Source of the DNA: an uncultured Flavobacteriales bacterium
GTDB taxonomy: Bacteria > Bacteroidota > Bacteroidia > Flavobacteriales_D > Parvicellaceae
NCBI GenBank assembly: GCA_943787725.1
Contig: CALSNM010000022.1
Location: forward strand, 1 to 64,000
Reading direction: 5' to 3'
Length of the DNA stretch: 64,000 nucleotides
This document shows, piece after piece, positions 1 through 64,000 of the stretch (positions are counted from its first letter, which is position 1; every line of letters starts with the position of its first letter). The notes under the pieces were generated by a model. The model was not told the DNA's origin and searched no databases. It was given only the letters and a program-made list of their open reading frames with translations. Position numbers and translations under genes: made by a program.

Positions 1-97
1 CCCTTTGAAAAAGTTCCAAAAAAATCTTGGAATTAAGATATTAAATCTGTTCAAAACTTAATTTCCCATTTCATTTTAACTTACTACTACGTTTCGG

Positions 98-105
98 TAC
101 TTTCG
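98..105 (+). promoter_or_regulatory. Candidate -7 promoter box of recQ
   Basis: TACTTTCG is one mismatch from the Bacteroidota -7 consensus TAnnTTTG. It ends only 4 bases before the GTG start codon at 110, so transcription would begin at or next to the start codon. No convincing -33 element is visible. Confidence 0.35.
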
Positions 106-109
106 CAAG

Positions 110-2212
110 GTGCTCCAACAAGCTAGAGAAATATTAAAAGATTCGTTTGGTTACGATACTTTCAGAGACCAACAAGAAGAAATTATTCAGACTGTATTAT
201 CTAGTCAAGATACTTTGGTTTTAATGCCAACGGGGGGAGGTAAATCAATTTGTTTTCAAATTCCGGCTTTATTAAGCAATGGCTTGACTGTTGTTATTTC
301 TCCATTAATCTCCTTAATGAAGGATCAAGTTGAAGCTTTAAGAGCAAATGGAATAAATGCAGCATTTTACAACAGTTCGTTATCAGAAATTGAAGAGAGA
401 GAAATTGAATCTGACGTATTATCGGGGGGAATCAAACTTCTATATTTATCTCCGGAAAAATTAATAAGCTCTACCAATAGTTGGTTATCTAATGCTAAAA
501 TATCGCTTGTAGCTGTCGATGAAGCGCATTGTGTTTCTATGTGGGGTCATGATTTCAGACCTGAATATGCACAATTGAAAGAATTTAGAGAACGTCTTTC
601 CGACGTTCCGTTTATTGCTTTAACAGCCACCGCAGACAAAACCACTAGAAAGGATATCATAAAACAAATTGGCTTAAAGCAACCTAAAGTTTTTATATCT
701 TCTTTCAATAGAGAAAACCTGAGTTTAGAAGTTAGAGCCAATATTCCTAAGAAAGAAAAAATGAAAGAGATTCGTCAATTTATTGGCGATCGAATTAATG
801 AATCGGGAATCATTTATTGTTTGAGTAGAAAGGGAGCAGATGAAATGGCGCAAGATTTAAAAGGCTATGGATATAGTGCTGCTTCCTACCATGCTGGTTT
901 AGCCGCAAACAAAAGAGTTAAAGTTCAAGAGAATTTCATCAACGATAAAACCAATATCATTTGTGCAACTATTGCCTTTGGAATGGGTATTGACAAGTCG
1001 AATGTAAGGTGGGTGATTCATAATAACCTCCCTAAAAACATTGAAGGCTATTACCAAGAAATTGGTAGAGCTGGTCGTGATGGTGTACCAAGTACAACTA
1101 TCCTGTATTACAATCTTAGAGATTTAATGGTACTCAAAAGATTTGCAGAAGGTGGCGCAAAATCAGAGGTATATATTGATAAATTGTATAGAATGCTCAA
1201 TTATGCAGAAGCAACATCTTGCAGAAGAAAAATATTGCTCCTCCTACTTTAGCGAGCATTTACCTGAAAATTGCGGCAATTGTGATGTTTGTAAAAATCC
1301 ACCTACCTTTTTTGACGGGAAAATTATAGCGCAAAAAGCGCTTTCTGCATGCCACCGTACCAAACAAAAAATAGGAACCAATATGATGATCAATATTTTG
1401 CGTGGCTCAGCTAACCAAGATATTTACCAAAGAGGTTTTCAAACGCGATTAAAACCTATGGGGTTGGAAAGGATGTCAGTTTTAAGGATTGGCAGCACTA
1501 CTCTACTCAGTTATTGAATCAAGGAGTTTTTGAGATAGCTTACGATGAATCCTTTACGTTAAAAATTACAGAATACGGAAGAAGTGTCTTATTTGAAGAT
1601 GGTACAATTCAATTAACAATACCGACTGACAAGCCTATTAAGGAGAAAGGAGCTAAAAAAGCTTCCAAGAAAAAACTATCACCAGACGAAGAACTTTTTG
1701 AGGTTCTAAGAGAAGTAAGAAGAGATATTGCCGTAAAAGAAAAAGTTCCAGCCTATATCATTTTTCACGATGCAACCTTAAAAGAGATGGCCTCTGAAAA
1801 ACCAACAAATCAACTTGACATGTTGGCCGTTCAAGGCATTAGCGTTATAAAGTATGACAAGTATGGTAAAACTTTCATTAATGCGATTGAAGAATTTAAC
1901 CAGAGCAAATTAAATACAGTTGAGGCTACGCATGAACTCTATAAAAAAGGGTTAACTGTAGATGAAATATGCTTTACCAGAGAGCTGAAGCAAGAGACTA
2001 TTTTCTCACACCTATGTAAATTGTATTTCGATGGAGAAAAAGTCGATATCCAACAATTTATTACACAAGCTGAGCAAGCTGCAGTTATTAAAGCACATAA
2101 AAAAATTCAAGATTTCAAATCATTAAAACCGTATTTTGACTTTTTAGACAGTAAATTACCTTATTACAAGATTAGAGTTGGCTTGACTTTATTAGCGAAA
2201 AAAGCTAAATAG
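110..2212 (+). CDS. recQ: ATP-dependent DNA helicase RecQ (two frameshifts)
   Basis: RecQ is a 3'-5' DNA helicase of recombination and replication-fork repair. The first 380 codons carry Walker A (MPTGGGKS), the DEAH box (VDEAHC), SAT-like motif III (ALTATAD) and the helicase C-terminal motif QEIGRAGRDG. Zinc-binding cysteines follow (SCRRK, then CGNCDVC), then RQC, an HRDC domain (around 1680-1920) and a C-terminal helix-turn-helix. The reading frame breaks twice. One extra A lies in the run at 1228-1232, after SCRRK, and one T is missing in the run at 1436-1439. The two changes cancel. Repairing both restores a continuous protein of about 700 residues, so the gene is probably intact in the organism. 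The GTG at 110 fits the usual RecQ N-terminus. It converges with the next gene 5 bases away. Confidence 0.9.
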
Positions 2213-2217
2213 ACATC

Positions 2218-2676
2218 CTAGCAAACTTCTTCAACAACAAAACTTCTCCCATTAAAAGTTGCTGTGTCACCTGTTTTTAACCCTTTAAACGCAATAGCAA
2301 TTGGAGAGGTTGGAGATACAATAAAATAATTAATGTCATTCAGTTTAATAGCTCCCATGCTTAAAGCAATAAAATAGATGCCTTGATCTGTAACAACAAG
2401 ACTTCCAAAATCAACCGTATCAGAAGACTTAATATTTAATAATTCCGAAAGCGCTCTTTTTAACTTAATAGCTTCATCAAGGTATTTAGCACTTTTTTCT
2501 TGTTCTAAATGTGACATTGCTCGAGCCGTATCATGCTTATCTCCTGCTGTAGATCTCTCTTCACTGTTTGCTGATGCTTGTGCATTTTGCATAGCATTTT
2601 CCGCATTTTGAATTCTGTCTTGAACAAATTTCTTACACAATTTCAATAACTCAATTTTCAACTCTACGCTTTTCAC
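2218..2676 (-). CDS. GreA/GreB-family transcription elongation factor-like protein
   Basis: This 152-residue protein has the two-part layout of GreA/GreB factors. The N-terminal half (residues 1-80) is a highly charged, Ala/Glu/Lys-rich helix pair, as expected of the coiled coil that enters the RNA polymerase secondary channel. The C-terminal half (from about 90) holds the FKBP-like fold, with SPTSPIAIAFKGLKTGD and a final VVEEV strand. Gre factors rescue backtracked polymerase by stimulating transcript cleavage. The protein is close to the usual Gre length (about 158). Whether it keeps cleavage activity or is a divergent paralogue cannot be told here. It is transcribed towards recQ. Confidence 0.72.
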   Translation of the reverse strand: MKSVELKIELLKLCKKFVQDRIQNAENAMQNAQASANSEERSTAGDKHDTARAMSHLEQEKSAKYLDEAIKLKRALSELLNIKSSDTVDFGSLVVTDQGIYFIALSMGAIKLNDINYFIVSPTSPIAIAFKGLKTGDTATFNGRSFVVEEVC

Positions 2677-2759
2677 AAGTGCAAATTTAATAGGATTATT
2701 GATTCATCTATTAATATTTCCATTCATAAAATTCTCTTCGAAAACTCATGATTTATTAC

Positions 2760-2767
2760 TACATTCG
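2760..2767 (+). promoter_or_regulatory. Candidate -7 promoter box of the thiolase gene
   Basis: TACATTCG matches TAnnTTTG with one change and lies 39 bases before the ATG at 2807, a normal leader length. The -33 element is not clear. Confidence 0.35.
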
Positions 2768-2806
2768 TGCTCCAATTTTTGAATCTAATTTATAAAACCA
2801 GATAGA

Positions 2807-3982
2807 ATGAAAGAAGTATATATCATTTCAGCAGCAAGAACACCAATGGGAAGTTTTGGCGGAGCCTTATCATCCGTGCCGGCAACTAAATTAGGAGCGG
2901 CAGCAATTAAAGGTGCCCTAGACAAAGCAGGTGTTGCGGCAAGTTTAGTAGAAGAAGTTTTCATGGGAAATGTGCTTCAAGCTGGACTAGGACAAGCTCC
3001 TGCTCGTCAAGCAGCTATGTTTGCTGGAATCACAAATGATGTTCCTTGCACTACAGTAAATAAAGTATGTGCTTCTGGAATGAAATCTTTAAGCCTTGCT
3101 GCTCAATCAATTATTTGCGGTGACAACGATGTTGTTGTTGCAGGTGGAATGGAAAACATGAGTATGGTTCCTCATTATTACAATGCAAGAAACGCTACTA
3201 AGTTAGGTGATGTTAAAATGAAAGATGGAATGGTACTAGACGGCTTAACTGACGTTTACAACGCTGTTCATATGGGAGTTTGTGCAGAGAAATGTGCTGC
3301 AGAACATAACATAACAAGAGAAGATCAAGATAATTTCGCAATTGAATCTTACAAAAGATCTGCTGCTGCTTGGGATGCTGGAAAATTTGACGATGAAATT
3401 GTTCCTGTTGAAGTTCCTCAAAGAAGAGGAGATGCTATCATTGTAAACAAAGACGAAGAGTATACTGCTGTTAAAATGGAAAAAATTCCACAACTTAGAA
3501 CAGTATTTCAAAAAGATGGAACCGTAACTGCAGCAAACGCTTCTACACTAAACGACGGTGCATCAGCATTGGTTTTAATGAGTAAAGAAAAAGCAGAAGA
3601 ATTAGGAGTAACACCGATTGCTAAATTAGTTGGTTATGGAGATGCTGCTCACGAACCAGAATGGTTTACGACTGCTCCTTCTATTGCTGTTCCTGTAGCT
3701 TTGAAAAAAGCTGGATTGGAAGTTTCCGATATTGACTATTGGGAATTGAACCAAGCATTTTCTGTTGTTGGAATTTACAACACGAATGCTTTAGGGTTAG
3801 ACCCAGCTAAAGTTGATGTAAATGGTGGTGCTGTATCATTAGGACATCCTTTAGGAAACAGTGGCTCAAGAATTATTGTAACACTTATAAACGTTCTTAA
3901 ACAAAACGGTGGCAAATATGGTGCTGCTGGTATTTGTAATGGTGGAGGTGGTGCTTCTGCTATGGTTATCGAGAATGTATAA
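2807..3982 (+). CDS. Acetyl-CoA C-acetyltransferase (thiolase)
   Basis: This 391-residue protein has the normal length for a thiolase II, the enzyme that condenses two acetyl-CoA to acetoacetyl-CoA or runs the reverse thiolysis. The acyl-accepting cysteine is C88 in NKVCASGMKS. The catalytic histidine is H347 in VSLGHPLGNSG, and the second catalytic cysteine is C377 in GICNGGGG. All three are intact. The N-terminus (EVYIISAARTPMGSFGG) is typical and supports the ATG at 2807. It stands alone between its own promoter and a strong terminator. Sequence alone does not separate a biosynthetic from a degradative role, and no beta-oxidation genes flank it. Confidence 0.93.
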   Translation: MKEVYIISAARTPMGSFGGALSSVPATKLGAAAIKGALDKAGVAASLVEEVFMGNVLQAGLGQAPARQAAMFAGITNDVPCTTVNKVCASGMKSLSLAAQSIICGDNDVVVAGGMENMSMVPHYYNARNATKLGDVKMKDGMVLDGLTDVYNAVHMGVCAEKCAAEHNITREDQDNFAIESYKRSAAAWDAGKFDDEIVPVEVPQRRGDAIIVNKDEEYTAVKMEKIPQLRTVFQKDGTVTAANASTLNDGASALVLMSKEKAEELGVTPIAKLVGYGDAAHEPEWFTTAPSIAVPVALKKAGLEVSDIDYWELNQAFSVVGIYNTNALGLDPAKVDVNGGAVSLGHPLGNSGSRIIVTLINVLKQNGGKYGAAGICNGGGGASAMVIENV

Positions 3983-3991
3983 ACCTCTATA

Positions 3992-4035
3992 TTATTAAAA
4001 AAAAGGAACCTACAGGTTCCTTTTTTTTAATAATA
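3992..4035. terminator. Bidirectional intrinsic terminator
   Basis: There is a near-perfect palindrome with GGAACC and GGTTCC arms around a TACA loop. A run of eight A lies on the left and eight T on the right. It can end both the thiolase transcript (+) and the glycoside hydrolase transcript (-). Confidence 0.85.
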
Positions 4036-4043
4036 AAACCGAA

Positions 4044-6230
4044 TCAATTAGAGTCTTTAGGACTTCTCTTAAATCTTACATATTCAATCTTATACGAATA
4101 ATCTGGGTTTTGCTTTGTCAAATCCGGAGCAATAAGCTTTAAAACTCCAGATGAATTTGTACTAATTACTGCAGATGAAATAGCTATTGTATCCAAAGCT
4201 CCGTGCGTATTGTAGAATGAAATTCTATAAAAATGTTTTTTTGCCCATGGATTGTACCTTCGGTTAAAATTTCTTTTTAAACCTTTTACTTTAAAAACGG
4301 AATGATCAAGGACTTCTTGAGCGCCAATATTATCCGAATACGAATCCATAAAATTAGGGTTATTGTAATTGTAATATTCATTTATTTTGGCTCCTAAATC
4401 TGGTGATTTGTCTTCCATTTTACAAGGGTTATTTACTTTACCAAAATCAATTAGCTCTCCCATACAAGTTGAAATATTGAACATATTTCTCCAGTAAAAT
4501 GTAGCATTATGCACCCAACCTAAAACCCTTGTTTTATCATGCGACCTTAATGCATAACTTTCAATAGTAGCTTTTTTCATACTAGACGAATTGTCATTTT
4601 TCCATTTTTGTTGCGTATACCCCCCTTCTCTTATATTTTCATTTGCAAGAAAAGCTGCTACATGGTTATAGGATTCATAATAATTATTATCATGAATTCC
4701 CCTATCCCAATTCCAATGTAAAGCTGTTCCCATAGAGCCCGAAAAAATTGAACTCCACACATTATTATGAAAATCTACTCCTGTACAACAGTATATATCT
4801 GGCATTTGAATTCCAGTTTCTTCCAGAATAACGGGTTTATTATTATGCCATCCTTTTAACATTCCATTCACATAGTTATAACGCGAAGTATAATTTTGAT
4901 TTTTTTCATTATGATAAGCGTGTAAACAAATCACATCAGATTCTTCAATCATTCTCTTCGCTGGTGAAGATGATTTCTCCTTTAACTTGGAGACGGGGTA
5001 ACCAGAGGTAAATGGAAACACAAACATATCGCTTAAAAAATGTAAATCCTCTCGTATATATTTTTTCGTTTTACTAATCCAATCAGCAACAATATTCAAA
5101 GATTCCTTTTCCTCTAAACCAACCTCCTCAGTCCAGATATCCATTTCCTGGTAACTATAAAATGTAAAGCTAGGACTATACCCCCATCTAGCAAAAATAT
5201 ATCTTAAGGTATTTTTCTGTGTTTTAAAAACCTCATCATCCGTAAAGTATTTTTCAGATGTCGTTAAATTAAATGCTTTTTTATAAGGATTATTTGTCCA
5301 ACTATCCCAAGGAGCTCCCCAACTTGCATTTGGACCAACTTCAACATGGTGACGCATCATAATGAAATACATTTCCTTTCTTTCTGCAAGGTCAATTATC
5401 TCATCAAACCCAAACATCTTGTCTAATTTATTGGAATAATCAAAGCAAGATTTATAACTCGTACTATCATAGGGCCAAGTTGGCCAATCTGGGAGAGCTC
5501 CTCCGGGAGGTAATTCCATTCTGAAAAAATTCCCACCATTATCACTTAATTCATTTATCCATTTTTTATGCAACTCATTCCTAGATAACGACACATCTTT
5601 TCCTCTAGTTGTAATATTATGTCCGATTGGGATAAAAGTTTTGCCAGACTCACTTTCATATAAATACCGGTCAGCCAGCGTCCCAGTATTACTTGTCTTC
5701 AACACTCCCTTGTGACCAGATTCAATGCAGTAAAACTTAAAAGATGATTTTACAGGGGCAAAGCCACTTACACGAACATCAACCTCACCTTTCCATGCAC
5801 CAATTTGATTAGGAGCAAAACGAACTCTCCATTTAAATGAAGTAGTATCAGGAATCCACAAATCTTTAAATGGGTTCTTAAAATAAGGTAGATAATAAAA
5901 CCCGTGTGTTACTATTTCCTCTTCATTTGGGGCAATTAATCTAATTGACACGTCGATTTGTTCAGGGTCAAATGGATTAATTCCTTTCGCTTTTTTTCTA
6001 ATAAATTTTTCAACCTCTTGTTCAATTTCTTTTGACAATTTAAAACCTATTTCGAGTTTACAGAATTTTCCAACCCTACCAACCGTGCCTTCGGGTGTAA
6101 ACCAAACTTGATCGATTGAATTTTCTCCTGTATCAACAATAAAACTGGACATTGAAGAAGGAGTAACATTCTGCGATATTGCAAGACCTGTTATTGAGGT
6201 TAGAACGATAAAAACTAAATATTTAAGCAT
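4044..6230 (-). CDS. Secreted DUF5060-domain glycoside hydrolase-like protein
   Basis: This 728-residue protein starts with a signal peptide (residues 1-20, ending AISQ). Residues about 40-150 resemble DUF5060, the beta-sandwich found before TIM-barrel glycoside hydrolases (RVRFAPNQIGAWKGEVDV). Residues about 190-560 look like the barrel: FIPIGHN, the GGNFFRMELPPG strand, an MMRHHVE strand, and VILEETG (around 467-473) as the likely nucleophile strand. The position where such families show an Asn-Glu acid/base pair reads YSYQEMD here (Q361-E362). The last 150 residues may be a further beta domain; I see no T9SS sorting signal. The probable role is cleavage of an extracellular polysaccharide, with unknown substrate. 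No SusC/SusD pair lies beside it. Confidence 0.72.
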   Translation of the reverse strand: MLKYLVFIVLTSITGLAISQNVTPSSMSSFIVDTGENSIDQVWFTPEGTVGRVGKFCKLEIGFKLSKEIEQEVEKFIRKKAKGINPFDPEQIDVSIRLIAPNEEEIVTHGFYYLPYFKNPFKDLWIPDTTSFKWRVRFAPNQIGAWKGEVDVRVSGFAPVKSSFKFYCIESGHKGVLKTSNTGTLADRYLYESESGKTFIPIGHNITTRGKDVSLSRNELHKKWINELSDNGGNFFRMELPPGGALPDWPTWPYDSTSYKSCFDYSNKLDKMFGFDEIIDLAERKEMYFIMMRHHVEVGPNASWGAPWDSWTNNPYKKAFNLTTSEKYFTDDEVFKTQKNTLRYIFARWGYSPSFTFYSYQEMDIWTEEVGLEEKESLNIVADWISKTKKYIREDLHFLSDMFVFPFTSGYPVSKLKEKSSSPAKRMIEESDVICLHAYHNEKNQNYTSRYNYVNGMLKGWHNNKPVILEETGIQMPDIYCCTGVDFHNNVWSSIFSGSMGTALHWNWDRGIHDNNYYESYNHVAAFLANENIREGGYTQQKWKNDNSSSMKKATIESYALRSHDKTRVLGWVHNATFYWRNMFNISTCMGELIDFGKVNNPCKMEDKSPDLGAKINEYYNYNNPNFMDSYSDNIGAQEVLDHSVFKVKGLKRNFNRRYNPWAKKHFYRISFYNTHGALDTIAISSAVISTNSSGVLKLIAPDLTKQNPDYSYKIEYVRFKRSPKDSN

Positions 6231-6337
6231 ATTACAAAGTACATTAAAAATTTCTATTTAGAATAATGTAGATTCTAAATAATTAGATGAAAACTTAAAA
6301 TAATACTTAACTTTATATTTATTGATGAGTATCAAAA

Positions 6338-6838
6338 ATGCTTTTAAAAACAACCATCATATCATTATTCACAGTATTCCTAGCAATGTATTCTTGCTAT
6401 TCCCAAGATTCATTGCGAAGTGAGAATGTTTTAATTCTGCGAAAACGAAAAAGCATCAAACGCGTTTATTACATCAATAAATACCCAATTGTTTATCAAA
6501 ACAATGACACCACTCAGATGGGAGTAATTAACGGAATAGAATTTGACAGTATTTTAATTGACTCTACCTGGGTAAAATATAATTCCATTATATCTGTAAT
6601 AGATCCCTATAAAAGACAATTTCTAAAAAACGGAAGTAGGTTGTTTCCTATCGCAGGAATTACATTTGCTGTTATCACCACTTTTAACTCTATCATCAAC
6701 AGGGATAAACCTATTTTTTATAGAGAACATCTGACGCCATCCGCGGGACTAGTAATATTAGGAGCTATAATGTGGCCCTTTAAAACGAAGAAGTACAGAA
6801 TAGCAAAAAAATGGGAATTCATGGTAATGCGAACATAG
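6338..6838 (+). CDS. Hypothetical secreted or membrane protein
   Basis: I do not recognise this 166-residue protein. It has a clear N-terminal signal sequence (about residues 1-22, ending CYSQ). A short soluble part follows (KYPIVYQNNDTTQMGVINGIEFDSI is split by residues that look beta-stranded). Two hydrophobic segments lie around 103-120 and 134-146. The region VINGIEFDSILIDSTWVKY may be a small beta-barrel like those in response-type surface proteins, but this is a guess. It is a single gene between the divergent glycoside hydrolase and the convergent mazG, and its stop abuts the mazG stop. Confidence 0.6.
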   Translation: MLLKTTIISLFTVFLAMYSCYSQDSLRSENVLILRKRKSIKRVYYINKYPIVYQNNDTTQMGVINGIEFDSILIDSTWVKYNSIISVIDPYKRQFLKNGSRLFPIAGITFAVITTFNSIINRDKPIFYREHLTPSAGLVILGAIMWPFKTKKYRIAKKWEFMVMRT

Positions 6839-7612
6839 CTATAGTTTCTTAGCCTTATTCCAATATTCGTCCATTTCATCAAGGGTCATTTCCCCCATCT
6901 CTTTTCCATCTTTTTTGGATTCAGCCTCCAAGTATTGAAATCGTCTAATAAATTTCTTATTGGTTCTTTCCAACGCCATCTCAGGATCTACTCCAATAAA
7001 ACGAGCATAGTTTATAATAGAAAACAATACATCTCCAAATTCGTCTTCGATTGCAGACAAATCATTTTTTTCAACCTCCTCGTGTAGCTCCGAAAATTCT
7101 TCCTTCACTTTTTCAAATACCTGTTCCTTATTATCCCAGTCAAAACCTACACCTCTTGCTTTTTCTTGGATACGGGTAGACTTAACCATAGCAGGCAGTG
7201 ACTTCGGCACTCCCTGAAGAACCGACTTTTTTCCCTTTTTCAATTTAATTTTCTCCCAATTTTCTTTAACCTCCTCTTCTGAATTAGCTACTACATCTCC
7301 ATATATATGAGGGTGACGTTCAACTAACTTATCACATACTGTATTGAGCACATCCGCTACATCAAAGTCATTCGTCTCAGAAGCAATCTTCGAATAAAAC
7401 ACCATATGCAGCATTAAATCACCTAACTCACCCTTTATTTCATCCATATCCTTTTCTAGTATGGCGTCGGCTAATTCGTAGGTTTCTTCAATCGTTAGGT
7501 AACGTAAAGATTCCAATGTTTGCTTTTTATCCCAAGGACATTCTGCTCGCAACTTATCCATAATAGTGAGCAGCCTTTCAAACGATTTCAACTTTTGTTC
7601 CACTGTATTCAT
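6839..7612 (-). CDS. mazG: Nucleoside triphosphate pyrophosphohydrolase MazG
   Basis: MazG hydrolyses (d)NTPs to monophosphates and pyrophosphate, clearing damaged nucleotides and modulating stress. The protein is about 257 residues and carries two MazG domains. The first has CPWDKKQTLESLR and the metal-binding EETYEL helix, with a GDLMLH motif. The second contains EEFSELHEEV and EDEFGDVLFSI. The ATG at 7612 (MNTVEQKLK) gives the normal N-terminus. An in-frame ATG 12 codons upstream (7648) would add an unusual hydrophobic stretch and is less likely. Confidence 0.93.
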   Translation of the reverse strand: MNTVEQKLKSFERLLTIMDKLRAECPWDKKQTLESLRYLTIEETYELADAILEKDMDEIKGELGDLMLHMVFYSKIASETNDFDVADVLNTVCDKLVERHPHIYGDVVANSEEEVKENWEKIKLKKGKKSVLQGVPKSLPAMVKSTRIQEKARGVGFDWDNKEQVFEKVKEEFSELHEEVEKNDLSAIEDEFGDVLFSIINYARFIGVDPEMALERTNKKFIRRFQYLEAESKKDGKEMGEMTLDEMDEYWNKAKKL

Positions 7613-7687
7613 ATTGTATAGGTATTTGCTAAAGATAAGCAGACTCATTCAAATACAATTCAATCAGTATTTATTATTTTTACATTA

Positions 7688-7897
7688 GTGCAAAGCCGAA
7701 ATCAAATAACAACTATCATCTTTTTTTCCACTCTAATCTTTTTATTCAGTTTTAAAAAAACAGAACTGGTAAGGATCGATGTTGAAGAAATTACGGTAGA
7801 AAAAGGAAGCTATTTGAAAGGAATTTATTTCATAAATGATTCAATAGGTTTTAGTTGTGGAGGAAAAAGAGATTCCAAATTTGTATTTTTACTCTAA
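7688..7897 (+). pseudogene. Short ORF, possible truncated YCF48-like remnant
   Basis: This 69-codon ORF starts at GTG and has a signal-like hydrophobic N-terminus (IIFFSTLIFLFSFKK). Its second half, GIYFINDSIGFSCGG, resembles the first blade of YCF48/photosystem-stability-like beta-propellers that are common as secreted proteins in Flavobacteriales. The propeller then stops after about 69 residues, where a full protein would have over 300. Its TAA stop overlaps the ATG of the next gene (TAATG at 7895-7899). It may be a deletion remnant whose translation now couples to the downstream gene, or a real small protein. The family resemblance is from memory and only one blade is present. Confidence 0.4.
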
Positions 7898-8949
7898 TGG
7901 CTGCGCATAGAAATATAACCTTGTTTTACTTTTTAGTTATTTTAGGTAGCTATTCATTTGCGCAAAAAGAAAAGACAATTGCTTTTCAAATCAGTTCTGA
8001 ACAGGGTCAATTTATACCCCATAAACCAGCATTAAACTACCTTATCCAAGGAAAATCAATCGGTGTAGCATTTTCAATTGAAAAAAGAAAAAAAGATTCC
8101 ATTAGATATGGATTTACCGCTTCCATATTAAATTCCGGAAACCCGGAAGTTATTGGATTAGTATGTGGCCTAAATGGATTTACCTCTTTTCCATTAACAA
8201 AAAAAGAAAATGGAATGAGGCTCAAAATAGGGATCGGCTTAGGTTATGTCGAAAAAATATTTGATCCGAATACAAATAACAGAAACATAGTAATTGGAAG
8301 TCATGTCAACACCAAAATTGTGTTTCGAGCCGATAAAGAATTTTCACTATCTGCAAACAACCATCTCAATTTAGGTATAGGGGTTTGTCATTTCTCGAAT
8401 GGTGCATATCAAACTCCAAATCTTGGCATAAACTTTCTATTATTAAACGTAGGATATTCTTATCTAAAAACAACGGCATCAAAAAAAGAAAAAAAACTAT
8501 TTGACACAGATTATGTACTTGACCAAAAATGGCTCTACTCAGTTATATTGTCCGGAGGGATTAGAGAAAACCCTAGTCCACTCAGGGAGAAGTATCCTAT
8601 CATCAATTTATGTCATCGAATTAACTATTTACAAAGCACTAAGAATAATTTTATAGGAGGGATTGACTTCACTTACAACCCTGGAATTTTACATCGATCG
8701 CATATCCCTCTTGAAGTTTCACCTTTTCAAAGCGGAATATTTATAGGTAATGAACGAAATTTCGATAGAATAACATTTGCTGTCGATATGGGAGCGTATC
8801 TCTTTAACCAGAATAGGAAAAGTTTAATCTATCATCGCTTTGGATTTCATTATCAATTAAGTAATAAAATAAAAATTCTCTTACAATTGAAATCACATTG
8901 GGCAGTTGCAGAAGCATTTGAATTTGGCATTAAATACAGAATAAAATGA
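7897..8949 (+). CDS. PagL-like lipid A 3-O-deacylase (acyloxyacyl hydrolase family)
   Basis: This protein of about 350 residues has a signal peptide (ending SYSFAQ) and alternating beta strands, as expected of an outer-membrane barrel. The diagnostic site is CHFSNGAYQTPNLGIN. PagL enzymes have a His-x-Ser-Asn catalytic motif followed by a PN-GIN segment, and here His and Ser fall at about residues 165 and 167. PagL removes the 3-O acyl chain of lipid A in the outer membrane. The start at 7897 (MAAHRN) gives a clean signal peptide; reading from 7855 would put charged residues first. The stop overlaps the next gene by four bases (ATGA), so the two are probably co-translated. Confidence 0.75.
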   Translation: MAAHRNITLFYFLVILGSYSFAQKEKTIAFQISSEQGQFIPHKPALNYLIQGKSIGVAFSIEKRKKDSIRYGFTASILNSGNPEVIGLVCGLNGFTSFPLTKKENGMRLKIGIGLGYVEKIFDPNTNNRNIVIGSHVNTKIVFRADKEFSLSANNHLNLGIGVCHFSNGAYQTPNLGINFLLLNVGYSYLKTTASKKEKKLFDTDYVLDQKWLYSVILSGGIRENPSPLREKYPIINLCHRINYLQSTKNNFIGGIDFTYNPGILHRSHIPLEVSPFQSGIFIGNERNFDRITFAVDMGAYLFNQNRKSLIYHRFGFHYQLSNKIKILLQLKSHWAVAEAFEFGIKYRIK

Positions 8950-9671
8950 TTCGATTTATTATCATATCCACAATACTGTTGATTGGTTGTAAAAAACCGA
9001 ATGAGAGATCCTGTTGGAAAGGAGCGGGAAAAGTGGTTTCTGAAACAAGAGAATTAGCAAATAAATCGGTCATCAACATATTTGATGATGCAGATGTCAC
9101 ATTAATACAAGATAATTTGAACTATATCGAAATAGAATCATATTCCAATCTTGTTTCATTTATCAAAACAAATTCTAGCGATACCGCGATCGAAATTAAA
9201 AACCTAAATAGATGTAATTTTATAAGAGATAAAAGTATCCAAAATACAATAATAATTCACTTCAGCGATATTCAAACCCTAAATCTATATGGAACAGGAA
9301 AAATTAATTTCATGGGTGAAATTATTCAGAACAACCTAGAAATAAACAGCTATAAATCTAGAAGTGAATTCACCTTAAACATTTCCTGTAACCAACTAAA
9401 ATGTATCTTTATGGAAGGAAGTATCAATGCAAATTTAAGCGGCTCTAGCGACTCAACATACATCTATCAATCAAAACATAGCATTGTTGATGCTTCTAAT
9501 TTATCAGGCTCATATCTCCATTTTTCGAATAGGAGCACAGGGGATGGTCATGTTGGACCAACAAATACACTAGCAGCAGAGCTACTAGATGTCGGGAACA
9601 TTTACTACCAAGGAAATCCTACTTTAAACATATTGGCAGATATTGGATTAGGTAATATAATCGCTGAATGA
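8946..9671 (+). CDS. DUF2807 (head GIN domain) lipoprotein
   Basis: This 241-residue protein has a lipoprotein signal with lipobox LLIGC (Cys15). The body has the repeated short-strand pattern of DUF2807 putative auto-transporter adhesin, head-GIN proteins: VINIFDDADVTLIQ, then LNLYGTGKINF, then INANLSGSSDSTYIY. These are surface or periplasmic beta-solenoids of uncertain role, common in Bacteroidota. It overlaps the deacylase gene by ATGA, suggesting a two-gene unit. The C-terminus (LADIGLGNIIAE) lacks a sorting domain. Confidence 0.75.
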   Translation: MIRFIIISTILLIGCKKPNERSCWKGAGKVVSETRELANKSVINIFDDADVTLIQDNLNYIEIESYSNLVSFIKTNSSDTAIEIKNLNRCNFIRDKSIQNTIIIHFSDIQTLNLYGTGKINFMGEIIQNNLEINSYKSRSEFTLNISCNQLKCIFMEGSINANLSGSSDSTYIYQSKHSIVDASNLSGSYLHFSNRSTGDGHVGPTNTLAAELLDVGNIYYQGNPTLNILADIGLGNIIAE

Positions 9672-9694
9672 GATTCTAATTTATCGGTAATGCA

Positions 9695-10438
9695 CTACCC
9701 CTTAATATATGGATAACTAACTTTTGTAAGAAACAGACCGTGCCCTGGAACAGATGTTCCTGCTTGCCCTCTATCTTTATTTTCTATAATTTTTTCAAAC
9801 TGATCAATAGTAATCTTTCCAACCCCCACTTCAATCATAGTCCCAACAATTGCCCTAACCATGTTCCGTAGGAATCTATTGGCAGTAATTTCAAATACGA
9901 GAGACTCACCCTCTACCTTCCACAGAGCCTTTTTAATATCACAATTATTTGTTTTTGTTTCGGTATTTACTTTACTAAACGAAGTGAAATCAGCATAATT
10001 TAAAAGGCAACTACACGCTTCATTCATAGCCTCTAAATCTAATCTTCTTGTATTATAATATGAGATATCTGTGAGGAAAGGGTTCTTCTTTTGATGGATA
10101 TAATATTGATATGTTCTTGAAACTGCGTCGAACCTTGTATGACTTCCTTCTGGAACATCAATCAATCGATGCACAACTATATCCTCCGGTAAAAGTGCAT
10201 TCACCTTGAAAACAAGTTTATCTAAATCTATCTTTTCATTGGTTTCAAAATGAAAATAAAATTGTTTTGCATGAACGCCACTATCTGTTCTGCCGCATCC
10301 AATGCAATTAAATTCAGTTTCCCGAAGAACAATATTAAATGCTTTCTCAGCAGCAGATTGAACAGTAATGGCATTTGGTTGCTTTTGCCATCCATGATAA
10401 TGCTTCCCGTTATAACTTATTTCAGCAAATAGGCGCAT
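9695..10438 (-). CDS. truA: tRNA pseudouridine(38-40) synthase TruA
   Basis: TruA isomerises uridines 38-40 in the anticodon arm of many tRNAs. The catalytic aspartate is D52 in GCGRTDSGVHAKQ. The N-terminus (AEISYNGKHYHGWQKQP) and the motif RFLRNMVRAIVGTMIEVG are standard. The length (247) is normal. It lies 6 bases downstream of cmk on the same strand, so the two are likely co-transcribed. Confidence 0.95.
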   Translation of the reverse strand: MRLFAEISYNGKHYHGWQKQPNAITVQSAAEKAFNIVLRETEFNCIGCGRTDSGVHAKQFYFHFETNEKIDLDKLVFKVNALLPEDIVVHRLIDVPEGSHTRFDAVSRTYQYYIHQKKNPFLTDISYYNTRRLDLEAMNEACSCLLNYADFTSFSKVNTETKTNNCDIKKALWKVEGESLVFEITANRFLRNMVRAIVGTMIEVGVGKITIDQFEKIIENKDRGQAGTSVPGHGLFLTKVSYPYIKG

Positions 10439-10444
10439 GTGAAC

Positions 10445-11137
10445 TTATGAAATTAGTTTTTCATTAACTAGGTGAATAGCTTTTTGAAATGTTTCCTGTT
10501 TCGATAAAAATGAATTATCGATTTCAATAGCATCTTCGGCTTTAACCAAAGGACTTTCTTTTCGATTAGAATCGGCAATATCTCTTGACTTTACATTTTC
10601 AATAACATCTTCCAACGATACCTCATGACCACCTTCTAAATATTCTTTGTATCTTCTAGCAGCCCTGATATCGAGATTGGCAGTTATCCATAATTTCAAC
10701 TCTGCATCTGGAAAAACCACTGTTCCGATATCCCTTCCATCCATGACAACACTCTTATTCTTTCCCAAATTTTGTTGAAACTCAACTAGTTTTTCTCGAA
10801 CTTCTTTAATTTTACTTATGGCACTTACACAGTTCGATACGCGCATTTCTCTAATCTCATCTTCTACCCTCAGACCATTCAAAAAAGTATCTGAGTTGCC
10901 ACTAGTCCTATTATAATTGAAAGATATATTAATGCTTTTCAATGATTTTATTACATTTTCGTTCTTAATATCTTCATCATTATTTATGATGCCATTATTT
11001 AAACAATAAAGTGTTACCGCTCTGTACATAGCTCCAGAATCAATATATACATATGACAATTCCTTTGCTAAAAACTTTGCCAAGGTACTTTTACCACAGG
11101 CTGAATGACCATCTAAGGCTATAACTATCTTCTTCAT
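10445..11137 (-). CDS. cmk: Cytidylate kinase
   Basis: Cmk phosphorylates CMP and dCMP to their diphosphates. The P-loop is GHSACGKST near the N-terminus, followed by YIDSGAMYRAVT (the nucleotide-monophosphate kinase signature), MDGRDIGTVVFP and RAARRYKE. The protein is about 230 residues, normal for the family. The ATG at 11137 is preferred; a TTG four codons upstream (11149) falls against the terminator hairpin. It is followed by truA. Confidence 0.94.
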   Translation of the reverse strand: MKKIVIALDGHSACGKSTLAKFLAKELSYVYIDSGAMYRAVTLYCLNNGIINNDEDIKNENVIKSLKSINISFNYNRTSGNSDTFLNGLRVEDEIREMRVSNCVSAISKIKEVREKLVEFQQNLGKNKSVVMDGRDIGTVVFPDAELKLWITANLDIRAARRYKEYLEGGHEVSLEDVIENVKSRDIADSNRKESPLVKAEDAIEIDNSFLSKQETFQKAIHLVNEKLIS

Positions 11138-11147
11138 ATTTTTTATC

Positions 11148-11194
11148 AAAAAAAAGCCGTTTACTTCGATGTCAATCGCAGTAAACGGCTTTTT
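11148..11194 (-). terminator. Intrinsic terminator after siaC
   Basis: A perfect 10-bp stem has arms AGCCGTTTAC and GTAAACGGCT and a 16-base loop, flanked by an A-run on the left and T-run on the right. Read on the minus strand it ends the siaB-siaC transcript just before cmk; it would also work on the plus strand. Confidence 0.85.
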
Positions 11195-11213
11195 AGTAAA
11201 TCTTTACAAAAGA

Positions 11214-11588
11214 CTAAAGCTCTTCTACTTCAATCATTTTAAATGGAAGATCTATAATTGCCTGGTAGTCTTCACCTGCTTCAAGCATATCTTCATCATC
11301 TTCCTCATAATACCAGTTAACTTTAACCTCCGTACCGGACAATGTCTCTAATTTTTTAAAAACATCTAGAATACATTTTGAAGAACTGGTATTAAAATAT
11401 TCTAATTGAACATTTACTTCTGTAATATCTTTTGGCGCACCGCCGTATGCACCTATCCAATCAATAACTGGTTTATAAAATTCTATTGAATTTTCTGGTA
11501 TAGAACGTCCTTTTATTAAAAGTTTACCAACACCTTCAAACTCTACAGTTGGTGTTTTTGCTGATCCATCAATTGTTAAATTATCCAT
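11214..11588 (-). CDS. SiaC-family regulatory phosphoprotein (DUF1987)
   Basis: This 124-residue protein matches DUF1987/SiaC by length and by the signature LEYFNTSSSKCI. In Pseudomonas aeruginosa SiaC is phosphorylated on a threonine by SiaB and, when unphosphorylated, activates the diguanylate cyclase SiaD. T67 here is the matching residue (family knowledge, placed by the motif). Other typical stretches are FEGVGKLLIKGRSIPEN and WYYEEDDEDML. It is the second gene of a pair, 7 bases after the siaB-like gene. No SiaA phosphatase or SiaD cyclase gene is in the window. Confidence 0.85.
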   Translation of the reverse strand: MDNLTIDGSAKTPTVEFEGVGKLLIKGRSIPENSIEFYKPVIDWIGAYGGAPKDITEVNVQLEYFNTSSSKCILDVFKKLETLSGTEVKVNWYYEEDDEDMLEAGEDYQAIIDLPFKMIEVEEL

Positions 11589-11595
11589 TTCTAAT

Positions 11596-12153
11596 TTATT
11601 TTTGTACTATTTTTACTATTAATGTGAAGAAGGAATATTCTTCGTCTATTTTGATAAAATCATACGTTAATTTCTGGCCTGATTTTTTTGCTATATCAAT
11701 AAAGCCTAATCCTCCTCCCCCTTTGGAACTCATCTCTCCATTATTAAGCGTAGATTTATAATACGCCTTCAATTCATCTCTTTCCAGGGAATTAATATGA
11801 TCTATTCTTCCTCTTAATTTTTCAATGTTTTCATTGCCTATAAAATTACCGGTTATTATATTGTAATACCCGGCATGACGACTAATCATAAAAATTGCAG
11901 ATTTCTTTTTTGAAATTTCTTCTTTCGTTCCTTTAACTTCAAAATCATCAATATGATGATACAAGTTTTGAAGACACTCTACCAAAACATTAAAAACCTT
12001 CTTTTTTGTTTTTGGCTCTTCATTCAAATCTTCCATCTTTTCCTCCATTATTTGGAGAACAGATGTCAACAGTTCAGAAGTTATAGCACCTTTGAACGAC
12101 AGTAATATATCATTCTTTTCCATATTATTATATAAATCAAAGACGTCTATCAT
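11596..12153 (-). CDS. SiaB-family protein kinase (DUF6272)
   Basis: This 185-residue protein resembles SiaB kinases, which have a GHKL ATPase-like fold. An N-box-like helix is present (VLVECLQNLYHH) and a glycine-rich G-box-like loop (GGGGLGFIDIAKKSG). In the Sia system SiaB phosphorylates SiaC and thereby switches off the output. The direct partner SiaC is encoded just downstream. An alternative start at codon 11 (12123, MEKNDIL) is possible. Chemotaxis or biofilm outputs in Flavobacteriales would be inference. Confidence 0.82.
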   Translation of the reverse strand: MIDVFDLYNNMEKNDILLSFKGAITSELLTSVLQIMEEKMEDLNEEPKTKKKVFNVLVECLQNLYHHIDDFEVKGTKEEISKKKSAIFMISRHAGYYNIITGNFIGNENIEKLRGRIDHINSLERDELKAYYKSTLNNGEMSSKGGGGLGFIDIAKKSGQKLTYDFIKIDEEYSFFTLIVKIVQK

Positions 12154-12514
12154 TCTGGCTAATCGTACAATTTTGGAACAAATATAACAATTTGTTCTGT
12201 TTACCCAATACTTTTGGATAATCTCTTAGTATAATTAAACATCGGCAATTTACATCGCTCTAGCTCAATTGTGAAAACTTCTCTTCAATAGATTAACTAA
12301 CTCAAAAACAAAGCATTTACCCCAAAATCTATTGTATTAGAATTATTGTTTTTATCGTTAAAATCTTCAAAATAACGTACTAACTAGTTCTAGCATATAA
12401 TTCCTAGTTAATTTCTCTATTCCTATTTTTCATTTGAAGACAGAAAATAAATTGAAAATCAAAATTTCATGTTATTATTCATAAAGAGATATATTTGCCG
12501 CTTAAAAGTTAGCA
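12154..12514. other. Intergenic region between siaB and the methyltransferase gene
   Basis: These 361 bases separate divergent genes. I see no ORF with family resemblance and no strong hairpin; it is AT-rich. The only signal is the -7 box for the rightward gene at 12490. Confidence 0.6.
12490..12497 (+). promoter_or_regulatory. Candidate -7 promoter box of the methyltransferase gene
   Basis: TATATTTG matches the TAnnTTTG consensus exactly and ends 17 bases before the ATG at 12515. The -33 region shows no clear TTG at the ideal distance. Confidence 0.45.
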
Positions 12515-13237
12515 ATGGAATGGTTTGAAACCTGGTTTGATTCTGAATATTATCATAAACTCTATATAAATAGAGATTATGAAGAAGCTGAACAATTTAT
12601 CACTAATTTAATTACCAATCTTAAACTTGATTTGAAGTCAAACATTCTAGATTTGGCATGTGGAAAAGGTAGGCATTCAATATTTTTAAATAAAATAGGA
12701 TTTAAAACTATGGGGGTTGACTTATCTCCAAAAAGTATTGCTTTTGCAAAAAAATTCAATAATGCCAACCTTCGCTTTGAAGTAAGAGATATGCGGGAAT
12801 CATTTTGTGAAGACCAATTTCATGCCATTTTCAATTTATTCACAAGCTTTGGATATTTCGAGTCTAAAACCGAAAATATAAAAGTTCTAAAAGCGATAGA
12901 GAGCATGTTAAAAAAAAACGGAGTATTTGTTATCGACTTCATGAATACAAATAAAGTTATTAGCAATCTTGTAAATGAAGAAACAAAATTTATCGATCAG
13001 ATTAATTTTCGATTAAAACGTGCTTATGAAAACGGAAATATTGTGAAAACCATTGATTTTACCGATAAGGAAAAAGATTTTCATTTTACCGAAAAAGTAC
13101 AAGCGTTATTTCCGGAAGATTTTCAATCTTTGATTTCGCAAACAAATTTGAAAATAGATTCTATCTTTGGCGATTACAATTTAAACCCATTTGACCGAGA
13201 GGTTTCTGATAGATTGATAATTGTAGGGAGAAAATGA
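12515..13237 (+). CDS. Class I SAM-dependent methyltransferase
   Basis: This 240-residue protein has Rossmann-fold methyltransferase motif I as NILDLACGKGRHS, followed by the acidic loop MGVDLSPKSI that binds the SAM ribose. A further strand is FHAIFNLFTSFGYF. The substrate is not evident; proteins of this type include small-molecule and thiopurine-like methyltransferases. It overlaps the ZIP transporter gene by four bases (ATGA at 13234), which implies co-translation, though no functional link is obvious. Confidence 0.85.
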   Translation: MEWFETWFDSEYYHKLYINRDYEEAEQFITNLITNLKLDLKSNILDLACGKGRHSIFLNKIGFKTMGVDLSPKSIAFAKKFNNANLRFEVRDMRESFCEDQFHAIFNLFTSFGYFESKTENIKVLKAIESMLKKNGVFVIDFMNTNKVISNLVNEETKFIDQINFRLKRAYENGNIVKTIDFTDKEKDFHFTEKVQALFPEDFQSLISQTNLKIDSIFGDYNLNPFDREVSDRLIIVGRK

Positions 13238-14013
13238 TGGATAGTTGGCTAGTAATGATTGTTTTATTTGGAAGTGTTTCTTTAGCTGGAATACTGACGC
13301 TGCTATTTGATAGTTTCTTCTCCAAAATAAAACAATACGTAACAACTATTGGTGTTTCTTTTGTATTAAGTCTAATCTGCATTCATATTTTACCCGAGTT
13401 ATTTGCGAATACCGCTCCCAACTTAGGCGTATATCTATTGGTGGGTTTTTTAATTCAAATTATATTAGAATTATTCTCAAGGGGTGTAGAGCATGGACAC
13501 GTTCACGGACATGAGCATAGCCATAAAGAAGGGTTCGATGTTTCTAATAAGGTTATTTACACGCTTTTCTTTGGATTGTGCGCGCATGCATTTATCGAAG
13601 GAATACCTCTATTCATTATTGATGACTTTCAGCACCATGGTCATACACATGCTCATGCTTCTCAAGGTGCATTCTCTTCTATTTTTTTCTGGGCAATAGT
13701 TTCACATAAAATACCAGTTGCAATTGTTTTGATGCTTTTCTTTATTTCAGCAAAAATTAAAAAATCTACCGCGCTGATATTATTTTTCACTTTTGCTTTT
13801 ATGAGCCCTCTTGGAGGCCTTGCAGGCATCTTTTTACAAGACCAAAACTGGTTTAATTTTTTAAGTGTGAACTTACTGGCAATTACATCAGGAATGTTAC
13901 TACACATTACTACATTACTTATTTTCGAGGAGTACCATAACAATAAAGACAAGGTTAAAAATATATTTCTCATTATTGGAGGAATTCTTTTAGGCCTTAT
14001 CATTTTTAGCTAG
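13234..14013 (+). CDS. ZIP family divalent metal transporter
   Basis: This 259-residue polytopic protein has about eight transmembrane segments. The conserved ZIP helix IV is HAFIEGIPLFI and helix V is SHKIPVAIVLMLFF; their His and Glu residues form the binuclear metal site. Two His-rich loops (HGHVHGHEHSH and HHGHTHAHA) flank helix IV and probably sense or gather zinc. The direction is expected to be import of zinc or iron into the cytoplasm. It is the second gene of a translationally coupled pair. Confidence 0.9.
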   Translation: MMDSWLVMIVLFGSVSLAGILTLLFDSFFSKIKQYVTTIGVSFVLSLICIHILPELFANTAPNLGVYLLVGFLIQIILELFSRGVEHGHVHGHEHSHKEGFDVSNKVIYTLFFGLCAHAFIEGIPLFIIDDFQHHGHTHAHASQGAFSSIFFWAIVSHKIPVAIVLMLFFISAKIKKSTALILFFTFAFMSPLGGLAGIFLQDQNWFNFLSVNLLAITSGMLLHITTLLIFEEYHNNKDKVKNIFLIIGGILLGLIIFS

Positions 14014-14066
14014 CATTTTTTTATATTTGTCTCATATCAAATTTAAGTTTATTCAAGAATTTAGAA

Positions 14067-14775
14067 ATGGGAAGAGCGTTTGAGTTTAGAAAAGCAAGAA
14101 AAATGAAAAGGTGGTCTAAAATGGCCAAAACGTTTACTAAAATCGGAAAAGACATCGTAATTGCCGTTAAAGAAGGTGGATCGGATCCCGAAACAAACGC
14201 CAGATTGCGAGCAGTGATGCAAAATGCAAAGACTGCCAACATGCCAAAGGAAAATGTTGAAAGAGCCATAAAAAAGGCTACCGATAAAGACACTTCCGAC
14301 TATAAAGAAATTTTATTTGAAGGTTACGGTCCCTATGGAATTGCTATTTTAATAGAAACAGCAACAGATAACAACAACAGGACAGTAGCAAGTATGCGCA
14401 ATTATTTCACGCATAACGGAGGTAGTATGGGTACATCGGGATCTGTGGAATTCATGTTTGAAAAAAATTGTCACTTTAGCATTCCCAAAGGAGAAATCGA
14501 TTTGGAAGAATTAGAATTTGAATTGATTGATTATGGTGCTGAAGATGTATTTGAAGATGATGAAAATATAATGATTTATGGTTCTTTCGAAAATTTTGGA
14601 TCGCTCCAGAAAGAGCTAGAAAACAAAAAATATGAAATTCTATCCTCAGGGTTTGAAAGAATACCAAACAACACAACCAAACTGATCCGAAGAGCAAGAA
14701 GCGGAAGTTGAAAAATTACTGGAAAAATTTGAAGACGATGAAGACGTTCAAAGCGTCTATCACTCGATGGGTTAA
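14067..14775 (+). CDS. YebC/PmpR family transcriptional regulator or translation factor (C-terminal frameshift)
   Basis: The N-terminus MGRAFEFRKARKMKRWSKMA and the block GSDPETNARLR are diagnostic for the YebC family (TACO1-like), reported as DNA-binding regulators and as helpers of translation through proline stretches. The open frame stops at 14711 after 214 residues, ending NTTKLIRRARSGS. Another frame continues from about 14690 as EEQEAEVEKLLEKFEDDED and ends HSMG at 14775, exactly the family's usual C-terminus. A single-base indel therefore lies between about 14665 and 14690. The repaired protein has about 235 residues, the normal length. Confidence 0.88.
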
Positions 14776-14778
14776 TTG

Positions 14779-16299
14779 CTACAATCTGCCTTGTAAGGTT
14801 TCAACCATTACATAGTAAAAAGGTTTCTTTAGCATTTTAGCTTTAAGCCAACAATAAAAAGATGAGGCTATCAAATCTTCGTGATCTATTGGCCAGCGCT
14901 CTAAAGTTTGATCAACATACGCATTAAACTCTTTGGAAGATACCCAATAAGGTTTATCTATGCACACCCTAATAAACTCAAGAAAAGAGCATACTCTATT
15001 ATAAATAGGCATTTTCAGGAATGACGCATGTTGTTTCTCGAATGACTTAATTCGATTCATTGCGATTTCAACATTACCTCTCTCGTACAAATTCAATATC
15101 TCACCTAAATTCTTACGCAAGATCCACTCTTTACCCATTTTTTTCTCTAGCCATTTGTCACTATTCTCTATCGAATAAATAATCTTATTTGATTCTTTAT
15201 ATTTTTCAAGCTCAAAATAGTAAACTCCCAAATTGATTTTCATATTCAATACATCTTGGATTGATAGGATATCTATATTTATGGAAAGAGCTTCTTCAAT
15301 AACGCGTATCGATTCTTCAACGTTACCTTCTATATTCTGAACAGTAGCGTATAGCAATAAATACCTAGGGTAAAATTTACGAGAATAAGATTTAGCATAC
15401 TTTGCTATATCCTTTTTAAATAACATCAAATACTCTAAAGACTCCTTAAATTTTTTATTTCGATACAAGATATGTGCTATCATGTACAATATATTTAGTT
15501 TATAGAAATGATCTTTTTTCTTAAAACCAACACTATTTTCAATTTGATTAAAGCTCTCTATAACCAGAGGCTCGAATTTATAATATTCTTTTTTCGCGAG
15601 AACAGAACCTCTGACAATTGCTAGTAAATTATGGATGATTTTCGGTCTTTCTAATGCTGCATTGTACAAATCATATTCATACATCACTTTCGTTACCTCT
15701 TTCTGTATTTCAATCGGTTTGCCATGTATACGATACTCGTCTAATTTAATTTGTAATATTGCATTAGCGATATTTGCACGTTCGTCTTCATCCGCCAAGC
15801 TTTTATTAGTCTTCCATTTTTCAATAATTTGATCAATCTTAGGAGCATAATCACTATTTGCATTTTCTATTTGAACATTCAAAATATTATCCAATAAATC
15901 AAATTGCTCATTATTAATGGCCAATTGTTCACTTTTAATTAAGTATATCCAACCTAACCTATCGTTATCATTTTCGAATAAAAACCTAGACAATGTTAGC
16001 AACCCCATTATTGAAGATGATGATGTAGTATCCTCATCAATTCGTTTAACAACTATAAAATCTGTTAAATGCTTTAACAATCGTTTTCGAATAGAGTGAT
16101 ATGCATTCATGTTTAAATCGTCATAGAGTCGCTTTACTATTTCTTTTGCTGGATAAGATTCCGTTTCACACAAAATTTCAAATAGCTCTAAATCCTTTCG
16201 ATTCTTTCTATTTCTCTGACGATTAATAAAAGATCTAAACTCTTTTTTATCGTCGTTATTCAATAAATGAATGATATCTTTTACATTATCTACGTACAC
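14779..16299 (-). CDS. Large all-helical protein of unknown function (TPR-like)
   Basis: I do not recognise a named family. The 506 residues are almost entirely helical, rich in Lys, Glu, Leu and Ile, with no signal peptide. Segments such as YPRYLLLYATVQNIEG followed by ESIRVIEEALSIN, and MKINLGVYYFELEKYKES, have the spacing of tetratricopeptide-like helical hairpins (around residues 290-400). The first 80 residues (DKKEFRSFINRQRNRKNRKD) form a distinct helical, Lys/Arg-rich domain. A cytoplasmic scaffold role is plausible but unsupported by neighbours. It converges with yebC 3 bases away. Confidence 0.7.
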   Translation of the reverse strand: MYVDNVKDIIHLLNNDDKKEFRSFINRQRNRKNRKDLELFEILCETESYPAKEIVKRLYDDLNMNAYHSIRKRLLKHLTDFIVVKRIDEDTTSSSSIMGLLTLSRFLFENDNDRLGWIYLIKSEQLAINNEQFDLLDNILNVQIENANSDYAPKIDQIIEKWKTNKSLADEDERANIANAILQIKLDEYRIHGKPIEIQKEVTKVMYEYDLYNAALERPKIIHNLLAIVRGSVLAKKEYYKFEPLVIESFNQIENSVGFKKKDHFYKLNILYMIAHILYRNKKFKESLEYLMLFKKDIAKYAKSYSRKFYPRYLLLYATVQNIEGNVEESIRVIEEALSINIDILSIQDVLNMKINLGVYYFELEKYKESNKIIYSIENSDKWLEKKMGKEWILRKNLGEILNLYERGNVEIAMNRIKSFEKQHASFLKMPIYNRVCSFLEFIRVCIDKPYWVSSKEFNAYVDQTLERWPIDHEDLIASSFYCWLKAKMLKKPFYYVMVETLQGRL

Positions 16300-16541
16300 C
16301 CCTGTAAAGTACGTATTTTAACACATATAAGCATTTTTTATAAAGATAAATAAAGGAAAAACATATTCGAAAAATACGGATATAAAAAAACACGGTTACA
16401 TCTACCCAACCCTCAATGGAGCTACAATGTTTAAATTAATCAACTTCTGCGCTCTTCCGAAACTTACACATGTACTCCTTTCGCAGAAATTATTAACAAG
16501 GTTTAACATTCATGAATATGTATTTTGTATATATTGGATGT

Positions 16542-17225
16542 ATGAAGTACATAACTACAGTTGCTATATTCTTTCTCTACTCTTTGGAGATTTTAATCCT
16601 ACTTTTATGTACCTATTTGACAATTGCACTTATAGGAGCATCCTTACCAATTAATACAGACTATAACCCAGAAAATGGGGAAATTGAAATATTCATCATT
16701 TCCAATGGTGTTCATACAGATATATGTCTGCCAGTTGAAACTACTTTAATTAATTGGACTGAGTTTATTGATACTAAAACCTTCAGTGGAATCCATCAAA
16801 ATCCTCAATTCATCTCCATTGGATGGGGTGATAAAGGCTTCTTTCTAGACACTCCATCATGGAGTGACCTCAAAACTTCAACAGCTATTAATGCGGCTTT
16901 TCTGCCCAGTTCAACCGCCATGCATGTTACTTATTTTCTCAGAAAACCTATTGAAAGCCAAAGCATTAAAAGATGTGTAATTACAAAAGAAAAATACGCT
17001 GCATTGACTGGATTTATTAAGCAATCATTTGTGATAAATCCAGACACGAGGCCACAATTAATCCCCAATGTTGGATACAAATCTACGGACAATTTTTATG
17101 AAGCTAAAGGGAGTTACTACCTATTCAGGACTTGCAATACTTGGACAAATGATGCTTTAACAACTGCAGGCGTTAGAACCTCAGTTTTAGCGCTTTTTGA
17201 AAATGGGATTTTACGGCACTTGTAA
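16542..17225 (+). CDS. DUF2459/TIGR02117 family membrane-anchored protein
   Basis: This protein of about 227 residues has one N-terminal transmembrane helix (YSLEILILLLCTYLTIALIG). A conserved periplasmic or outer domain follows: ISNGVHTDICLP, FISIGWGDKGFFLDTP and CNTWTNDAL. These are the recurring blocks of TIGR02117/DUF2459, a family once noted near urease genes but of unknown function. The NGVHTD and CNTW positions resemble a catalytic His/Cys pair (inference). The ATG at 16542 starts just before the transmembrane helix; one 10 codons upstream (16512) is possible. Confidence 0.8.
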   Translation: MKYITTVAIFFLYSLEILILLLCTYLTIALIGASLPINTDYNPENGEIEIFIISNGVHTDICLPVETTLINWTEFIDTKTFSGIHQNPQFISIGWGDKGFFLDTPSWSDLKTSTAINAAFLPSSTAMHVTYFLRKPIESQSIKRCVITKEKYAALTGFIKQSFVINPDTRPQLIPNVGYKSTDNFYEAKGSYYLFRTCNTWTNDALTTAGVRTSVLALFENGILRHL

Positions 17226-17405
17226 TTCAATTATTTGGAAATGAAATTTACGGTTTAATATTCATTTTACAGAAATTTTTTTTTTGAAAGCTTGATTAAA
17301 ATTTAAAAATAGAGTCCATAGGTTATTCCAGTTATTGACTTTACCCATGTAATTTTGAAACATTGTAATTACGTAGCATAAATTTATTAGATAAAATTTG
17401 AATAA

Positions 17406-20400
17406 CTACAAAGGCTCAATAATTAAATACCCTCCTTTATTCTTAATAACATCTGTATTAATATTTTTTAATTCAATATATATGTATTCATCACCTGACA
17501 CCGATAAACCTGAGTTGAATGAAGAAACATTGTAAATTACCGCACCAGAGCTATTATGATCACTTGTTGAAAATGTATGAAGGGTTGTTTCTCCATTTGT
17601 TGAATAATCCGATTTTGTGACAATTACATTAGCTGGACCATTTATCATATTTAAATACAATCCAACTATTTTATACCCTCTTGGAGCAAATGCTGTGTAC
17701 CACTGGCCGTTGCCATCATCTGTTTCAAAAATATTCCCATAACCATCAGCTTCAGTAGAGAACCCACCCATATTACATAGAAAATCGAAAGGACTTATTA
17801 GTATTTTATCAGAATAACCATTCCAACCTATTCTAGAGTCACCATTTACATCTAATTTATAGTCAGGAGATGTTGTTCCTACCCCTACATTTCCATCTCC
17901 ATGTATTGTCATTCGCGCACTATTATTTGTTCTTAAATAAATAGGCTTTGTTGCGGATGAAGAAGGGTTAGCAGAAATGTATAAAGGTTTTTGATTTGCT
18001 GCTGGATCATCAGAAGTAATATAATTTCCTGATGCGTCAGCGCTAAATTCAATGTAATTGGCTCCATCTTGCCTAATAATTTTGGTTTTAGCTTTTAGCT
18101 CTAATTCTTTAGCTGAAAAATCACCTTTTATCAGAGGTGTTGCGGTAGATGAATTTGATATGTAAAGAGTATTCGACCCTGTTTCGTTATAGCCTGCTTG
18201 ATAGCCAATGAATACATTCTTATCCCCATTACCTAAATAACCAGCATAATATCCCATTGCCACATTATAATCGCCATCAACATTACTGTATAGAGCTCTT
18301 TGACCAAATGCATCGTTACCTATACCTGTTGTTGTGGACCTAAGTGCGTTAGTTCCAAATGCATTATTATTATCCCCACTAACAATCGAATATAATGAAG
18401 CGAAACCTATCGCATTATTATAGTTGGCATTATTAAACATTGAAGTACTTGCACCTCTCATGGCAGCATAACCAAATGCTGTATTTCCAACATTTGAGTT
18501 ATTTCCATAGATCATTGAATAAGAACCTACTGAAGTATTGTACGATCCATCTATTTGTTCGTATTGAGATGCATAACCAACAGCAGTATTATGATCTCCT
18601 GATGTCAAATCAATTAATGAATTATAACCCAAACCAGTATTGTATCCCCCACCAGCATCATTTGAATTACCTGTATTAGTTCCAAGAAATACATTCTTTG
18701 TTCCAAGCCCATCACTACCATCAGATAAATCATCAATGCTACCGGCACCGCTATTGTTATCAATATAAGTTTTTACCGCTTTTTCTGTTGGTAAAGCATC
18801 ATCACTGTTACCTGCCAAAGTTCCGTCTGTAGAAAACTCATTTATACTTGTTCCATTTTGTAGTTGAAAATTACCGTTTTGATCAATTCTAGCAACCTCA
18901 TTTAATGTTGATTGACCAGTTTGAAAACGAATACCGTCTCTAGATGTTGAGTTTATTTCTAACCCTAAGTAAGCTGTCCCAGATGTTCTAGCTAATCTTA
19001 TTTCAGCAGCAGCGTTAGCCTCAGTATTCTCCAAACTTAGTAGGAGCGAAGAATAACCAACATTTCCAACTATATCGTTGTAAAGATTAATATTACCTCC
19101 ATATGCATTAATATCACCTGAATTATTTATTGAATTTCCAAAATAAGAATTTCCAGTAGCAGCGTCAATTCTTAAATTCTCTGTTGTTGTTCCTGGATTA
19201 TAAATTTTAAAATATCCAAGCCCAGAACTATTTGCATTTCTAAATAATCGTATAGTTTGAGCTCCGCCGCCAGTTGATACGGCATCTATATCCAACATCG
19301 TACTTTCATTCGTTGTACCATTAAAATGTATTATTTGAGACTGCGAATCAGCATGTCCTATTAATTCAAGATACCCCGCTTGATTATTTTCATTAATTCT
19401 CAAAGTTGGACTTGAGGATGATACAATTTCTAATTTGGTATTAGGATTTGTTGTTCCAATACCAATATTCCCATTGTCATCAATCAATAATCTGTGACTA
19501 CCATTCCAAAATGATAAAGCCGCTGAATTAACACTTGCATTTCCATTGGATAAGATATCCCAATAACTTCCTCCTATACTCGTGTTGTTTAATCTTAAAC
19601 CTGTATACTGAGCATCCTCCTCAATTTCAAGTCGCCTGCCAGGCGAAGTAGACCCAACACCTAATTTAGTTCCATTATTAAATAAGAAGCTATTAGCAAC
19701 CCAATCTGTACCATTATGCCGAATGGTTTGGCCAGATGTACCCGTAACACTAAAAACCCCATCTTGTCCATCTGCTCCAGCAGGACCGGCAGGGCCTTGT
19801 GCTCCGTCATTACCATCAGCGCCAGTAGGACCGGCAGGACCTTGCGCTCCGTCATTTCCATCTGCTCCAGCAGGACCAACAGGACCTTGAACTCCGTCAT
19901 TTCCATCTGCTCCAGCAGGACCAACAGGACCTTGAACTCCGTCATTTCCATCTATACCAGCAGGACCGGTAGGACCAGCAGGGCCTTGTGCTCCATCATT
20001 ACCATCTGCTCCAGCAGGGCCAACAGGACCTTGAGATCCGTCATTTCCATCTGCTCCAGCAGGACCAACAGGACCTTGAACTCCGTCATTTCCGTCTGCT
20101 CCAGCAGGACCGGTAGGACCTTGTGCTCCGTCATTTCCATCTATACCAGCAGGACCGGCAGGGCCTTGTGCTCCGTCATTACCATCAGCGCCAGTAGGAC
20201 CGGCAGGACCTTGAGATCCGTCATTTCCATCTGCTCCAGCAGGACCAACAGGACCTTGGGCTCCGTCATTTCCATCTGCTCCAGCAGGACCAACAGGACC
20301 TTGTGCTCCGTCATTTCCATCTGCTCCAGTAGGACCGGAAGGGCCTTGTGCTCCGTCATTTCCATCTGCTCCAGCAGGACCGGCAGGACCTTGAGATCCG

Positions 20401-22043
20401 TCATTTCCATCTGCTCCAGCAGGACCAACAGGACCTTGGGCTCCGTCATTTCCATCTGCTCCAGCAGGACCAACAGGACCTTGTGCTCCGTCATTTCCAT
20501 CTGCTCCAGCAGGACCGGTAGGACCGGTAGGACCTTGTGCTCCGTCATTTCCATCTATACCAGCAGGACCGGTAGGACCAGCAGGGCCTTGTGCTCCATC
20601 ATTACCATCTGCTCCAGCAGGGCCAACAGGACCTTGAGATCCGTCATTTCCATCTGCTCCAGCAGGACCAACAGGACCTTGGGCTCCGTCATTTCCGTCT
20701 GCTCCAGCAGGACCAACAGGACCTTGAACTCCGTCATTTCCGTCTGCTCCAGCAGGACCAACAGGACCTTGAACTCCGTCATTTCCGTCTGCTCCAGCAG
20801 GACCGGCAGGACCGGCAGGGCCTTGTGCTCCATCATTACCATCTATACCAGCAGGACCAACAGGACCTTGTGCTCCGTCATTTCCATCTATACCAGCAGG
20901 ACCGGTAGGACCAGCAGGGCCTTGTGCTCCATCATTACCATCTGCTCCAGCAGGGCCAACAGGACCTTGAACTCCGTCATTTCCGTCTGCTCCAGCAGGA
21001 CCGGCAGGACCTTGAGATCCGTCATTTCCATCTATACCAGCAGGACCGGTAGGGCCTTGTGCTCCGTCATTACCATCAGCGCCAGCAGGACCGGCAGGAC
21101 CGGCAGGGCCTTGTGCTCCATCATTACCATCTATACCAGCAGGACCAACAGGACCTTGTGCTCCGTCATTTCCATCTATACCAGCAGGACCGGTAGGACC
21201 GGTTTGACCAGTCATATCTACTGAAACCATATTACCATTTTCAATTCCTATTGTTAAATTATTCGTTAGAGAATCAAATGTTAATTGCTGAATAATTTGA
21301 TCATCTGTTCCTATGCCATCTTGCAATAAAGCCAAATCAACAGTCGTTGAATTTCCATTTTCAATATCGATTTGTAAAATCGTTCCTGATAAAGTAGCTC
21401 CTATCAAATTTTGATCATCCGCAGCATCAACTCCATTGCAAACATAACTAGAGGAAGTTATCTCACTCGGGGATAAAATATTGTTCGTGTCTATATCAGC
21501 ACCGCTCTCTATCAATAAACCACCATTAGGACAATTAGCATCACCAACATTTAAGGTGGTTTGTTGGATAATTGAAGTCAGTCCATCAGCACCCGCTAAA
21601 CCAGTTGCTCCCATTGGCCCAGCAGGACCGCCACCAGCAGTTTTTGCGTAAAGAGCATAAGGAACACTCATCAATTCATTCGTTGACATAATTGAATAAT
21701 TCGTTCCTCCACTTACGTCAAGTCCCGTTTCAATAAAATAAGGTCCTTGGCTCCAATCAATGTTTGAAAAACTTCCGCTTATTACAGTTCCTAAGCCAAT
21801 GTCCAAATTGACTAACCCATAAGAATTCGTATTTAGACTGAATGTTTCTTGATAAACTGCATTACCATTTATACTGCCCTGAATAATCGTAAACTGAAAA
21901 CCAACTGCTTGATTTTGCAACATGCTTCCCGAAGAATCTCTTACAATTGATTGATATTTAAACGCTTCTGGTGGAGATTGAGAAAAAAATGAAGGCACTG
22001 CCAATAAAAAAGTAAACAAAGTTAATAGTATCTGTTTTTTCAT
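17406..22043 (-). CDS. Giant collagen-like surface protein with YadA-head-like repeats
   Basis: This 1545-residue protein has a signal peptide (residues 1-21, SFFSQ). An N-terminal domain (about 25-140, [14 protein letters not shown], ending [12 protein letters not shown]) is typical of Bacteroidota tail-fibre-like surface proteins. A collagen triple-helix region runs from about residue 278 to 765, built of Gly-X-Y triplets such as [15 protein letters not shown]. Sections with tail-fibre style VGIGTTNP motifs follow (about 780-1090). Residues about 1105-1300 are left-handed-helix-like repeats ([26 protein letters not shown]) like YadA heads. The last 120 residues form an unknown beta-rich domain; no T9SS C-terminal signal is obvious. 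It is probably a trimeric fibrous adhesin. It starts 2 bases after a small T9SS protein gene. Confidence 0.85.
19755..21205 (-). repeat. Tandem collagen-encoding repeat array
   Basis: About 1.45 kb consists of nearly identical units encoding five Gly-X-Y triplets each (45 bases, for example [15 protein letters not shown]), with some 54- or 63-base units carrying one or two extra triplets. The X-Y choices are narrow: GND is nearly invariant, and GAD alternates with GID, GAQ with GVQ or GSQ. The high base identity marks recent expansion by slippage or recombination, so the copy number may vary between strains and may be miscounted in an assembly. Confidence 0.9.
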
Positions 22044-22045
22044 AA

Positions 22046-22522
22046 TTAATATGATTTTTGAACTTTAAATGTTCTGATTAGTTGGTTTTCGGTCGAGATG
22101 AAACTAATAAAATACACTCCCGTTGCATATTTATAAAAAGAAAGTTGCATGTTGTGCTGATCTATTAATCTTGAGTTTAGAAGTTTTCCGTTTACATCAA
22201 AAACATCGAACCTAGAAAATTGATTAATTTCTTTTACCTGAATGTTAAGCTCATCGATAGTTGGGTTTGGAAAGATATTAACCTCGCAACAAATTTCAGT
22301 ATCAACTATGGTGGTAATTTCAAATATTGGTTGATGGAAACCTTGAGTAACATCATTTTTGTTATCTGTTCCAGTCATGGTTACAACCTCACCTATCGTA
22401 TAATCTAAAGTAGCGACAGAATTTGAACTTGAATTACCTTGTGTCGCTATGACTTCTTGACAAGTTAAACTACCCAGCAGAAAAAAATAAAAAGCACATC
22501 CAATGACCTTGAGTTTGTTCAT
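22046..22522 (-). CDS. Small T9SS type A sorting-domain protein
   Basis: This 158-residue protein has a signal peptide (residues 1-21). A short middle part holds [13 protein letters not shown] and VTQGFHQP, which recur in Bacteroidota proteins encoded next to collagen- or tail-fibre-like adhesins. The last 80 residues form a T9SS type A C-terminal domain: INIFPNP-like [25 protein letters not shown] and [18 protein letters not shown]. It should be exported through T9SS and cell-surface anchored. It is the first gene of a two-gene unit with the giant collagen-like protein, suggesting joint work at the surface. Confidence 0.85.
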
Positions 22523-22732
22523 GAAAATAATAGTTTGGTTTTTGAAAAAAAAGTTTAAACTAAATTACTAAAAATAGTCTACACTTTTGAGAAAACATAA
22601 CAGAAAGATTATCACCAAAGGTGATTCTAGAAAAAACGAAAAAAGAAAAAACCGAAGATATTATTCTTTACATACTGATTTTTATTATGAGAAATCCTTC
22701 CGAATATAGGGATTCATTCGTAATTCATTTTG

Positions 22733-22740
22733 TAGCTTTG
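22733..22740 (+). promoter_or_regulatory. Candidate -7 promoter box upstream of 22782
   Basis: TAGCTTTG matches TAnnTTTG exactly and lies 41 bases before the ATG. This suggests that the carboxypeptidase-regulatory-domain gene and the receptor gene behind it are transcribed from here. Confidence 0.45.
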
Positions 22741-22781
22741 GATAATAAATTAAATTTTAAGGAGTTTTAATAACTTTAATC

Positions 22782-23420
22782 ATGATGAAAAATTTATTAG
22801 TAAGCCTGCTTATTTGCTTTTCAACAGCTTTTAGTTTTGGACAAAACAACACGACTAAAAATACGTTAATTCAATTTAGCGGAGTAGTTGTTTCTGGTGA
22901 CAGCCTTGAGGCTGTTCCTTTTTGTCACATTATTGACAAGTCGGTTAGAAGAGGTACCACGTCTGATTATTTTGGATATTTTTCGTTTGTTGCAAATAAG
23001 GGAGATACAATTATTTTCTCTTCTGTAGGATACAAAAAAGCCAACTTTATTATTCCAGACACACTCAATACCAGTAAATATTCCTTAATTCAAGTAATGT
23101 ATAAGGATACTATTCTACTCAAAACTGCACATATATATCCATGGCCTTCTAGGGAGCAATTTGCTGAAGTTTTTGTAAATGCAGATATACCAAATGACGA
23201 TTATAAAAGAGCCAAAGCTAACTTGGAAAGAGCATCTTTAAAGGAAAGAGCAGATGCCACTCCTATGGATGGAGCGATGAATTATAAATGGCAAATGCAA
23301 CAATACCAAAGTAAGCTATACTATGCTGGACAAGCTCCTCCTATCAATTTGCTAAACCCAATTGCTTGGTCTAAATTCATAAAAGCTTGGAAAGATGGTG
23401 ACTTTAAGCGAAAAGACTAG
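22782..23420 (+). CDS. Carboxypeptidase-regulatory-like domain secreted protein
   Basis: This 212-residue protein has a signal peptide (ending FSFGQ). One CarboxypepD_reg-like domain follows (about 28-110): FSGVVVSGDSLEAVPFCHI, GTTSDYFGYFSF and IIFSSVGYKKANF. The rest is charged, ending in KAWKDGDFKRKD. Such proteins are frequent in Bacteroidota envelopes, often beside TonB-dependent receptors, and their role is not established. The next gene, a receptor with the same type of N-terminal domain, starts 12 bases later. Confidence 0.78.
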   Translation: MMKNLLVSLLICFSTAFSFGQNNTTKNTLIQFSGVVVSGDSLEAVPFCHIIDKSVRRGTTSDYFGYFSFVANKGDTIIFSSVGYKKANFIIPDTLNTSKYSLIQVMYKDTILLKTAHIYPWPSREQFAEVFVNADIPNDDYKRAKANLERASLKERADATPMDGAMNYKWQMQQYQSKLYYAGQAPPINLLNPIAWSKFIKAWKDGDFKRKD

Positions 23421-23432
23421 TCAATCAGATAC

Positions 23433-26096
23433 ATGAAAATTTCCTTATCCATTTTTATTTTCCTGCTGATTTCTGCTTTTCAAATTAGTGCACAAACAAC
23501 CGCTACACTAAAGGGAACTCTTTACAATCAATTCGAAGAACCTGTAGTGGATGCGAATATTATTCTGACAGGAACATCAAGAGGTACAGTAACCGACCAA
23601 AATGGAAAATTCAGTATCACAGTTCCTGCGAATGAAAAAATTACTATAAAATATAGCAGTGCACAATACTGGAGCAAGAAATCAACTTATACATTGTTTG
23701 CAAATGAGACGAAAGAGGTTAGGGTTACACTGAATTCAAGAACTTTCTCAGAACATATAGTAACGTTCAATGACCCCGGAACTGGAGCCATTGGATATTT
23801 CAAGCCAATCCCTCCTTCAGAAATAACCGGAATTGGTGAAAATATAGAACAAACCTTAAAGTTTGGAAATTTTGGAGTTTCGCAAAACAATGAGCTTTCT
23901 GCTGGATATAATGTTCGTGGCGGAAATTTCAATGAAAACCTAATATACGTTAACGACATTCAGGTTTACCGTCCTTTTTTAGCTCGTTCCGGACAACAAG
24001 AAGGATTGAGTTTCATTAATCCTTACATGGTCAGTGACATCCTTTTTTCTGCAGGTGGGTTTGATGCAAAATATGGAGACAAACTTTCTTCAGTTTTGGA
24101 CATCACTTATTCTGAAGCCACTACTCCAGATGAAGTTTAAAGGTACTTTTACTTCTAGTTTACTAGGAGCTGCAGCCCATGTTGAACAAAACGTATCTTC
24201 TCGATTTAACTATATTACTGGGATTCGATACAGAACTAACTCCTACCTATTAGGAGCATTAGACACGAAAGGAGAATACAAACCTATATTTGTGGATTAC
24301 CAAGGTATGTTCAACTTCCTGTTAACGGAGAAGACAAAGCTTTCCATCTTTGGAACCTATTCTAAAAACAAATTTAGAGTTGTTCCAGAAAGTAGAGAAA
24401 CAAATTTTGGAAGTATCAATGAAGCGCTGCGATTTACCGTTTTTTACGAGGGGCAAGAAATTACCCAGTTTGAAACCTATATGGCAGCAGCTTCTTTGAC
24501 TCATAAGCCAAATGAGTTGCTCACTTTAAAATTTATTTCCTCTATTTACCAAACGCACGAAACAGAAAGTTTTGATCTATTGGGTGAATATAAGTTAGAT
24601 GAACTAGAAAGAGATTTAGGTAATGACGACCTCGGTGAGGTTGCTTTTAATAGAGGTGTTGGCGCATTTTTAAATCATGCACGAAATGAATTGAACGCAA
24701 CTGTAGCTAATATTTACCATAAAGGGACATTTAAATCAGGAAAACATAAAATTCAATGGGGAGGGAAGTACCAACATGAAATAATAAATGATAAAATTAG
24801 TGAATGGAATCAGGTTGACTCTTCTCGTTTTAACATCCCTCACCCACAAGACTCTGCTCGGCTACGTTGACCCAACAGCGCAGCCGTACCAGTACCTTAC
24901 GTTAAGCAGCGTTGTTAAGTCCAAGAATGACTTACAGATCCAACCGCCTTTCTGGATACATTCAAGATATGTATCGGGTATCAATTCCAAAAACCATTTA
25001 TTTCGAAGATTCAGTAAGAGCAAAAGACAGCACATACAGTATAAAAGACACCATTGAAACGAATAGTTACTTCAGTATGACAGGTGGTGTAAGAGCAAAT
25101 TACTGGGACTACAATAGCCAATTGGTAGTTTCGCCAAGAATTAGTTTCAATTTTCGCCCTGCATGGTTTTATGTTCGTGACGATGAAATTTATAGACGAA
25201 ATGTAAGCTTTCGTTTTGCCACTGGTTTTTACTATCAGCCTCCTTTTTACAGAGAGACTAGAAATCTTCAAGGAGTAATCAACCCTGAAATAAGAGCGCA
25301 GAAATCTATACACTTTGTTTTGGGAAGTGACTACACCTTCTTTATTTGGAAAAGACCTTTTAAATTGGGCGCGGAAACATATTACAAACATTTAACGGAC
25401 ATTATTCCTTATGAAATTGATAACGTTAGAATTCGTTATTATGGCGAAAACAACGCTAAAGGATATGCTACTGGCATTGACTTAAAAATTAATGGTGAAT
25501 TTGTCAAAGGAATTGAATCCTACGCATCCTTATCCTACATGAAAACGCAAGAGGATATTTTGGATGATTATTTTTATGATTATTATAATTCGGATGGAGA
25601 AGAAATCGTTGCTGGCTTTACTGCTAACGATGCTGCTACCGATAGTATTCGAACAGAACCTGGATATATCCCAAGACCTTCAGACCAGCGGGTATCTTTT
25701 GCGCTATTTTTTCAAGACAGAATGCCAGAAGAATGGAATACTGAAAAAGTAAAATGGAGCACATTAAAAGTAAATTTAACTGTTGTATTCGGCACAGCTC
25801 TGCCCTACGGACCTCCAGGTCAAGACAGATACAAAGACACCTTGCGTTCATCTCTTTACAAAAGAGTTGATATCGGGTTTAGCAAAGAACTTCTGACAGA
25901 CAAAACAAAATACAAAGACGGCTCTTTATGGAAAAAAATTGATAAAATGTGGCTCTCATTTGAGGTATTCAACTTACTAGACATCTCTAATACAATAAAC
26001 TATTCTTGGGTAAAAGATGTATCCGGAAGACAATATGCTATTCCAAGTTTTCTGACTTCTAGAAGATTGAACTTAAAATTAGTTGCGCAATTTTAA
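23433..26096 (+). CDS. TonB-dependent receptor (three frameshifts)
   Basis: It is an outer-membrane, energy-coupled transporter. The N-terminus has a signal peptide and a CarboxypepD_reg-like domain (TLKGTLYNQFEEPVVDANI), then a plug with SAGYNVRGGNFNENLIYVND and GGFDAKYGDKLSSVLDI. Barrel strands follow to the end, finishing RRLNLKLVAQF, a proper beta-signal. The frame breaks near 24130 (after SEATTPDE), near 24860 (after PQDSAR) and near 24935 (between VVKSKNDLQ and SNRLSGYIQD). In each case homology continues at once in another frame, so the gene is probably whole in the cell, at about 890 residues. No SusD-like partner is next to it, so a siderophore or metal complex is as likely as glycan. 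Confidence 0.85.
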
Positions 26097-26144
26097 AACT
26101 TCACGCTAGTTTCTTTTTATCTTTAAGCCATAATTAAATTATTT

Positions 26145-26272
26145 ATGGAAGAAATTACAATTTCTAAAATCCCCCTAGAAAAAAGGAAACATTTGAAAGA
26201 ATTGCTGTATCTAAAGGGATTGAAAAAAATTACGTTATTGCAGTTGGTGTTAAATTGATAATACAAGAATAA
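26145..26272 (+). CDS. Possible tiny gene with a frameshift
   Basis: From the ATG at 26145 the frame reads MEEITISKIPLEKRK and then becomes Leu/Lys-rich. Adding one A in the AAA run near 26186 instead gives TFERIAVSKGIEKNYVIAVG and ends IIQE at the TAA of 26270-26272, one base before the next start codon. The repaired 42-residue product looks more protein-like than the open frame. I know no family for it. Confidence 0.3.
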
Positions 26273-26273
26273 C

Positions 26274-26780
26274 ATGAATAATATAAAAACATTAATTCTA
26301 TCTGCTAAACAGGTAGAGCAAAAAATTCAAAGAATTGCACATCAAATTTTAGAAAAAAATTACGATGAAAAAGAAATTGTTTTAATCGGAATAGCTAACC
26401 GTGGCTACTTACTCGCTGAAAAAATAAATGCTGCTCTTCAAAATATTACCGAAATAAAAGTAACATTACATAAGTTAAAACTACACAAAGATAAACCGCT
26501 TGAAAACGATGTAGATTTCTCCACAGATTTGGAATATTTGAATAATAAATCAATTATTCTTATTGATGATGTATTGAATTCTGGCAGAACACTAATTTAC
26601 GCTACACGTTATATTTTAGATTCTGACTTAAAACACCTTACTACAGTTGCATTGGTAGACAGAAAACATAGGAAATTCCCAATCAAGGCTAATTTTGTAG
26701 GACTTACGCTTTCTACCACATTACAAGAACATATATCCGTCGACTTTAAAGAAGATGGAATGGAAGTGTTTTTGGATTAA
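26274..26780 (+). CDS. Phosphoribosyltransferase family protein (PyrR-like)
   Basis: This 168-residue protein has the type I phosphoribosyltransferase PRPP loop as IILIDDVLNSGRTL (around 95-108). A substrate flexible-loop region precedes it and a VGLTLSTTLQEHISVDF hood region follows. The layout and length match PyrR, the uracil phosphoribosyltransferase and pyrimidine attenuation protein. Bacteroidota carry this type without an obvious attenuator, so a general purine or pyrimidine salvage role is also possible. Confidence 0.8.
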   Translation: MNNIKTLILSAKQVEQKIQRIAHQILEKNYDEKEIVLIGIANRGYLLAEKINAALQNITEIKVTLHKLKLHKDKPLENDVDFSTDLEYLNNKSIILIDDVLNSGRTLIYATRYILDSDLKHLTTVALVDRKHRKFPIKANFVGLTLSTTLQEHISVDFKEDGMEVFLD

Positions 26781-26918
26781 ATAGACACCCAAAACTTTAT
26801 TTACGAAAAATTTAACACTCTTTAACAAGCAAAAATGCCTTGAAATAAGATTATTTCTGAACTTTACAGCTCGATAAAAAACCTACTTTTACGGACGTTT
26901 AAAATAAAACAATAATTA

Positions 26919-27971
26919 ATGGAAAATAATGATACCACACCTTCGGTTCCAGCATCTATAGAGTCAAACGTAACTTCTGTTAAAACAGACATACAGGCCT
27001 TAAACGAATTGACACAAAAGGAAAGTGCTTTTCTTGATATCGTAACTTCAGAAATGAAAAAGGTAATCGTTGGACAACCCCATATGATTGAAAGTCTTTT
27101 GATTGCTTTGTTAGCGAATGGACATATTCTGCTAGAAGGTGTTCCAGGATTAGCAAAAACATTAGCGATTACAACTTTAGCCAAAACAATCAACGCTGAC
27201 TTTAGCCGTATTCAATTTACACCAGATTTGTTACCTGCAGATTTATTAGGAACAATGGTGTATAACCACAATAAAGAGGAATTCATTTCTAAAAAAGGGC
27301 CAATTTTCGCGAATTTTATATTAGCAGATGAAATTAACAGAGCTCCTGCTAAAGTTCAAAGTGCATTATTGGAAGCCATGCAAGAGCGACAAGTTACCAT
27401 TGGTGATACCACCTTTAAACTAGATGAGCCATTCCTAGTAATGGCGACACAAAACCCGATTGAACAAGAAGGTACTTATCCGCTTCCAGAAGCTCAGGTC
27501 GATCGTTTTATGTTGAAAGTTGTATTGGATTACCCAAAAAAAGAGGAAGAACAAATGATTATTAGAAACACCGTTTCTAAAGAAGGTTTCCCAACTCCAA
27601 ACGTAGTTATCGACACTAAAGCTATAATAAAGGCGCGTGAAATTGTAAAGCAGGTTTACATGGATGAGAAAATTGAAAAGTACATTGTCGATATAGTTTA
27701 CGCAACCCGTACTCCTAAAGATTATAAGCTTGATGACTTAGAAGCACTTATTGAATTTGGAGGATCTCCAAGAGCAAGTATTGCCTTGGCAATGGCTTCT
27801 AAAGCATATGCTTTTATTAATAAAAGAGGGTATGTAATTCCTGAAGATGTTAGAAGAGTTTGCCATGATGTACTAAGACACAGAATTGGATTAAGTTATG
27901 AAGCAGAAGCGGAAAACATTAACACTGAAACAATTATTAATACTATTTTAAACAAGGTTGAAGTTCCTTAG
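26919..27971 (+). CDS. MoxR family AAA+ ATPase
   Basis: This 350-residue cytoplasmic ATPase has Walker A GVPGLAKT, Walker B LADEINRAPAKVQSALLEAM, sensor ATQNPIEQEGTYPLPEAQVDRF and a lid domain with GGSPRASIAL. MoxR proteins act as chaperone-like ATPases working with VWA-domain partners. Here it heads a run of same-strand genes (DUF58, a BatD-like protein, batA, batB, batC, batD, batE), the standard aerotolerance gene order of Bacteroidota. Confidence 0.95.
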   Translation: MENNDTTPSVPASIESNVTSVKTDIQALNELTQKESAFLDIVTSEMKKVIVGQPHMIESLLIALLANGHILLEGVPGLAKTLAITTLAKTINADFSRIQFTPDLLPADLLGTMVYNHNKEEFISKKGPIFANFILADEINRAPAKVQSALLEAMQERQVTIGDTTFKLDEPFLVMATQNPIEQEGTYPLPEAQVDRFMLKVVLDYPKKEEEQMIIRNTVSKEGFPTPNVVIDTKAIIKAREIVKQVYMDEKIEKYIVDIVYATRTPKDYKLDDLEALIEFGGSPRASIALAMASKAYAFINKRGYVIPEDVRRVCHDVLRHRIGLSYEAEAENINTETIINTILNKVEVP

Positions 27972-27975
27972 AATT

Positions 27976-28045
27976 GTACAAAGTATTATTGTATAAAGTA
28001 TTAAATCCCTTAAAACACTTTTACTTAACACTTTATCCTTTGTAC
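27976..28045 (+). repeat. Nested inverted repeat between moxR and the DUF58 gene
   Basis: GTACAAAG (27976-27983) pairs with CTTTGTAC (28038-28045). Inside it, ATAAAGT (27993-27999) pairs with ACTTTAT (28030-28036). The RNA could fold into a long interrupted hairpin. There is no U-run after it, so it is not a standard terminator; it may be a processing or stability element. Confidence 0.5.
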
Positions 28046-28057
28046 ATAAAATTAAAA

Positions 28058-28921
28058 ATGGACACAAAAGAACTTTTAAAAAAAGTACGTAAAATTGAGA
28101 TTAAGACAAAAGGGCTTTCTTCTCAAGTATTCTCTGGTGAGTATCACTCAGCATTTAAGGGAAGAGGCATGGCTTTTTCTGAAGTTCGAGAATATATGCC
28201 CGGTGACGAAATTCGAACGATAGATTGGAATGTAACTGCTCGTTTTAACCATCCATACGTTAAGGTGTTTGAAGAGGAAAGAGAATTAACTGTAATGTTA
28301 ATTGTTGATATTTCTGCCTCGGAGTCTTTTGGCACAAAAGAAATGCTGAAGCGTGAAATAATTGCTGAACTATCCGCTGTATTAGCTTTTTCTGCGACTC
28401 AGAACAATGATAAAATTGGGTTAACACTTTTTACTAACCAAATAGAATTATATGTACCGCCGAAAAAAGGAAAGAAGCATATTTTAAGAATCATTAGAGA
28501 GTTAATTGAATTTCAACCAAACGGAAAAAAGACAGATATAAAAGAAGCACTTCGTTATTTTACCAATATGGTAAAAAAGAGAAGTATTGCATTTATTGTT
28601 TCTGATTTTATGGATGACAATTTTGAAGACGCTTTGAAAGTAGCCAACAAAAAGCATGATATCGTTGCGTTAAAAATTGAAGATGCTATTGAAAATGAAA
28701 TCCCAAATGTTGGTTTAATACAATTGAAAGACAATGAAACTGGGCAAACCAAATGGATTAATACTTCCAGTAAAAAGACAAGAACAAAATACAAAGCAAA
28801 CGCAATCAAACGAAACAGAGAACTTAAAGAAACTTTCAGGAAAGCAGGGGTTGATTACACAACGATAGCTACAAATCGTCCTTATATTATACCCTTAATG
28901 AATTTGTTTAAACAAAGATGA
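28058..28921 (+). CDS. DUF58 domain-containing protein
   Basis: This protein of about 287 residues has the DUF58 signature RGMAFSEVREYMPGDEIRTI near the N-terminus and a degenerate VWA metal site, DISASESFG. It is soluble and acts with MoxR in the Bat system, though its biochemical role is not settled. I chose the ATG at 28058 (MDTKELLKK), since the TTG-started frame from 27974 would add 28 residues translated from the inverted-repeat leader. It overlaps the next gene by four bases (ATGA at 28918). Confidence 0.9.
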   Translation: MDTKELLKKVRKIEIKTKGLSSQVFSGEYHSAFKGRGMAFSEVREYMPGDEIRTIDWNVTARFNHPYVKVFEEERELTVMLIVDISASESFGTKEMLKREIIAELSAVLAFSATQNNDKIGLTLFTNQIELYVPPKKGKKHILRIIRELIEFQPNGKKTDIKEALRYFTNMVKKRSIAFIVSDFMDDNFEDALKVANKKHDIVALKIEDAIENEIPNVGLIQLKDNETGQTKWINTSSKKTRTKYKANAIKRNRELKETFRKAGVDYTTIATNRPYIIPLMNLFKQR

Positions 28922-29886
28922 AACACTTTCTAAACATATTATTTTTGTTTATTATTGGTTTTGGATTCGCCCAAAATCAAACCAACTTTAGCTTGGTAGC
29001 AAGTAAAAACAAGCTCCTAATTGGTGAGCCTGTACAAGTAAGTTTGTTATTTCAATATTCTGCAGATATTAATCAAAGTAAAATTGGATTCCCAGTAATT
29101 TCTGATTCGACAGTTTTGGGAGAAGCAGTTGAAATATGGGATATTAGACCACCTCAACAGCGGTCTTCCGTAGACAACATAGGCGATGTGCAAATGTACT
29201 TCGAACAAGATTTTACAATTACGAGTTTCGATAGCGGAATGGTAGAAATTGGACCATTAAGCGCATTGGTTGGCGATGATTCAATTCAGTCAAATGTTGT
29301 TTCCATTCTATTTCTTCCTGTTGCTATAGATACTACTCTTGATTTTAAAGACATAAAAGCACTTGTTGAAGACCCTCTTACCCGTTGGGAAAGGTTCAAA
29401 ATGTGGTTTGGAAGTAATTGGCCATGGGTCACTGCAATAATTGTAGCCGTTCTTGCAACAATTATAATTATTCGAATAAGGAAAAGAAAACCAGAAAAGG
29501 TAGTTTATGTGCCGCAAATTCCGTTGCCGATAACACTTCTCGAACAACTTGAATCGATTGAACAAGAAGAACTCTGGCAGAACAATAAGAACAAATTGTA
29601 TTATTCAAAACTGACTGACATTATCTGGAAGTATATTGAATACCGTTACAGGGTAGCCACTTTCGAAAAAACAAGTAATGAAATTCTTTCTAAATTAAAG
29701 TTAAAAGCAATTTCAGAAGATCATCACATCTTAATTAGCAAGCTATTCAGTCTGGCAGATATGGTGAAATTTGCAAAGACACTGCCGTCTCCACAAGAGA
29801 ATGAAGAAGCAATAATTATTGTCCGAAAAACAATTCAAGAAACGCGCAATGACTTGAAAAAAACTCCAAAAAAAGAGCAAAATTAA
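28918..29886 (+). CDS. BatD-like/DUF4381-like membrane protein of the Bat operon
   Basis: This 322-residue protein has a signal peptide (ending FGFAQ). The periplasmic domain (about 22-150) is like the first Ig-like part of BatD, with VASKNKLLIGEPVQVSLLFQY. One transmembrane helix lies near 172-192 (WVTAIIVAVLATIIIIR), followed by a cytoplasmic helical tail with LYYSKLTDIIWKYIEYRY. This is the usual gene between DUF58 and batA in Bacteroidota. It follows the DUF58 gene with an ATGA overlap. Confidence 0.8.
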   Translation: MKHFLNILFLFIIGFGFAQNQTNFSLVASKNKLLIGEPVQVSLLFQYSADINQSKIGFPVISDSTVLGEAVEIWDIRPPQQRSSVDNIGDVQMYFEQDFTITSFDSGMVEIGPLSALVGDDSIQSNVVSILFLPVAIDTTLDFKDIKALVEDPLTRWERFKMWFGSNWPWVTAIIVAVLATIIIIRIRKRKPEKVVYVPQIPLPITLLEQLESIEQEELWQNNKNKLYYSKLTDIIWKYIEYRYRVATFEKTSNEILSKLKLKAISEDHHILISKLFSLADMVKFAKTLPSPQENEEAIIIVRKTIQETRNDLKKTPKKEQN

Positions 29887-29887
29887 A

Positions 29888-30910
29888 TTGGGACTTTTCG
29901 ATACATATCAATTTGCAAATTCAGAAGTCCTATGGGGATTATTGGCACTTCCTTTTATTATATTTTGGTATATTCTTACGCAAAAAAATAAAGCAGCTAC
30001 TCTAGCTACTTCTAGCTACAAACAAATAAGCGATATTAGTAGTGGGTTTTTACCCAAGCTACATCATCTCTTTTTTGGCACAAAAACAATTGCAATTGGT
30101 CTTTTTATTATCGCTTTAGCGAGACCACAAATAAATGCAAATTCTGATTCTTACATAGAACAGTTTAGTGAAGGAATAGACATAGTTGTAGCTATGGATG
30201 CTTCAGGGAGTATGTTGGCTACTGACTTTGAGCCCGACAGGTTTGAAGCTTCCAAAAGTGTAGCGAAAGATTTTATTGCTAAAAGAAAAAATGACAGAAT
30301 TGGGCTAGTAGTTTTTCAAGCTGAAAGCTACACGCAATGTCCTCTTACCAGTGATAATCGAATTGTTCTAGAGTTATTGGATGAAATGCAAAGAGATGTT
30401 GTTCCAGATGGAACTGCCGTTGGGATGGGACTCGCAACAGCTGTAAATCGACTAAGAGAAAGCACCGCTCCGAGTAGAGTAATTATTCTGTTAACGGATG
30501 GAGTAAATAGAAATGGCAAAATTCATCCTTTATCTGCTGCAGAAATGGCAAAAGAATTTGGAATCCGCGTTTATACCATTGGAGTTGGAACGAACGGGAA
30601 AGCTAGAATGCCCGTTGGAATTAACCCAATTAACAATAAATATGTTTACGATATGGTGGATGTAGAAATCGATGAAGAAACACTTACAGAGATCGCCTCT
30701 ATGACAGGAGGAAAGTATTTTCGCGCTACAGACAACGACAAGTTAAAAGCAATTTATGATGAAATAGATTTATTAGAAACGGAAAAAATTAAATCGATAG
30801 AGTACGAAGTAGATTTACCTGAAAAAAACCTCCTTTTTATTCTCATAGGTGTAGGTCTCATATTATTCGAATTTTTTGCTAAATCAACCATTTTAAAAGG
30901 CATTTCTTGA
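29888..30910 (+). CDS. batA: BatA, VWA domain membrane protein
   Basis: This 340-residue protein has an N-terminal membrane helix (LWGLLALPFIIFWYI), a second near residue 60, a VWA domain (about 90-280) and a C-terminal helix (LLFILIGVGLILFEFF). The MIDAS motif is intact: DASGSM, then the threonine of GTAVGMGLATAV and LLTDGVN. The start is TTG at 29888. Bat proteins were named for aerotolerance in Bacteroides and are thought to form an inner-membrane complex; the molecular job is unknown. It overlaps the batB frame by TTGA at 30907-30910. Confidence 0.9.
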   Translation: MGLFDTYQFANSEVLWGLLALPFIIFWYILTQKNKAATLATSSYKQISDISSGFLPKLHHLFFGTKTIAIGLFIIALARPQINANSDSYIEQFSEGIDIVVAMDASGSMLATDFEPDRFEASKSVAKDFIAKRKNDRIGLVVFQAESYTQCPLTSDNRIVLELLDEMQRDVVPDGTAVGMGLATAVNRLRESTAPSRVIILLTDGVNRNGKIHPLSAAEMAKEFGIRVYTIGVGTNGKARMPVGINPINNKYVYDMVDVEIDEETLTEIASMTGGKYFRATDNDKLKAIYDEIDLLETEKIKSIEYEVDLPEKNLLFILIGVGLILFEFFAKSTILKGIS

Positions 30911-32076
30911 GTCAACCACATAAATATCGTTACAATACAACTACTGCACTGATTATAATTGCATACTAGTCGAAATTCTCTTTTGGAGCATTGGATATGC
31001 CACGTATTACTATGTGACAGAAGAAGTGTCCGAATTTCGATTTGAAAATGAATGGGCGCTCTATCTCTTTATGTTAATTCCGTTTATGCTCCTTCTCTTT
31101 TTCCGGAGTAATGTGGTGGAAAAACAAAGCTATAAAGAGATATGCCGATAAGCAGCTCCTACCTTCTTTATTTAGCGGATTACTCCACTGGCAAGTCATT
31201 AATCAAATTTATGCTGCTCCGCTTAGGTGTTTCTTTTTTAATAATCGCCATGGCAAATCCGCAATACGGTGAAAATGAAAAAGATGTAGAAAGCAAAGGC
31301 ATTGATATCATGCTTGCGATTGACGTCAGTAACTCTATGCTGGCGGAGGATCTGTCTGCCTGGTTATAGCCGTTTAAAAATCTCCAAACTTTCGATTGAA
31401 AGTCTAATAGACAAACTGCATGGTGATCATATTGGCATTGTTGTTTTTGCTGGAAGTGCGTATAAACATCTGCCCATAACTCCGGACTACCATGTTGCTA
31501 AAACATTTACTCAGAATGTTACCACAAGAATGATGTCGGCACAAGGTACCGACATAGGGTTAGCCATAGACGAGTGCATGACATCTTTCAATTTTGAAAA
31601 CGGGGCCAATAAAACAATTGTTGTATTCTCTGATGGCGAAGACCATGAAGAACAAGGTATGATTGCCGCTAGAAAAGGCAAGCGAGCTAGGCGTCGTGGT
31701 TCACACCATTGGAATGGGAACCACAAAAGGTGTCCCTATTCCAATATATAAAAGAGGCAAAAAAACAGGAAACAAAAAAGATGAAAACGAAAATACCGTT
31801 TTAACCAAATTAAATGAAGAGAACTTAATCAACATAGCCAATGCCGGACAAGGCTCTTACACAAGAGCAAACGGCATGAGCATCGGCCTAGAAGGATTAA
31901 TTAACCAAATAAATACGATAGAAAAATCAACTTTAAGTAGCGAGAAATACACAGGATACGAAGATCAATTTCAAACCTTTCTAGCAATAGGTTTATTACT
32001 TCTATTAATTGAGCTTTTCATGAATGAAAAGAGAACTAAAATGGTAGATAAATTTAAATTATTCGAAGAAACATGA
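30907..32076 (+). CDS. batB: BatB, VWA domain membrane protein (about five frameshifts)
   Basis: The BatB sequence is readable but split over three frames. Pieces in order are FRFENEWALYLFMLIPFMLL (from about 31033), YADKQLLPSLFSG (about 31140), STGKSLIKFMLLRLG to DVSNSMLAEDL (31185-31355), SRLKISKLSIESLIDKLHGD to EEQGMIAA (31365-31665), and KASELGVVVHTIGMG to the end. The MIDAS motif DVSNSM is present, as are FSDGED and the final helix FQTFLAIGLLLLLIELFM. A start at TTG 30907 would add an extra hydrophobic helix and needs a further shift near 30965; the classic BatB start would be near 31030. Repaired it has about 350 residues. It overlaps batC by ATGA. Confidence 0.82.
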
Positions 32077-32957
32077 TTTGGAACAATAAGCATATTATCC
32101 TACCCATTTGTCTCTTCATGATATTTTCAAATAGTATTGGACAAACCACAGAAAAACTAGAGCTAAACCGAGGAGTTGATGCCTACAACAATGGAGACTA
32201 TGGGACTGCGCAAGATAAATTTGAACAGGCTTTCGAGGCAAATAACCAATACAGCGGAGCCTTATATAATGCAGCAAACTCTGCCTATAGAAGCGGTGAT
32301 TTTGAAAAAGCAACGGAATACTATGAGCAATATGCTGGAACGCTAGAAAACAAAAATGATAAGGCAAAAGCATATCATAACCTAGGAAATGTATTCCTAA
32401 AGAGGTTTTCTGGGAGTTCTCAAAATCAAAATCCTGAAGAACAAAAGAAAAGTTCCGATTATTTAAAAAATAGCATTGAGGCCTATAAAAACTCACTAAG
32501 AAATAACCCACAAGATGAAGACACACGCTACAACTTGTCTTATGCATTGAGTAAATTAAAACAACAACAGCAACAGGAAAACAAAGATCAAAAAGAAGGT
32601 AAAGACGAAGACGAAAAGAAAAACGAGGATAAAAAGGAAGAAAATAAGGACAAGAAAGAGAACGAGGACAATAAAGACGGAGATAAATCGGAGGAGGAAA
32701 AAGAAGGAGATAAGGATAAAAAAGAAGGAGAAGGAGACAAAGAGAATAAGAAAAATGAGGACAAAAACAAGGAAGGAGACAAACCAAAACCTGGAGATAA
32801 AAACAAAGGGGAAGAAAAAGAAGTAGAAGGAAAAATGTCCAAAGGACAAATTAAAAAAGATTTAGACGCTGTAAACGAGGACGAAAAGAATATTTTGCTT
32901 AAAATCGCAAAACAAAAAGGAAAAAAGAAAGGAGACAATAACACCAAAGACTGGTAG
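32073..32957 (+). CDS. batC: BatC, TPR protein with a long charged tail
   Basis: This 294-residue protein has a signal peptide (ending SIGQ). Tetratricopeptide repeats follow (about 30-170): NRGVDAYNNGDYGTAQDKFE, then ALYNAANSAYRSGDFEKATEYYEQ and KAYHNLGNVF. Residues about 175-275 are low complexity Lys/Glu/Asp, almost without hydrophobic residues. Within the Bat complex it is presumed to be a periplasmic scaffold. The A/G-rich tail creates long accidental frames on the other strand. Confidence 0.85.
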   Translation: MIWNNKHIILPICLFMIFSNSIGQTTEKLELNRGVDAYNNGDYGTAQDKFEQAFEANNQYSGALYNAANSAYRSGDFEKATEYYEQYAGTLENKNDKAKAYHNLGNVFLKRFSGSSQNQNPEEQKKSSDYLKNSIEAYKNSLRNNPQDEDTRYNLSYALSKLKQQQQQENKDQKEGKDEDEKKNEDKKEENKDKKENEDNKDGDKSEEEKEGDKDKKEGEGDKENKKNEDKNKEGDKPKPGDKNKGEEKEVEGKMSKGQIKKDLDAVNEDEKNILLKIAKQKGKKKGDNNTKDW

Positions 32958-32967
32958 TTAAATTAGA

Positions 32968-34713
32968 ATGAAGATCAATTTCAAAATACACTTATTATTT
33001 TTTGTAGCAAATATATTTATTGTTACTCAAGGAAGTGCGCAAAAATTTACCACCAGTATTAACACATCGAACAAATCAGTTCAGGTTGGAGATGTCTTTA
33101 AATTAACCTATTCCATTTCTTCGAAAGATAATTTCAGTATCACAGGAATTCAGCGACCTACTTATGAAGGATTTTCCTTTGTTCGTGAATCTAATGGAGA
33201 ATCGCATCAATATATAACGGAAGAGCCACGCATTCTTTTGAATATTCAATTAATTTAAAAGCAAACAAAAAAGGTACTTTCAAATTGACTCCAGCAACGT
33301 TTATTGCAGGAGACATAGAAACAAAAAGTTCTTATTTTACTGTGCAGGTAGGTGCTAGTGACCCTAAATTAAATATCGCACCACCAAAAAATACAAATAT
33401 TTTTACGCGAATTTCTGTAAGCAATAAAGCTCCATATAAAGGAGAAGTTGTTTTGGTAACGTATAAAATATACTCACGCTATGGAAATATAGCATTAGAG
33501 AATTATGATTACGCCATGATTGATGGTGTTTGGACAGAGGAAATTACAGCAGGAAGCAATGGTTGGCCAACTAAACAAGAATCCATAAATGGGGTAAGAT
33601 ACAATATCTACACGTTAAAAAAGGAAACTGTATTTCCTCAAAAAACCGGTAAAATTACAATTCCCGCATTCGATATTACTGCGCGTGTAAACAGAAGTTT
33701 TTTCAATCAAGGCTCGGTAATAGATGTAAAAAGCAATAACCAAGATTTAACCGTAAAAGTACTACCTAAGAATTCTCCACCAAGCTTCGAATCACAAGTA
33801 GGAAAAGGCTACAAACTTGATGTTACCTACTCTAGGAGTGAACTTAAAACAAATGAGCCAATAGATTTAAAAATTAAAATTTCTGGAAAAGGAAATTTAA
33901 AACAATTGAATGCACCAGAACTTAACTTCCCAACAGACTTTGAAGTTTTTGATCCCGAAACAAAAAACAATGTCAAAATCAGTTCATCTGGATTAAGCGG
34001 AAGTAAAGAATTTACCTATCTAATTATTCCAAGGCACCATGGTGTTTTTGATATCGACGCAGTTGAATTCAGTTACTTTAATACTGCCACAGGAAAATAT
34101 AAAACACTTACTTCTGATGCTGTAAAAATTAATGTTTTAAAAGGAGAAGGCAAAGACTTAACCAATACCTCGTCCGATAATAAAAAAGATGTAGAGTTAT
34201 TAAGTAATGAAATTAGACATATAGAACACGAAACCGAATTAACTCCATTAAATGCATTCTTTTTTGGTACAACTAATTATTATTTAGCGCTGGGGAGTCC
34301 CCCTTCTTCTATTTATTCTTTTCTTCTTTATTAAAAGAAAGACGGGAAAAGAAAAAAATGAAGCTGAACTCACGCATAAAAACGCATCAAAATCTGCTTT
34401 AACCAGATTGTCTAAGGCAGAAGAACATTTGAAAAATAATAATGATTCAGAATATTTCGAAGAACTCCACAATGCCATTGACGGATATTTATCACATAAG
34501 TTTAAAATTCCAGTTTCTGGATTGAATAAAAAAAGAATTGAAGAAGAACTAACTAAAATAAGCATTGAAGTTACTACTATTACTGCCTTACTACAAGTGT
34601 TGAACAATTGCGAAATGGCACGTTTTGCTCCTCTTTCACATAGTGATGCTGAGACAACTTTAACAACGACCAAAACGCTGATTAACCAAATTGAAAAACA
34701 TGTTAAGAGGTAG
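32968..34713 (+). CDS. batD: BatD, membrane protein (two frameshifts)
   Basis: It has a signal peptide, then Ig-like domains: SVQVGDVFKLTYSISSKDNF, FEVFDPETKNNVKIS and FTYLIIPRHHGVFDI. A C-terminal transmembrane helix and cytoplasmic tail follow (about 34285-34713). The frame is lost twice. Near 33232 it passes from ITEEPR to HSFEYSINLKANKKGTF. At 34299-34303 a run of five C should be four; deleting one gives SPLLLFILFFFIKRKTG, a proper membrane helix. Repaired, it has about 580 residues, normal for BatD. It overlaps batE by 14 bases. Confidence 0.85.
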
Positions 34714-35458
34714 GATTATATTCATTTTTATTTTATTTATATCAGTTTCTATCAAGGCGGAAATATCTGACCCTTCAGGTGTTTTTAATGAGGGAAACAA
34801 GCAATATGAGGAGCATAATTATGAAGCCGCAATTAATTCATATAAGGGACTTTGCGAAGAGTTTTATTCTCCAGAGCTTTTCTTAAACCTTGGAAATTCT
34901 TATTATAAGTTAGATGACATTCCTAACACCATTCTCTATTACGAAAAGGCACTAAAACTATCTCCGGGTAATTTAAACATCCTGCATAATTTAAAATTAG
35001 CAAACAAAAGAGTTTCGGATAAAAATAAAATTAATGACTCGGTGCGTTTGAACGACTGGTTTTTCACCTGGGCTAGTAATACTCCCAATTATTGGGCGTA
35101 TAATTCTGTTTACCTATTTATCATTGGCAGTCTGCTGTTAATTTTGTACCTATTTTCTAAATCAAGAAAACTGAAAAAACTAACCTTTTATACTGCCGTC
35201 ATCTCTTTAATATTAGGAATATTCTCCATTGTTTTTTCTGGCTTTCATAAAAGTAGGTTAATATCGCATGAAGAAGCTGTTATTTTTAAACCATCTATTG
35301 ACTTAATGTCTGAACCAACGGAAAACTCAAGTGTTTCATTTGTGCTGCACGAAGGAACAAAGGTTAAAATATTAGACGAAACCAAACTATGGTATGAAAT
35401 CCGATTCGGAGATGGAAAAATCGGTTGGTTACAGAAAGAGTTTGTAGAAACAATCTAG
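34700..35458 (+). CDS. batE: BatE, TPR and SH3-like domain protein
   Basis: This protein of about 252 residues has a signal or membrane anchor (IIFIFILFISVSIKA). Two TPR units follow (SGVFNEGNKQYEEHNYEAA, then LNLGNSYYKLDDIPN). Two transmembrane helices lie at about 135-152 and 162-180. A bacterial SH3-like domain closes it (VIFKPSIDLMSEPTENSS to GWLQKEFVETI). This is the canonical BatE layout. ATG at 34700 is chosen over TTG 34691. The endonuclease III gene begins directly after its stop codon. Confidence 0.87.
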   Translation: MLRGRIIFIFILFISVSIKAEISDPSGVFNEGNKQYEEHNYEAAINSYKGLCEEFYSPELFLNLGNSYYKLDDIPNTILYYEKALKLSPGNLNILHNLKLANKRVSDKNKINDSVRLNDWFFTWASNTPNYWAYNSVYLFIIGSLLLILYLFSKSRKLKKLTFYTAVISLILGIFSIVFSGFHKSRLISHEEAVIFKPSIDLMSEPTENSSVSFVLHEGTKVKILDETKLWYEIRFGDGKIGWLQKEFVETI

Positions 35459-36103
35459 ATGACTAAACAGGAAAAAGTAAAATACATCATTGATGAACTT
35501 GAGAAACTCTACCCAGAGACTCCTATTCCGCTAGACCATACAGATGAATATACATTATTGATAGCCGTTTTACTATCTGCTCAATGCACTGATGTCCGCG
35601 TAAACAAAGTTACTCCTGCCCTATTCAAGATGGCAAATACTCCATCTGAAATGATTAAGCATACAACAGAAGAAATAAAGGAAATTATAAGACCATGTGG
35701 ATTGTCTCCCCGAAAATCGAAGGCTATATATGATTTATCGCATATCCTTTTAGATAAGTACAATGGCATAGTACCTAAATCTTTCGAGCAGTTGGAAGAA
35801 CTGCCTGGTGTTGGACATAAAACTGCTTCAGTTGTTATGAGTCAAGCATTTGGTGTTCCGGCTTTTCCTGTAGATACCCATATTCATCGATTAATGTATC
35901 GTTGGAATTTAACGAATGGAAAAAATGTAGACCAAACTGAAAAAGATGCCAAAAGATTGTTCCCGCGTGAAATTTGGAATAAACTGCATTTACAAATTAT
36001 TTTTTATGGTAGAGAATATTCTCCCGCTAGAGGAGCTTCAATAAAAACAGATTATATTACTGCTTCCGTTGGTAGAAAAAGTGAGATTAAAAAATTAAAA
36101 TAA
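35459..36103 (+). CDS. nth: Endonuclease III without iron-sulfur ligands
   Basis: Endonuclease III is a DNA glycosylase/AP lyase for oxidised pyrimidines. The helix-hairpin-helix is LEELPGVGHKTASVV with the catalytic lysine K121, and the catalytic aspartate is D139 in FPVDTHIHRL. Both are intact. The C-terminus, where the family normally has a Cys-x6-Cys-x2-Cys-x5-Cys [4Fe-4S] cluster, reads YGREYSPARG and contains no cysteine after residue 80. It has 214 residues and is otherwise full length. Its ATG abuts the batE stop, so it is probably the last gene of the Bat transcript. Confidence 0.9.
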   Translation: MTKQEKVKYIIDELEKLYPETPIPLDHTDEYTLLIAVLLSAQCTDVRVNKVTPALFKMANTPSEMIKHTTEEIKEIIRPCGLSPRKSKAIYDLSHILLDKYNGIVPKSFEQLEELPGVGHKTASVVMSQAFGVPAFPVDTHIHRLMYRWNLTNGKNVDQTEKDAKRLFPREIWNKLHLQIIFYGREYSPARGASIKTDYITASVGRKSEIKKLK

Positions 36104-36104
36104 T

Positions 36105-37232
36105 CTAAGGAGCTTGGTAATCAGGATTTGTTATAAAATTGGGGTCATTAAGCGACAATAAAAATGCTTTTAAATCAATTCTATCTTGCGGGTTAAGCTG
36201 ATTCCCTCCTGATAATACATTTTTCATTAATGGGTCTACAGTTGGCGAATTTTGCAAACCAACAGCATAGTGATTAATGACTTCATCTAATGTTGCAAAC
36301 CTTCCATCATGCATATATGGAGCAGTATAAGACAGATTGCGGAGTGAGGGGGTTTTAAACTTTCCATTATCTGCAGCATTGCCCGTTACTGCGCCTCTCC
36401 CCAAATCTGAAAATGTAGCATCCAATGCATTGTTATGATATATATTATCGGTCCAAAGTGGATTATTTATATCTCCATGACAGTGAAAGCAATCTCCTCC
36501 TGCTTCATCCATAAAAACATTATAACCAGCAAACTCAGAAGGAGTTAAAGAAATCTCACCCCGTATGTATTGATCAAACCTAGAGTCGCCAGAAATTAGC
36601 GTTCTTTCAAATTGAGCAATTGCCATTGTGACCAAATTGGAATCTATTGTCTCCGTTCCAAAAGCAGTATTAAACATAGAAGGATATTCGTCATCTGACT
36701 GCAATTTAGCAACAGCATTGGGCCAGGTTTCATGCATTTCTACGGGGTTAGCAACTGGCTCAAACACCTGATTTTCCAGACCATAAGCCTTTCCATCCCA
36801 AAAGTATGTATCATTGTAATTCCATGCCATATTAAATAAAGGCATTGCATTTCGATCTCCTTCCAACAAGTCAATTCCGGTACTAAACTGATAACCATTA
36901 TCCGTAAAGCCGTTGGCTTGTTTGTGACAATCTGCACAACTCTGAGTATTATTACCAGACAAGATCGGATCATAAAACAATTTTCTTCCCAACAATACAC
37001 CAGCCTCTGTCAGAGGATTATTTGCAGGTATACTTGGTGCCGGTAAAAGTTGTTCAAATTGACTCGGAATATCTAATTCATAAGGGTAATTTACCCCAAC
37101 ATATTTACAAGATCCATTATCCCTATTTGCTGCCGCATCATAATTTAAGGCCGCAGGATCTGTGCATCCTTCATATTTTTTACATGAAGCAAGAGAAAAA
37201 GCAATTATTATTATGAAATAGTTAAATCTCAT
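36105..37232 (-). CDS. MauG/MbnH-type di-heme cytochrome c peroxidase lipoprotein
   Basis: This 375-residue protein has a lipoprotein signal (SLASC, Cys17). Two heme c sites are visible: CADCH (99-103) and CFHCH (248-252). The conserved APYMHDGRFATLDEVI block (about 304-320) is where the second heme's distal ligand lies. This is the bacterial cytochrome c peroxidase/MauG superfamily. Its neighbour encodes an MbnP-family protein, the known substrate type of MbnH, a MauG-like enzyme that oxidises a tryptophan in MbnP. So an MbnH-like role is favoured over peroxide detoxification (inference). The N-terminus after the lipid anchor contains a GCTDPAALNY module shared with the MbnP-like protein. 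Confidence 0.85.
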   Translation of the reverse strand: MRFNYFIIIIAFSLASCKKYEGCTDPAALNYDAAANRDNGSCKYVGVNYPYELDIPSQFEQLLPAPSIPANNPLTEAGVLLGRKLFYDPILSGNNTQSCADCHKQANGFTDNGYQFSTGIDLLEGDRNAMPLFNMAWNYNDTYFWDGKAYGLENQVFEPVANPVEMHETWPNAVAKLQSDDEYPSMFNTAFGTETIDSNLVTMAIAQFERTLISGDSRFDQYIRGEISLTPSEFAGYNVFMDEAGGDCFHCHGDINNPLWTDNIYHNNALDATFSDLGRGAVTGNAADNGKFKTPSLRNLSYTAPYMHDGRFATLDEVINHYAVGLQNSPTVDPLMKNVLSGGNQLNPQDRIDLKAFLLSLNDPNFITNPDYQAP

Positions 37233-37293
37233 GGCCTAGTTTATTAAACAGGGCAAAGTTAATTATAATATGAATCTGATAAAATTACAACAT

Positions 37294-37317
37294 AAAGCGC
37301 CCATTTCTGGACGCTTT
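37294..37317 (-). terminator. Possible terminator or attenuator between the MbnP-like and di-heme genes
   Basis: AAAGCG and CGCTTT arms, extended by two C-G pairs across a single mismatch, form a hairpin with a 6-base loop. On the minus strand it is followed by TTTATGTTG, a weak U-tract. It may reduce rather than block read-through into the di-heme peroxidase gene. Confidence 0.4.
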
Positions 37318-37324
37318 ATTATTT

Positions 37325-38170
37325 TTATTGTACAATTCCACCCCAAGAAAACACATTACTTGAATTATCTTTCATCATCATTTGCGCTGTGTAATTTGGC
37401 ATCAACATATTGTTATATACATTTAAGTCCCATGTGGTTGGGTTTTTAAACCATTCTGCAATATTCATATCAATTGAAATTGAAGCATCATTTTCAACAT
37501 TGAAAGAAGTATTTAGTTTAATAAACGCATGGTTATCATGAAAAGTAGTATCTGTAGCTGTTATCTCTCTGGCTCTGCCCATATGGTATGCATATGATAT
37601 TGTATCTGTATTTGTATCTACAAACTTACCTTCAAGTTTCATATTGTGGTAACCACCCCCTAACATATTTGGCCAACTCCAATTTACAGCGTTCAAATCG
37701 GCATAGCTACCAGAAGTATTATTTGTAGAATTAAATCCAAAGTCAAAACCGATTCCTGCATAACTCCCTTCTTCAACATGGTTAGACAAATCAAAAGAAA
37801 GAGAATTAACATCCGACAAGTTAAACAAGTTATAATCCGAAAAGACTAAACTATCTCCATTTGACTTGTACAATTTTATATTCGAAACTAAATATTCTAG
37901 ATGCTCAACACTGAGGGTGTTTCCAGCTTGGTTTGAATAAATTAACTGATTAAAACTCGAACCAGAAACAATTGAACCATCAAAATTATGCTCAAAATTG
38001 AGCGTAATGTGCGGATCTACATGTGGGTCATATGTACAAGTGCCATCGTCTCTTTTAGCATTGACATCATAATTTGAAGCCGCTGCATCTGTGCACCCTT
38101 TCTTTTTACAGCTGGCAATTACCAGAGGTAAAACAGCTAACATTAAAACTATAAAGTTTAATTTTTTCAT
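37325..38170 (-). CDS. MbnP-family lipoprotein
   Basis: This 281-residue protein has a lipobox VIASC followed by a Cys module (GCTDAAASNYD, then RDDGTC). The rest has MbnP-family features: ITLNFEHNFDGS, the segment HLEYLVSNIKLYKSNGDS and NWSWPNMLGGGYHNMKLEG. MbnP proteins are periplasmic, bind copper, and are modified at a tryptophan by the MauG-like MbnH. Trp residues in the NWSW block are candidates for such modification. It overlaps the upstream outer-membrane gene by four bases (ATGA at 38167), and the di-heme gene follows 92 bases after its stop. Confidence 0.82.
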   Translation of the reverse strand: MKKLNFIVLMLAVLPLVIASCKKKGCTDAAASNYDVNAKRDDGTCTYDPHVDPHITLNFEHNFDGSIVSGSSFNQLIYSNQAGNTLSVEHLEYLVSNIKLYKSNGDSLVFSDYNLFNLSDVNSLSFDLSNHVEEGSYAGIGFDFGFNSTNNTSGSYADLNAVNWSWPNMLGGGYHNMKLEGKFVDTNTDTISYAYHMGRAREITATDTTFHDNHAFIKLNTSFNVENDASISIDMNIAEWFKNPTTWDLNVYNNMLMPNYTAQMMMKDNSSNVFSWGGIVQ

Positions 38171-39102
38171 TTCAATAAGTAATTTAATCCAATGATTAAT
38201 CTTGCTTTTGGAACAAGTTGATTCGTCCCATTTAAATTATTTTCAAAAGCAAATTGCACATTAGAGGTTAATAATAAATTTTTCACATTTAACTTAAACC
38301 CTATATCGCTATACCAAGAACTCCCTCCTGTATCAGTATAAATATCCGAGTTTCTATCATAATTTGCTTTTTCATAATAAGTACCATAAAAAGGAACAAA
38401 AGTAACTTCTTTTAGATTGAACATGTAAAAAACGTTAGCCGTTACGTTTGTAGTATTTCCATATTGGTATTTATTTTCATTAGCAGAATTTAATTTAATA
38501 TTTGAATTAAAAATTAATCCAACTTTTTGTTTTCTTACAACATAAGAAAAAGAGCCCAATGCATCCCAACTTCCCGTCCCAGGTTGAAGGTCAAGATTTG
38601 GTTTTCCATAAAGATATTCTCTCTCAATACTCCCTAATGGTATTTTTATGCCAATTCCAACAGTTACTCTATGTACAAATTTAGAAGTGTCTTCTGTAAG
38701 TTTTGTGTTGTAAAGCTGGAAACGTTGCAAAAGCATAGGATCACCTACACCGCTAACATTATATTTAGCAATATCATTAATGTATTGGACATTTTGAACA
38801 AATGGCAACACAATAATAGTGTTCCACCTTTCTTTAAAGTAAAAATTCCCTCTTACTTCATATATGTTGTATTCTTCTCTGACTTGATTCCCTAAAAATC
38901 CAGATTGCGAATTATGGCTTGTGTGTTTTAAATAATTCTGTCCACTTAAATTATAATCCCCCAGCATAGTGCGAGACCGCATAAAAATTCCAAATGAATT
39001 TTTATAATCTCCTGGTGAAATATTTAAGTAAACATTGCAATGCTCACATGCCAACCCGACAAAACTGGTCAAGAGAAAAGTCAATAATAATAACTTTCTC
39101 AT
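38167..39102 (-). CDS. Outer-membrane beta-barrel protein of the MbnP-like operon
   Basis: This 311-residue protein has a signal peptide (residues 1-18, ending GLA). Immediately after it comes CEHCNVYLNISP, a Cys-x-x-Cys pair that could bind a metal. The rest alternates like a transporter-type barrel (VGDPMLLQRFQLYN, VGIGIKIPLGSI, GTGSWDALGSFSYVV) and ends in a beta-signal, LIIGLNYLLK. It is probably the outer-membrane channel of the system encoded with the MbnP-like and di-heme proteins. It is co-translated with the MbnP-like gene. Confidence 0.75.
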   Translation of the reverse strand: MRKLLLLTFLLTSFVGLACEHCNVYLNISPGDYKNSFGIFMRSRTMLGDYNLSGQNYLKHTSHNSQSGFLGNQVREEYNIYEVRGNFYFKERWNTIIVLPFVQNVQYINDIAKYNVSGVGDPMLLQRFQLYNTKLTEDTSKFVHRVTVGIGIKIPLGSIEREYLYGKPNLDLQPGTGSWDALGSFSYVVRKQKVGLIFNSNIKLNSANENKYQYGNTTNVTANVFYMFNLKEVTFVPFYGTYYEKANYDRNSDIYTDTGGSSWYSDIGFKLNVKNLLLTSNVQFAFENNLNGTNQLVPKARLIIGLNYLLK

Positions 39103-39134
39103 TTATGTAATTTAATTAATTAATATTTAGGTAA

Positions 39135-39523
39135 TTAAGTAAATTGCGGCGGATGAAAAACATCGGATAACTGGCCCAAAGCCAAGTCATTTTTTGAATT
39201 ATTCACAACCTGTAAATTCACTTCAAGATCTCCATCAACCTGACTCGATATTTATCTTGGTAAGAAAGTAACCAAAAGTCAAGCGAAACAGTTGAAGCTT
39301 TCTCAACAGCAGGTACCGAAATCTCAACTTTGGCTAATTGTTTATTCAAATAGCATGCTACCGTTGACAATGCATTTCTACCTTGTCTTTATTTATGCAC
39401 TTTTCGCTAATAATCGTCGTCTTGATGGAAAAGAAAATCAAAAACAACAGAACTCTGCCAAACCGTTCCTGAAAACAGAACAATAAGCAAAAATGACACA
39501 TGTAAAATAAGACGAAATCTCAC
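39135..39523 (-). pseudogene. Small Cys-rich exported protein, frame broken four times
   Basis: No single long frame covers this gene, but its pieces read in order on the minus strand. From GTG 39523: MRFRLILHVSFLLIVLFSG (membrane or signal helix) and SSVVFDFLFHQDDDY. Then SEKCINKDKVEMHC, NGSC and CYLNKQLAKVEISVPA. Last, VDGDLEVNLQVVNN and LSDVFHPPQFT ending at 39135. Joining them needs about four single-base shifts, near 39415, 39371, 39363 and 39240. The repaired product is about 128 residues. The Cys pattern CIN, EMHC, NGSC with KQL resembles small proteins I recall from copper-related loci in Bacteroidota (memory, not checked). It lies 32 bases upstream of the outer-membrane gene on the same strand. 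Confidence 0.6.
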
Positions 39524-39590
39524 ATCGCAAAAATATAAGGATTAAATAAACTAAAGTTTTTTTGACCGATATATTTTAAATTATTCAAAC

Positions 39591-39620
39591 AAAAAAAAAG
39601 CGCCTAAAAATAGATGCTCT
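39591..39620 (-). terminator. Terminator after rplS
   Basis: On the minus strand AGCATCTA pairs with TAGGCGCT (one mismatch and one G-U pair) around a four-base loop and is followed by nine T. It lies about 30 bases after the rplS stop. Confidence 0.6.
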
Positions 39621-39648
39621 TTCTTACAATAATTATGATGGGAAAATC

Positions 39649-40005
39649 TTATGAAGAAAAAACTCTCTTTTCCTTAATTCTAGCCGACTTACCTCTTCTA
39701 TTTCTAAGATAAAAGATACGTGATCTACGAACAGCACCTTTCTTTACAATTTTAATTTCTTCCAAAAATGGAGAAGCAACTGGGAAAATTCTTTCAACCG
39801 CAGTATTACCGGACATTTTACGAATCGTAAATGTTTCGTTAACTCCCTCGCCTCTTCTCTGAAGAACTACACCTTGAAAAGACTGTAATCTTTCCTTATC
39901 TCCCTCTTTAATCTTATATGTAACGACTAACGTATCACCAGCACCAAACTTTGGCCAATCTTTCATTTCGTTAATTTCGTTCTCTATTTCTTTAATAATA
40001 TCCAT
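39649..40005 (-). CDS. rplS: 50S ribosomal protein L19
   Basis: This 118-residue protein has the L19 hallmarks: FGAGDTLVVTYKIKEGDKER, LQSFQGVVLQRRGEGVNETFT and VRRSRIFYLRNRRGKSARIKE. It sits at the interface of the 30S and 50S subunits. It is downstream of trmD on the same strand, a conserved arrangement, and is followed by a terminator. Confidence 0.97.
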   Translation of the reverse strand: MDIIKEIENEINEMKDWPKFGAGDTLVVTYKIKEGDKERLQSFQGVVLQRRGEGVNETFTIRKMSGNTAVERIFPVASPFLEEIKIVKKGAVRRSRIFYLRNRRGKSARIKEKRVFSS

Positions 40006-40087
40006 TACTTATGTGTTTGTTCTTCCTCAATTTCGGGCTGCAATATTACGAATAATTATTTATATATAACACCATATGCAATATTAT

Positions 40088-40762
40088 TTAATCTAATAAA
40101 TCAGGCCTACGTTTTTTTGTTCGCTCAATCGACTGTTTCATTCTCCATTCTTCAATAGCTCTCTCATTTCCCGAGGTAAGTATTTCTGGCACTTTCTCTC
40201 CATTATAATCAGCTGGTCTAGTGTATATTGGAGGTGACAATAAATTATCTTGAAAGGAGTCTGTTAAGGCTGAGGTCTCGTCATTCAAGACTCCTGGAAT
40301 CAAACGAATAATACTATCTGCAAGAACTGCTGCCCCCAACTCTCCCCCCGAAAGAACATAGTCCCCAATAGAAATCTCTCGTGTGATAAACATTTTCCTT
40401 ACCCTTTCATCAATCCCTTTATAATGACCACATAAGATAATTATGTTCGTTATGGATGATAATTTATTACAAATCTGTTGGTTTAATTGTTCGCCATCTG
40501 GTGTCATATAAATTACTTCATCATAAACTCTTTGGCTTTTTAAGTCAGTAATACAAGCATCAATTGGCTGAATAGTCATTACCATTCCTGCTCCTCCACC
40601 AAAAGCATAGTCATCTATTTTTTTATGTTTATTGGTCGTATAATCCCTCAAATCGTGAACAACTACTTCAACCAAGCCTTTGTTCTGGGCTCTTTTCAAA
40701 ATTGAATCCGAAAATGGGCTCGTTAATAATGATGGAACAGCACTGATAATATCAATTCTCAT
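40088..40762 (-). CDS. trmD: tRNA (guanine(37)-N1)-methyltransferase TrmD
   Basis: TrmD is a SPOUT-class, knotted methyltransferase that makes m1G37 to prevent frameshifting. The motifs [43 protein letters not shown] and [15 protein letters not shown] are all present. The length (224) is normal. It is followed by rplS after 82 bases. Confidence 0.97.
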
Positions 40763-40792
40763 AGTACAAAGATAGACTATTAATACAACTAA

Positions 40793-43700
40793 TTACCTTA
40801 TCAAGCTTACGTGACCTCCCATAACATGCTCCTCATCATTACCGGCTTCTTTGTATGAAATTTTCCAAACATAAATACCTTGCTGTACTGCCCTGCCCCG
40901 AAAAGAACCATCCCATTGGGCATGGTGATCATTTGTAACAAAAATAAGAGCTCCCCATCTATCAAAAACATACAACTTAAAATCCTCGGGAACAGGTCCA
41001 TCAAGTACGGGAAAAAAATATTCATTATTTCCATCTCCATCTGGAGAAAAGGCATTGGGAACATATATTGAAAAATCTGCTATCACACTAACTTCTTGAC
41101 AAATTGTATCTTGACAACCTAAAGTGTTTTCGGCAACCAAACAAACAGGATATAAACCAACACCATTATTTTCAAAATCGTAGGAAAAATCTACGTCTGA
41201 GCCAATCAAGATATCATCAAAAAACCATTCATAATTGATTGCACTTGAACTTTCATTTGTAAACTGTACAAATGCGTCATAAACTAGAACTTCTACAGGC
41301 AAATAAGAAAAACCTGCAGTAGGACTTTGATTAGTACAAACTTGCGATGCTGCCGAAACAACAGAAACACAACCCATAGAATCTACTATCGTTAAAGAAA
41401 TATCATAACAACCTTGTTCTGTAAACGTATAATCAAAGGGATTACAATTATTCAATTGAGTTCCATCCCCTAAATTCCACAAACAGCTCTGATTATTTTC
41501 TGCAGTAGTACTAGAAACATTTACTGTTAAGGGGACGCATCCGATTATATTGCTAAGAAGAATATTGGCTGGCTGAGATCCATTTACAATAATTATTATA
41601 ACATCACTTCCACCGCATAATGAATTTAAACTGTAGGTCACTATATGGCTTCCTGATCCAGCAATCGAAGGGTCGAATGTTCCTAAAACTGGGTCTGTTA
41701 TTCCCGAACCAGACCAACTTCCTCCAGGAACATTTACGGTTAAGTTTGCGGGCATATCATTAACACACATTGCCCCTACAACTCCTATAATCGGAATATC
41801 ATTAGACCATACTACTTGTTCTATGGAATCAGTCTGCGGACAAACTCCATTCGTCGAATAATAAATCATAAAAGAACCAACTCCAGAAACCGTTGGAGAA
41901 AATTCGCCTGTTACACTATTTGTAATGCCAGTTCCCGACCATGAACCTCCACCACTTTGCACAGAGAATGTAAAACTAGGAGCATCTTCGCAAACATCAG
42001 CCACTGCAGTGATTAAAACGTTGTCAGCTGGGATAACCTCAATTAAAACAGTGTCAGCATCGCCGCAAATCCCCGGAACAGTATAGATAATTTCATGAAT
42101 TCCTGAAGAAGCAAGCGCAGGGTCAAAAATACCTAAAGTACTATTAGAAATGCCCGTTCCAGACCAAGTACCTCCAGGATCAGCAGCAAACAATTGCACC
42201 GGCGAGATATTTTCGCATAGATTAACAACTGGACCAATGGAAGCATCAGCAAGAACAGATTGAGCAAATACCTCAACAATAATCGAATCCAAACATGCTT
42301 GATTATCCAAAATGTAAACGGAGTAAACACCTTCACATAGTGAACCAAAATTACCGGAACCGTTAAAATTTACATTATCTAAACTAAATTGAAAAGGACT
42401 AGTTCCTCCACCGGTTATTGACGCGGAAATTTCTCCGTCACACAACCCACTGCACGAGATCGAATCCGCTAAAGTATTGAGGGTCAACTGAAATGGAGCT
42501 GTCACAAGAGTCTGAATAGTTTCTAGACAATTATTAGCATCTGTTACTTCTACAGTATAAGTTCCACTTGGAACTCCTGATATATCCTGCGTTATTGAAG
42601 CTCCAATATCGTCCCATAAATACGAATAATTTGCAGTACCTCCAGCAACTGTAAGCGTAACACTTCCATCTGAGCTACCAAAACACAATGGACTTTCAAA
42701 AGCAGTTGACAAAGTAAGTTCGGGTGGTTCAGTAAGCGAGAAGGTATCCGTGATGACGCATCCTAAATTATCGGTAATAGTAACCGTATGAAACCCTGAG
42801 CACAGATCATTGGCAAAATTAGAAGTACTAGTACTTCCACTCCAACTGTACGCATAAGGAATTGCACCTCCAACGGCAGTAATTGTTCCGGTTCCATCAC
42901 ATGACCCAAAACACAGAGGATCTGCATTCACGTTAGTGGAGGTCAGATTTCCTGAAGAATTTATTATAACTGTTACTGTATCTTCACAACCAATGGATGA
43001 AGTAGCAATTCCATAATAAGTTCCAGCACATAAGTTAATAGCTATATCGTTAGTTTGTCCTGTGCTCAGCCAAGCGATATTATACCATTCGTATGTATAT
43101 CCTGAGATAGAGCCACTTGCTGTCATACTTGCAGTTCCATTACAACCGCAACCTGCATCAATTGAAGCCGAAGTAACAACTAGCGGAGGTATTGGCGCAC
43201 AATTATTATTAAACTGCCCAATAAAGTCAGCATTTGCTACATTATTAGGCGCTCCTGGTGTTTGGTCATTCGACCCACAAACAGCAATATCTCCAGCACA
43301 CCCTTCACTCCAATTTGCTTGCACAGCTGGATCGCCGCCATTAAAGAACCATACATCATCATTTCCAACTCCTGCAAAATAAATCATTGTATTCAAGTTC
43401 GCAGCACCATAGCAAAGTGAAAACACTTCACATCCATTCAAATCAACAAGCCTCGCACAATCTCCACCATTTGCCATTGCAACATTCGACCAATCCGGAA
43501 AGGGGTCTGTTCCCCAACCAGTTGCTGGATAACTACAGATAATGTCTCCTGGAGTTGTTTCTGTAAACTCAAAAAACTGCGGGTTTTCGAGAGAGACTGA
43601 AAGCATGCAATTTCCATCCAACAAACTAACATCATCCGCTGGAATGTTAGGATTTGGGTCCAATCCATTATATAACAATATTATTGTTCCAACTGGAACG

Positions 43701-43984
43701 CAAGACCATAATGGATCATTTGTAAATCGAGCACATCCAGATGCAATCCCGGAGGTTCCATGGTAACCATTATTATCATCGTAAATCCAGCCACGAATAT
43801 CCACGCATGGAGGTGCTGATCCGGAACAATCATAAGTTGCACTAGCATCAACGACCACAAATTCCACGTATTCTTGACTACCATTAGGACCGTTAGAAAC
43901 CTCATTGATTATAAGAGTCTGAGAATGCACGAAGCCAGAAAAGCTCGATAATAGAACCAAAAGAAAAATACAACTCCTATTCAT
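40793..43984 (-). CDS. Gliding-motility-type surface protein with SprB-like repeats
   Basis: This 1063-residue secreted protein has a signal peptide (GFVHSQ). A lamin-tail-like domain follows (TLIINEVSNGPNGSQEYVEFVVVD, residues about 23-190). Next come SprB-type repeats (PLCFGSCDGTGTITAVGG; PLCFGSSDGSVTLTVAGG) and repeated GGTWSGTGI/GGSWSGTGI modules. A PKD domain is present near 820-890 (CLWNLGDGTQ). The last 90 residues are the T9SS type B gliding-motility C-terminal domain: YVPNAFSPDGDGNNEYFFPV, FDRWGALIF and YVWKISYKEAG. It is likely to be exported by T9SS and surface-bound, in adhesion or motility. Confidence 0.9.
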   Translation of the reverse strand: MNRSCIFLLVLLSSFSGFVHSQTLIINEVSNGPNGSQEYVEFVVVDASATYDCSGSAPPCVDIRGWIYDDNNGYHGTSGIASGCARFTNDPLWSCVPVGTIILLYNGLDPNPNIPADDVSLLDGNCMLSVSLENPQFFEFTETTPGDIICSYPATGWGTDPFPDWSNVAMANGGDCARLVDLNGCEVFSLCYGAANLNTMIYFAGVGNDDVWFFNGGDPAVQANWSEGCAGDIAVCGSNDQTPGAPNNVANADFIGQFNNNCAPIPPLVVTSASIDAGCGCNGTASMTASGSISGYTYEWYNIAWLSTGQTNDIAINLCAGTYYGIATSSIGCEDTVTVIINSSGNLTSTNVNADPLCFGSCDGTGTITAVGGAIPYAYSWSGSTSTSNFANDLCSGFHTVTITDNLGCVITDTFSLTEPPELTLSTAFESPLCFGSSDGSVTLTVAGGTANYSYLWDDIGASITQDISGVPSGTYTVEVTDANNCLETIQTLVTAPFQLTLNTLADSISCSGLCDGEISASITGGGTSPFQFSLDNVNFNGSGNFGSLCEGVYSVYILDNQACLDSIIVEVFAQSVLADASIGPVVNLCENISPVQLFAADPGGTWSGTGISNSTLGIFDPALASSGIHEIIYTVPGICGDADTVLIEVIPADNVLITAVADVCEDAPSFTFSVQSGGGSWSGTGITNSVTGEFSPTVSGVGSFMIYYSTNGVCPQTDSIEQVVWSNDIPIIGVVGAMCVNDMPANLTVNVPGGSWSGSGITDPVLGTFDPSIAGSGSHIVTYSLNSLCGGSDVIIIIVNGSQPANILLSNIIGCVPLTVNVSSTTAENNQSCLWNLGDGTQLNNCNPFDYTFTEQGCYDISLTIVDSMGCVSVVSAASQVCTNQSPTAGFSYLPVEVLVYDAFVQFTNESSSAINYEWFFDDILIGSDVDFSYDFENNGVGLYPVCLVAENTLGCQDTICQEVSVIADFSIYVPNAFSPDGDGNNEYFFPVLDGPVPEDFKLYVFDRWGALIFVTNDHHAQWDGSFRGRAVQQGIYVWKISYKEAGNDEEHVMGGHVSLIR

Positions 43985-44407
43985 TTTCTTGTCATAGCAA
44001 ATATCTAAGTATCACTGCTATTTTAAGGTTCCTTGAGACCTTCACAGGGATATCGTAGCAAACTTCTTAGGAGATTTAATTTACATATTTAAGTCTATAT
44101 AATGACTTTATATTAAATATATAGTTGAAAACCCCTAACAGATAAACGTAAATATAAAAAAATAGTTGTGTTTTTTTTTGATAAATTGAATCGGTCCTTT
44201 GTACCATTAAAACCTATATCATGCAAATTTATAAAATCTATAAAAATGATTGAAATTAACCCCTCTGAAACAAGCGTTACTATAAATAATTTTTTAATGA
44301 TAATAGACGCTGACAACTTCAATGGAAGAATCAAATTATTTTTCCATTTCTAAGGAATCAATTTTTTAACTTTAGGCTAGTAATAAAAAGTAAATTACCT
44401 TTGCACC
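43985..44407. other. Intergenic region upstream of mtaB
   Basis: These 423 bases are very AT-rich. Short frames of about 60-70 codons exist on both strands between 44113 and 44353, but they have no recognisable content, and the plus-strand one is biased like non-coding AT-rich DNA. No terminator was seen for neighbouring genes. The mtaB promoter box lies at its right end. Confidence 0.5.
44396..44403 (+). promoter_or_regulatory. Candidate -7 promoter box of mtaB
   Basis: TACCTTTG matches TAnnTTTG exactly and ends 4 bases before the GTG at 44408, the same geometry as at recQ. The mRNA may have no leader. Confidence 0.5.
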
Positions 44408-45742
44408 GTGAATCAATTCGGTACCGCTGCATATTATACGCTAGGTTGTAAACTCAACTTTTCAGAAACGAGTACAATAGCGCAATCATTAACAGATACC
44501 GGTTATGCAAAAGTAGAATTTGACTCGGGAGCTGATATATATGTAATCAACACATGCTCGGTTACTGAAAGTGCCAATAAGAAATGTAGAAACATTGTTC
44601 GAAAAGCACTGAACTTCAATCCAGAAGCATTTGTTGTTGTAATAGGGTGTTACGCTCAGTTAAAACCGCAAGAAATTGCAGACATTAAAGGTGTTGATTT
44701 GGTATTAGGAGCCAATGAGAAATTTAATGTTGGAGACTATCTAAATGACTTACACAAGCGCCAAGATACGCAAATACTATCCAACGAAATTAAAGAGACC
44801 AAAGAGTTTGTTCCTGGGTTCAGCACAACTGATAGAACACGCTCTTTTTTAAAAATACAAGATGGCTGCAATTACTTTTGTTCGTTTTGCACTATACCGC
44901 TAGCAAGAGGTAGAGGTCGCAATGCATCGATAAAAGATACTATTGCAACAGCAAAAGAATTAGCTAAAACAGATGTGAAAGAGGTTGTTTTAACTGGAGT
45001 GAACATAGGTGACTTTGGCTACGGAACTGATGAGGACTTTTTCGGATTAATACAAGAGTTAGATAAGATTGAGGATATAGAGCGATTCCGAATATCATCC
45101 ATTGAGCCTAATTTATTGAGTAACGAAATAATAGAGTTCGTTTCTAAATCCAAACGATTTACACCGCATTTTCACATTCCGCTGCAGAGTGGTTCGGACA
45201 TTTTACTTAAAAGCATGCGAAGAAGATATGAATCATCTTTATATGTTTCTAGAGTAGAAAAGATAAAAGCACTAATGCCTGATGCTTGTATTGGTGTGGA
45301 CGTTATCGTTGGCTTCCCAGGTGAAACTGACGAAGAGTTCATGAAAACATATAACTTTTTGAACGATCTCCCAGTTTCCTATTTGCATGTTTTCACCTAC
45401 TCCGAGAGAGATAATACCACCGCTTTGCGAATGGAGGGAATAGTGTCAAAAGATGTTCGAAAAGCAAGAAGTAACATGCTTCGAATTTTGAGTGAGAAAA
45501 AGAAAAGGGCATTTTACGAAGCGAATGTTACCCTCGAAGAAAAAGTTGTGTTCGAAGGTTCAGAAGACAATGGATTCATGCATGGTTTTACAACAAACTA
45601 TGTTAAAGTAAAGACTGCATTTAATCCATTAATGGTGAATCAATCTGCCAAAGTTAAAATGACGAAACTAAACAAAGACGGAACAATGAAAATTGAATTC
45701 GTAGAGGAAAAATTAGAAACCGTTGCTAGAATAAACGGTTAA
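44408..45742 (+). CDS. mtaB: tRNA t6A37 methylthiotransferase MtaB
   Basis: MtaB is a radical-SAM enzyme that converts t6A37 to ms2t6A37 in tRNA. The N-terminal cluster domain begins AAYYTLGCKLNFSE and contains INTCSVTESANKKCR and CYAQLKP. The radical-SAM cluster is DGCNYFCSFCTIPLARGRGR. IGVDVIVGFPGETDEEF follows, and the C-terminal TRAM-like part closes the 444 residues. The family's conserved start block begins at residue 6, so the GTG at 44408 must be the start. Its stop overlaps the lgt ATG (TAATG). Confidence 0.93.
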   Translation: MNQFGTAAYYTLGCKLNFSETSTIAQSLTDTGYAKVEFDSGADIYVINTCSVTESANKKCRNIVRKALNFNPEAFVVVIGCYAQLKPQEIADIKGVDLVLGANEKFNVGDYLNDLHKRQDTQILSNEIKETKEFVPGFSTTDRTRSFLKIQDGCNYFCSFCTIPLARGRGRNASIKDTIATAKELAKTDVKEVVLTGVNIGDFGYGTDEDFFGLIQELDKIEDIERFRISSIEPNLLSNEIIEFVSKSKRFTPHFHIPLQSGSDILLKSMRRRYESSLYVSRVEKIKALMPDACIGVDVIVGFPGETDEEFMKTYNFLNDLPVSYLHVFTYSERDNTTALRMEGIVSKDVRKARSNMLRILSEKKKRAFYEANVTLEEKVVFEGSEDNGFMHGFTTNYVKVKTAFNPLMVNQSAKVKMTKLNKDGTMKIEFVEEKLETVARING

Positions 45743-46893
45743 TGTACCCTACTCTATTTCATTTATTTAAAGACTTATTCGGAGTAGATTGGAATTTTTT
45801 AAAACCTATCAACTCCTTTGGGTTTTTTGTGGCAATTGCTTTTTTAGGTGCTGCTGTACTATTCAAAAAAGAAATAATTCGTAAAGAAAAAGAAGGTTTA
45901 CTTCATGGCAACTTAAGCATAGCTATTGAAGGTAAAAAAGCTTCTCCAATAGAATTGGTTATCCTATTTTTGATTGGGTTTATTATTGGGTTTAAATTCC
46001 TTTACCCCTTCTACAATTCAACTGTTTTGAATGATTTCCAACATTATATACTCTCCTGGGAAGGAAGCCTTTTTGGTGGAATTGTATTGGGTTTGGGAAT
46101 TGCAGGCCAGAATTATTACCAATCTGAAAAACAAAAATTACCAGAACCAATAAAACTTGAGAAAGAAGTAAAACCCCACCAACATGTTAGTAGCATTACA
46201 TTATTAGCATTGGTTTTTGGTTTTTTAGGAGCTAAAGTTTTCGCTTGGCTGGAAGACCCTGTTCCACTTTCAGACTTTCTTCATGATCCATTTAGTGGAC
46301 TAACAATTTACGGTGGCTTAATAGCTGCTTCCGTGGCTTGTATAATCTACATCCGTAAGCAAAAACTGCATGTATTTCATATGTTAGATGCTGTTTCACC
46401 TGCATTAATAGTTGCATATGGAATTGGAAGATTAGGTTGTCATTTTAGCGGTGATGGAGATTGGGGAATTGAAAATACTGCAGCTAAACCCAGCTTTATG
46501 TCAATTTTCCCTGATTGGATTTGGAGCTATGATTACCCGAATAATATAATAAACGAGGGAATTAGAATACAAGATTGTATGTATTCGGATTATTGTTACC
46601 AATTAACTACTCCTGTTTTTCCTACCCCCATTTATGAGTTCGTCCTTTGCCTCGGTATTTTTGGATTATTGATGTACTTAAGAAAGAAAATAAAACTAAC
46701 GGGTTTTATTTTTATTACCTACCTCTTCTTTAATGGAATAGAACGTTTCACTATCGAATTAATTCGTGTCAATGAAACGTATAACTTATTTGGTTTACTA
46801 ATTACGCAGGCTCAGATTATTTCCACTATTTTCATTTTAACAAGTTTTATTGGATTTGGAATTCTTTGGAAAAAACCGCGTTATTTAGATTAG
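45742..46893 (+). CDS. lgt: Prolipoprotein diacylglyceryl transferase
   Basis: Lgt moves a diacylglyceryl group to the lipobox cysteine of prelipoproteins. The 383-residue protein is polytopic with the signature YGIGRLGCHFSGDGDWG and the H/E/R features of the final helices (FFNGIERFTIELIRVN). It is longer than many Lgt proteins because of an insertion near 130-160 (EPIKLEKEVKPHQH), which is common in Bacteroidota. Translation is coupled to mtaB by TAATG. Confidence 0.93.
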   Translation: MYPTLFHLFKDLFGVDWNFLKPINSFGFFVAIAFLGAAVLFKKEIIRKEKEGLLHGNLSIAIEGKKASPIELVILFLIGFIIGFKFLYPFYNSTVLNDFQHYILSWEGSLFGGIVLGLGIAGQNYYQSEKQKLPEPIKLEKEVKPHQHVSSITLLALVFGFLGAKVFAWLEDPVPLSDFLHDPFSGLTIYGGLIAASVACIIYIRKQKLHVFHMLDAVSPALIVAYGIGRLGCHFSGDGDWGIENTAAKPSFMSIFPDWIWSYDYPNNIINEGIRIQDCMYSDYCYQLTTPVFPTPIYEFVLCLGIFGLLMYLRKKIKLTGFIFITYLFFNGIERFTIELIRVNETYNLFGLLITQAQIISTIFILTSFIGFGILWKKPRYLD

Positions 46894-46903
46894 CGGATAA
46901 TAC

Positions 46904-46923
46904 AACACTTCCTAGTGTTTTTA
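46904..46923 (+). terminator. Terminator after lgt
   Basis: AACACT and AGTGTT form a 6-bp stem around TCCT, running into five T. It lies 10 bases after the lgt stop. Confidence 0.65.
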
Positions 46924-47023
46924 AACGCTAAAACATAATCTATTTATTATCTGTCAAACACCAACTATTATTTGAGCCCAACTTTCTAAAATTACCTCCG
47001 TAAAGCTATATAGTAAGCTTATA

Positions 47024-47184
47024 ATGAATTATGTATCTTTTATATTCTTCTTCATTACACATATAAGAAAAGTGTTCTGGGAATTTTTAATGATGTAAAA
47101 ATTGGAGAGTTGTATTTGGAAGAAAATACTTCTATAAAAGATTATCCCGAATATATTGTAGGGAACAAAGTTGGAAATAAATAA
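47024..47184 (+). pseudogene. Possible gene fragment in the gap before the transglutaminase gene
   Basis: The gap 46894-47220 holds no intact gene apart from the lgt terminator. From the ATG at 47024 the frame reads MNYVSFIFFFITH, and after a one-base shift it continues as SVLGIFNDVKIGELYLEENT and ends YPEYIVGNKVGNK at 47184. The second half looks like coding sequence, but I know no family. It may be a broken small gene or a remnant. Confidence 0.3.
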
Positions 47185-47220
47185 GCAATTAATTAGTGAA
47201 CAAATTATAGATCAAATTTT

Positions 47221-48912
47221 ATGAAAGTAATTGTAATAATAATTATCTCCATTTCAATCAGTGCAATTGGACAATCTGAAATAAATATTTCATCTGCAAA
47301 AATTAAGGAAGTTTTTATTGATGAAAAAGATAACATGAAAGTTCTTTCTGGAGAAAGGAATAAGGTAGAAGTTGTCAGATTGTATGATAATGGAATCTAT
47401 GAGCACCTAGAGTATACAAAAAACTCCTATTCTAATTTTTCTGTAAAGAGAAATTTAGGAAATTATCAAAAAACTAGAGCGCAAGTAACATTTGATAATC
47501 CTAAGGAAAAAGAATTTGATGGGAATATTTACAACCGTTCTTTTTTTAGGGATAGGCACTTATATAAATCCAAATTAGCACATCTTATAAAAAAGAATGC
47601 ACCGTTATTGTCGCTATCTAGAAAAAAGAAATACCGGAAGCCCTATTACTTTCAATTGGATCAAGATGTAATTGTAAATAATGAAGATATTGTAGCAAAA
47701 ATAGATTTAGAAGAAATTGTGAATCACATCATAAAAAAAGATAAAAGCGAGAAAGAAAAGGCTTATTCAATTGCCCATTTTATCACTAAATCAGTTAGTT
47801 ATGACTATGAATATCTTAAAACGAGAATCCATGACTGTTCTATAGAGGATTCGAAAAAAATATTAGCAGGAAAAAATAGATTGACAGTATGCTCAGGATA
47901 TTCTAAGGTTTTTAATGAATTAGCAACAATAGCTGGTCTGGAATCGAAATATGTCACTGGATATACTAAGCAATCATTGACAGATTTGAATGAAGTAGAT
48001 AATTATCATGCATGGAATATTGTAACTATTAACGGTGAGAAAAAAATATTTGATGTAACATGGTCCGATGGAGGAGATGATTATTGGTTATCTGTAAATC
48101 CTAACTTAATGATATATTCACATTTACCCGATGATACAGCGGATCAATTATTAGATAAACCTGTTACAAAAGAAGAATATAAAAACTTTCCCGTTGTTGT
48201 GCCGCAGAGCGAAGGAGAATACAACCCTTTTTCGGTTAATACGGGTACTGTGCAATGCGACTCTATATTCCACATTGCATTTTCAGGAAGGGTAAAAATA
48301 GATTGTAGAGCTACCCATTCTAATGTGTTCATTACTCATTATAATGAAGAAAAATACAAACCCAGAACTTTTTTTTATAATAAATGTAAAAATGTTTCAC
48401 GAAAGTATTACGGAGATTCCACCCATGTGTACATTCCTTTAGAAAGTGCAATAACTCCACTGCGCATTTTAGTAAACAACACCATTAAGGTTAATTTTAT
48501 GCTAATAAAAGGAGATAGAAATGCTTTGATGAACCATTATTTAACCAACTCAAAAATAAAATTAGCTGAACCAACTGTAAAAGCCGTAATGGCAAGTATT
48601 GCATTAGGAAGAGAAGATGTTTTAAAGGAAATCGTAGGAGATACATCTTCTGTTTTTTTTAATGAACAAGGAGAATTAAAACTAACTAAAAATATTTTAT
48701 CAGAGATAGAAAAATGGGACGGCTCCATATCAAAGTGGAGCAAAACACTGAATTATTACTACGAAACGAGCATAAAATCGAAGAAAAATATGGAGTATAA
48801 AGAAGAGAATTTCTTCCAAGTTACCGATAATTTGAAACTAATTTTTAATAAAGAAGAAATGGGGATTGTGATTACAGATTTGAAATATAATGCACGCGGC
48901 CAATTCTTTTAA
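47221..48912 (+). CDS. Secreted transglutaminase-like protein
   Basis: This 563-residue protein has a short signal peptide (ending SAIGQ). A transglutaminase-like papain-fold domain lies at about 175-300. The catalytic triad is Cys in LTVCSGYSKVFNELA, His in NYHAWNIVTING and Asp in KIFDVTWSDGG, all intact. The C-terminal part (about 330-563) is beta-rich at first, then helical, and of unknown type. Bacterial members are usually peptidases or peptide ligases in the periplasm or on the surface rather than cross-linkers; the substrate is unknown. A small secreted protein gene follows 12 bases later, perhaps its partner. Confidence 0.85.
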   Translation: MKVIVIIIISISISAIGQSEINISSAKIKEVFIDEKDNMKVLSGERNKVEVVRLYDNGIYEHLEYTKNSYSNFSVKRNLGNYQKTRAQVTFDNPKEKEFDGNIYNRSFFRDRHLYKSKLAHLIKKNAPLLSLSRKKKYRKPYYFQLDQDVIVNNEDIVAKIDLEEIVNHIIKKDKSEKEKAYSIAHFITKSVSYDYEYLKTRIHDCSIEDSKKILAGKNRLTVCSGYSKVFNELATIAGLESKYVTGYTKQSLTDLNEVDNYHAWNIVTINGEKKIFDVTWSDGGDDYWLSVNPNLMIYSHLPDDTADQLLDKPVTKEEYKNFPVVVPQSEGEYNPFSVNTGTVQCDSIFHIAFSGRVKIDCRATHSNVFITHYNEEKYKPRTFFYNKCKNVSRKYYGDSTHVYIPLESAITPLRILVNNTIKVNFMLIKGDRNALMNHYLTNSKIKLAEPTVKAVMASIALGREDVLKEIVGDTSSVFFNEQGELKLTKNILSEIEKWDGSISKWSKTLNYYYETSIKSKKNMEYKEENFFQVTDNLKLIFNKEEMGIVITDLKYNARGQFF

Positions 48913-48924
48913 AAACAAAAATCT

Positions 48925-49437
48925 ATGAAAAACTTAATTATTTTAACAATCGGATTAATGATGTCAACCACAGCATTCGCAGAATTAGGAGAAGACACAA
49001 CAAGAAGAGAAAATACAACAGTAAAAGAATTACCAAAAGATGTAAAAGCAACACATTACACGTATGCCAATCTTTTTATGTATCACAAGAATTCACCTGA
49101 ACATTATAGCACAGGCATGAATGATTGGACTCCATTTGCTGGCACCGATATTATTGAAGGTGAGGATTGGATAACAATAAGCAACCCTGGTTACATAGCT
49201 TATGATGAAACTCATGTATCTATGTTAGTTGATGGAGATAGCAAAGTATCTTATAAAATACTTGATGGAAGTATATGTAAATGTTATAGTACTAAAAGCA
49301 TAAATAATAATACTATAACCGAATCAGATTCTGCATTCTATTGCGAAAAAGATGATGGTACACCTGTATTATATTTTTCAATGTCAGGAGCTAAAGAAAT
49401 ATTTCCGGTTTATTATACATTGTCTAATGAAAGATAG
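48925..49437 (+). CDS. Hypothetical secreted protein
   Basis: I do not recognise this 170-residue protein. It has a classical signal peptide (ending AFAELG). A mixed domain follows, with two Cys residues in ICKCYS and a third in YCEKDDG. It is probably exported and perhaps metal-binding or disulfide-bonded. It is transcribed with the transglutaminase-like gene and ends at a strong terminator. Confidence 0.7.
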   Translation: MKNLIILTIGLMMSTTAFAELGEDTTRRENTTVKELPKDVKATHYTYANLFMYHKNSPEHYSTGMNDWTPFAGTDIIEGEDWITISNPGYIAYDETHVSMLVDGDSKVSYKILDGSICKCYSTKSINNNTITESDSAFYCEKDDGTPVLYFSMSGAKEIFPVYYTLSNER

Positions 49438-49472
49438 AAAAAAAGGCTGATTCAACTTGAAACAGCCTTTTT
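49438..49472. terminator. Bidirectional intrinsic terminator
   Basis: AAAGGCTG and CAGCCTTT form an 8-bp stem with a 13-base loop, with A-run on the left and T-run on the right. It ends the secreted-protein transcript and, from the other side, purL. Confidence 0.85.
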
Positions 49473-49495
49473 ATTAAATCTACTTTATCACAACA

Positions 49496-51729
49496 CTAGC
49501 TCAACCTTGCTTCCAAAGCATTGTCAAAGTGTTCTTTAGCTTCGTTAATAAAGCCAAAATGTGTATCATCAACTACCATTTTACCTTTAGTTACGTGACC
49601 TACTAAGGTAAAAGGCACACCACATTCGATCATGTAATCCAAAAACTCATCTTCAGTTGTATTATCAACTGTTACAACTACCCTTCCTTGAGATTCACCA
49701 AATAGATATGCATCCTCTCTGATTTCAGAATCAGATACAATATCAAAACCTAATCCATTAGGCATTCCCATTTCTGCTAGTGTAATAAATAAGCCACCAT
49801 CAGCACAATCATGCGCAGCGGAAATTAACCTGTTGCTAATCAATCCTTTAACAGCTGCTTGCATTTCATACTCTTCTTCTAAATTGAAATAAGGCGCTGG
49901 AGATGCTTTTAAACCGTGATAACTATATAAATATTCTGAACTAGCAATATCTTCAGTTACATTTCCAATTAAGAAAATCAAATCTCCTTTTTGTTTAAAA
50001 TCCAAAGACATTTTCTTTGACTTATCATTCAAAATTCCCAACATACCAATTGTTGGCGTTGGAAAAACAGGAACCTCTTTTCCATCAATAATAGATTGAT
50101 TATAGAAGCTAACGTTTCCTCCTGTTACCGGTGTTTGAAACTTCTTACATGCAGCTGTCATTCCTTTAACAGAACCCACAAATTGCCAGTATGATTCGGG
50201 ATTATATGGATTTCCAAAATTCAAACAGTTTGTAACTGCTGAAGGCTCACCTCCTGAACAAACAATATTACGGGCTGCTTCAGATACGGCAATAGCGCAA
50301 CCAGTTTCCGGATCAGCATTCACATATCTTGAATTACAGTCTACGGTCATTGCTAAAGCCTTATTGGTCCCCTTAATGTTTACAATGCCCGCATCAGAAG
50401 GCGCGTTAGTACTCATATTAGCTGTTCCTACCATACTATCATACTGCTCGTAAACCCATCGCTTTGAAGCAATATTTGGATGTGTCAATAAAAAATGTGC
50501 TACCTCTTTTAAATCTTCAGGTTGCTTAACATCTTCTGTTTTGAACTTTTTATATTCAGCATAATAAGCTGGCTCTTTGTAATCTCTTTTATATTGAGGA
50601 GCACCACCTCCTAAAACCAAAGAATCAGCATTTACATGCGCAACAACTTCTCCACCCATTGAGAACTCCACCATTCCATCATCGGTTACAACTCCTATTT
50701 CCGCACAATTTAAATCCCATTTTTCAAAATCTCATTTACTACATCCTCTTTTCCTTTTTCCACAACAACCAGCATTCTCTCTTGCGATTCAGAAAGTAAA
50801 ATTTCCCAATCTTTCATATCAGCCTGACGCGTTGGAACCAAGTCTAAATTAATCTTCATACCAACCTTTCCCGCAGCACTCATTTCGCAAGTAGAACAAG
50901 TAATTCCTGCTGCGCCCATGTCTTGCATTCCTCTAAGAACATCCGTTTTTGCCAACTCTAAAGAAGCTTCTAGTAATAATTTTTCCTGAAATGGATCTCC
51001 TACTTGAACAGCAGGAAGATCATCCATAGAATCTTCTGTAATATCTTTTGAAGCAAATGCAGCACCGTGAATACCATCTTTACCAGTAGCAGAACCAACA
51101 ATAAAAACCGGGTTACCAACTCCAGATGCTGTAGCTGAAATCATTTCTCCTGTTTTCATAATTCCAGCGGAAAATGCATTTACTAATGGATTTTGATTAT
51201 AGCTCTCGTCAAAGAAAACTTCGCCTCCTACGATTGGAATACCAAAAGCATTTCCATAATCCCCAATCCCTTTTGTAACACCCTTCACCAACCATTTGGT
51301 ATGATCTCTATCAATATCTCCAAAACGCAGAGAGTTTAATTGTGCAACGGGTCGAGCTCCCATTGTAAATATATCTCTATTGATACCACCAACTCCCGTT
51401 GCAGCTCCTTGATAAGGCTCTAATGCACTCGGATGATTGTGTGATTCAATTTTAAAGCAACAAGCCAAACCATCTCCAATATCTACTAAACCTGCATTTT
51501 CTTCACCAGCCTTAACCAACATCGTTGGACCATCTTTTGGCAATGTTTTTAACCAAAGTATTGAATTTTTATAAGAACAATGTTCACTCCACATGACTGA
51601 GTAAACACTCATCTCTGTAAAGTTCGGCGTGCGCCCCATTATCTCTTTTATCTGTTCGAATTCAGATTCTAATAGACCTAATTCTTTTGCTTGTTCTAAA
51701 GTAGCTTCTTTTGTTACGGTAACACTCAT
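49496..51729 (-). CDS. purL: Phosphoribosylformylglycinamidine synthase subunit PurL (one frameshift)
   Basis: PurL makes FGAM from FGAR, ATP and glutamine-derived ammonia in purine synthesis. The N-terminal part (50710-51729) has YSVMWSEHCSYKNS, ESHNHPSALEPYQGAATGVGG and GGEVFFDESY. The C-terminal part (49496 to about 50710) has SGGEPSAVTNCLNFGNP, TGGNVSFYNQS and AHDCADGGL. The break is a run of five T at 50720-50724 that should be six. Adding one base joins NEILKKWDLNCAEIGV in a single frame. The repaired protein has about 744 residues, normal for small-type PurL, which works with separate PurS and PurQ. An intact gene is expected in the cell. Confidence 0.93.
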
Positions 51730-51870
51730 ATTCTTGTATGGTTATGAATTTTAAATTTACTCCGCAAAAATACACATAACATCACGCTTTTATACTATTC
51801 CAAAAAGCTTTATTTATTAACAAGAAGTAAAAATTTGTTTAAAGAAATAGAACTTTCATTTCATTGGTGT

Positions 51871-51878
51871 TACATTTG
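51871..51878 (+). promoter_or_regulatory. Candidate -7 promoter box upstream of 51902
   Basis: TACATTTG matches TAnnTTTG exactly and ends 23 bases before the TTG start codon at 51902. The -33 element is unclear. Confidence 0.45.
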
Positions 51879-51901
51879 TCTTTACCCATAAATGTAAGCG
51901 A

Positions 51902-53227
51902 TTGAGCACCGTAATTCTTATACTATATATTCTGCTATTTTTTTGGATTTTAAAAAGATGGAAATTTTTTAGTGATTCTGGGATTACGACAAGCCAATTA
52001 TGGTTACTATTTTCTATTAAACTTGTCATTGGGTTTGGATTGACTTGGGTTTACACTGCATACTATACTAACCGCTTAGAAGCTGATATATTTAAGTACT
52101 TTGACGATAGTAAAGTAATGTATAATGCACTGTATTCTAATCCTCTAGATTTTTTTAAAATGCTTTTTGGATATGGAAATGATAATGAATATTTCTTCAA
52201 TAACTATTACATAGAAATGAATAACTGGGATCGCGTTTATGAATCTAGCACCTACAATGACTCACGCACTATTATTAGATTCAATGCAATGATCCGCTTA
52301 TTTTCTATGGGAAATTTTCATATCCATACGCTTTTTTTTACAGCTTTAAGTATGATTGGCTTCACAGCTATATTCAAATCTTTCAAGGATATTTTCAGTA
52401 ACAAAAAGGGAGCCCTAATTACTGCAGTTTTCCTAATTCCATCGGTAATATTTTGGAGTTCAGGAGCCCTAAAGGAAAGTATTCTAATCTTTGGCATGGG
52501 AATTCTTATCTACACACTAAAGCAATTAACTGAACAGAAAATCAACGGTAAATTTTTGATACTATTCTTTCTTTCTTTTATCCTTTTATTCTTTGTAAAG
52601 TTTTATGTTTTACTCGCGTTACTCCCATGCATAATAGGCTATTTTATTTCTGTGAAATTCCAGATAAAACAGCCATTTATAGTCTATTCCTCCGTAGTTG
52701 TAGTTTTTAGTTTTTTAGCGTTTAATTCAAAGGAAATTCCTCCCCATTTTGATTTTGTCGATACCTTGATTACAAAGCAGAAAAATTTCATACGTCTAGC
52801 AGAAGTAACAGAACCAGGAAGCAGGTTTGAACTCACCAAATTAGAACCTACATTCTTGGGAATAGCAAGAGCAGTGCCTGAAGCCTTAGCAAATTGTTTT
52901 ATAAGACCCCTGATTACTAAAGGAAATCAACTTCTCTTCCTCCCTTCAATAATTGAAAACACATTGCTTATAGCTCTAATACTTCTTTCCTTTTTTTCAG
53001 GGCTAAAACGACAGGTAAAACAAACGATAGAAACAAAAAACATATTTTGGTTTTGTGTTTTTTTCGTCCTTATCTTATTTACTATAATTGGACTAACTAC
53101 GCCCGTTTCAGGTGCCTTGGTTCGCTATAAAATACCTGCCCTACCCTTTTTAGGAATAGCTATGCTTACATTTCTTAACATCGATTACCTAAGTAAAAAG
53201 ATTCCATTTTTGAAATTTTTGAAATAA
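51902..53227 (+). CDS. Polytopic membrane protein of unknown function
   Basis: This 441-residue protein has about ten transmembrane segments, starting VILILYILLFFWILKRW. A conserved-looking soluble loop lies at about 75-130 (SNPLDFFKMLFGYGNDNEYFF, NDSRTIIRFNAMIRLFSMGN). IPSVIFWSSGALKESILIFGMG is a motif seen in polymerase-like or glycosyltransferase-like membrane proteins of Bacteroidota. I know no confirmed function; membrane glycosyltransferase or O-antigen-type polymerase are candidates. The start is TTG. It overlaps the amidohydrolase start (TAATG at 53225-53229). Confidence 0.7.
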   Translation: MSTVILILYILLFFWILKRWKFFSDSGITTSQLWLLFSIKLVIGFGLTWVYTAYYTNRLEADIFKYFDDSKVMYNALYSNPLDFFKMLFGYGNDNEYFFNNYYIEMNNWDRVYESSTYNDSRTIIRFNAMIRLFSMGNFHIHTLFFTALSMIGFTAIFKSFKDIFSNKKGALITAVFLIPSVIFWSSGALKESILIFGMGILIYTLKQLTEQKINGKFLILFFLSFILLFFVKFYVLLALLPCIIGYFISVKFQIKQPFIVYSSVVVVFSFLAFNSKEIPPHFDFVDTLITKQKNFIRLAEVTEPGSRFELTKLEPTFLGIARAVPEALANCFIRPLITKGNQLLFLPSIIENTLLIALILLSFFSGLKRQVKQTIETKNIFWFCVFFVLILFTIIGLTTPVSGALVRYKIPALPFLGIAMLTFLNIDYLSKKIPFLKFLK

Positions 53228-54864
53228 TGAAACTACTATACATTCTACCGTTTATTCTGATGTTAAGTTCTTGCATGAAAACAAAGGAAGTAGACTTAAT
53301 TATCCACAATGGAAACATTATTTCGGTAACAGAAGACAGCCTCATATTTGAAGCAATGGCGGTAAAAGGCGGTAGAATTGTAGCTATCGGAAAAGAACAA
53401 CAAATTTTGAATAAATACAGTGCTCCCGAAAGCATTGACCTACAAATGGATTGGGTTTATCCAGGTTTCATAGATGCACATTGTCATTTTTTGGGATATG
53501 GCCTTAGCTTACAACAAGTTGAATTAAAGGGGTCAAAATCATTTCAGGAAGTAGTCGAAAAGTGTGTTAATTTCGACAAGAGCAACATATCAACATGGAT
53601 TGAAGGCAGGGGCTGGGACCAAACTATTTGGAAAAACTCAAGTAATCCAAATAAAAAAGCACTTGATGATAAATTCCCAAACACTCCCGTTTTATTAAGA
53701 CGTGTAGATGGTCACATGGCAATTGCGAATCAATCCGCTTTAAATATTGCTGGCTTTACAACTGAAACAGAAATATTAGGAGGGTTTATAGAAGTTCTGA
53801 ATGGAGAACTTACCGGAGTTATTTCTGATAAAGCAGTTGACTACATTCGTCAGTTCATCCCCAAACCTAACGAACAACAAAAGAAAAAAGCTTTGCTAGA
53901 TGCACAACGTAATTGCTTTGCCGTTGGTTTAACAACCGTAGATGATGCTGGGCTAAATAAAAGTGATGTCCAATTAATTGAAAACCTTGAAAAATCGGAA
54001 GAATTAAAAATGAGAATGTATATCATGTTAAGTGATACCAAAGAGAATTTCGATTACTATTTAGATACTGTTGGAGGGCCTTACAAAACTGACCGGATAA
54101 ACGTTGCCGCATTTAAATTCTATGGAGATGGTGCTCTCGGCTCACGAGGTGCTTGTTTATTACGCCCTTACTCCGATTTAGATAGCGTGCATTTCGGAAT
54201 GTTATTAAGCAACCCCAATTACTTCAGAGAAAAAGCTCGACTAATTTATGATAAAGGGTTCCAAATGTGCACCCATTCTATTGGTGATTCAACTTCCCGT
54301 CTAATTTTAAACATATACGGAGATATTTTAGGAGGAGAGAATGACAAGAGATGGAGAATTGAACATGCGCAGGTTGTCGATTCAACTGACTTCAAATTGT
54401 TTAAAGAATTTAATATTATTCCTTCTGTTCAGCCAACACACGCAACAAGCGATATGCGATGGGCTAGGCTTCGTTTAGGAAAAACAAGAACAAGGTTTGG
54501 ATATGCTTATCAAAAGTTGTTATATCAAAATGAATTTATTGCTTTGGGAACAGATTTCCCAATTGAAAATATCAGCCCAATTGAAACTTTCTATGCTGCT
54601 GTAGCTAGAAAAAACCAGAATGGAATGCCAAAAAATGGGTTTCAAATAGAGAATGCGCTATCGCGCTGGGAGACACTAAAAGGAATGACCATTTGGGCAG
54701 CTCTTTCCAATTTTGAAGAACAAGACAAAGGGTCCTTGGAAGTTAATAAATTAGCAGATTTCACCATTCTAGATAGAAATATACTAACTGTGCCTGAAGA
54801 TGAAATATTAGAAACACAGATTAAAGCCACTTATGTAAACGGTGAGTTGGTTTATAAACAATAA
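53227..54864 (+). CDS. YtcJ-like amidohydrolase lipoprotein
   Basis: This 545-residue protein has a lipoprotein signal with LMLSSC (Cys16). The amidohydrolase metal site begins GFIDAHCHF, followed by HSIGDST and EHAQVVD, with PIETFYAAVARKN and LSRWETLKGMTIWAA late in the sequence. It belongs to the YtcJ-like/amidohydrolase 3 group, whose members hydrolyse amide bonds such as formamide derivatives. The natural substrate is unknown. The lipid anchor puts it in the periplasm. Its start overlaps the stop of the upstream membrane protein. Confidence 0.88.
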   Translation: MKLLYILPFILMLSSCMKTKEVDLIIHNGNIISVTEDSLIFEAMAVKGGRIVAIGKEQQILNKYSAPESIDLQMDWVYPGFIDAHCHFLGYGLSLQQVELKGSKSFQEVVEKCVNFDKSNISTWIEGRGWDQTIWKNSSNPNKKALDDKFPNTPVLLRRVDGHMAIANQSALNIAGFTTETEILGGFIEVLNGELTGVISDKAVDYIRQFIPKPNEQQKKKALLDAQRNCFAVGLTTVDDAGLNKSDVQLIENLEKSEELKMRMYIMLSDTKENFDYYLDTVGGPYKTDRINVAAFKFYGDGALGSRGACLLRPYSDLDSVHFGMLLSNPNYFREKARLIYDKGFQMCTHSIGDSTSRLILNIYGDILGGENDKRWRIEHAQVVDSTDFKLFKEFNIIPSVQPTHATSDMRWARLRLGKTRTRFGYAYQKLLYQNEFIALGTDFPIENISPIETFYAAVARKNQNGMPKNGFQIENALSRWETLKGMTIWAALSNFEEQDKGSLEVNKLADFTILDRNILTVPEDEILETQIKATYVNGELVYKQ

Positions 54865-54909
54865 AAAAATCCTTCATCACTTTTTAATGAGATAATTCAA
54901 TTGCTTAAA

Positions 54910-55692
54910 TCATATTTCAACCTGCAAACCATCATAAGCAATTTCAACATTATCCGGTAATTCCTTACTGACGTCATTATGTCTTCCCATCAAGTGACTG
55001 ATATGGGTTAAATAAGCTTTTTTAGGTTGTATTTCTTTGATGATTTCTATGGCTTCCTTCAATGTGAAATGCGAAATATGTTCCGTCTTCCTTAGCGCGT
55101 TTAAAACAAGAATTTTAGAACCTCTCATTTTCTCGAACTCCTCTGGAGCAATTTTATTCGCATCTGTTATATAAGTTAGGTCTCCTATTCGATAGCCAAA
55201 AACGGGTAATTTATAATGCAAAACTTTAATTGGAAGCACCTCAACTCCTAACACTTTAAATGACTTATTTGTAATAATATGCGGTTCTATTTTTGGAATT
55301 CCAGGATACAAAAACTTTGGATCAAATACATAATGAAATTCTCTCGATAAGTTTTTAAAAACTTGCTCAGTACAATAAATAGGCATTGAAACTTTTGACT
55401 TGAAATTAAAAGCGCGAACATCATCCAATCCAGCGACATGGTCCTTATGTTCATGGGTAAACACAATTGCATCCAGATGTTGGATATTTTCTCTTAACAT
55501 TTGTTGTCGGAAATCTGGACCAGAGTCTATCGCAAATGCTACTCCTTGAGTTTCGATCAAAACTGAACTGCGTAAACGATTGTCTTTATTATCGTCTGAC
55601 AAGCAAACCTTACAATCACAAGCTATTACGGGAACGCCTTGTGATGTTCCGGTTCCCAGAAATGTGAGTTTTATGGAATTCTTAGTTGACAC
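54910..55692 (-). CDS. MBL-fold metal-dependent hydrolase (PhnP-like)
   Basis: This 260-residue protein has the metallo-beta-lactamase motif THEHKDHVAGLDD. It begins LTFLGTGTSQGVPVI, followed by cysteines CDCKVC. Later metal ligands include the Asp in TYITDAN and the His in YLTHISHLMG. This is the layout of PhnP-type cyclic phosphodiesterases and lipoate-protein-related hydrolases in Bacteroidota. The substrate is unknown. It is transcribed divergently from the DEAD-box helicase gene. Confidence 0.87.
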   Translation of the reverse strand: MSTKNSIKLTFLGTGTSQGVPVIACDCKVCLSDDNKDNRLRSSVLIETQGVAFAIDSGPDFRQQMLRENIQHLDAIVFTHEHKDHVAGLDDVRAFNFKSKVSMPIYCTEQVFKNLSREFHYVFDPKFLYPGIPKIEPHIITNKSFKVLGVEVLPIKVLHYKLPVFGYRIGDLTYITDANKIAPEEFEKMRGSKILVLNALRKTEHISHFTLKEAIEIIKEIQPKKAYLTHISHLMGRHNDVSKELPDNVEIAYDGLQVEI

Positions 55693-55758
55693 TTTTTTAT
55701 CAATTACAATTTAAGATCTAAATATAATCAAAACTTACTGTTGTTAATCTCGATTCCT

Positions 55759-55766
55759 TACTTTTG
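55759..55766 (+). promoter_or_regulatory. Candidate -7 promoter box of the DEAD-box gene
   Basis: TACTTTTG matches TAnnTTTG exactly and ends 17 bases before the ATG at 55784. TTG at 55741-55743 is a possible -33 element, slightly close. Confidence 0.5.
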
Positions 55767-55783
55767 CAGAACAATTTACCTCC

Positions 55784-57010
55784 ATGAAGTTTGACGATTA
55801 CTACATAGCACCGCAGATTAAAAAGAATTTAGCGTTACTAGGATTTAAAAACCCCACAGATATTCAATTTAAATCAATCCCTTCAATTCTTAAAGGTGAG
55901 GACGTTTTAGCAATCGCACAAACTGGAACTGGAAAAACAGCTGCATTTGCTATTCCGATTGTAAACAATATACAGGCTTCCAAAATAAAAAACCGAAGAG
56001 ACGGTGTAAAGTGTTTGGTAATGGTTCCAACGCGCGAATTGGCAATTCAAGTAGCTGAGGTTTTTACCGAAATAGGGCGCTTTACAGATGTTACTACTTT
56101 CAGTATTTATGGTGGTGTTGAACAACAAAGCCAAATTGATAAACTAGAACATGGCGTTGATATTTTAGTGGCTACCCCAGGAAGAATGTTTGATATGATT
56201 AGCCAAGGGCACTTGAGACTGCATAGAATCAATACCTTAATTTTAGACGAAGCAGATCACATGCTGGACCTAGGTTTTATTGAAGATATAACGGACATAA
56301 AATCAAAACTTTTACAAAGGCATCAAACATTGTTCTTTTCAGCAACCATTAATAAAGATATCAAAAGGTTAGCTTATTCCTTAGTCTCAAATGCTATACG
56401 AATACAAGTATCACCTAAAGACCCGGTTTCTGAAAATGTTAGCCACTCTGTTGTTTTTGTAGAAATGAACGACAAACGTTTCTTCCTTGAACGGTTTCTA
56501 AAAGACAACCCCGATAGTAAAGTACTGGTATTTGTTAGAACAAAAGTACGAGCTGAACGCGTTTTAAAAGCAATGAAAAGGGTTGGGTTAATTTCTAGCA
56601 CTCTGCATGGAGACAAGGAACAGCATGAAAGAGCCACCTTGCTAGGTGATTTTAAGACAGGTAAAACAAAAGTCTTAATAGCCACAGATATAAGTGCTAG
56701 AGGCATTGACGTACCTAATGTGGATTTTGTAATAAATTATGACTTGCCTGACAAATCAGAAAACTATGTTCATCGGGTAGGAAGAACAGGCAGAGGCACT
56801 CAAAAAGGGCAAGCAATATCTTTTTGCAGCAAAGACGAAAAAATAATTCTTGATAATATTGAAGGCTTTTTGGGAAATAACATTGAAATAATGGCTGTTT
56901 CTAATCTAGAATACGAACAAACGAAAGACTTATCCAGTGATAGCACTGATGATTGGCAATCACTTCTAGACATGGATGAGCGTTTTGAAAAAAAGAAGAA
57001 AAAGAAGTAA
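55784..57010 (+). CDS. DEAD-box RNA helicase
   Basis: This 408-residue protein has all core motifs: Q motif (KNPTDIQFKSIP), Walker A AQTGTGKT, PTRELAIQ, DEADHMLD, SAT (FSATINK), ATDISARGIDVP and HRVGRTGR. It is an RNA-dependent ATPase for ribosome assembly or RNA decay, with a short Lys-rich tail (KKKKKK). The size matches RhlE-like proteins of Bacteroidota. Confidence 0.95.
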   Translation: MKFDDYYIAPQIKKNLALLGFKNPTDIQFKSIPSILKGEDVLAIAQTGTGKTAAFAIPIVNNIQASKIKNRRDGVKCLVMVPTRELAIQVAEVFTEIGRFTDVTTFSIYGGVEQQSQIDKLEHGVDILVATPGRMFDMISQGHLRLHRINTLILDEADHMLDLGFIEDITDIKSKLLQRHQTLFFSATINKDIKRLAYSLVSNAIRIQVSPKDPVSENVSHSVVFVEMNDKRFFLERFLKDNPDSKVLVFVRTKVRAERVLKAMKRVGLISSTLHGDKEQHERATLLGDFKTGKTKVLIATDISARGIDVPNVDFVINYDLPDKSENYVHRVGRTGRGTQKGQAISFCSKDEKIILDNIEGFLGNNIEIMAVSNLEYEQTKDLSSDSTDDWQSLLDMDERFEKKKKKK

Positions 57011-57036
57011 AACTGAAAAAAATCAGTTTAATAAAC
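57005..57036. terminator. Hairpin between convergent genes
   Basis: AAACTGA (57010-57016) and TCAGTTT (57023-57029) form a perfect 7-bp stem around six A. The T-tract is short, so the termination strength is uncertain in either direction. Confidence 0.45.
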
Positions 57037-58176
57037 TCAAACTGGAATAGCTACCATCTCTCTAACCTTCTCCAAAGCATAATCAATCTCTTCTTTGGTC
57101 GTAAAACGTCCAAAAGAAAAACGAACAGGTTGGCAATTTTGAGAATTTGGCAACGCAGCTAATACATGAGAACCCATATTACTTCCCGCAGTGCATGCGC
57201 TACCCCCAGAAACGCAGACACCATTTATATCTAAATTAAACAGAAACATACTACTTCTTTCTGACAATGGAAAGCAAACACTTAATACCGTGTATAAACT
57301 CCTTTCTGAGTTCTCCTCTCCGTTAATAATAATAGTAGGAATCATTTCTTGCAATTGCTCCTTCATATAAGTCTTAAGGCCTTGTATCGAAACTTGATGC
57401 TCTTCCATGTGATCATGCGCAATTTCCATCGCCTTGGCTAGACCCACAATTCCATAAAGGTTTTCTGTCCCACCTCTATGCCCGCGCTCTTGAGAACCAC
57501 CCGACATCATGTATTCTATTGGCGTGTTTTTATTTATATATAAAAACCCAACTCCCTTTGGTCCATGAAACTTATGAGCAGCACATGTAATAAAATCTAT
57601 ATCGAGTGCTTTCATATCAAAACGATAATGTCCCATTGTCTGAACAGTATCTGAATGAAAATAAGCTTTGTATTTTTTACACAAATTACTTATTGCTTCC
57701 AATGAAATTAGATTTCCTATTTCATTATTGCCATGCATCAGAGAAACCATTGTTTTTAAAGAATCATTAGATAATAACTCTTCAAGATGTTGAACATTTA
57801 CATGACCGTCCTTATTCAAATTAACATACTCAACCTGAACATTAAAATGATCCCTAAGATGCTCTGCTGTATGGCCAACAGCATGATGCTCTAAACAAGA
57901 AGTTATTATTCTTTTAACCCCTAAATCCATAACACCGCAGCGTAAAGCCATATTATCGGCTTCCGTACCACCTGATGTGAAAATAATTTCTGAAGGTTCA
58001 GCATTTAAATAATCAGCTACTTTTTTTCTAGATATTTCAATGGCATTTTTTGTTTTTCTACCGAAAGCATGCGTTGATGATGGATTCCCGAAATAATCTG
58101 TCATATAGGGCATCATAGCATCAAGTACTAGAGGATCTAATGGCGTTGTAGCTGCGTTATCGAGGTATACGTTCAT
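57037..58176 (-). CDS. Cysteine desulfurase (class V aminotransferase)
   Basis: This 379-residue PLP enzyme releases sulfur from cysteine for Fe-S clusters and tRNA thiolation. The PLP lysine is in CAAHKFHGPKGVGFLY, and the sulfur-carrying cysteine is in SGGSACTAGSN. The N-terminus MNVYLDNAATTPLDP is standard and fixes the start. No IscU or Suf genes adjoin it, so it is an IscS/NifS-type orphan gene in this window. Confidence 0.93.
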   Translation of the reverse strand: MNVYLDNAATTPLDPLVLDAMMPYMTDYFGNPSSTHAFGRKTKNAIEISRKKVADYLNAEPSEIIFTSGGTEADNMALRCGVMDLGVKRIITSCLEHHAVGHTAEHLRDHFNVQVEYVNLNKDGHVNVQHLEELLSNDSLKTMVSLMHGNNEIGNLISLEAISNLCKKYKAYFHSDTVQTMGHYRFDMKALDIDFITCAAHKFHGPKGVGFLYINKNTPIEYMMSGGSQERGHRGGTENLYGIVGLAKAMEIAHDHMEEHQVSIQGLKTYMKEQLQEMIPTIIINGEENSERSLYTVLSVCFPLSERSSMFLFNLDINGVCVSGGSACTAGSNMGSHVLAALPNSQNCQPVRFSFGRFTTKEEIDYALEKVREMVAIPV

Positions 58177-58284
58177 AGGAATATAATAATAATTTCAAAT
58201 GTAATAAAAGTATTTAGGATAAATGCATTCTGCAATCGAGTTTCATGCAATAACTAAATTTGTTAAGATTCCAATTTTATTGAA

Positions 58285-59678
58285 TTAATAACCTAGTACA
58301 GAGAGCATACTACCAGGACTTTGCGTATCACAAAACACCTGAACCTCCAATTCCCCGGCGGCAAACTTCGCTGAGCACTATGGTTTTTGGAGCTGGAGTT
58401 AAACAATGTTTGATTCCCCCATATCCACTTAAAGCTTCTTGGTAAGCACCTGTATTAAAAAACCCAATATACAAGGGCTCTATTCTTATTGTATTGCGGT
58501 AAATAAATAGCACTTACGTGTTGTTCTGAATTATAAAAATCTTCGCTATCACAAGATATTCCACCCAGAAAAACACGTTCAAAAGGTTCTTTCCAATGGT
58601 TAATAGGAAGCATAATGAACTTTTTATTGATAGCCCATGTATCCGGCAATGTCGTCATAAACGAACTATCAATAATATCCCATTTTTCACGATCATTTTG
58701 CTTTTTTTGATCAATTATCTGATAGGTATTAATTGCACTTTCGCCAACGGTAAATGACCCAAACTCTGTAATTATGTTTGGCTCTAACACCCCTTTTTCC
58801 TCACATATAGACTTTATATATAAAATTGTATCATCAATCATTTTTTGATAATTGAAGTCAAATGATAAAGAGTTTTTAATTGGTAAACCCCCTCCTAAAT
58901 CAAGCGTATCTAACTCTTTACAAACTTTTTTCAACTCACAGTAAAGATTAACTACTTTAGTCAATTCATTCCAGAAATAAGTAGTATCGGTAAACCCTGA
59001 ATTCACAAAAAAATGTAACAGTTTAAGCTCATGCTTTTTATTTCCTTGAAGGTATTCCGTGTAATACTTAACTGCTTCTTGGTATCCAATCCCCAAGCGG
59101 GAAGTGTAAAACCCAAATTTAGGTTCTTCCTCTGTTGCTATGCGCATGCCAATTTTAAATGGGCGATCTACAAGCTTATCCAACTTATTTAACTCTGAGG
59201 TGCTATCGATAATCATTACCCCGTTGTTAAACCCTTGATTAAAAAGGTCAGCTATGTTTTGAATATACGGATCAGTTTTATAACCGTTAAACAAAATAAA
59301 CTTGTCTCTTGAATACTTACCAGCATTGGTCAAATTCTTAATAATCTCTAGGTCATATGCGGAAGAAGTTTCTAAATGACTTCCTGAATCAATTACCGCT
59401 TCAAGTACAAACTTAAAATGAGAGCTTTTGGTACAATAACAATAGGTATATTCTCCTTTATAACCAACTTTGTCCATCGCTAATCTGAAGAACTCCTTCG
59501 CCCGGTTTATATTCTCTGAAATTTTAGGCAAATACCAAATCTTCAAAGGAGAACCATGTTCTTTGATTATTTGCTTCAAATCAATACCATGAAAAAACAA
59601 TTCGTTGTTTTTGACTTCAAATTCATCTTGTGGAAAGTCATATGTTTTTTCTATTATATCTTGATATCTTGGACTCAC
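58285..59678 (-). CDS. Arginine-decarboxylase-like PLP enzyme (two C-terminal frameshifts)
   Basis: This protein belongs to the Orn/DAP/Arg decarboxylase 2 fold. The PLP-lysine region is YCYCTKSSHFKFVLE, followed by SGSHLETSSAYDLEII, the glycine loop LDLGGGLPIKN and EFGSFTVGESAI. The length and the C-terminal EPLYIGFFNTGAYQEALSG suggest the arginine decarboxylase group of Bacteroidota. The frame shifts near 58505, after LPQYNKN, and again near 58355, where GELEVQVFCDTQ continues to SVLGY and a TAA at 58285. The repaired protein has about 465 residues, the expected length. The product would be agmatine for polyamines. Confidence 0.82.
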
Positions 59679-59815
59679 GAATGCGAAGATAGAAAATTGG
59701 TTGTTTTCAACCCCTATTTTAAGTTATTTTGGGCGAATTTGATAAATGCTTATTCTTTAAGAATAGATTATATTGCCATTAAAATAAATAGAAACACTAA
59801 AACAAATGACACTAC

Positions 59816-61066
59816 TTAGATAGCTTCCAAAGCTTGTTCTACATCCCAAATAATATCCTTGGAATTTTCAACCCCAACTGACAAACGCACCAGTTTATCC
59901 GTTATTGACAACCTTTTCCTTACATCCGCTTCTATATCAACATGGGTCATTGTTGCAGGGTGTTCTGCTAAACTTTCTGTACTCCCTAAACTAACAGCCA
60001 GCTTTATTAATTTTAAACTATTTAAAAATTTAAAAGCTTCTTTTTCTCCACCTTTCACGTCAAAAGCGATCATCGCCCCTGCTGCTTTGTATTGTTTTTT
60101 AAACAAAGCCGTTTTATTCGGGTCATTATCGTCATCAATAAAACCTAAATAATATACTTTTTCTACCTTGGGATGTTGCTTTAGGAATTCCGCAACATGT
60201 TTTGCATTTTCGGCTTGTTGATCCATTCGAACTTTTAACGTTTCTAAACTCCTCATCAATAACCAGCCTGTCCAGGGTCCAGCCATATTACCTAAAAAGG
60301 TGCGCAAACCTTTTATTCTCCCTATCAACTCTTTCGAACCAAGACAAGCTCCAGCTATAACATCACTATGACCGCCAATGTATTTTGTTGCCGAATATAA
60401 CACGATATCTGCTCCATGCTCTAGGGGATGCTGCCATAATGGCCCCATATAGGTATTATCAACAGAAACAATTACTTTTTCTTCTTGCGAAGAAAGCTCT
60501 CTGGCAATATCACTGCACATTTCAATATCGAAAAGTGCATTGGTTGGGTTTGCCGGAGTTTCAATGTGAATCATTGCTAATTTATGTCCCGATTCCTTTA
60601 CCAATTCAATAATTTCATCCTTATTCATATCAGAATTAAATCCTATTGAATGAATTCCCATTTTCTCTAAAAAATGATTTACAAAGTGATCGGTTCCACC
60701 GTATAAGGGTCTTCCACATAAAATTAAATCCCCTGGTTTTAGAAATTCCATCATTGCTGTTGAAATTGCCGACATTCCACTTTCAAATACAGCACAGTCC
60801 TCTGCTTTATCCCATAAGCACAATCTGTTTTCGAGAATCTCTAAATCTGGATTATTCAAACGACTATAGATAAGCCCCAGCTCCTCTTCTTTTTCTTTTT
60901 CCCTTATTCCATATGCCACTTCGAAAAAAGCTTTACCCTCCTCTGCGTTCTTGAATACGAAAGTTGAGGTTTGAAAAATCGGACACTTAATTGCACCTTC
61001 TGATAATTCTGGTTTATAACCGTGACTCATCATTAAACTTTCTGGGCTCATATTTTTGTAATCCAT
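59816..61066 (-). CDS. Trans-sulfuration PLP enzyme (methionine gamma-lyase type)
   Basis: This 416-residue protein is a Cys/Met metabolism PLP enzyme. The PLP lysine is in LYSATKYIGGHSDVIAG. The N-terminus has FQTSTFVFKNAEEG and YSRLNNPDLEILENRL. SLGSTESLAEHPATMTH is near the end. Family members include cystathionine gamma-synthase, cystathionine gamma-lyase and methionine gamma-lyase; length and motifs slightly favour the lyases, but this is not decisive. It is divergent from an Lrp/AsnC gene across 162 bases, which suggests regulation by that protein and by amino-acid supply. Confidence 0.88.
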   Translation of the reverse strand: MDYKNMSPESLMMSHGYKPELSEGAIKCPIFQTSTFVFKNAEEGKAFFEVAYGIREKEKEEELGLIYSRLNNPDLEILENRLCLWDKAEDCAVFESGMSAISTAMMEFLKPGDLILCGRPLYGGTDHFVNHFLEKMGIHSIGFNSDMNKDEIIELVKESGHKLAMIHIETPANPTNALFDIEMCSDIARELSSQEEKVIVSVDNTYMGPLWQHPLEHGADIVLYSATKYIGGHSDVIAGACLGSKELIGRIKGLRTFLGNMAGPWTGWLLMRSLETLKVRMDQQAENAKHVAEFLKQHPKVEKVYYLGFIDDDNDPNKTALFKKQYKAAGAMIAFDVKGGEKEAFKFLNSLKLIKLAVSLGSTESLAEHPATMTHVDIEADVRKRLSITDKLVRLSVGVENSKDIIWDVEQALEAI

Positions 61067-61110
61067 AACTTAATTTTTAGTTTTTTCAAGCAGCAAAACT
61101 ACACATTAAA

Positions 61111-61129
61111 GATTATTTAATTAATTTAA
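61111..61129. promoter_or_regulatory. Direct-repeat element, copy 1 (candidate Lrp operator)
   Basis: GATTATTTAATTAATTTAA occurs here and again, identically, at 61173. It lies in the divergent intergenic region, 45 bases from the trans-sulfuration gene start. Confidence 0.5.
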
Positions 61130-61172
61130 AACAATAAATTAGAAAATTATACTGTGAAAATATATTTTACCG

Positions 61173-61191
61173 GATTATTTAATTAATTTAA
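61173..61191. promoter_or_regulatory. Direct-repeat element, copy 2 (candidate Lrp operator)
   Basis: This is the same 19-bp element as at 61111, with a start-to-start distance of 62 bases, about six turns. Here the edges extend to GGATTA and TAATCC (61172-61194), an inverted repeat, as expected for a dimeric regulator. Confidence 0.5.
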
Positions 61192-61228
61192 TCCTTTATT
61201 TTGAAAATAGAACAGAAAAATAAACTAT

Positions 61229-61693
61229 ATGGCACTTGACAAAATTGACGTATCTCTTCTAAATTTGTTGCAGAGCAACACAAAACTTAATACAAAAGAA
61301 CTGGCTCAAAAAGTTGGGTTATCCATTACTCCAACCTACGAAAGAATCAAACGATTGGAAAAAGAAGGATACATTAAACAATATGTTGCGATTTTGGATA
61401 GAAAATTAATCGATAAAAATTTGATGGGGATATCATTTGTTTCATTGATATTACATTCAAGAGATATGCAAATTGAATTTGAAAAATCTGTGATAGAGTA
61501 CCCAGAAATTATTGAATGTTTTCATGTTACTGGAAGTTATGACTACCAATTAAAAGTAGTTGTTTCAGACATGGAAGAATATCAACTTTTTATTAAAAAT
61601 AAACTATCATCAATCAACAATATTGCTAATGTTCAAAGTTCTTTTGTAATGAGTTCATTAAAAGATACAACTGCAATTCCTATTATTGCCTAA
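61229..61693 (+). CDS. Lrp/AsnC family transcriptional regulator
   Basis: This 154-residue protein has the family layout. The N-terminal helix-turn-helix is DVSLLNLLQSNTKLNTKELA then VGLSITPTYERIKRLEKEG. The C-terminal RAM ligand-binding domain includes VTGSYDYQLKVVV. Such regulators bind amino acids and form octamers that wrap DNA. Two identical elements lie upstream (61111 and 61173), between it and the trans-sulfuration gene, so autoregulation and control of that gene are likely. Confidence 0.92.
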   Translation: MALDKIDVSLLNLLQSNTKLNTKELAQKVGLSITPTYERIKRLEKEGYIKQYVAILDRKLIDKNLMGISFVSLILHSRDMQIEFEKSVIEYPEIIECFHVTGSYDYQLKVVVSDMEEYQLFIKNKLSSINNIANVQSSFVMSSLKDTTAIPIIA

Positions 61694-61708
61694 TTTCTAA
61701 TGTAGAAT

Positions 61709-61990
61709 ATGCGCGTCATTTTATTGTTATTCATACTTGCCACCTATTCAACAGGAAATGCTTCTTCTGCAGATAGTCTTTCCAAAGGATCTTATCTAAT
61801 CATTGGAGACTCCGTATTTGTTAAAGATGGCGCTACTTGTCATGTTGATAATTTTGTAAATGGAAAATGTGAAATAGCAGAAAGTTGGTGGGATATAAAC
61901 TACCTAAATTTCTGGACTGGATTACTCATTCCATTTGCCTTTTTTGGCTACATAGTGATCGCGATAAAACAAAAAATAAACAAGAGCTGA
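61709..61990 (+). CDS. Small exported protein with a C-terminal membrane helix
   Basis: I do not recognise this 93-residue protein. It has a signal peptide (ending GNASSA). The short outer part contains two Cys residues (GATCHVDN and NGKCEIAES). A transmembrane helix (LNFWTGLLIPFAFFGYIVIAI) and a basic tail follow. It starts 15 bases after the regulator gene. Confidence 0.6.
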   Translation: MRVILLLFILATYSTGNASSADSLSKGSYLIIGDSVFVKDGATCHVDNFVNGKCEIAESWWDINYLNFWTGLLIPFAFFGYIVIAIKQKINKS

Positions 61991-62104
61991 ACTGAATAAT
62001 TTAAATTACCTGCAAGCAACATTACAATTGTTAATAAGTTAAAAATGATTTTGTAAAAACCGCCTCCATTTTTCGTTCTTTTATCCATGTAAAAATTACA
62101 TCCT

Positions 62105-63436
62105 ATGACCAAAAAAATGCAATCTAAAATATTTGTCCTTGACACGTCTGTAATTCTGCATGATCATAATGCTATAAACTGTTTTGATGAGCATGATGTT
62201 GCTATTCCGATTACGGTTATGGAAGAAATTGACACCTTTAAAAGAGGGAATGATTCCAAAAATTTTGCTGCAAGGGAGTTCATAAGACTACTTGATATTA
62301 TAAGTAAAGACAAAACTATTCAGGACTGGAATCCAATTAACGGAGGTAAATCTGGACGATTTAAACTCGTAATGGTTAATGCTGAACTGGAAATTGATGC
62401 TATAAAAGTGTTTGGTAAAACAAATGACAATAAAATATTGAATGCCGCTCTCACTCTAAAAACACAAGAACCTGATAGATCAATCACGATTGTATCTAAA
62501 GACATTAATCTTCGATTAAAAGCCAAAGCTTTGGGTATGCATGCCGAAGATTATTCCACAGACAAGGTGGATAAAGAAAGTGCCGGATATACTGGAAAAG
62601 TAATTTTAGAAAATGTAGATACAGAGGTAATTAATAAACTTTATAAAGAAGGTACACTGGAAGATACCAGCTTCATGCCGGACCCTCCTATTAACAATAG
62701 TTTTTACATATTGAAAAATGGAAAAACGTCTATCCTCTCTTTCTTTGATGGAGGTACGCAAGTTCTAGAAAGAGTAGAAAAAGAATATATCTATGGTATC
62801 AAGCCAAAAAATGCGGAGCAGACATTAGCCATCAGAGCTTTAATGGACCCAAACATAAAGCTTGTAACGTTGCAAGGTGTAGCAGGAACTGGTAAAACTT
62901 TACTTGCCCTAGCCAGCGCTATTGAACAACACAATTCTTACAATCAGATTGTATTAGCCAGACCAATTGTTCCATTAAGCAATAATGATATCGGATTTTT
63001 ACCTGGCAATGCGGAGGACAAGATAAACCCTTATATGCAACCTCTTTTTGACAATTTAAAATTCATCAAAAACCAATTTGGCCCAAATGAAAAGAAACAC
63101 AAAAAGATTGAAGAAATGGAAGAAGTTGGTAAGCTGTCAATTACAGCGCTAGCTTTTATTAGAGGTAGAAGTTTTTCTAATATGCTTTTCATTGTTGATG
63201 AAGCACAAAATCTTACTCCGCATGAAGTAAAAACTATTATTACGCGAGCAGGAGAAAACACTAAAATTGTATTTACCGGAGATATTTTTCAAATTGACAC
63301 ACCTTATCTGGATGATCAAAGTAATGGTATGTCCTATTTAATTGACAGGCTAAAAGGAAGTAATTTATTTGCTCACATTAGATTAGAAAAAGGTGAAAGG
63401 TCGGAGTTAGCAAATTTAGCTAATGAAATGCTATAA
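62105..63436 (+). CDS. PhoH family protein with PIN domain
   Basis: This 443-residue protein combines an N-terminal PIN ribonuclease domain (about 1-140, FVLDTSVILHD, with acidic residues in ITVMEEIDTFK) with a PhoH ATPase. The ATPase has Walker A GVAGTGKT, Walker B MLFIVDEAQNLTPHEV and VFTGDIFQID. PhoH2-type PIN-PhoH proteins act as RNA-unwinding ribonucleases. The cellular role in Bacteroidota is not settled. Confidence 0.93.
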   Translation: MTKKMQSKIFVLDTSVILHDHNAINCFDEHDVAIPITVMEEIDTFKRGNDSKNFAAREFIRLLDIISKDKTIQDWNPINGGKSGRFKLVMVNAELEIDAIKVFGKTNDNKILNAALTLKTQEPDRSITIVSKDINLRLKAKALGMHAEDYSTDKVDKESAGYTGKVILENVDTEVINKLYKEGTLEDTSFMPDPPINNSFYILKNGKTSILSFFDGGTQVLERVEKEYIYGIKPKNAEQTLAIRALMDPNIKLVTLQGVAGTGKTLLALASAIEQHNSYNQIVLARPIVPLSNNDIGFLPGNAEDKINPYMQPLFDNLKFIKNQFGPNEKKHKKIEEMEEVGKLSITALAFIRGRSFSNMLFIVDEAQNLTPHEVKTIITRAGENTKIVFTGDIFQIDTPYLDDQSNGMSYLIDRLKGSNLFAHIRLEKGERSELANLANEML

Positions 63437-63488
63437 CTTTTAGTAAAAAATATCGTAGTAAGTTAATATTACTTGTAAAAAACTCATC

Positions 63489-63825
63489 ATGTTTAAAGTT
63501 TTATCAATTAGCTTACTTCTTTTGCATTTCAGTAACTTTTCAAGGACAAAACCAAGGCACTGCTCTTGAAACCCCTCTAAACAGTGATAAATCTACTCTG
63601 AATACTCAACATAAATTTATTCTGGAGCAATCCAGAACTTATGTCAACAATAAAGTGGTTAAAATTGAATGGCTTGAAAAGTTTTACTCCAATGTAAAAG
63701 ACTCATTAGAATCAGCAAAACATGAGAGCTCTATTTTCGAAAAAGCTTACTACCGAAGAAATAAAAGTATCAAAAGATGCATTAAATCTGCTAAAGCGTT
63801 AAAGAAAGAATTAGAAATGTGTTAA
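63489..63825 (+). CDS. Small secreted protein with one frameshift
   Basis: No long frame covers it, but two pieces join. From ATG 63489: MFKVLSISLLLLHFS, a signal-like start. Then FQGQNQGTALETPLNSDKST, continuing to the end KALKKELEMC at 63825. A one-base shift near 63538 joins them; deleting one A gives HFSTFQG. The product is about 112 residues, helical and Lys/Glu/Ser-rich in its second half. I know no family. Confidence 0.5.
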
Positions 63826-64000
63826 TTCTGAAAAAGAAAACATTACTTTTTTGGATCAATTACCTCCAAAAGCTTTATAAAAAAATAGTTTGGATTAGCT
63901 ATTATAGCCTATTCTCATTCTTGTTATTCTTTCTCTTTAAATTTAAAAATAGTAACAAGGTGAACAAAAGAGACGCAAAGAAAAGCTTAAAGAAATTGAA
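63819..64000 (+). CDS. Partial ORF at the window edge
   Basis: From GTG 63819, overlapping the previous stop, an open frame runs off the end of the window. It encodes a hydrophobic helix (YYSLFSFLLFFLFKFK) and a basic tail (KRDAKKSLKKLK). Only about 60 codons are visible, so it may be a small membrane protein or a chance frame. Confidence 0.3.
   Translation, partial: MLILKKKTLLFWINYLQKLYKKIVWISYYSLFSFLLFFLFKFKNSNKVNKRDAKKSLKKL

Follow-up and report, generated by a model that had tools for sequence, protein, structure and literature searches.

What, if anything, is encoded upstream of the MbnP-like operon in a 64,000-nt stretch of DNA from an uncultured Flavobacteriales bacterium (hereinafter, the window), at a site where no reading frame stays open? 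The initial annotation had proposed a small Cys-rich protein hidden in co-linear pieces of the minus strand, broken by four indels and 128 residues long, with a length divisible by three, once repaired. Three-frame reading combined with DNA alignment to relatives confirmed each of these points: the minus strand between positions 39523 and 39135 carries a 128-codon gene, referred to below as the leader, that is broken by four single-base indels (Table 1). The pieces follow one another in the proposed order, from a hydrophobic N-terminus starting at GTG, through ...SEKCINKDKVEMHC and CYLNKQLAKVE..., to ...DLALGQLSDVFHPPQFT and TAA. Compared with the relatives, the window copy contains three extra bases, one near position 39418 and two near 39360, and lacks one near 39231-39239; the 389 nt less the net excess of 2 thus amount to 387 nt, that is, 128 amino acids and a stop codon. 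Of the sequence pieces originally singled out, the co-linear reading held, whereas NGSC did not, since the relatives have C-[QH]-G-A-C at this place. Because no single frame is open across the leader, the ORF list holds only its fragments, so that the gene is indeed missed by automated callers, as had been anticipated.

Table 1. Positions of the leader, its pieces, its neighbours and the other frame-breaking sites in the window
Feature	Position	Strand	Basis or remark
Leader gene, frame-broken	39135..39523	-	GTG at 39523, TAA at 39137-39135; 128 aa if repaired
N-terminal membrane/export helix piece, VRFRLILHVSFLLIVLFSGTVWQSSVVFDFLFHQD	39419..39523	-	Three-frame reading; structure prediction for an orthologue
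Metal-binding-like block, first part, ISEKCINKDKVEMHC (in the family, CxN-x7-CxGxC)	39367..39417	-	Invariant columns in 59 sequences
Remainder of the Cys block (CYLNKQL) with the larger part of the linker	39245..39357	-	Three-frame reading
C-terminal piece, DVFHPPQFT and stop, with the arrest-like motif F[HR]PP	39135..39230	-	Three-frame reading; motif counts
Predicted outer-membrane beta-barrel, 311 aa, N-terminal CxxC	38167..39102	-	Starts about 32 nt past the leader stop
MbnP family lipoprotein-like protein	37325..38170	-	PF20243, E 1.8e-28, 100 bits (cut-off 27)
MbnH-like di-haem enzyme	36105..37232	-	PF03150, E 1e-55
Ribosomal protein L19-like, upstream neighbour	39649..40005	-	Own reading of the translation
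Indels relative to G003 in six further genes	14684, 24133, 24765, 30961-31670, 33218, 34299, 50725, 58365, 58482		Window positions

The search for homologues of the repaired product and the comparison of its neighbours, both suggested in the initial annotation, showed that this is a genuine gene. Each of the other three genomes of the genus contains one full-length, intact match of the read-through protein (67-77% amino acid identity, E 1e-55 to 1e-62), and weaker matches occur across the order. In two of these genomes, G002 and G003, the leader is flanked as in the window, with L19-like and TrmD-like genes upstream and the 311-aa barrel, MbnP and MbnH genes downstream; in the third, G001, the contig stops after the leader. 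Although the window copy lacks a long open frame, such matches and the conserved gene order make it exceedingly improbable that unrelated short ORFs merely appear co-linear by chance. Furthermore, substitutions in the leader bear the mark of purifying selection, with dN/dS of about 0.2 (0.22 between the intact copies). The G003 copy (locus L032, near 7800-7850) is one T short in a T-run near its start, which shifts the GTG start of the G001 and G002 genes out of frame; either another start codon is used in G003 or this is a further sequencing error.

Why, then, is the frame of the window copy broken? Of the 51 genes of G003 with counterparts in the window, 7 are frameshifted in the latter, the leader included. 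The six others, among them purL-like, YebC-like and BatD-like genes (names read from the sequences), are broken by single-base and, in one case, two-base indels, and one of the frameshifted genes has six extra bases within about 1.2 kb. The source assembly consists of 29 contigs and is 82% complete. Alternatively, the window copy alone could be a genuine recent pseudogene, leaving the operon without its leader, a scenario that is compatible with the explanation of the family proposed below. Four indels within 389 nt are locally dense, the majority of them fall outside homopolymers, and a family copy with six stops lies upstream of MbnP in another genome, G053. However, dN/dS between the broken copy and the intact copies (0.21-0.27) is equal to that among intact copies, and the window carries single-base indels in six other genes, including the purL-like and YebC-like ones. 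Because constraint is unchanged and these other genes are affected as well, we consider pseudogenization the less probable of the two explanations, though a real contender, and attribute the broken frame most likely to consensus errors in the assembly. It also follows that the number of genes counted on this contig should not be relied on and that, in indel-bearing assemblies, such leaders are lost to gene callers. The degraded family member of G053 (G053:C16:91258-91494), with its six in-frame stops immediately upstream of an MbnP gene, may represent a genuine pseudogene of the leader.

Downstream of the leader, the MbnP and MbnH-like genes adjoin each other. For the latter, TIGR04039 (MbnH) is the best NCBIfam match, although its score of 239 bits is under the cut-off of 363 bits. 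The MbnP/MbnH pair (PF20243, TIGR04039) thus represents the downstream partners of the window operon and not the leader itself; the paper describing MbnP and MbnH makes no mention of Bacteroidetes (PMC3621798). The 311-aa protein has no match in Pfam or NCBIfam, and its AlphaFold model is a barrel (pTM 0.76), for which the nearest folds in the PDB are FapF and the COG4313 channel; this barrel is a second unnamed family of the MbnP/MbnH/leader operons. The L19-like neighbour lies outside the conserved cassette in other families.

The leader itself belongs to a family that is large, uncatalogued and unnamed. Using a 34-member alignment, we detected family members in 53 of 100 relatives and in 156 of 395 genomes sampled across Bacteroidota, often several per genome; that is, about four in ten of the sampled genomes of the phylum carry a family that Pfam and NCBIfam leave unnamed. 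A scan of named genomes with a six-member alignment yielded at least 80 loci, nearly all of them in Flavobacterium or Flavobacteriaceae; F. aquatile, F. limicola, F. buctense and F. gillisiae are among the species in which the locus is intact. In sequence searches, the family corresponded to no entry of Pfam, NCBIfam or PDB; the matches encountered in Pfam, NCBIfam, PADLOC and PDB sequences were isolated chance ones, such as those of one or two members to a DAN domain (7e-4).

Despite a mean column identity of 25% across a 59-sequence alignment, seven positions are invariant, namely, C42, N44, C52, G54, C56, P124 and P125 (numbering of the G002 protein). The family layout comprises an N-terminal membrane helix, the block CxN-x7-CxGxC, an unconserved linker and F[HR]PP located 2-5 residues before the stop; most members are 118-150 aa long, with start codons unrefined. 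CxGxC, which is a CxxxC motif, is present in 38 of 39 non-redundant members. The final PP lies no more than 8 residues from the end in 71 of 72 diverse members, mainly in the context FHPP, FRPP or PPP, and only 2.1% of 899 other ORFs at the same loci have PP within the last ten residues. Among the matches listed, F[HR]PP followed by two to four residues forms the C-terminus of 77 of 79 Flavobacteriaceae-type members. The initial annotation had taken the Cys, Met and His content as fitting copper binding; the Cys block is indeed invariant, but the family is not notably rich in Met or His outside the conserved block.

The distance between the last Cys and PP is nearly constant, with a range of 63-76 residues and a median of 67 in diverse members, 67.7 +/- 2.8 residues in 38 sequences less than 40% identical to one another, in which identity of the linker is 21%, and 69.1 +/- 0.8 residues (range 67-73) in 79 Flavobacteriaceae-type members among the matches listed. 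A constant distance combined with free sequence is what would be required of a tether connecting a sensor site to a stalled ribosome. In the AlphaFold model of an intact orthologue, residues 3-32 form an N-terminal helix (pLDDT 90-95), which could be an uncleaved anchor, short helices surround the Cys block, and the linker and tail are predicted to be disordered (pLDDT 53-59).

To place the family in its genomic context, we compared the genes that follow the leader at 72 loci: MbnP, MbnH or the barrel were found at 40, a TonB receptor at 22, SCO1 at 3, and no recognised copper gene at 7, some of these at contig ends. Thus, the association of similar small proteins with copper loci of Bacteroidota, which the initial annotation had suggested, is substantiated, most family loci preceding MbnP/MbnH/barrel genes or genes for OprC-type TonB copper receptors. 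The order of the genes past the leader varies (barrel-MbnP-MbnH at 15 loci, MbnP-MbnH-barrel at 12, or a TonB receptor), but the leader remains first, and a copper-operon gene is present within three places upstream of it at only 4 of the 72 loci. A downstream gene on the same strand lies within 1000 nt at 68 of 71 loci (gaps of -8 to 665 nt). Conversely, of the 118 MbnP hits of the phylum sample, 46 were preceded on the same strand by a family member no more than 5 kb away, in most cases within 450 nt, where about 0.07 would be expected; none of the 118 is preceded by a member on the opposite strand. For one receptor type, TIGR01778 (TonB-copper) is the best NCBIfam match, below the cut-off of that model; receptors of this type carry CPNRMDP, resembling the CxxxM copper site reported for OprC (PMC11836926).

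In two genomes, at loci L121 and L114, leaders occur in tandem, the first heading a gene for an 89-91 aa protein and SCO1 (in L121, also superoxide dismutase), and the second heading MbnP-MbnH-barrel. In addition, a lipoprotein-like protein of 127-153 aa, often containing FHEHW, is encoded in the same operons at 13 loci (for instance, L038:5562-5948, L043:1581-2027 and L055:5339-5722). It was initially grouped with MbnH by single linkage, but stricter clustering parted the two, and the one member searched had no match in Pfam or NCBIfam.

Two characterized leader proteins provide the closest parallels. CruR of Bordetella pertussis (Bp2923, DUF2946/PF11162) heads a TonB-transporter operon and senses copper through CXXC; its C-terminal RAPP is required for expression, copper triggers Rho-dependent termination, and its homologues head OprC, SCO and MbnPH operons (PMC9426467). 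In vitro, CruR stalls ribosomes (PMC12992588). CutF of Rhodobacter capsulatus, which combines CxxxC with a C-terminal proline motif and senses extracellular copper via export, is encoded ahead of a multicopper oxidase, with expression raised by copper (PMC9973294).

Like CruR, the members of the new family are small, poorly structured proteins of the exported type, encoded first in operons with TonB (including OprC-type), SCO or MbnPH genes, and they share with it a Cys metal motif, PP beside the C-terminus and a conserved spacing between the two. The details are different: where CruR has CXXC and RAPP, the family has CxN-x7-CxGxC and F[HR]PP; the spacing is about 67 rather than 45 residues, the gap to the next gene is often much shorter than the 162 nt of CruR, and the family occurs in Bacteroidota. 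The DUF2946 profile (PF11162) matched none of the 59 members, nor of the 34, and a search of 148 Bacteroidota genomes found nothing in the genome of the window; with motif and spacing differing as well, the family is set apart from DUF2946 on all three counts. A survey of RAPP/RGPP leaders found none ahead of copper-related genes in Bacteroidota (PMC12992588), which is in keeping with a lineage in which PP has another context.

The family also resembles CutF, with which it shares a hydrophobic N-terminal segment. CxGxC is a CxxxC, PP lies within 15 residues of the C-terminus, the window gene encodes fewer than 150 aa, and a same-strand gene follows within 1000 nt, all properties by which the CutF-like set was delineated. 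That set further calls for a Sec signal peptide, and the predicted helix at residues 3-32 may be either such a peptide or an uncleaved anchor; moreover, as with CruR and CutF, copper homeostasis operons are led. Since most of these formal rules apply and 40% of the CutF-like set, normalised by proteome, comes from Bacteroidota (PMC9973294), the Bacteroidota members of its list D may include part of the leader family, unnamed. Unlike CutF, the family has about 67 residues between the motifs, compared to 45, and a third invariant Cys (CxN), and no partner of the CutO type was seen beside its members.

Because layout, leader position and copper-type neighbours match those of CruR and CutF, we infer that the family functions as a cis-acting copper switch of the arrest-peptide kind, and assign to this reading a probability of roughly 65%. 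By analogy, the N-terminal helix would start export of the nascent chain, the CxN-x7-CxGxC block would encounter copper, and the ribosome would pause at F[HR]PP, which lies two to five residues short of the stop, the pause setting the expression of the outer-membrane barrel, MbnP and MbnH or, elsewhere, of the TonB copper receptor. Given that the genes behind the leader appear to serve copper uptake, control would be expected to have the sign known from CruR, with scarce copper causing stalling and switching the genes on, and bound copper causing release and switching them off. Because Cys and PP are about 67 residues apart, compared to 45 in CruR and CutF, and the tunnel takes up about 30 residues and the membrane 17, as assumed by the CutF authors (PMC9973294), the Cys block would be clear of both ribosome and translocon when PP is decoded, which favours an encounter with copper on the periplasmic side. 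The binding of copper and the stalling, as well as the direction of control and the site of sensing, are all putative, deduced from these parallels. PP alone is weak evidence of arrest, because most natural RAPP-like sequences tried did not stall (PMC10987492) and F[HR]PP is not RAPP/RGPP. Arrest can also differ between species.

The invariant Cys triplet, the N-terminal helix and the copper-type neighbours would also fit a mature periplasmic protein, anchored in the membrane, that acts in trans as a copper carrier or assembly factor, its Cys block receiving copper from the barrel or from the TonB receptor and passing it on; CutF, too, was first read as a chaperone (PMC9426467). However, such a carrier leaves unexplained the invariant PP beside the stop, the fixed spacing over an unconserved, disordered linker and the strict first position amid permuted genes. 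These same three features, which the initial annotation had not pointed out, make a cis-acting leader likelier, and a carrier appears rather unlikely. Even less probable, in our opinion, is a leader that answers to a signal other than copper, for instance, the state of export or a different metal: many arrest peptides whose ends resemble RAPP report on Sec/YidC (PMC10987492) and some CutF-like clusters are tied to nickel/cobalt genes (PMC9973294), but the invariant Cys block and the presence of MbnP/MbnH, TonB-copper-like receptors and SCO1 downstream speak against this possibility.

With regard to how a copper-responsive pause would reach the downstream genes, the RNA just past the stop (z -1.62) was slightly more structured than that at the remaining junctions on the same strand (z -1.25; p 0.02). 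A conserved stem-loop at this place was considered and dismissed: z was -1.6 compared to -0.15 for in-gene controls, yet barely above other gene junctions. In many cases, little sequence separates the stop from the next gene, for instance, about 32 nt in the window. Given the short gaps and marginal structure, neither Rho termination nor a CutF-type stem-loop receives specific support.

The more ambitious proposal, that these are phylum-wide arrest peptides of Bacteroidota, set apart by an arrest motif of their own, F[HR]PP, and by a longer reach, about 67 residues, which sense extracytoplasmic copper during export and switch outer-membrane copper-uptake operons, has in our view about even chances. 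If true, it would close a gap in the surveys based on RAPP/RGPP, where no copper-gene leaders were seen in Bacteroidota. A copper-sensing arrest peptide would extend nascent-chain metal sensing to this phylum, with a measurable geometry, and would suggest a way in which Flavobacterium-type bacteria may adjust the uptake of copper with no transcription factor dedicated to it. It would also provide a sequence marker of copper-acquisition operons, including those with the poorly understood MbnP/MbnH pair and the unnamed barrel.

Weak matches to the DUF2946 model were identified in other Bacteroidota, at loci L149 and L146. These are small proteins with His/Cys-rich stretches that end in SRAPPQQA (L149) and RGPPSYFLAV (L146) and are possible leaders of the RAPP/RGPP type in the phylum.
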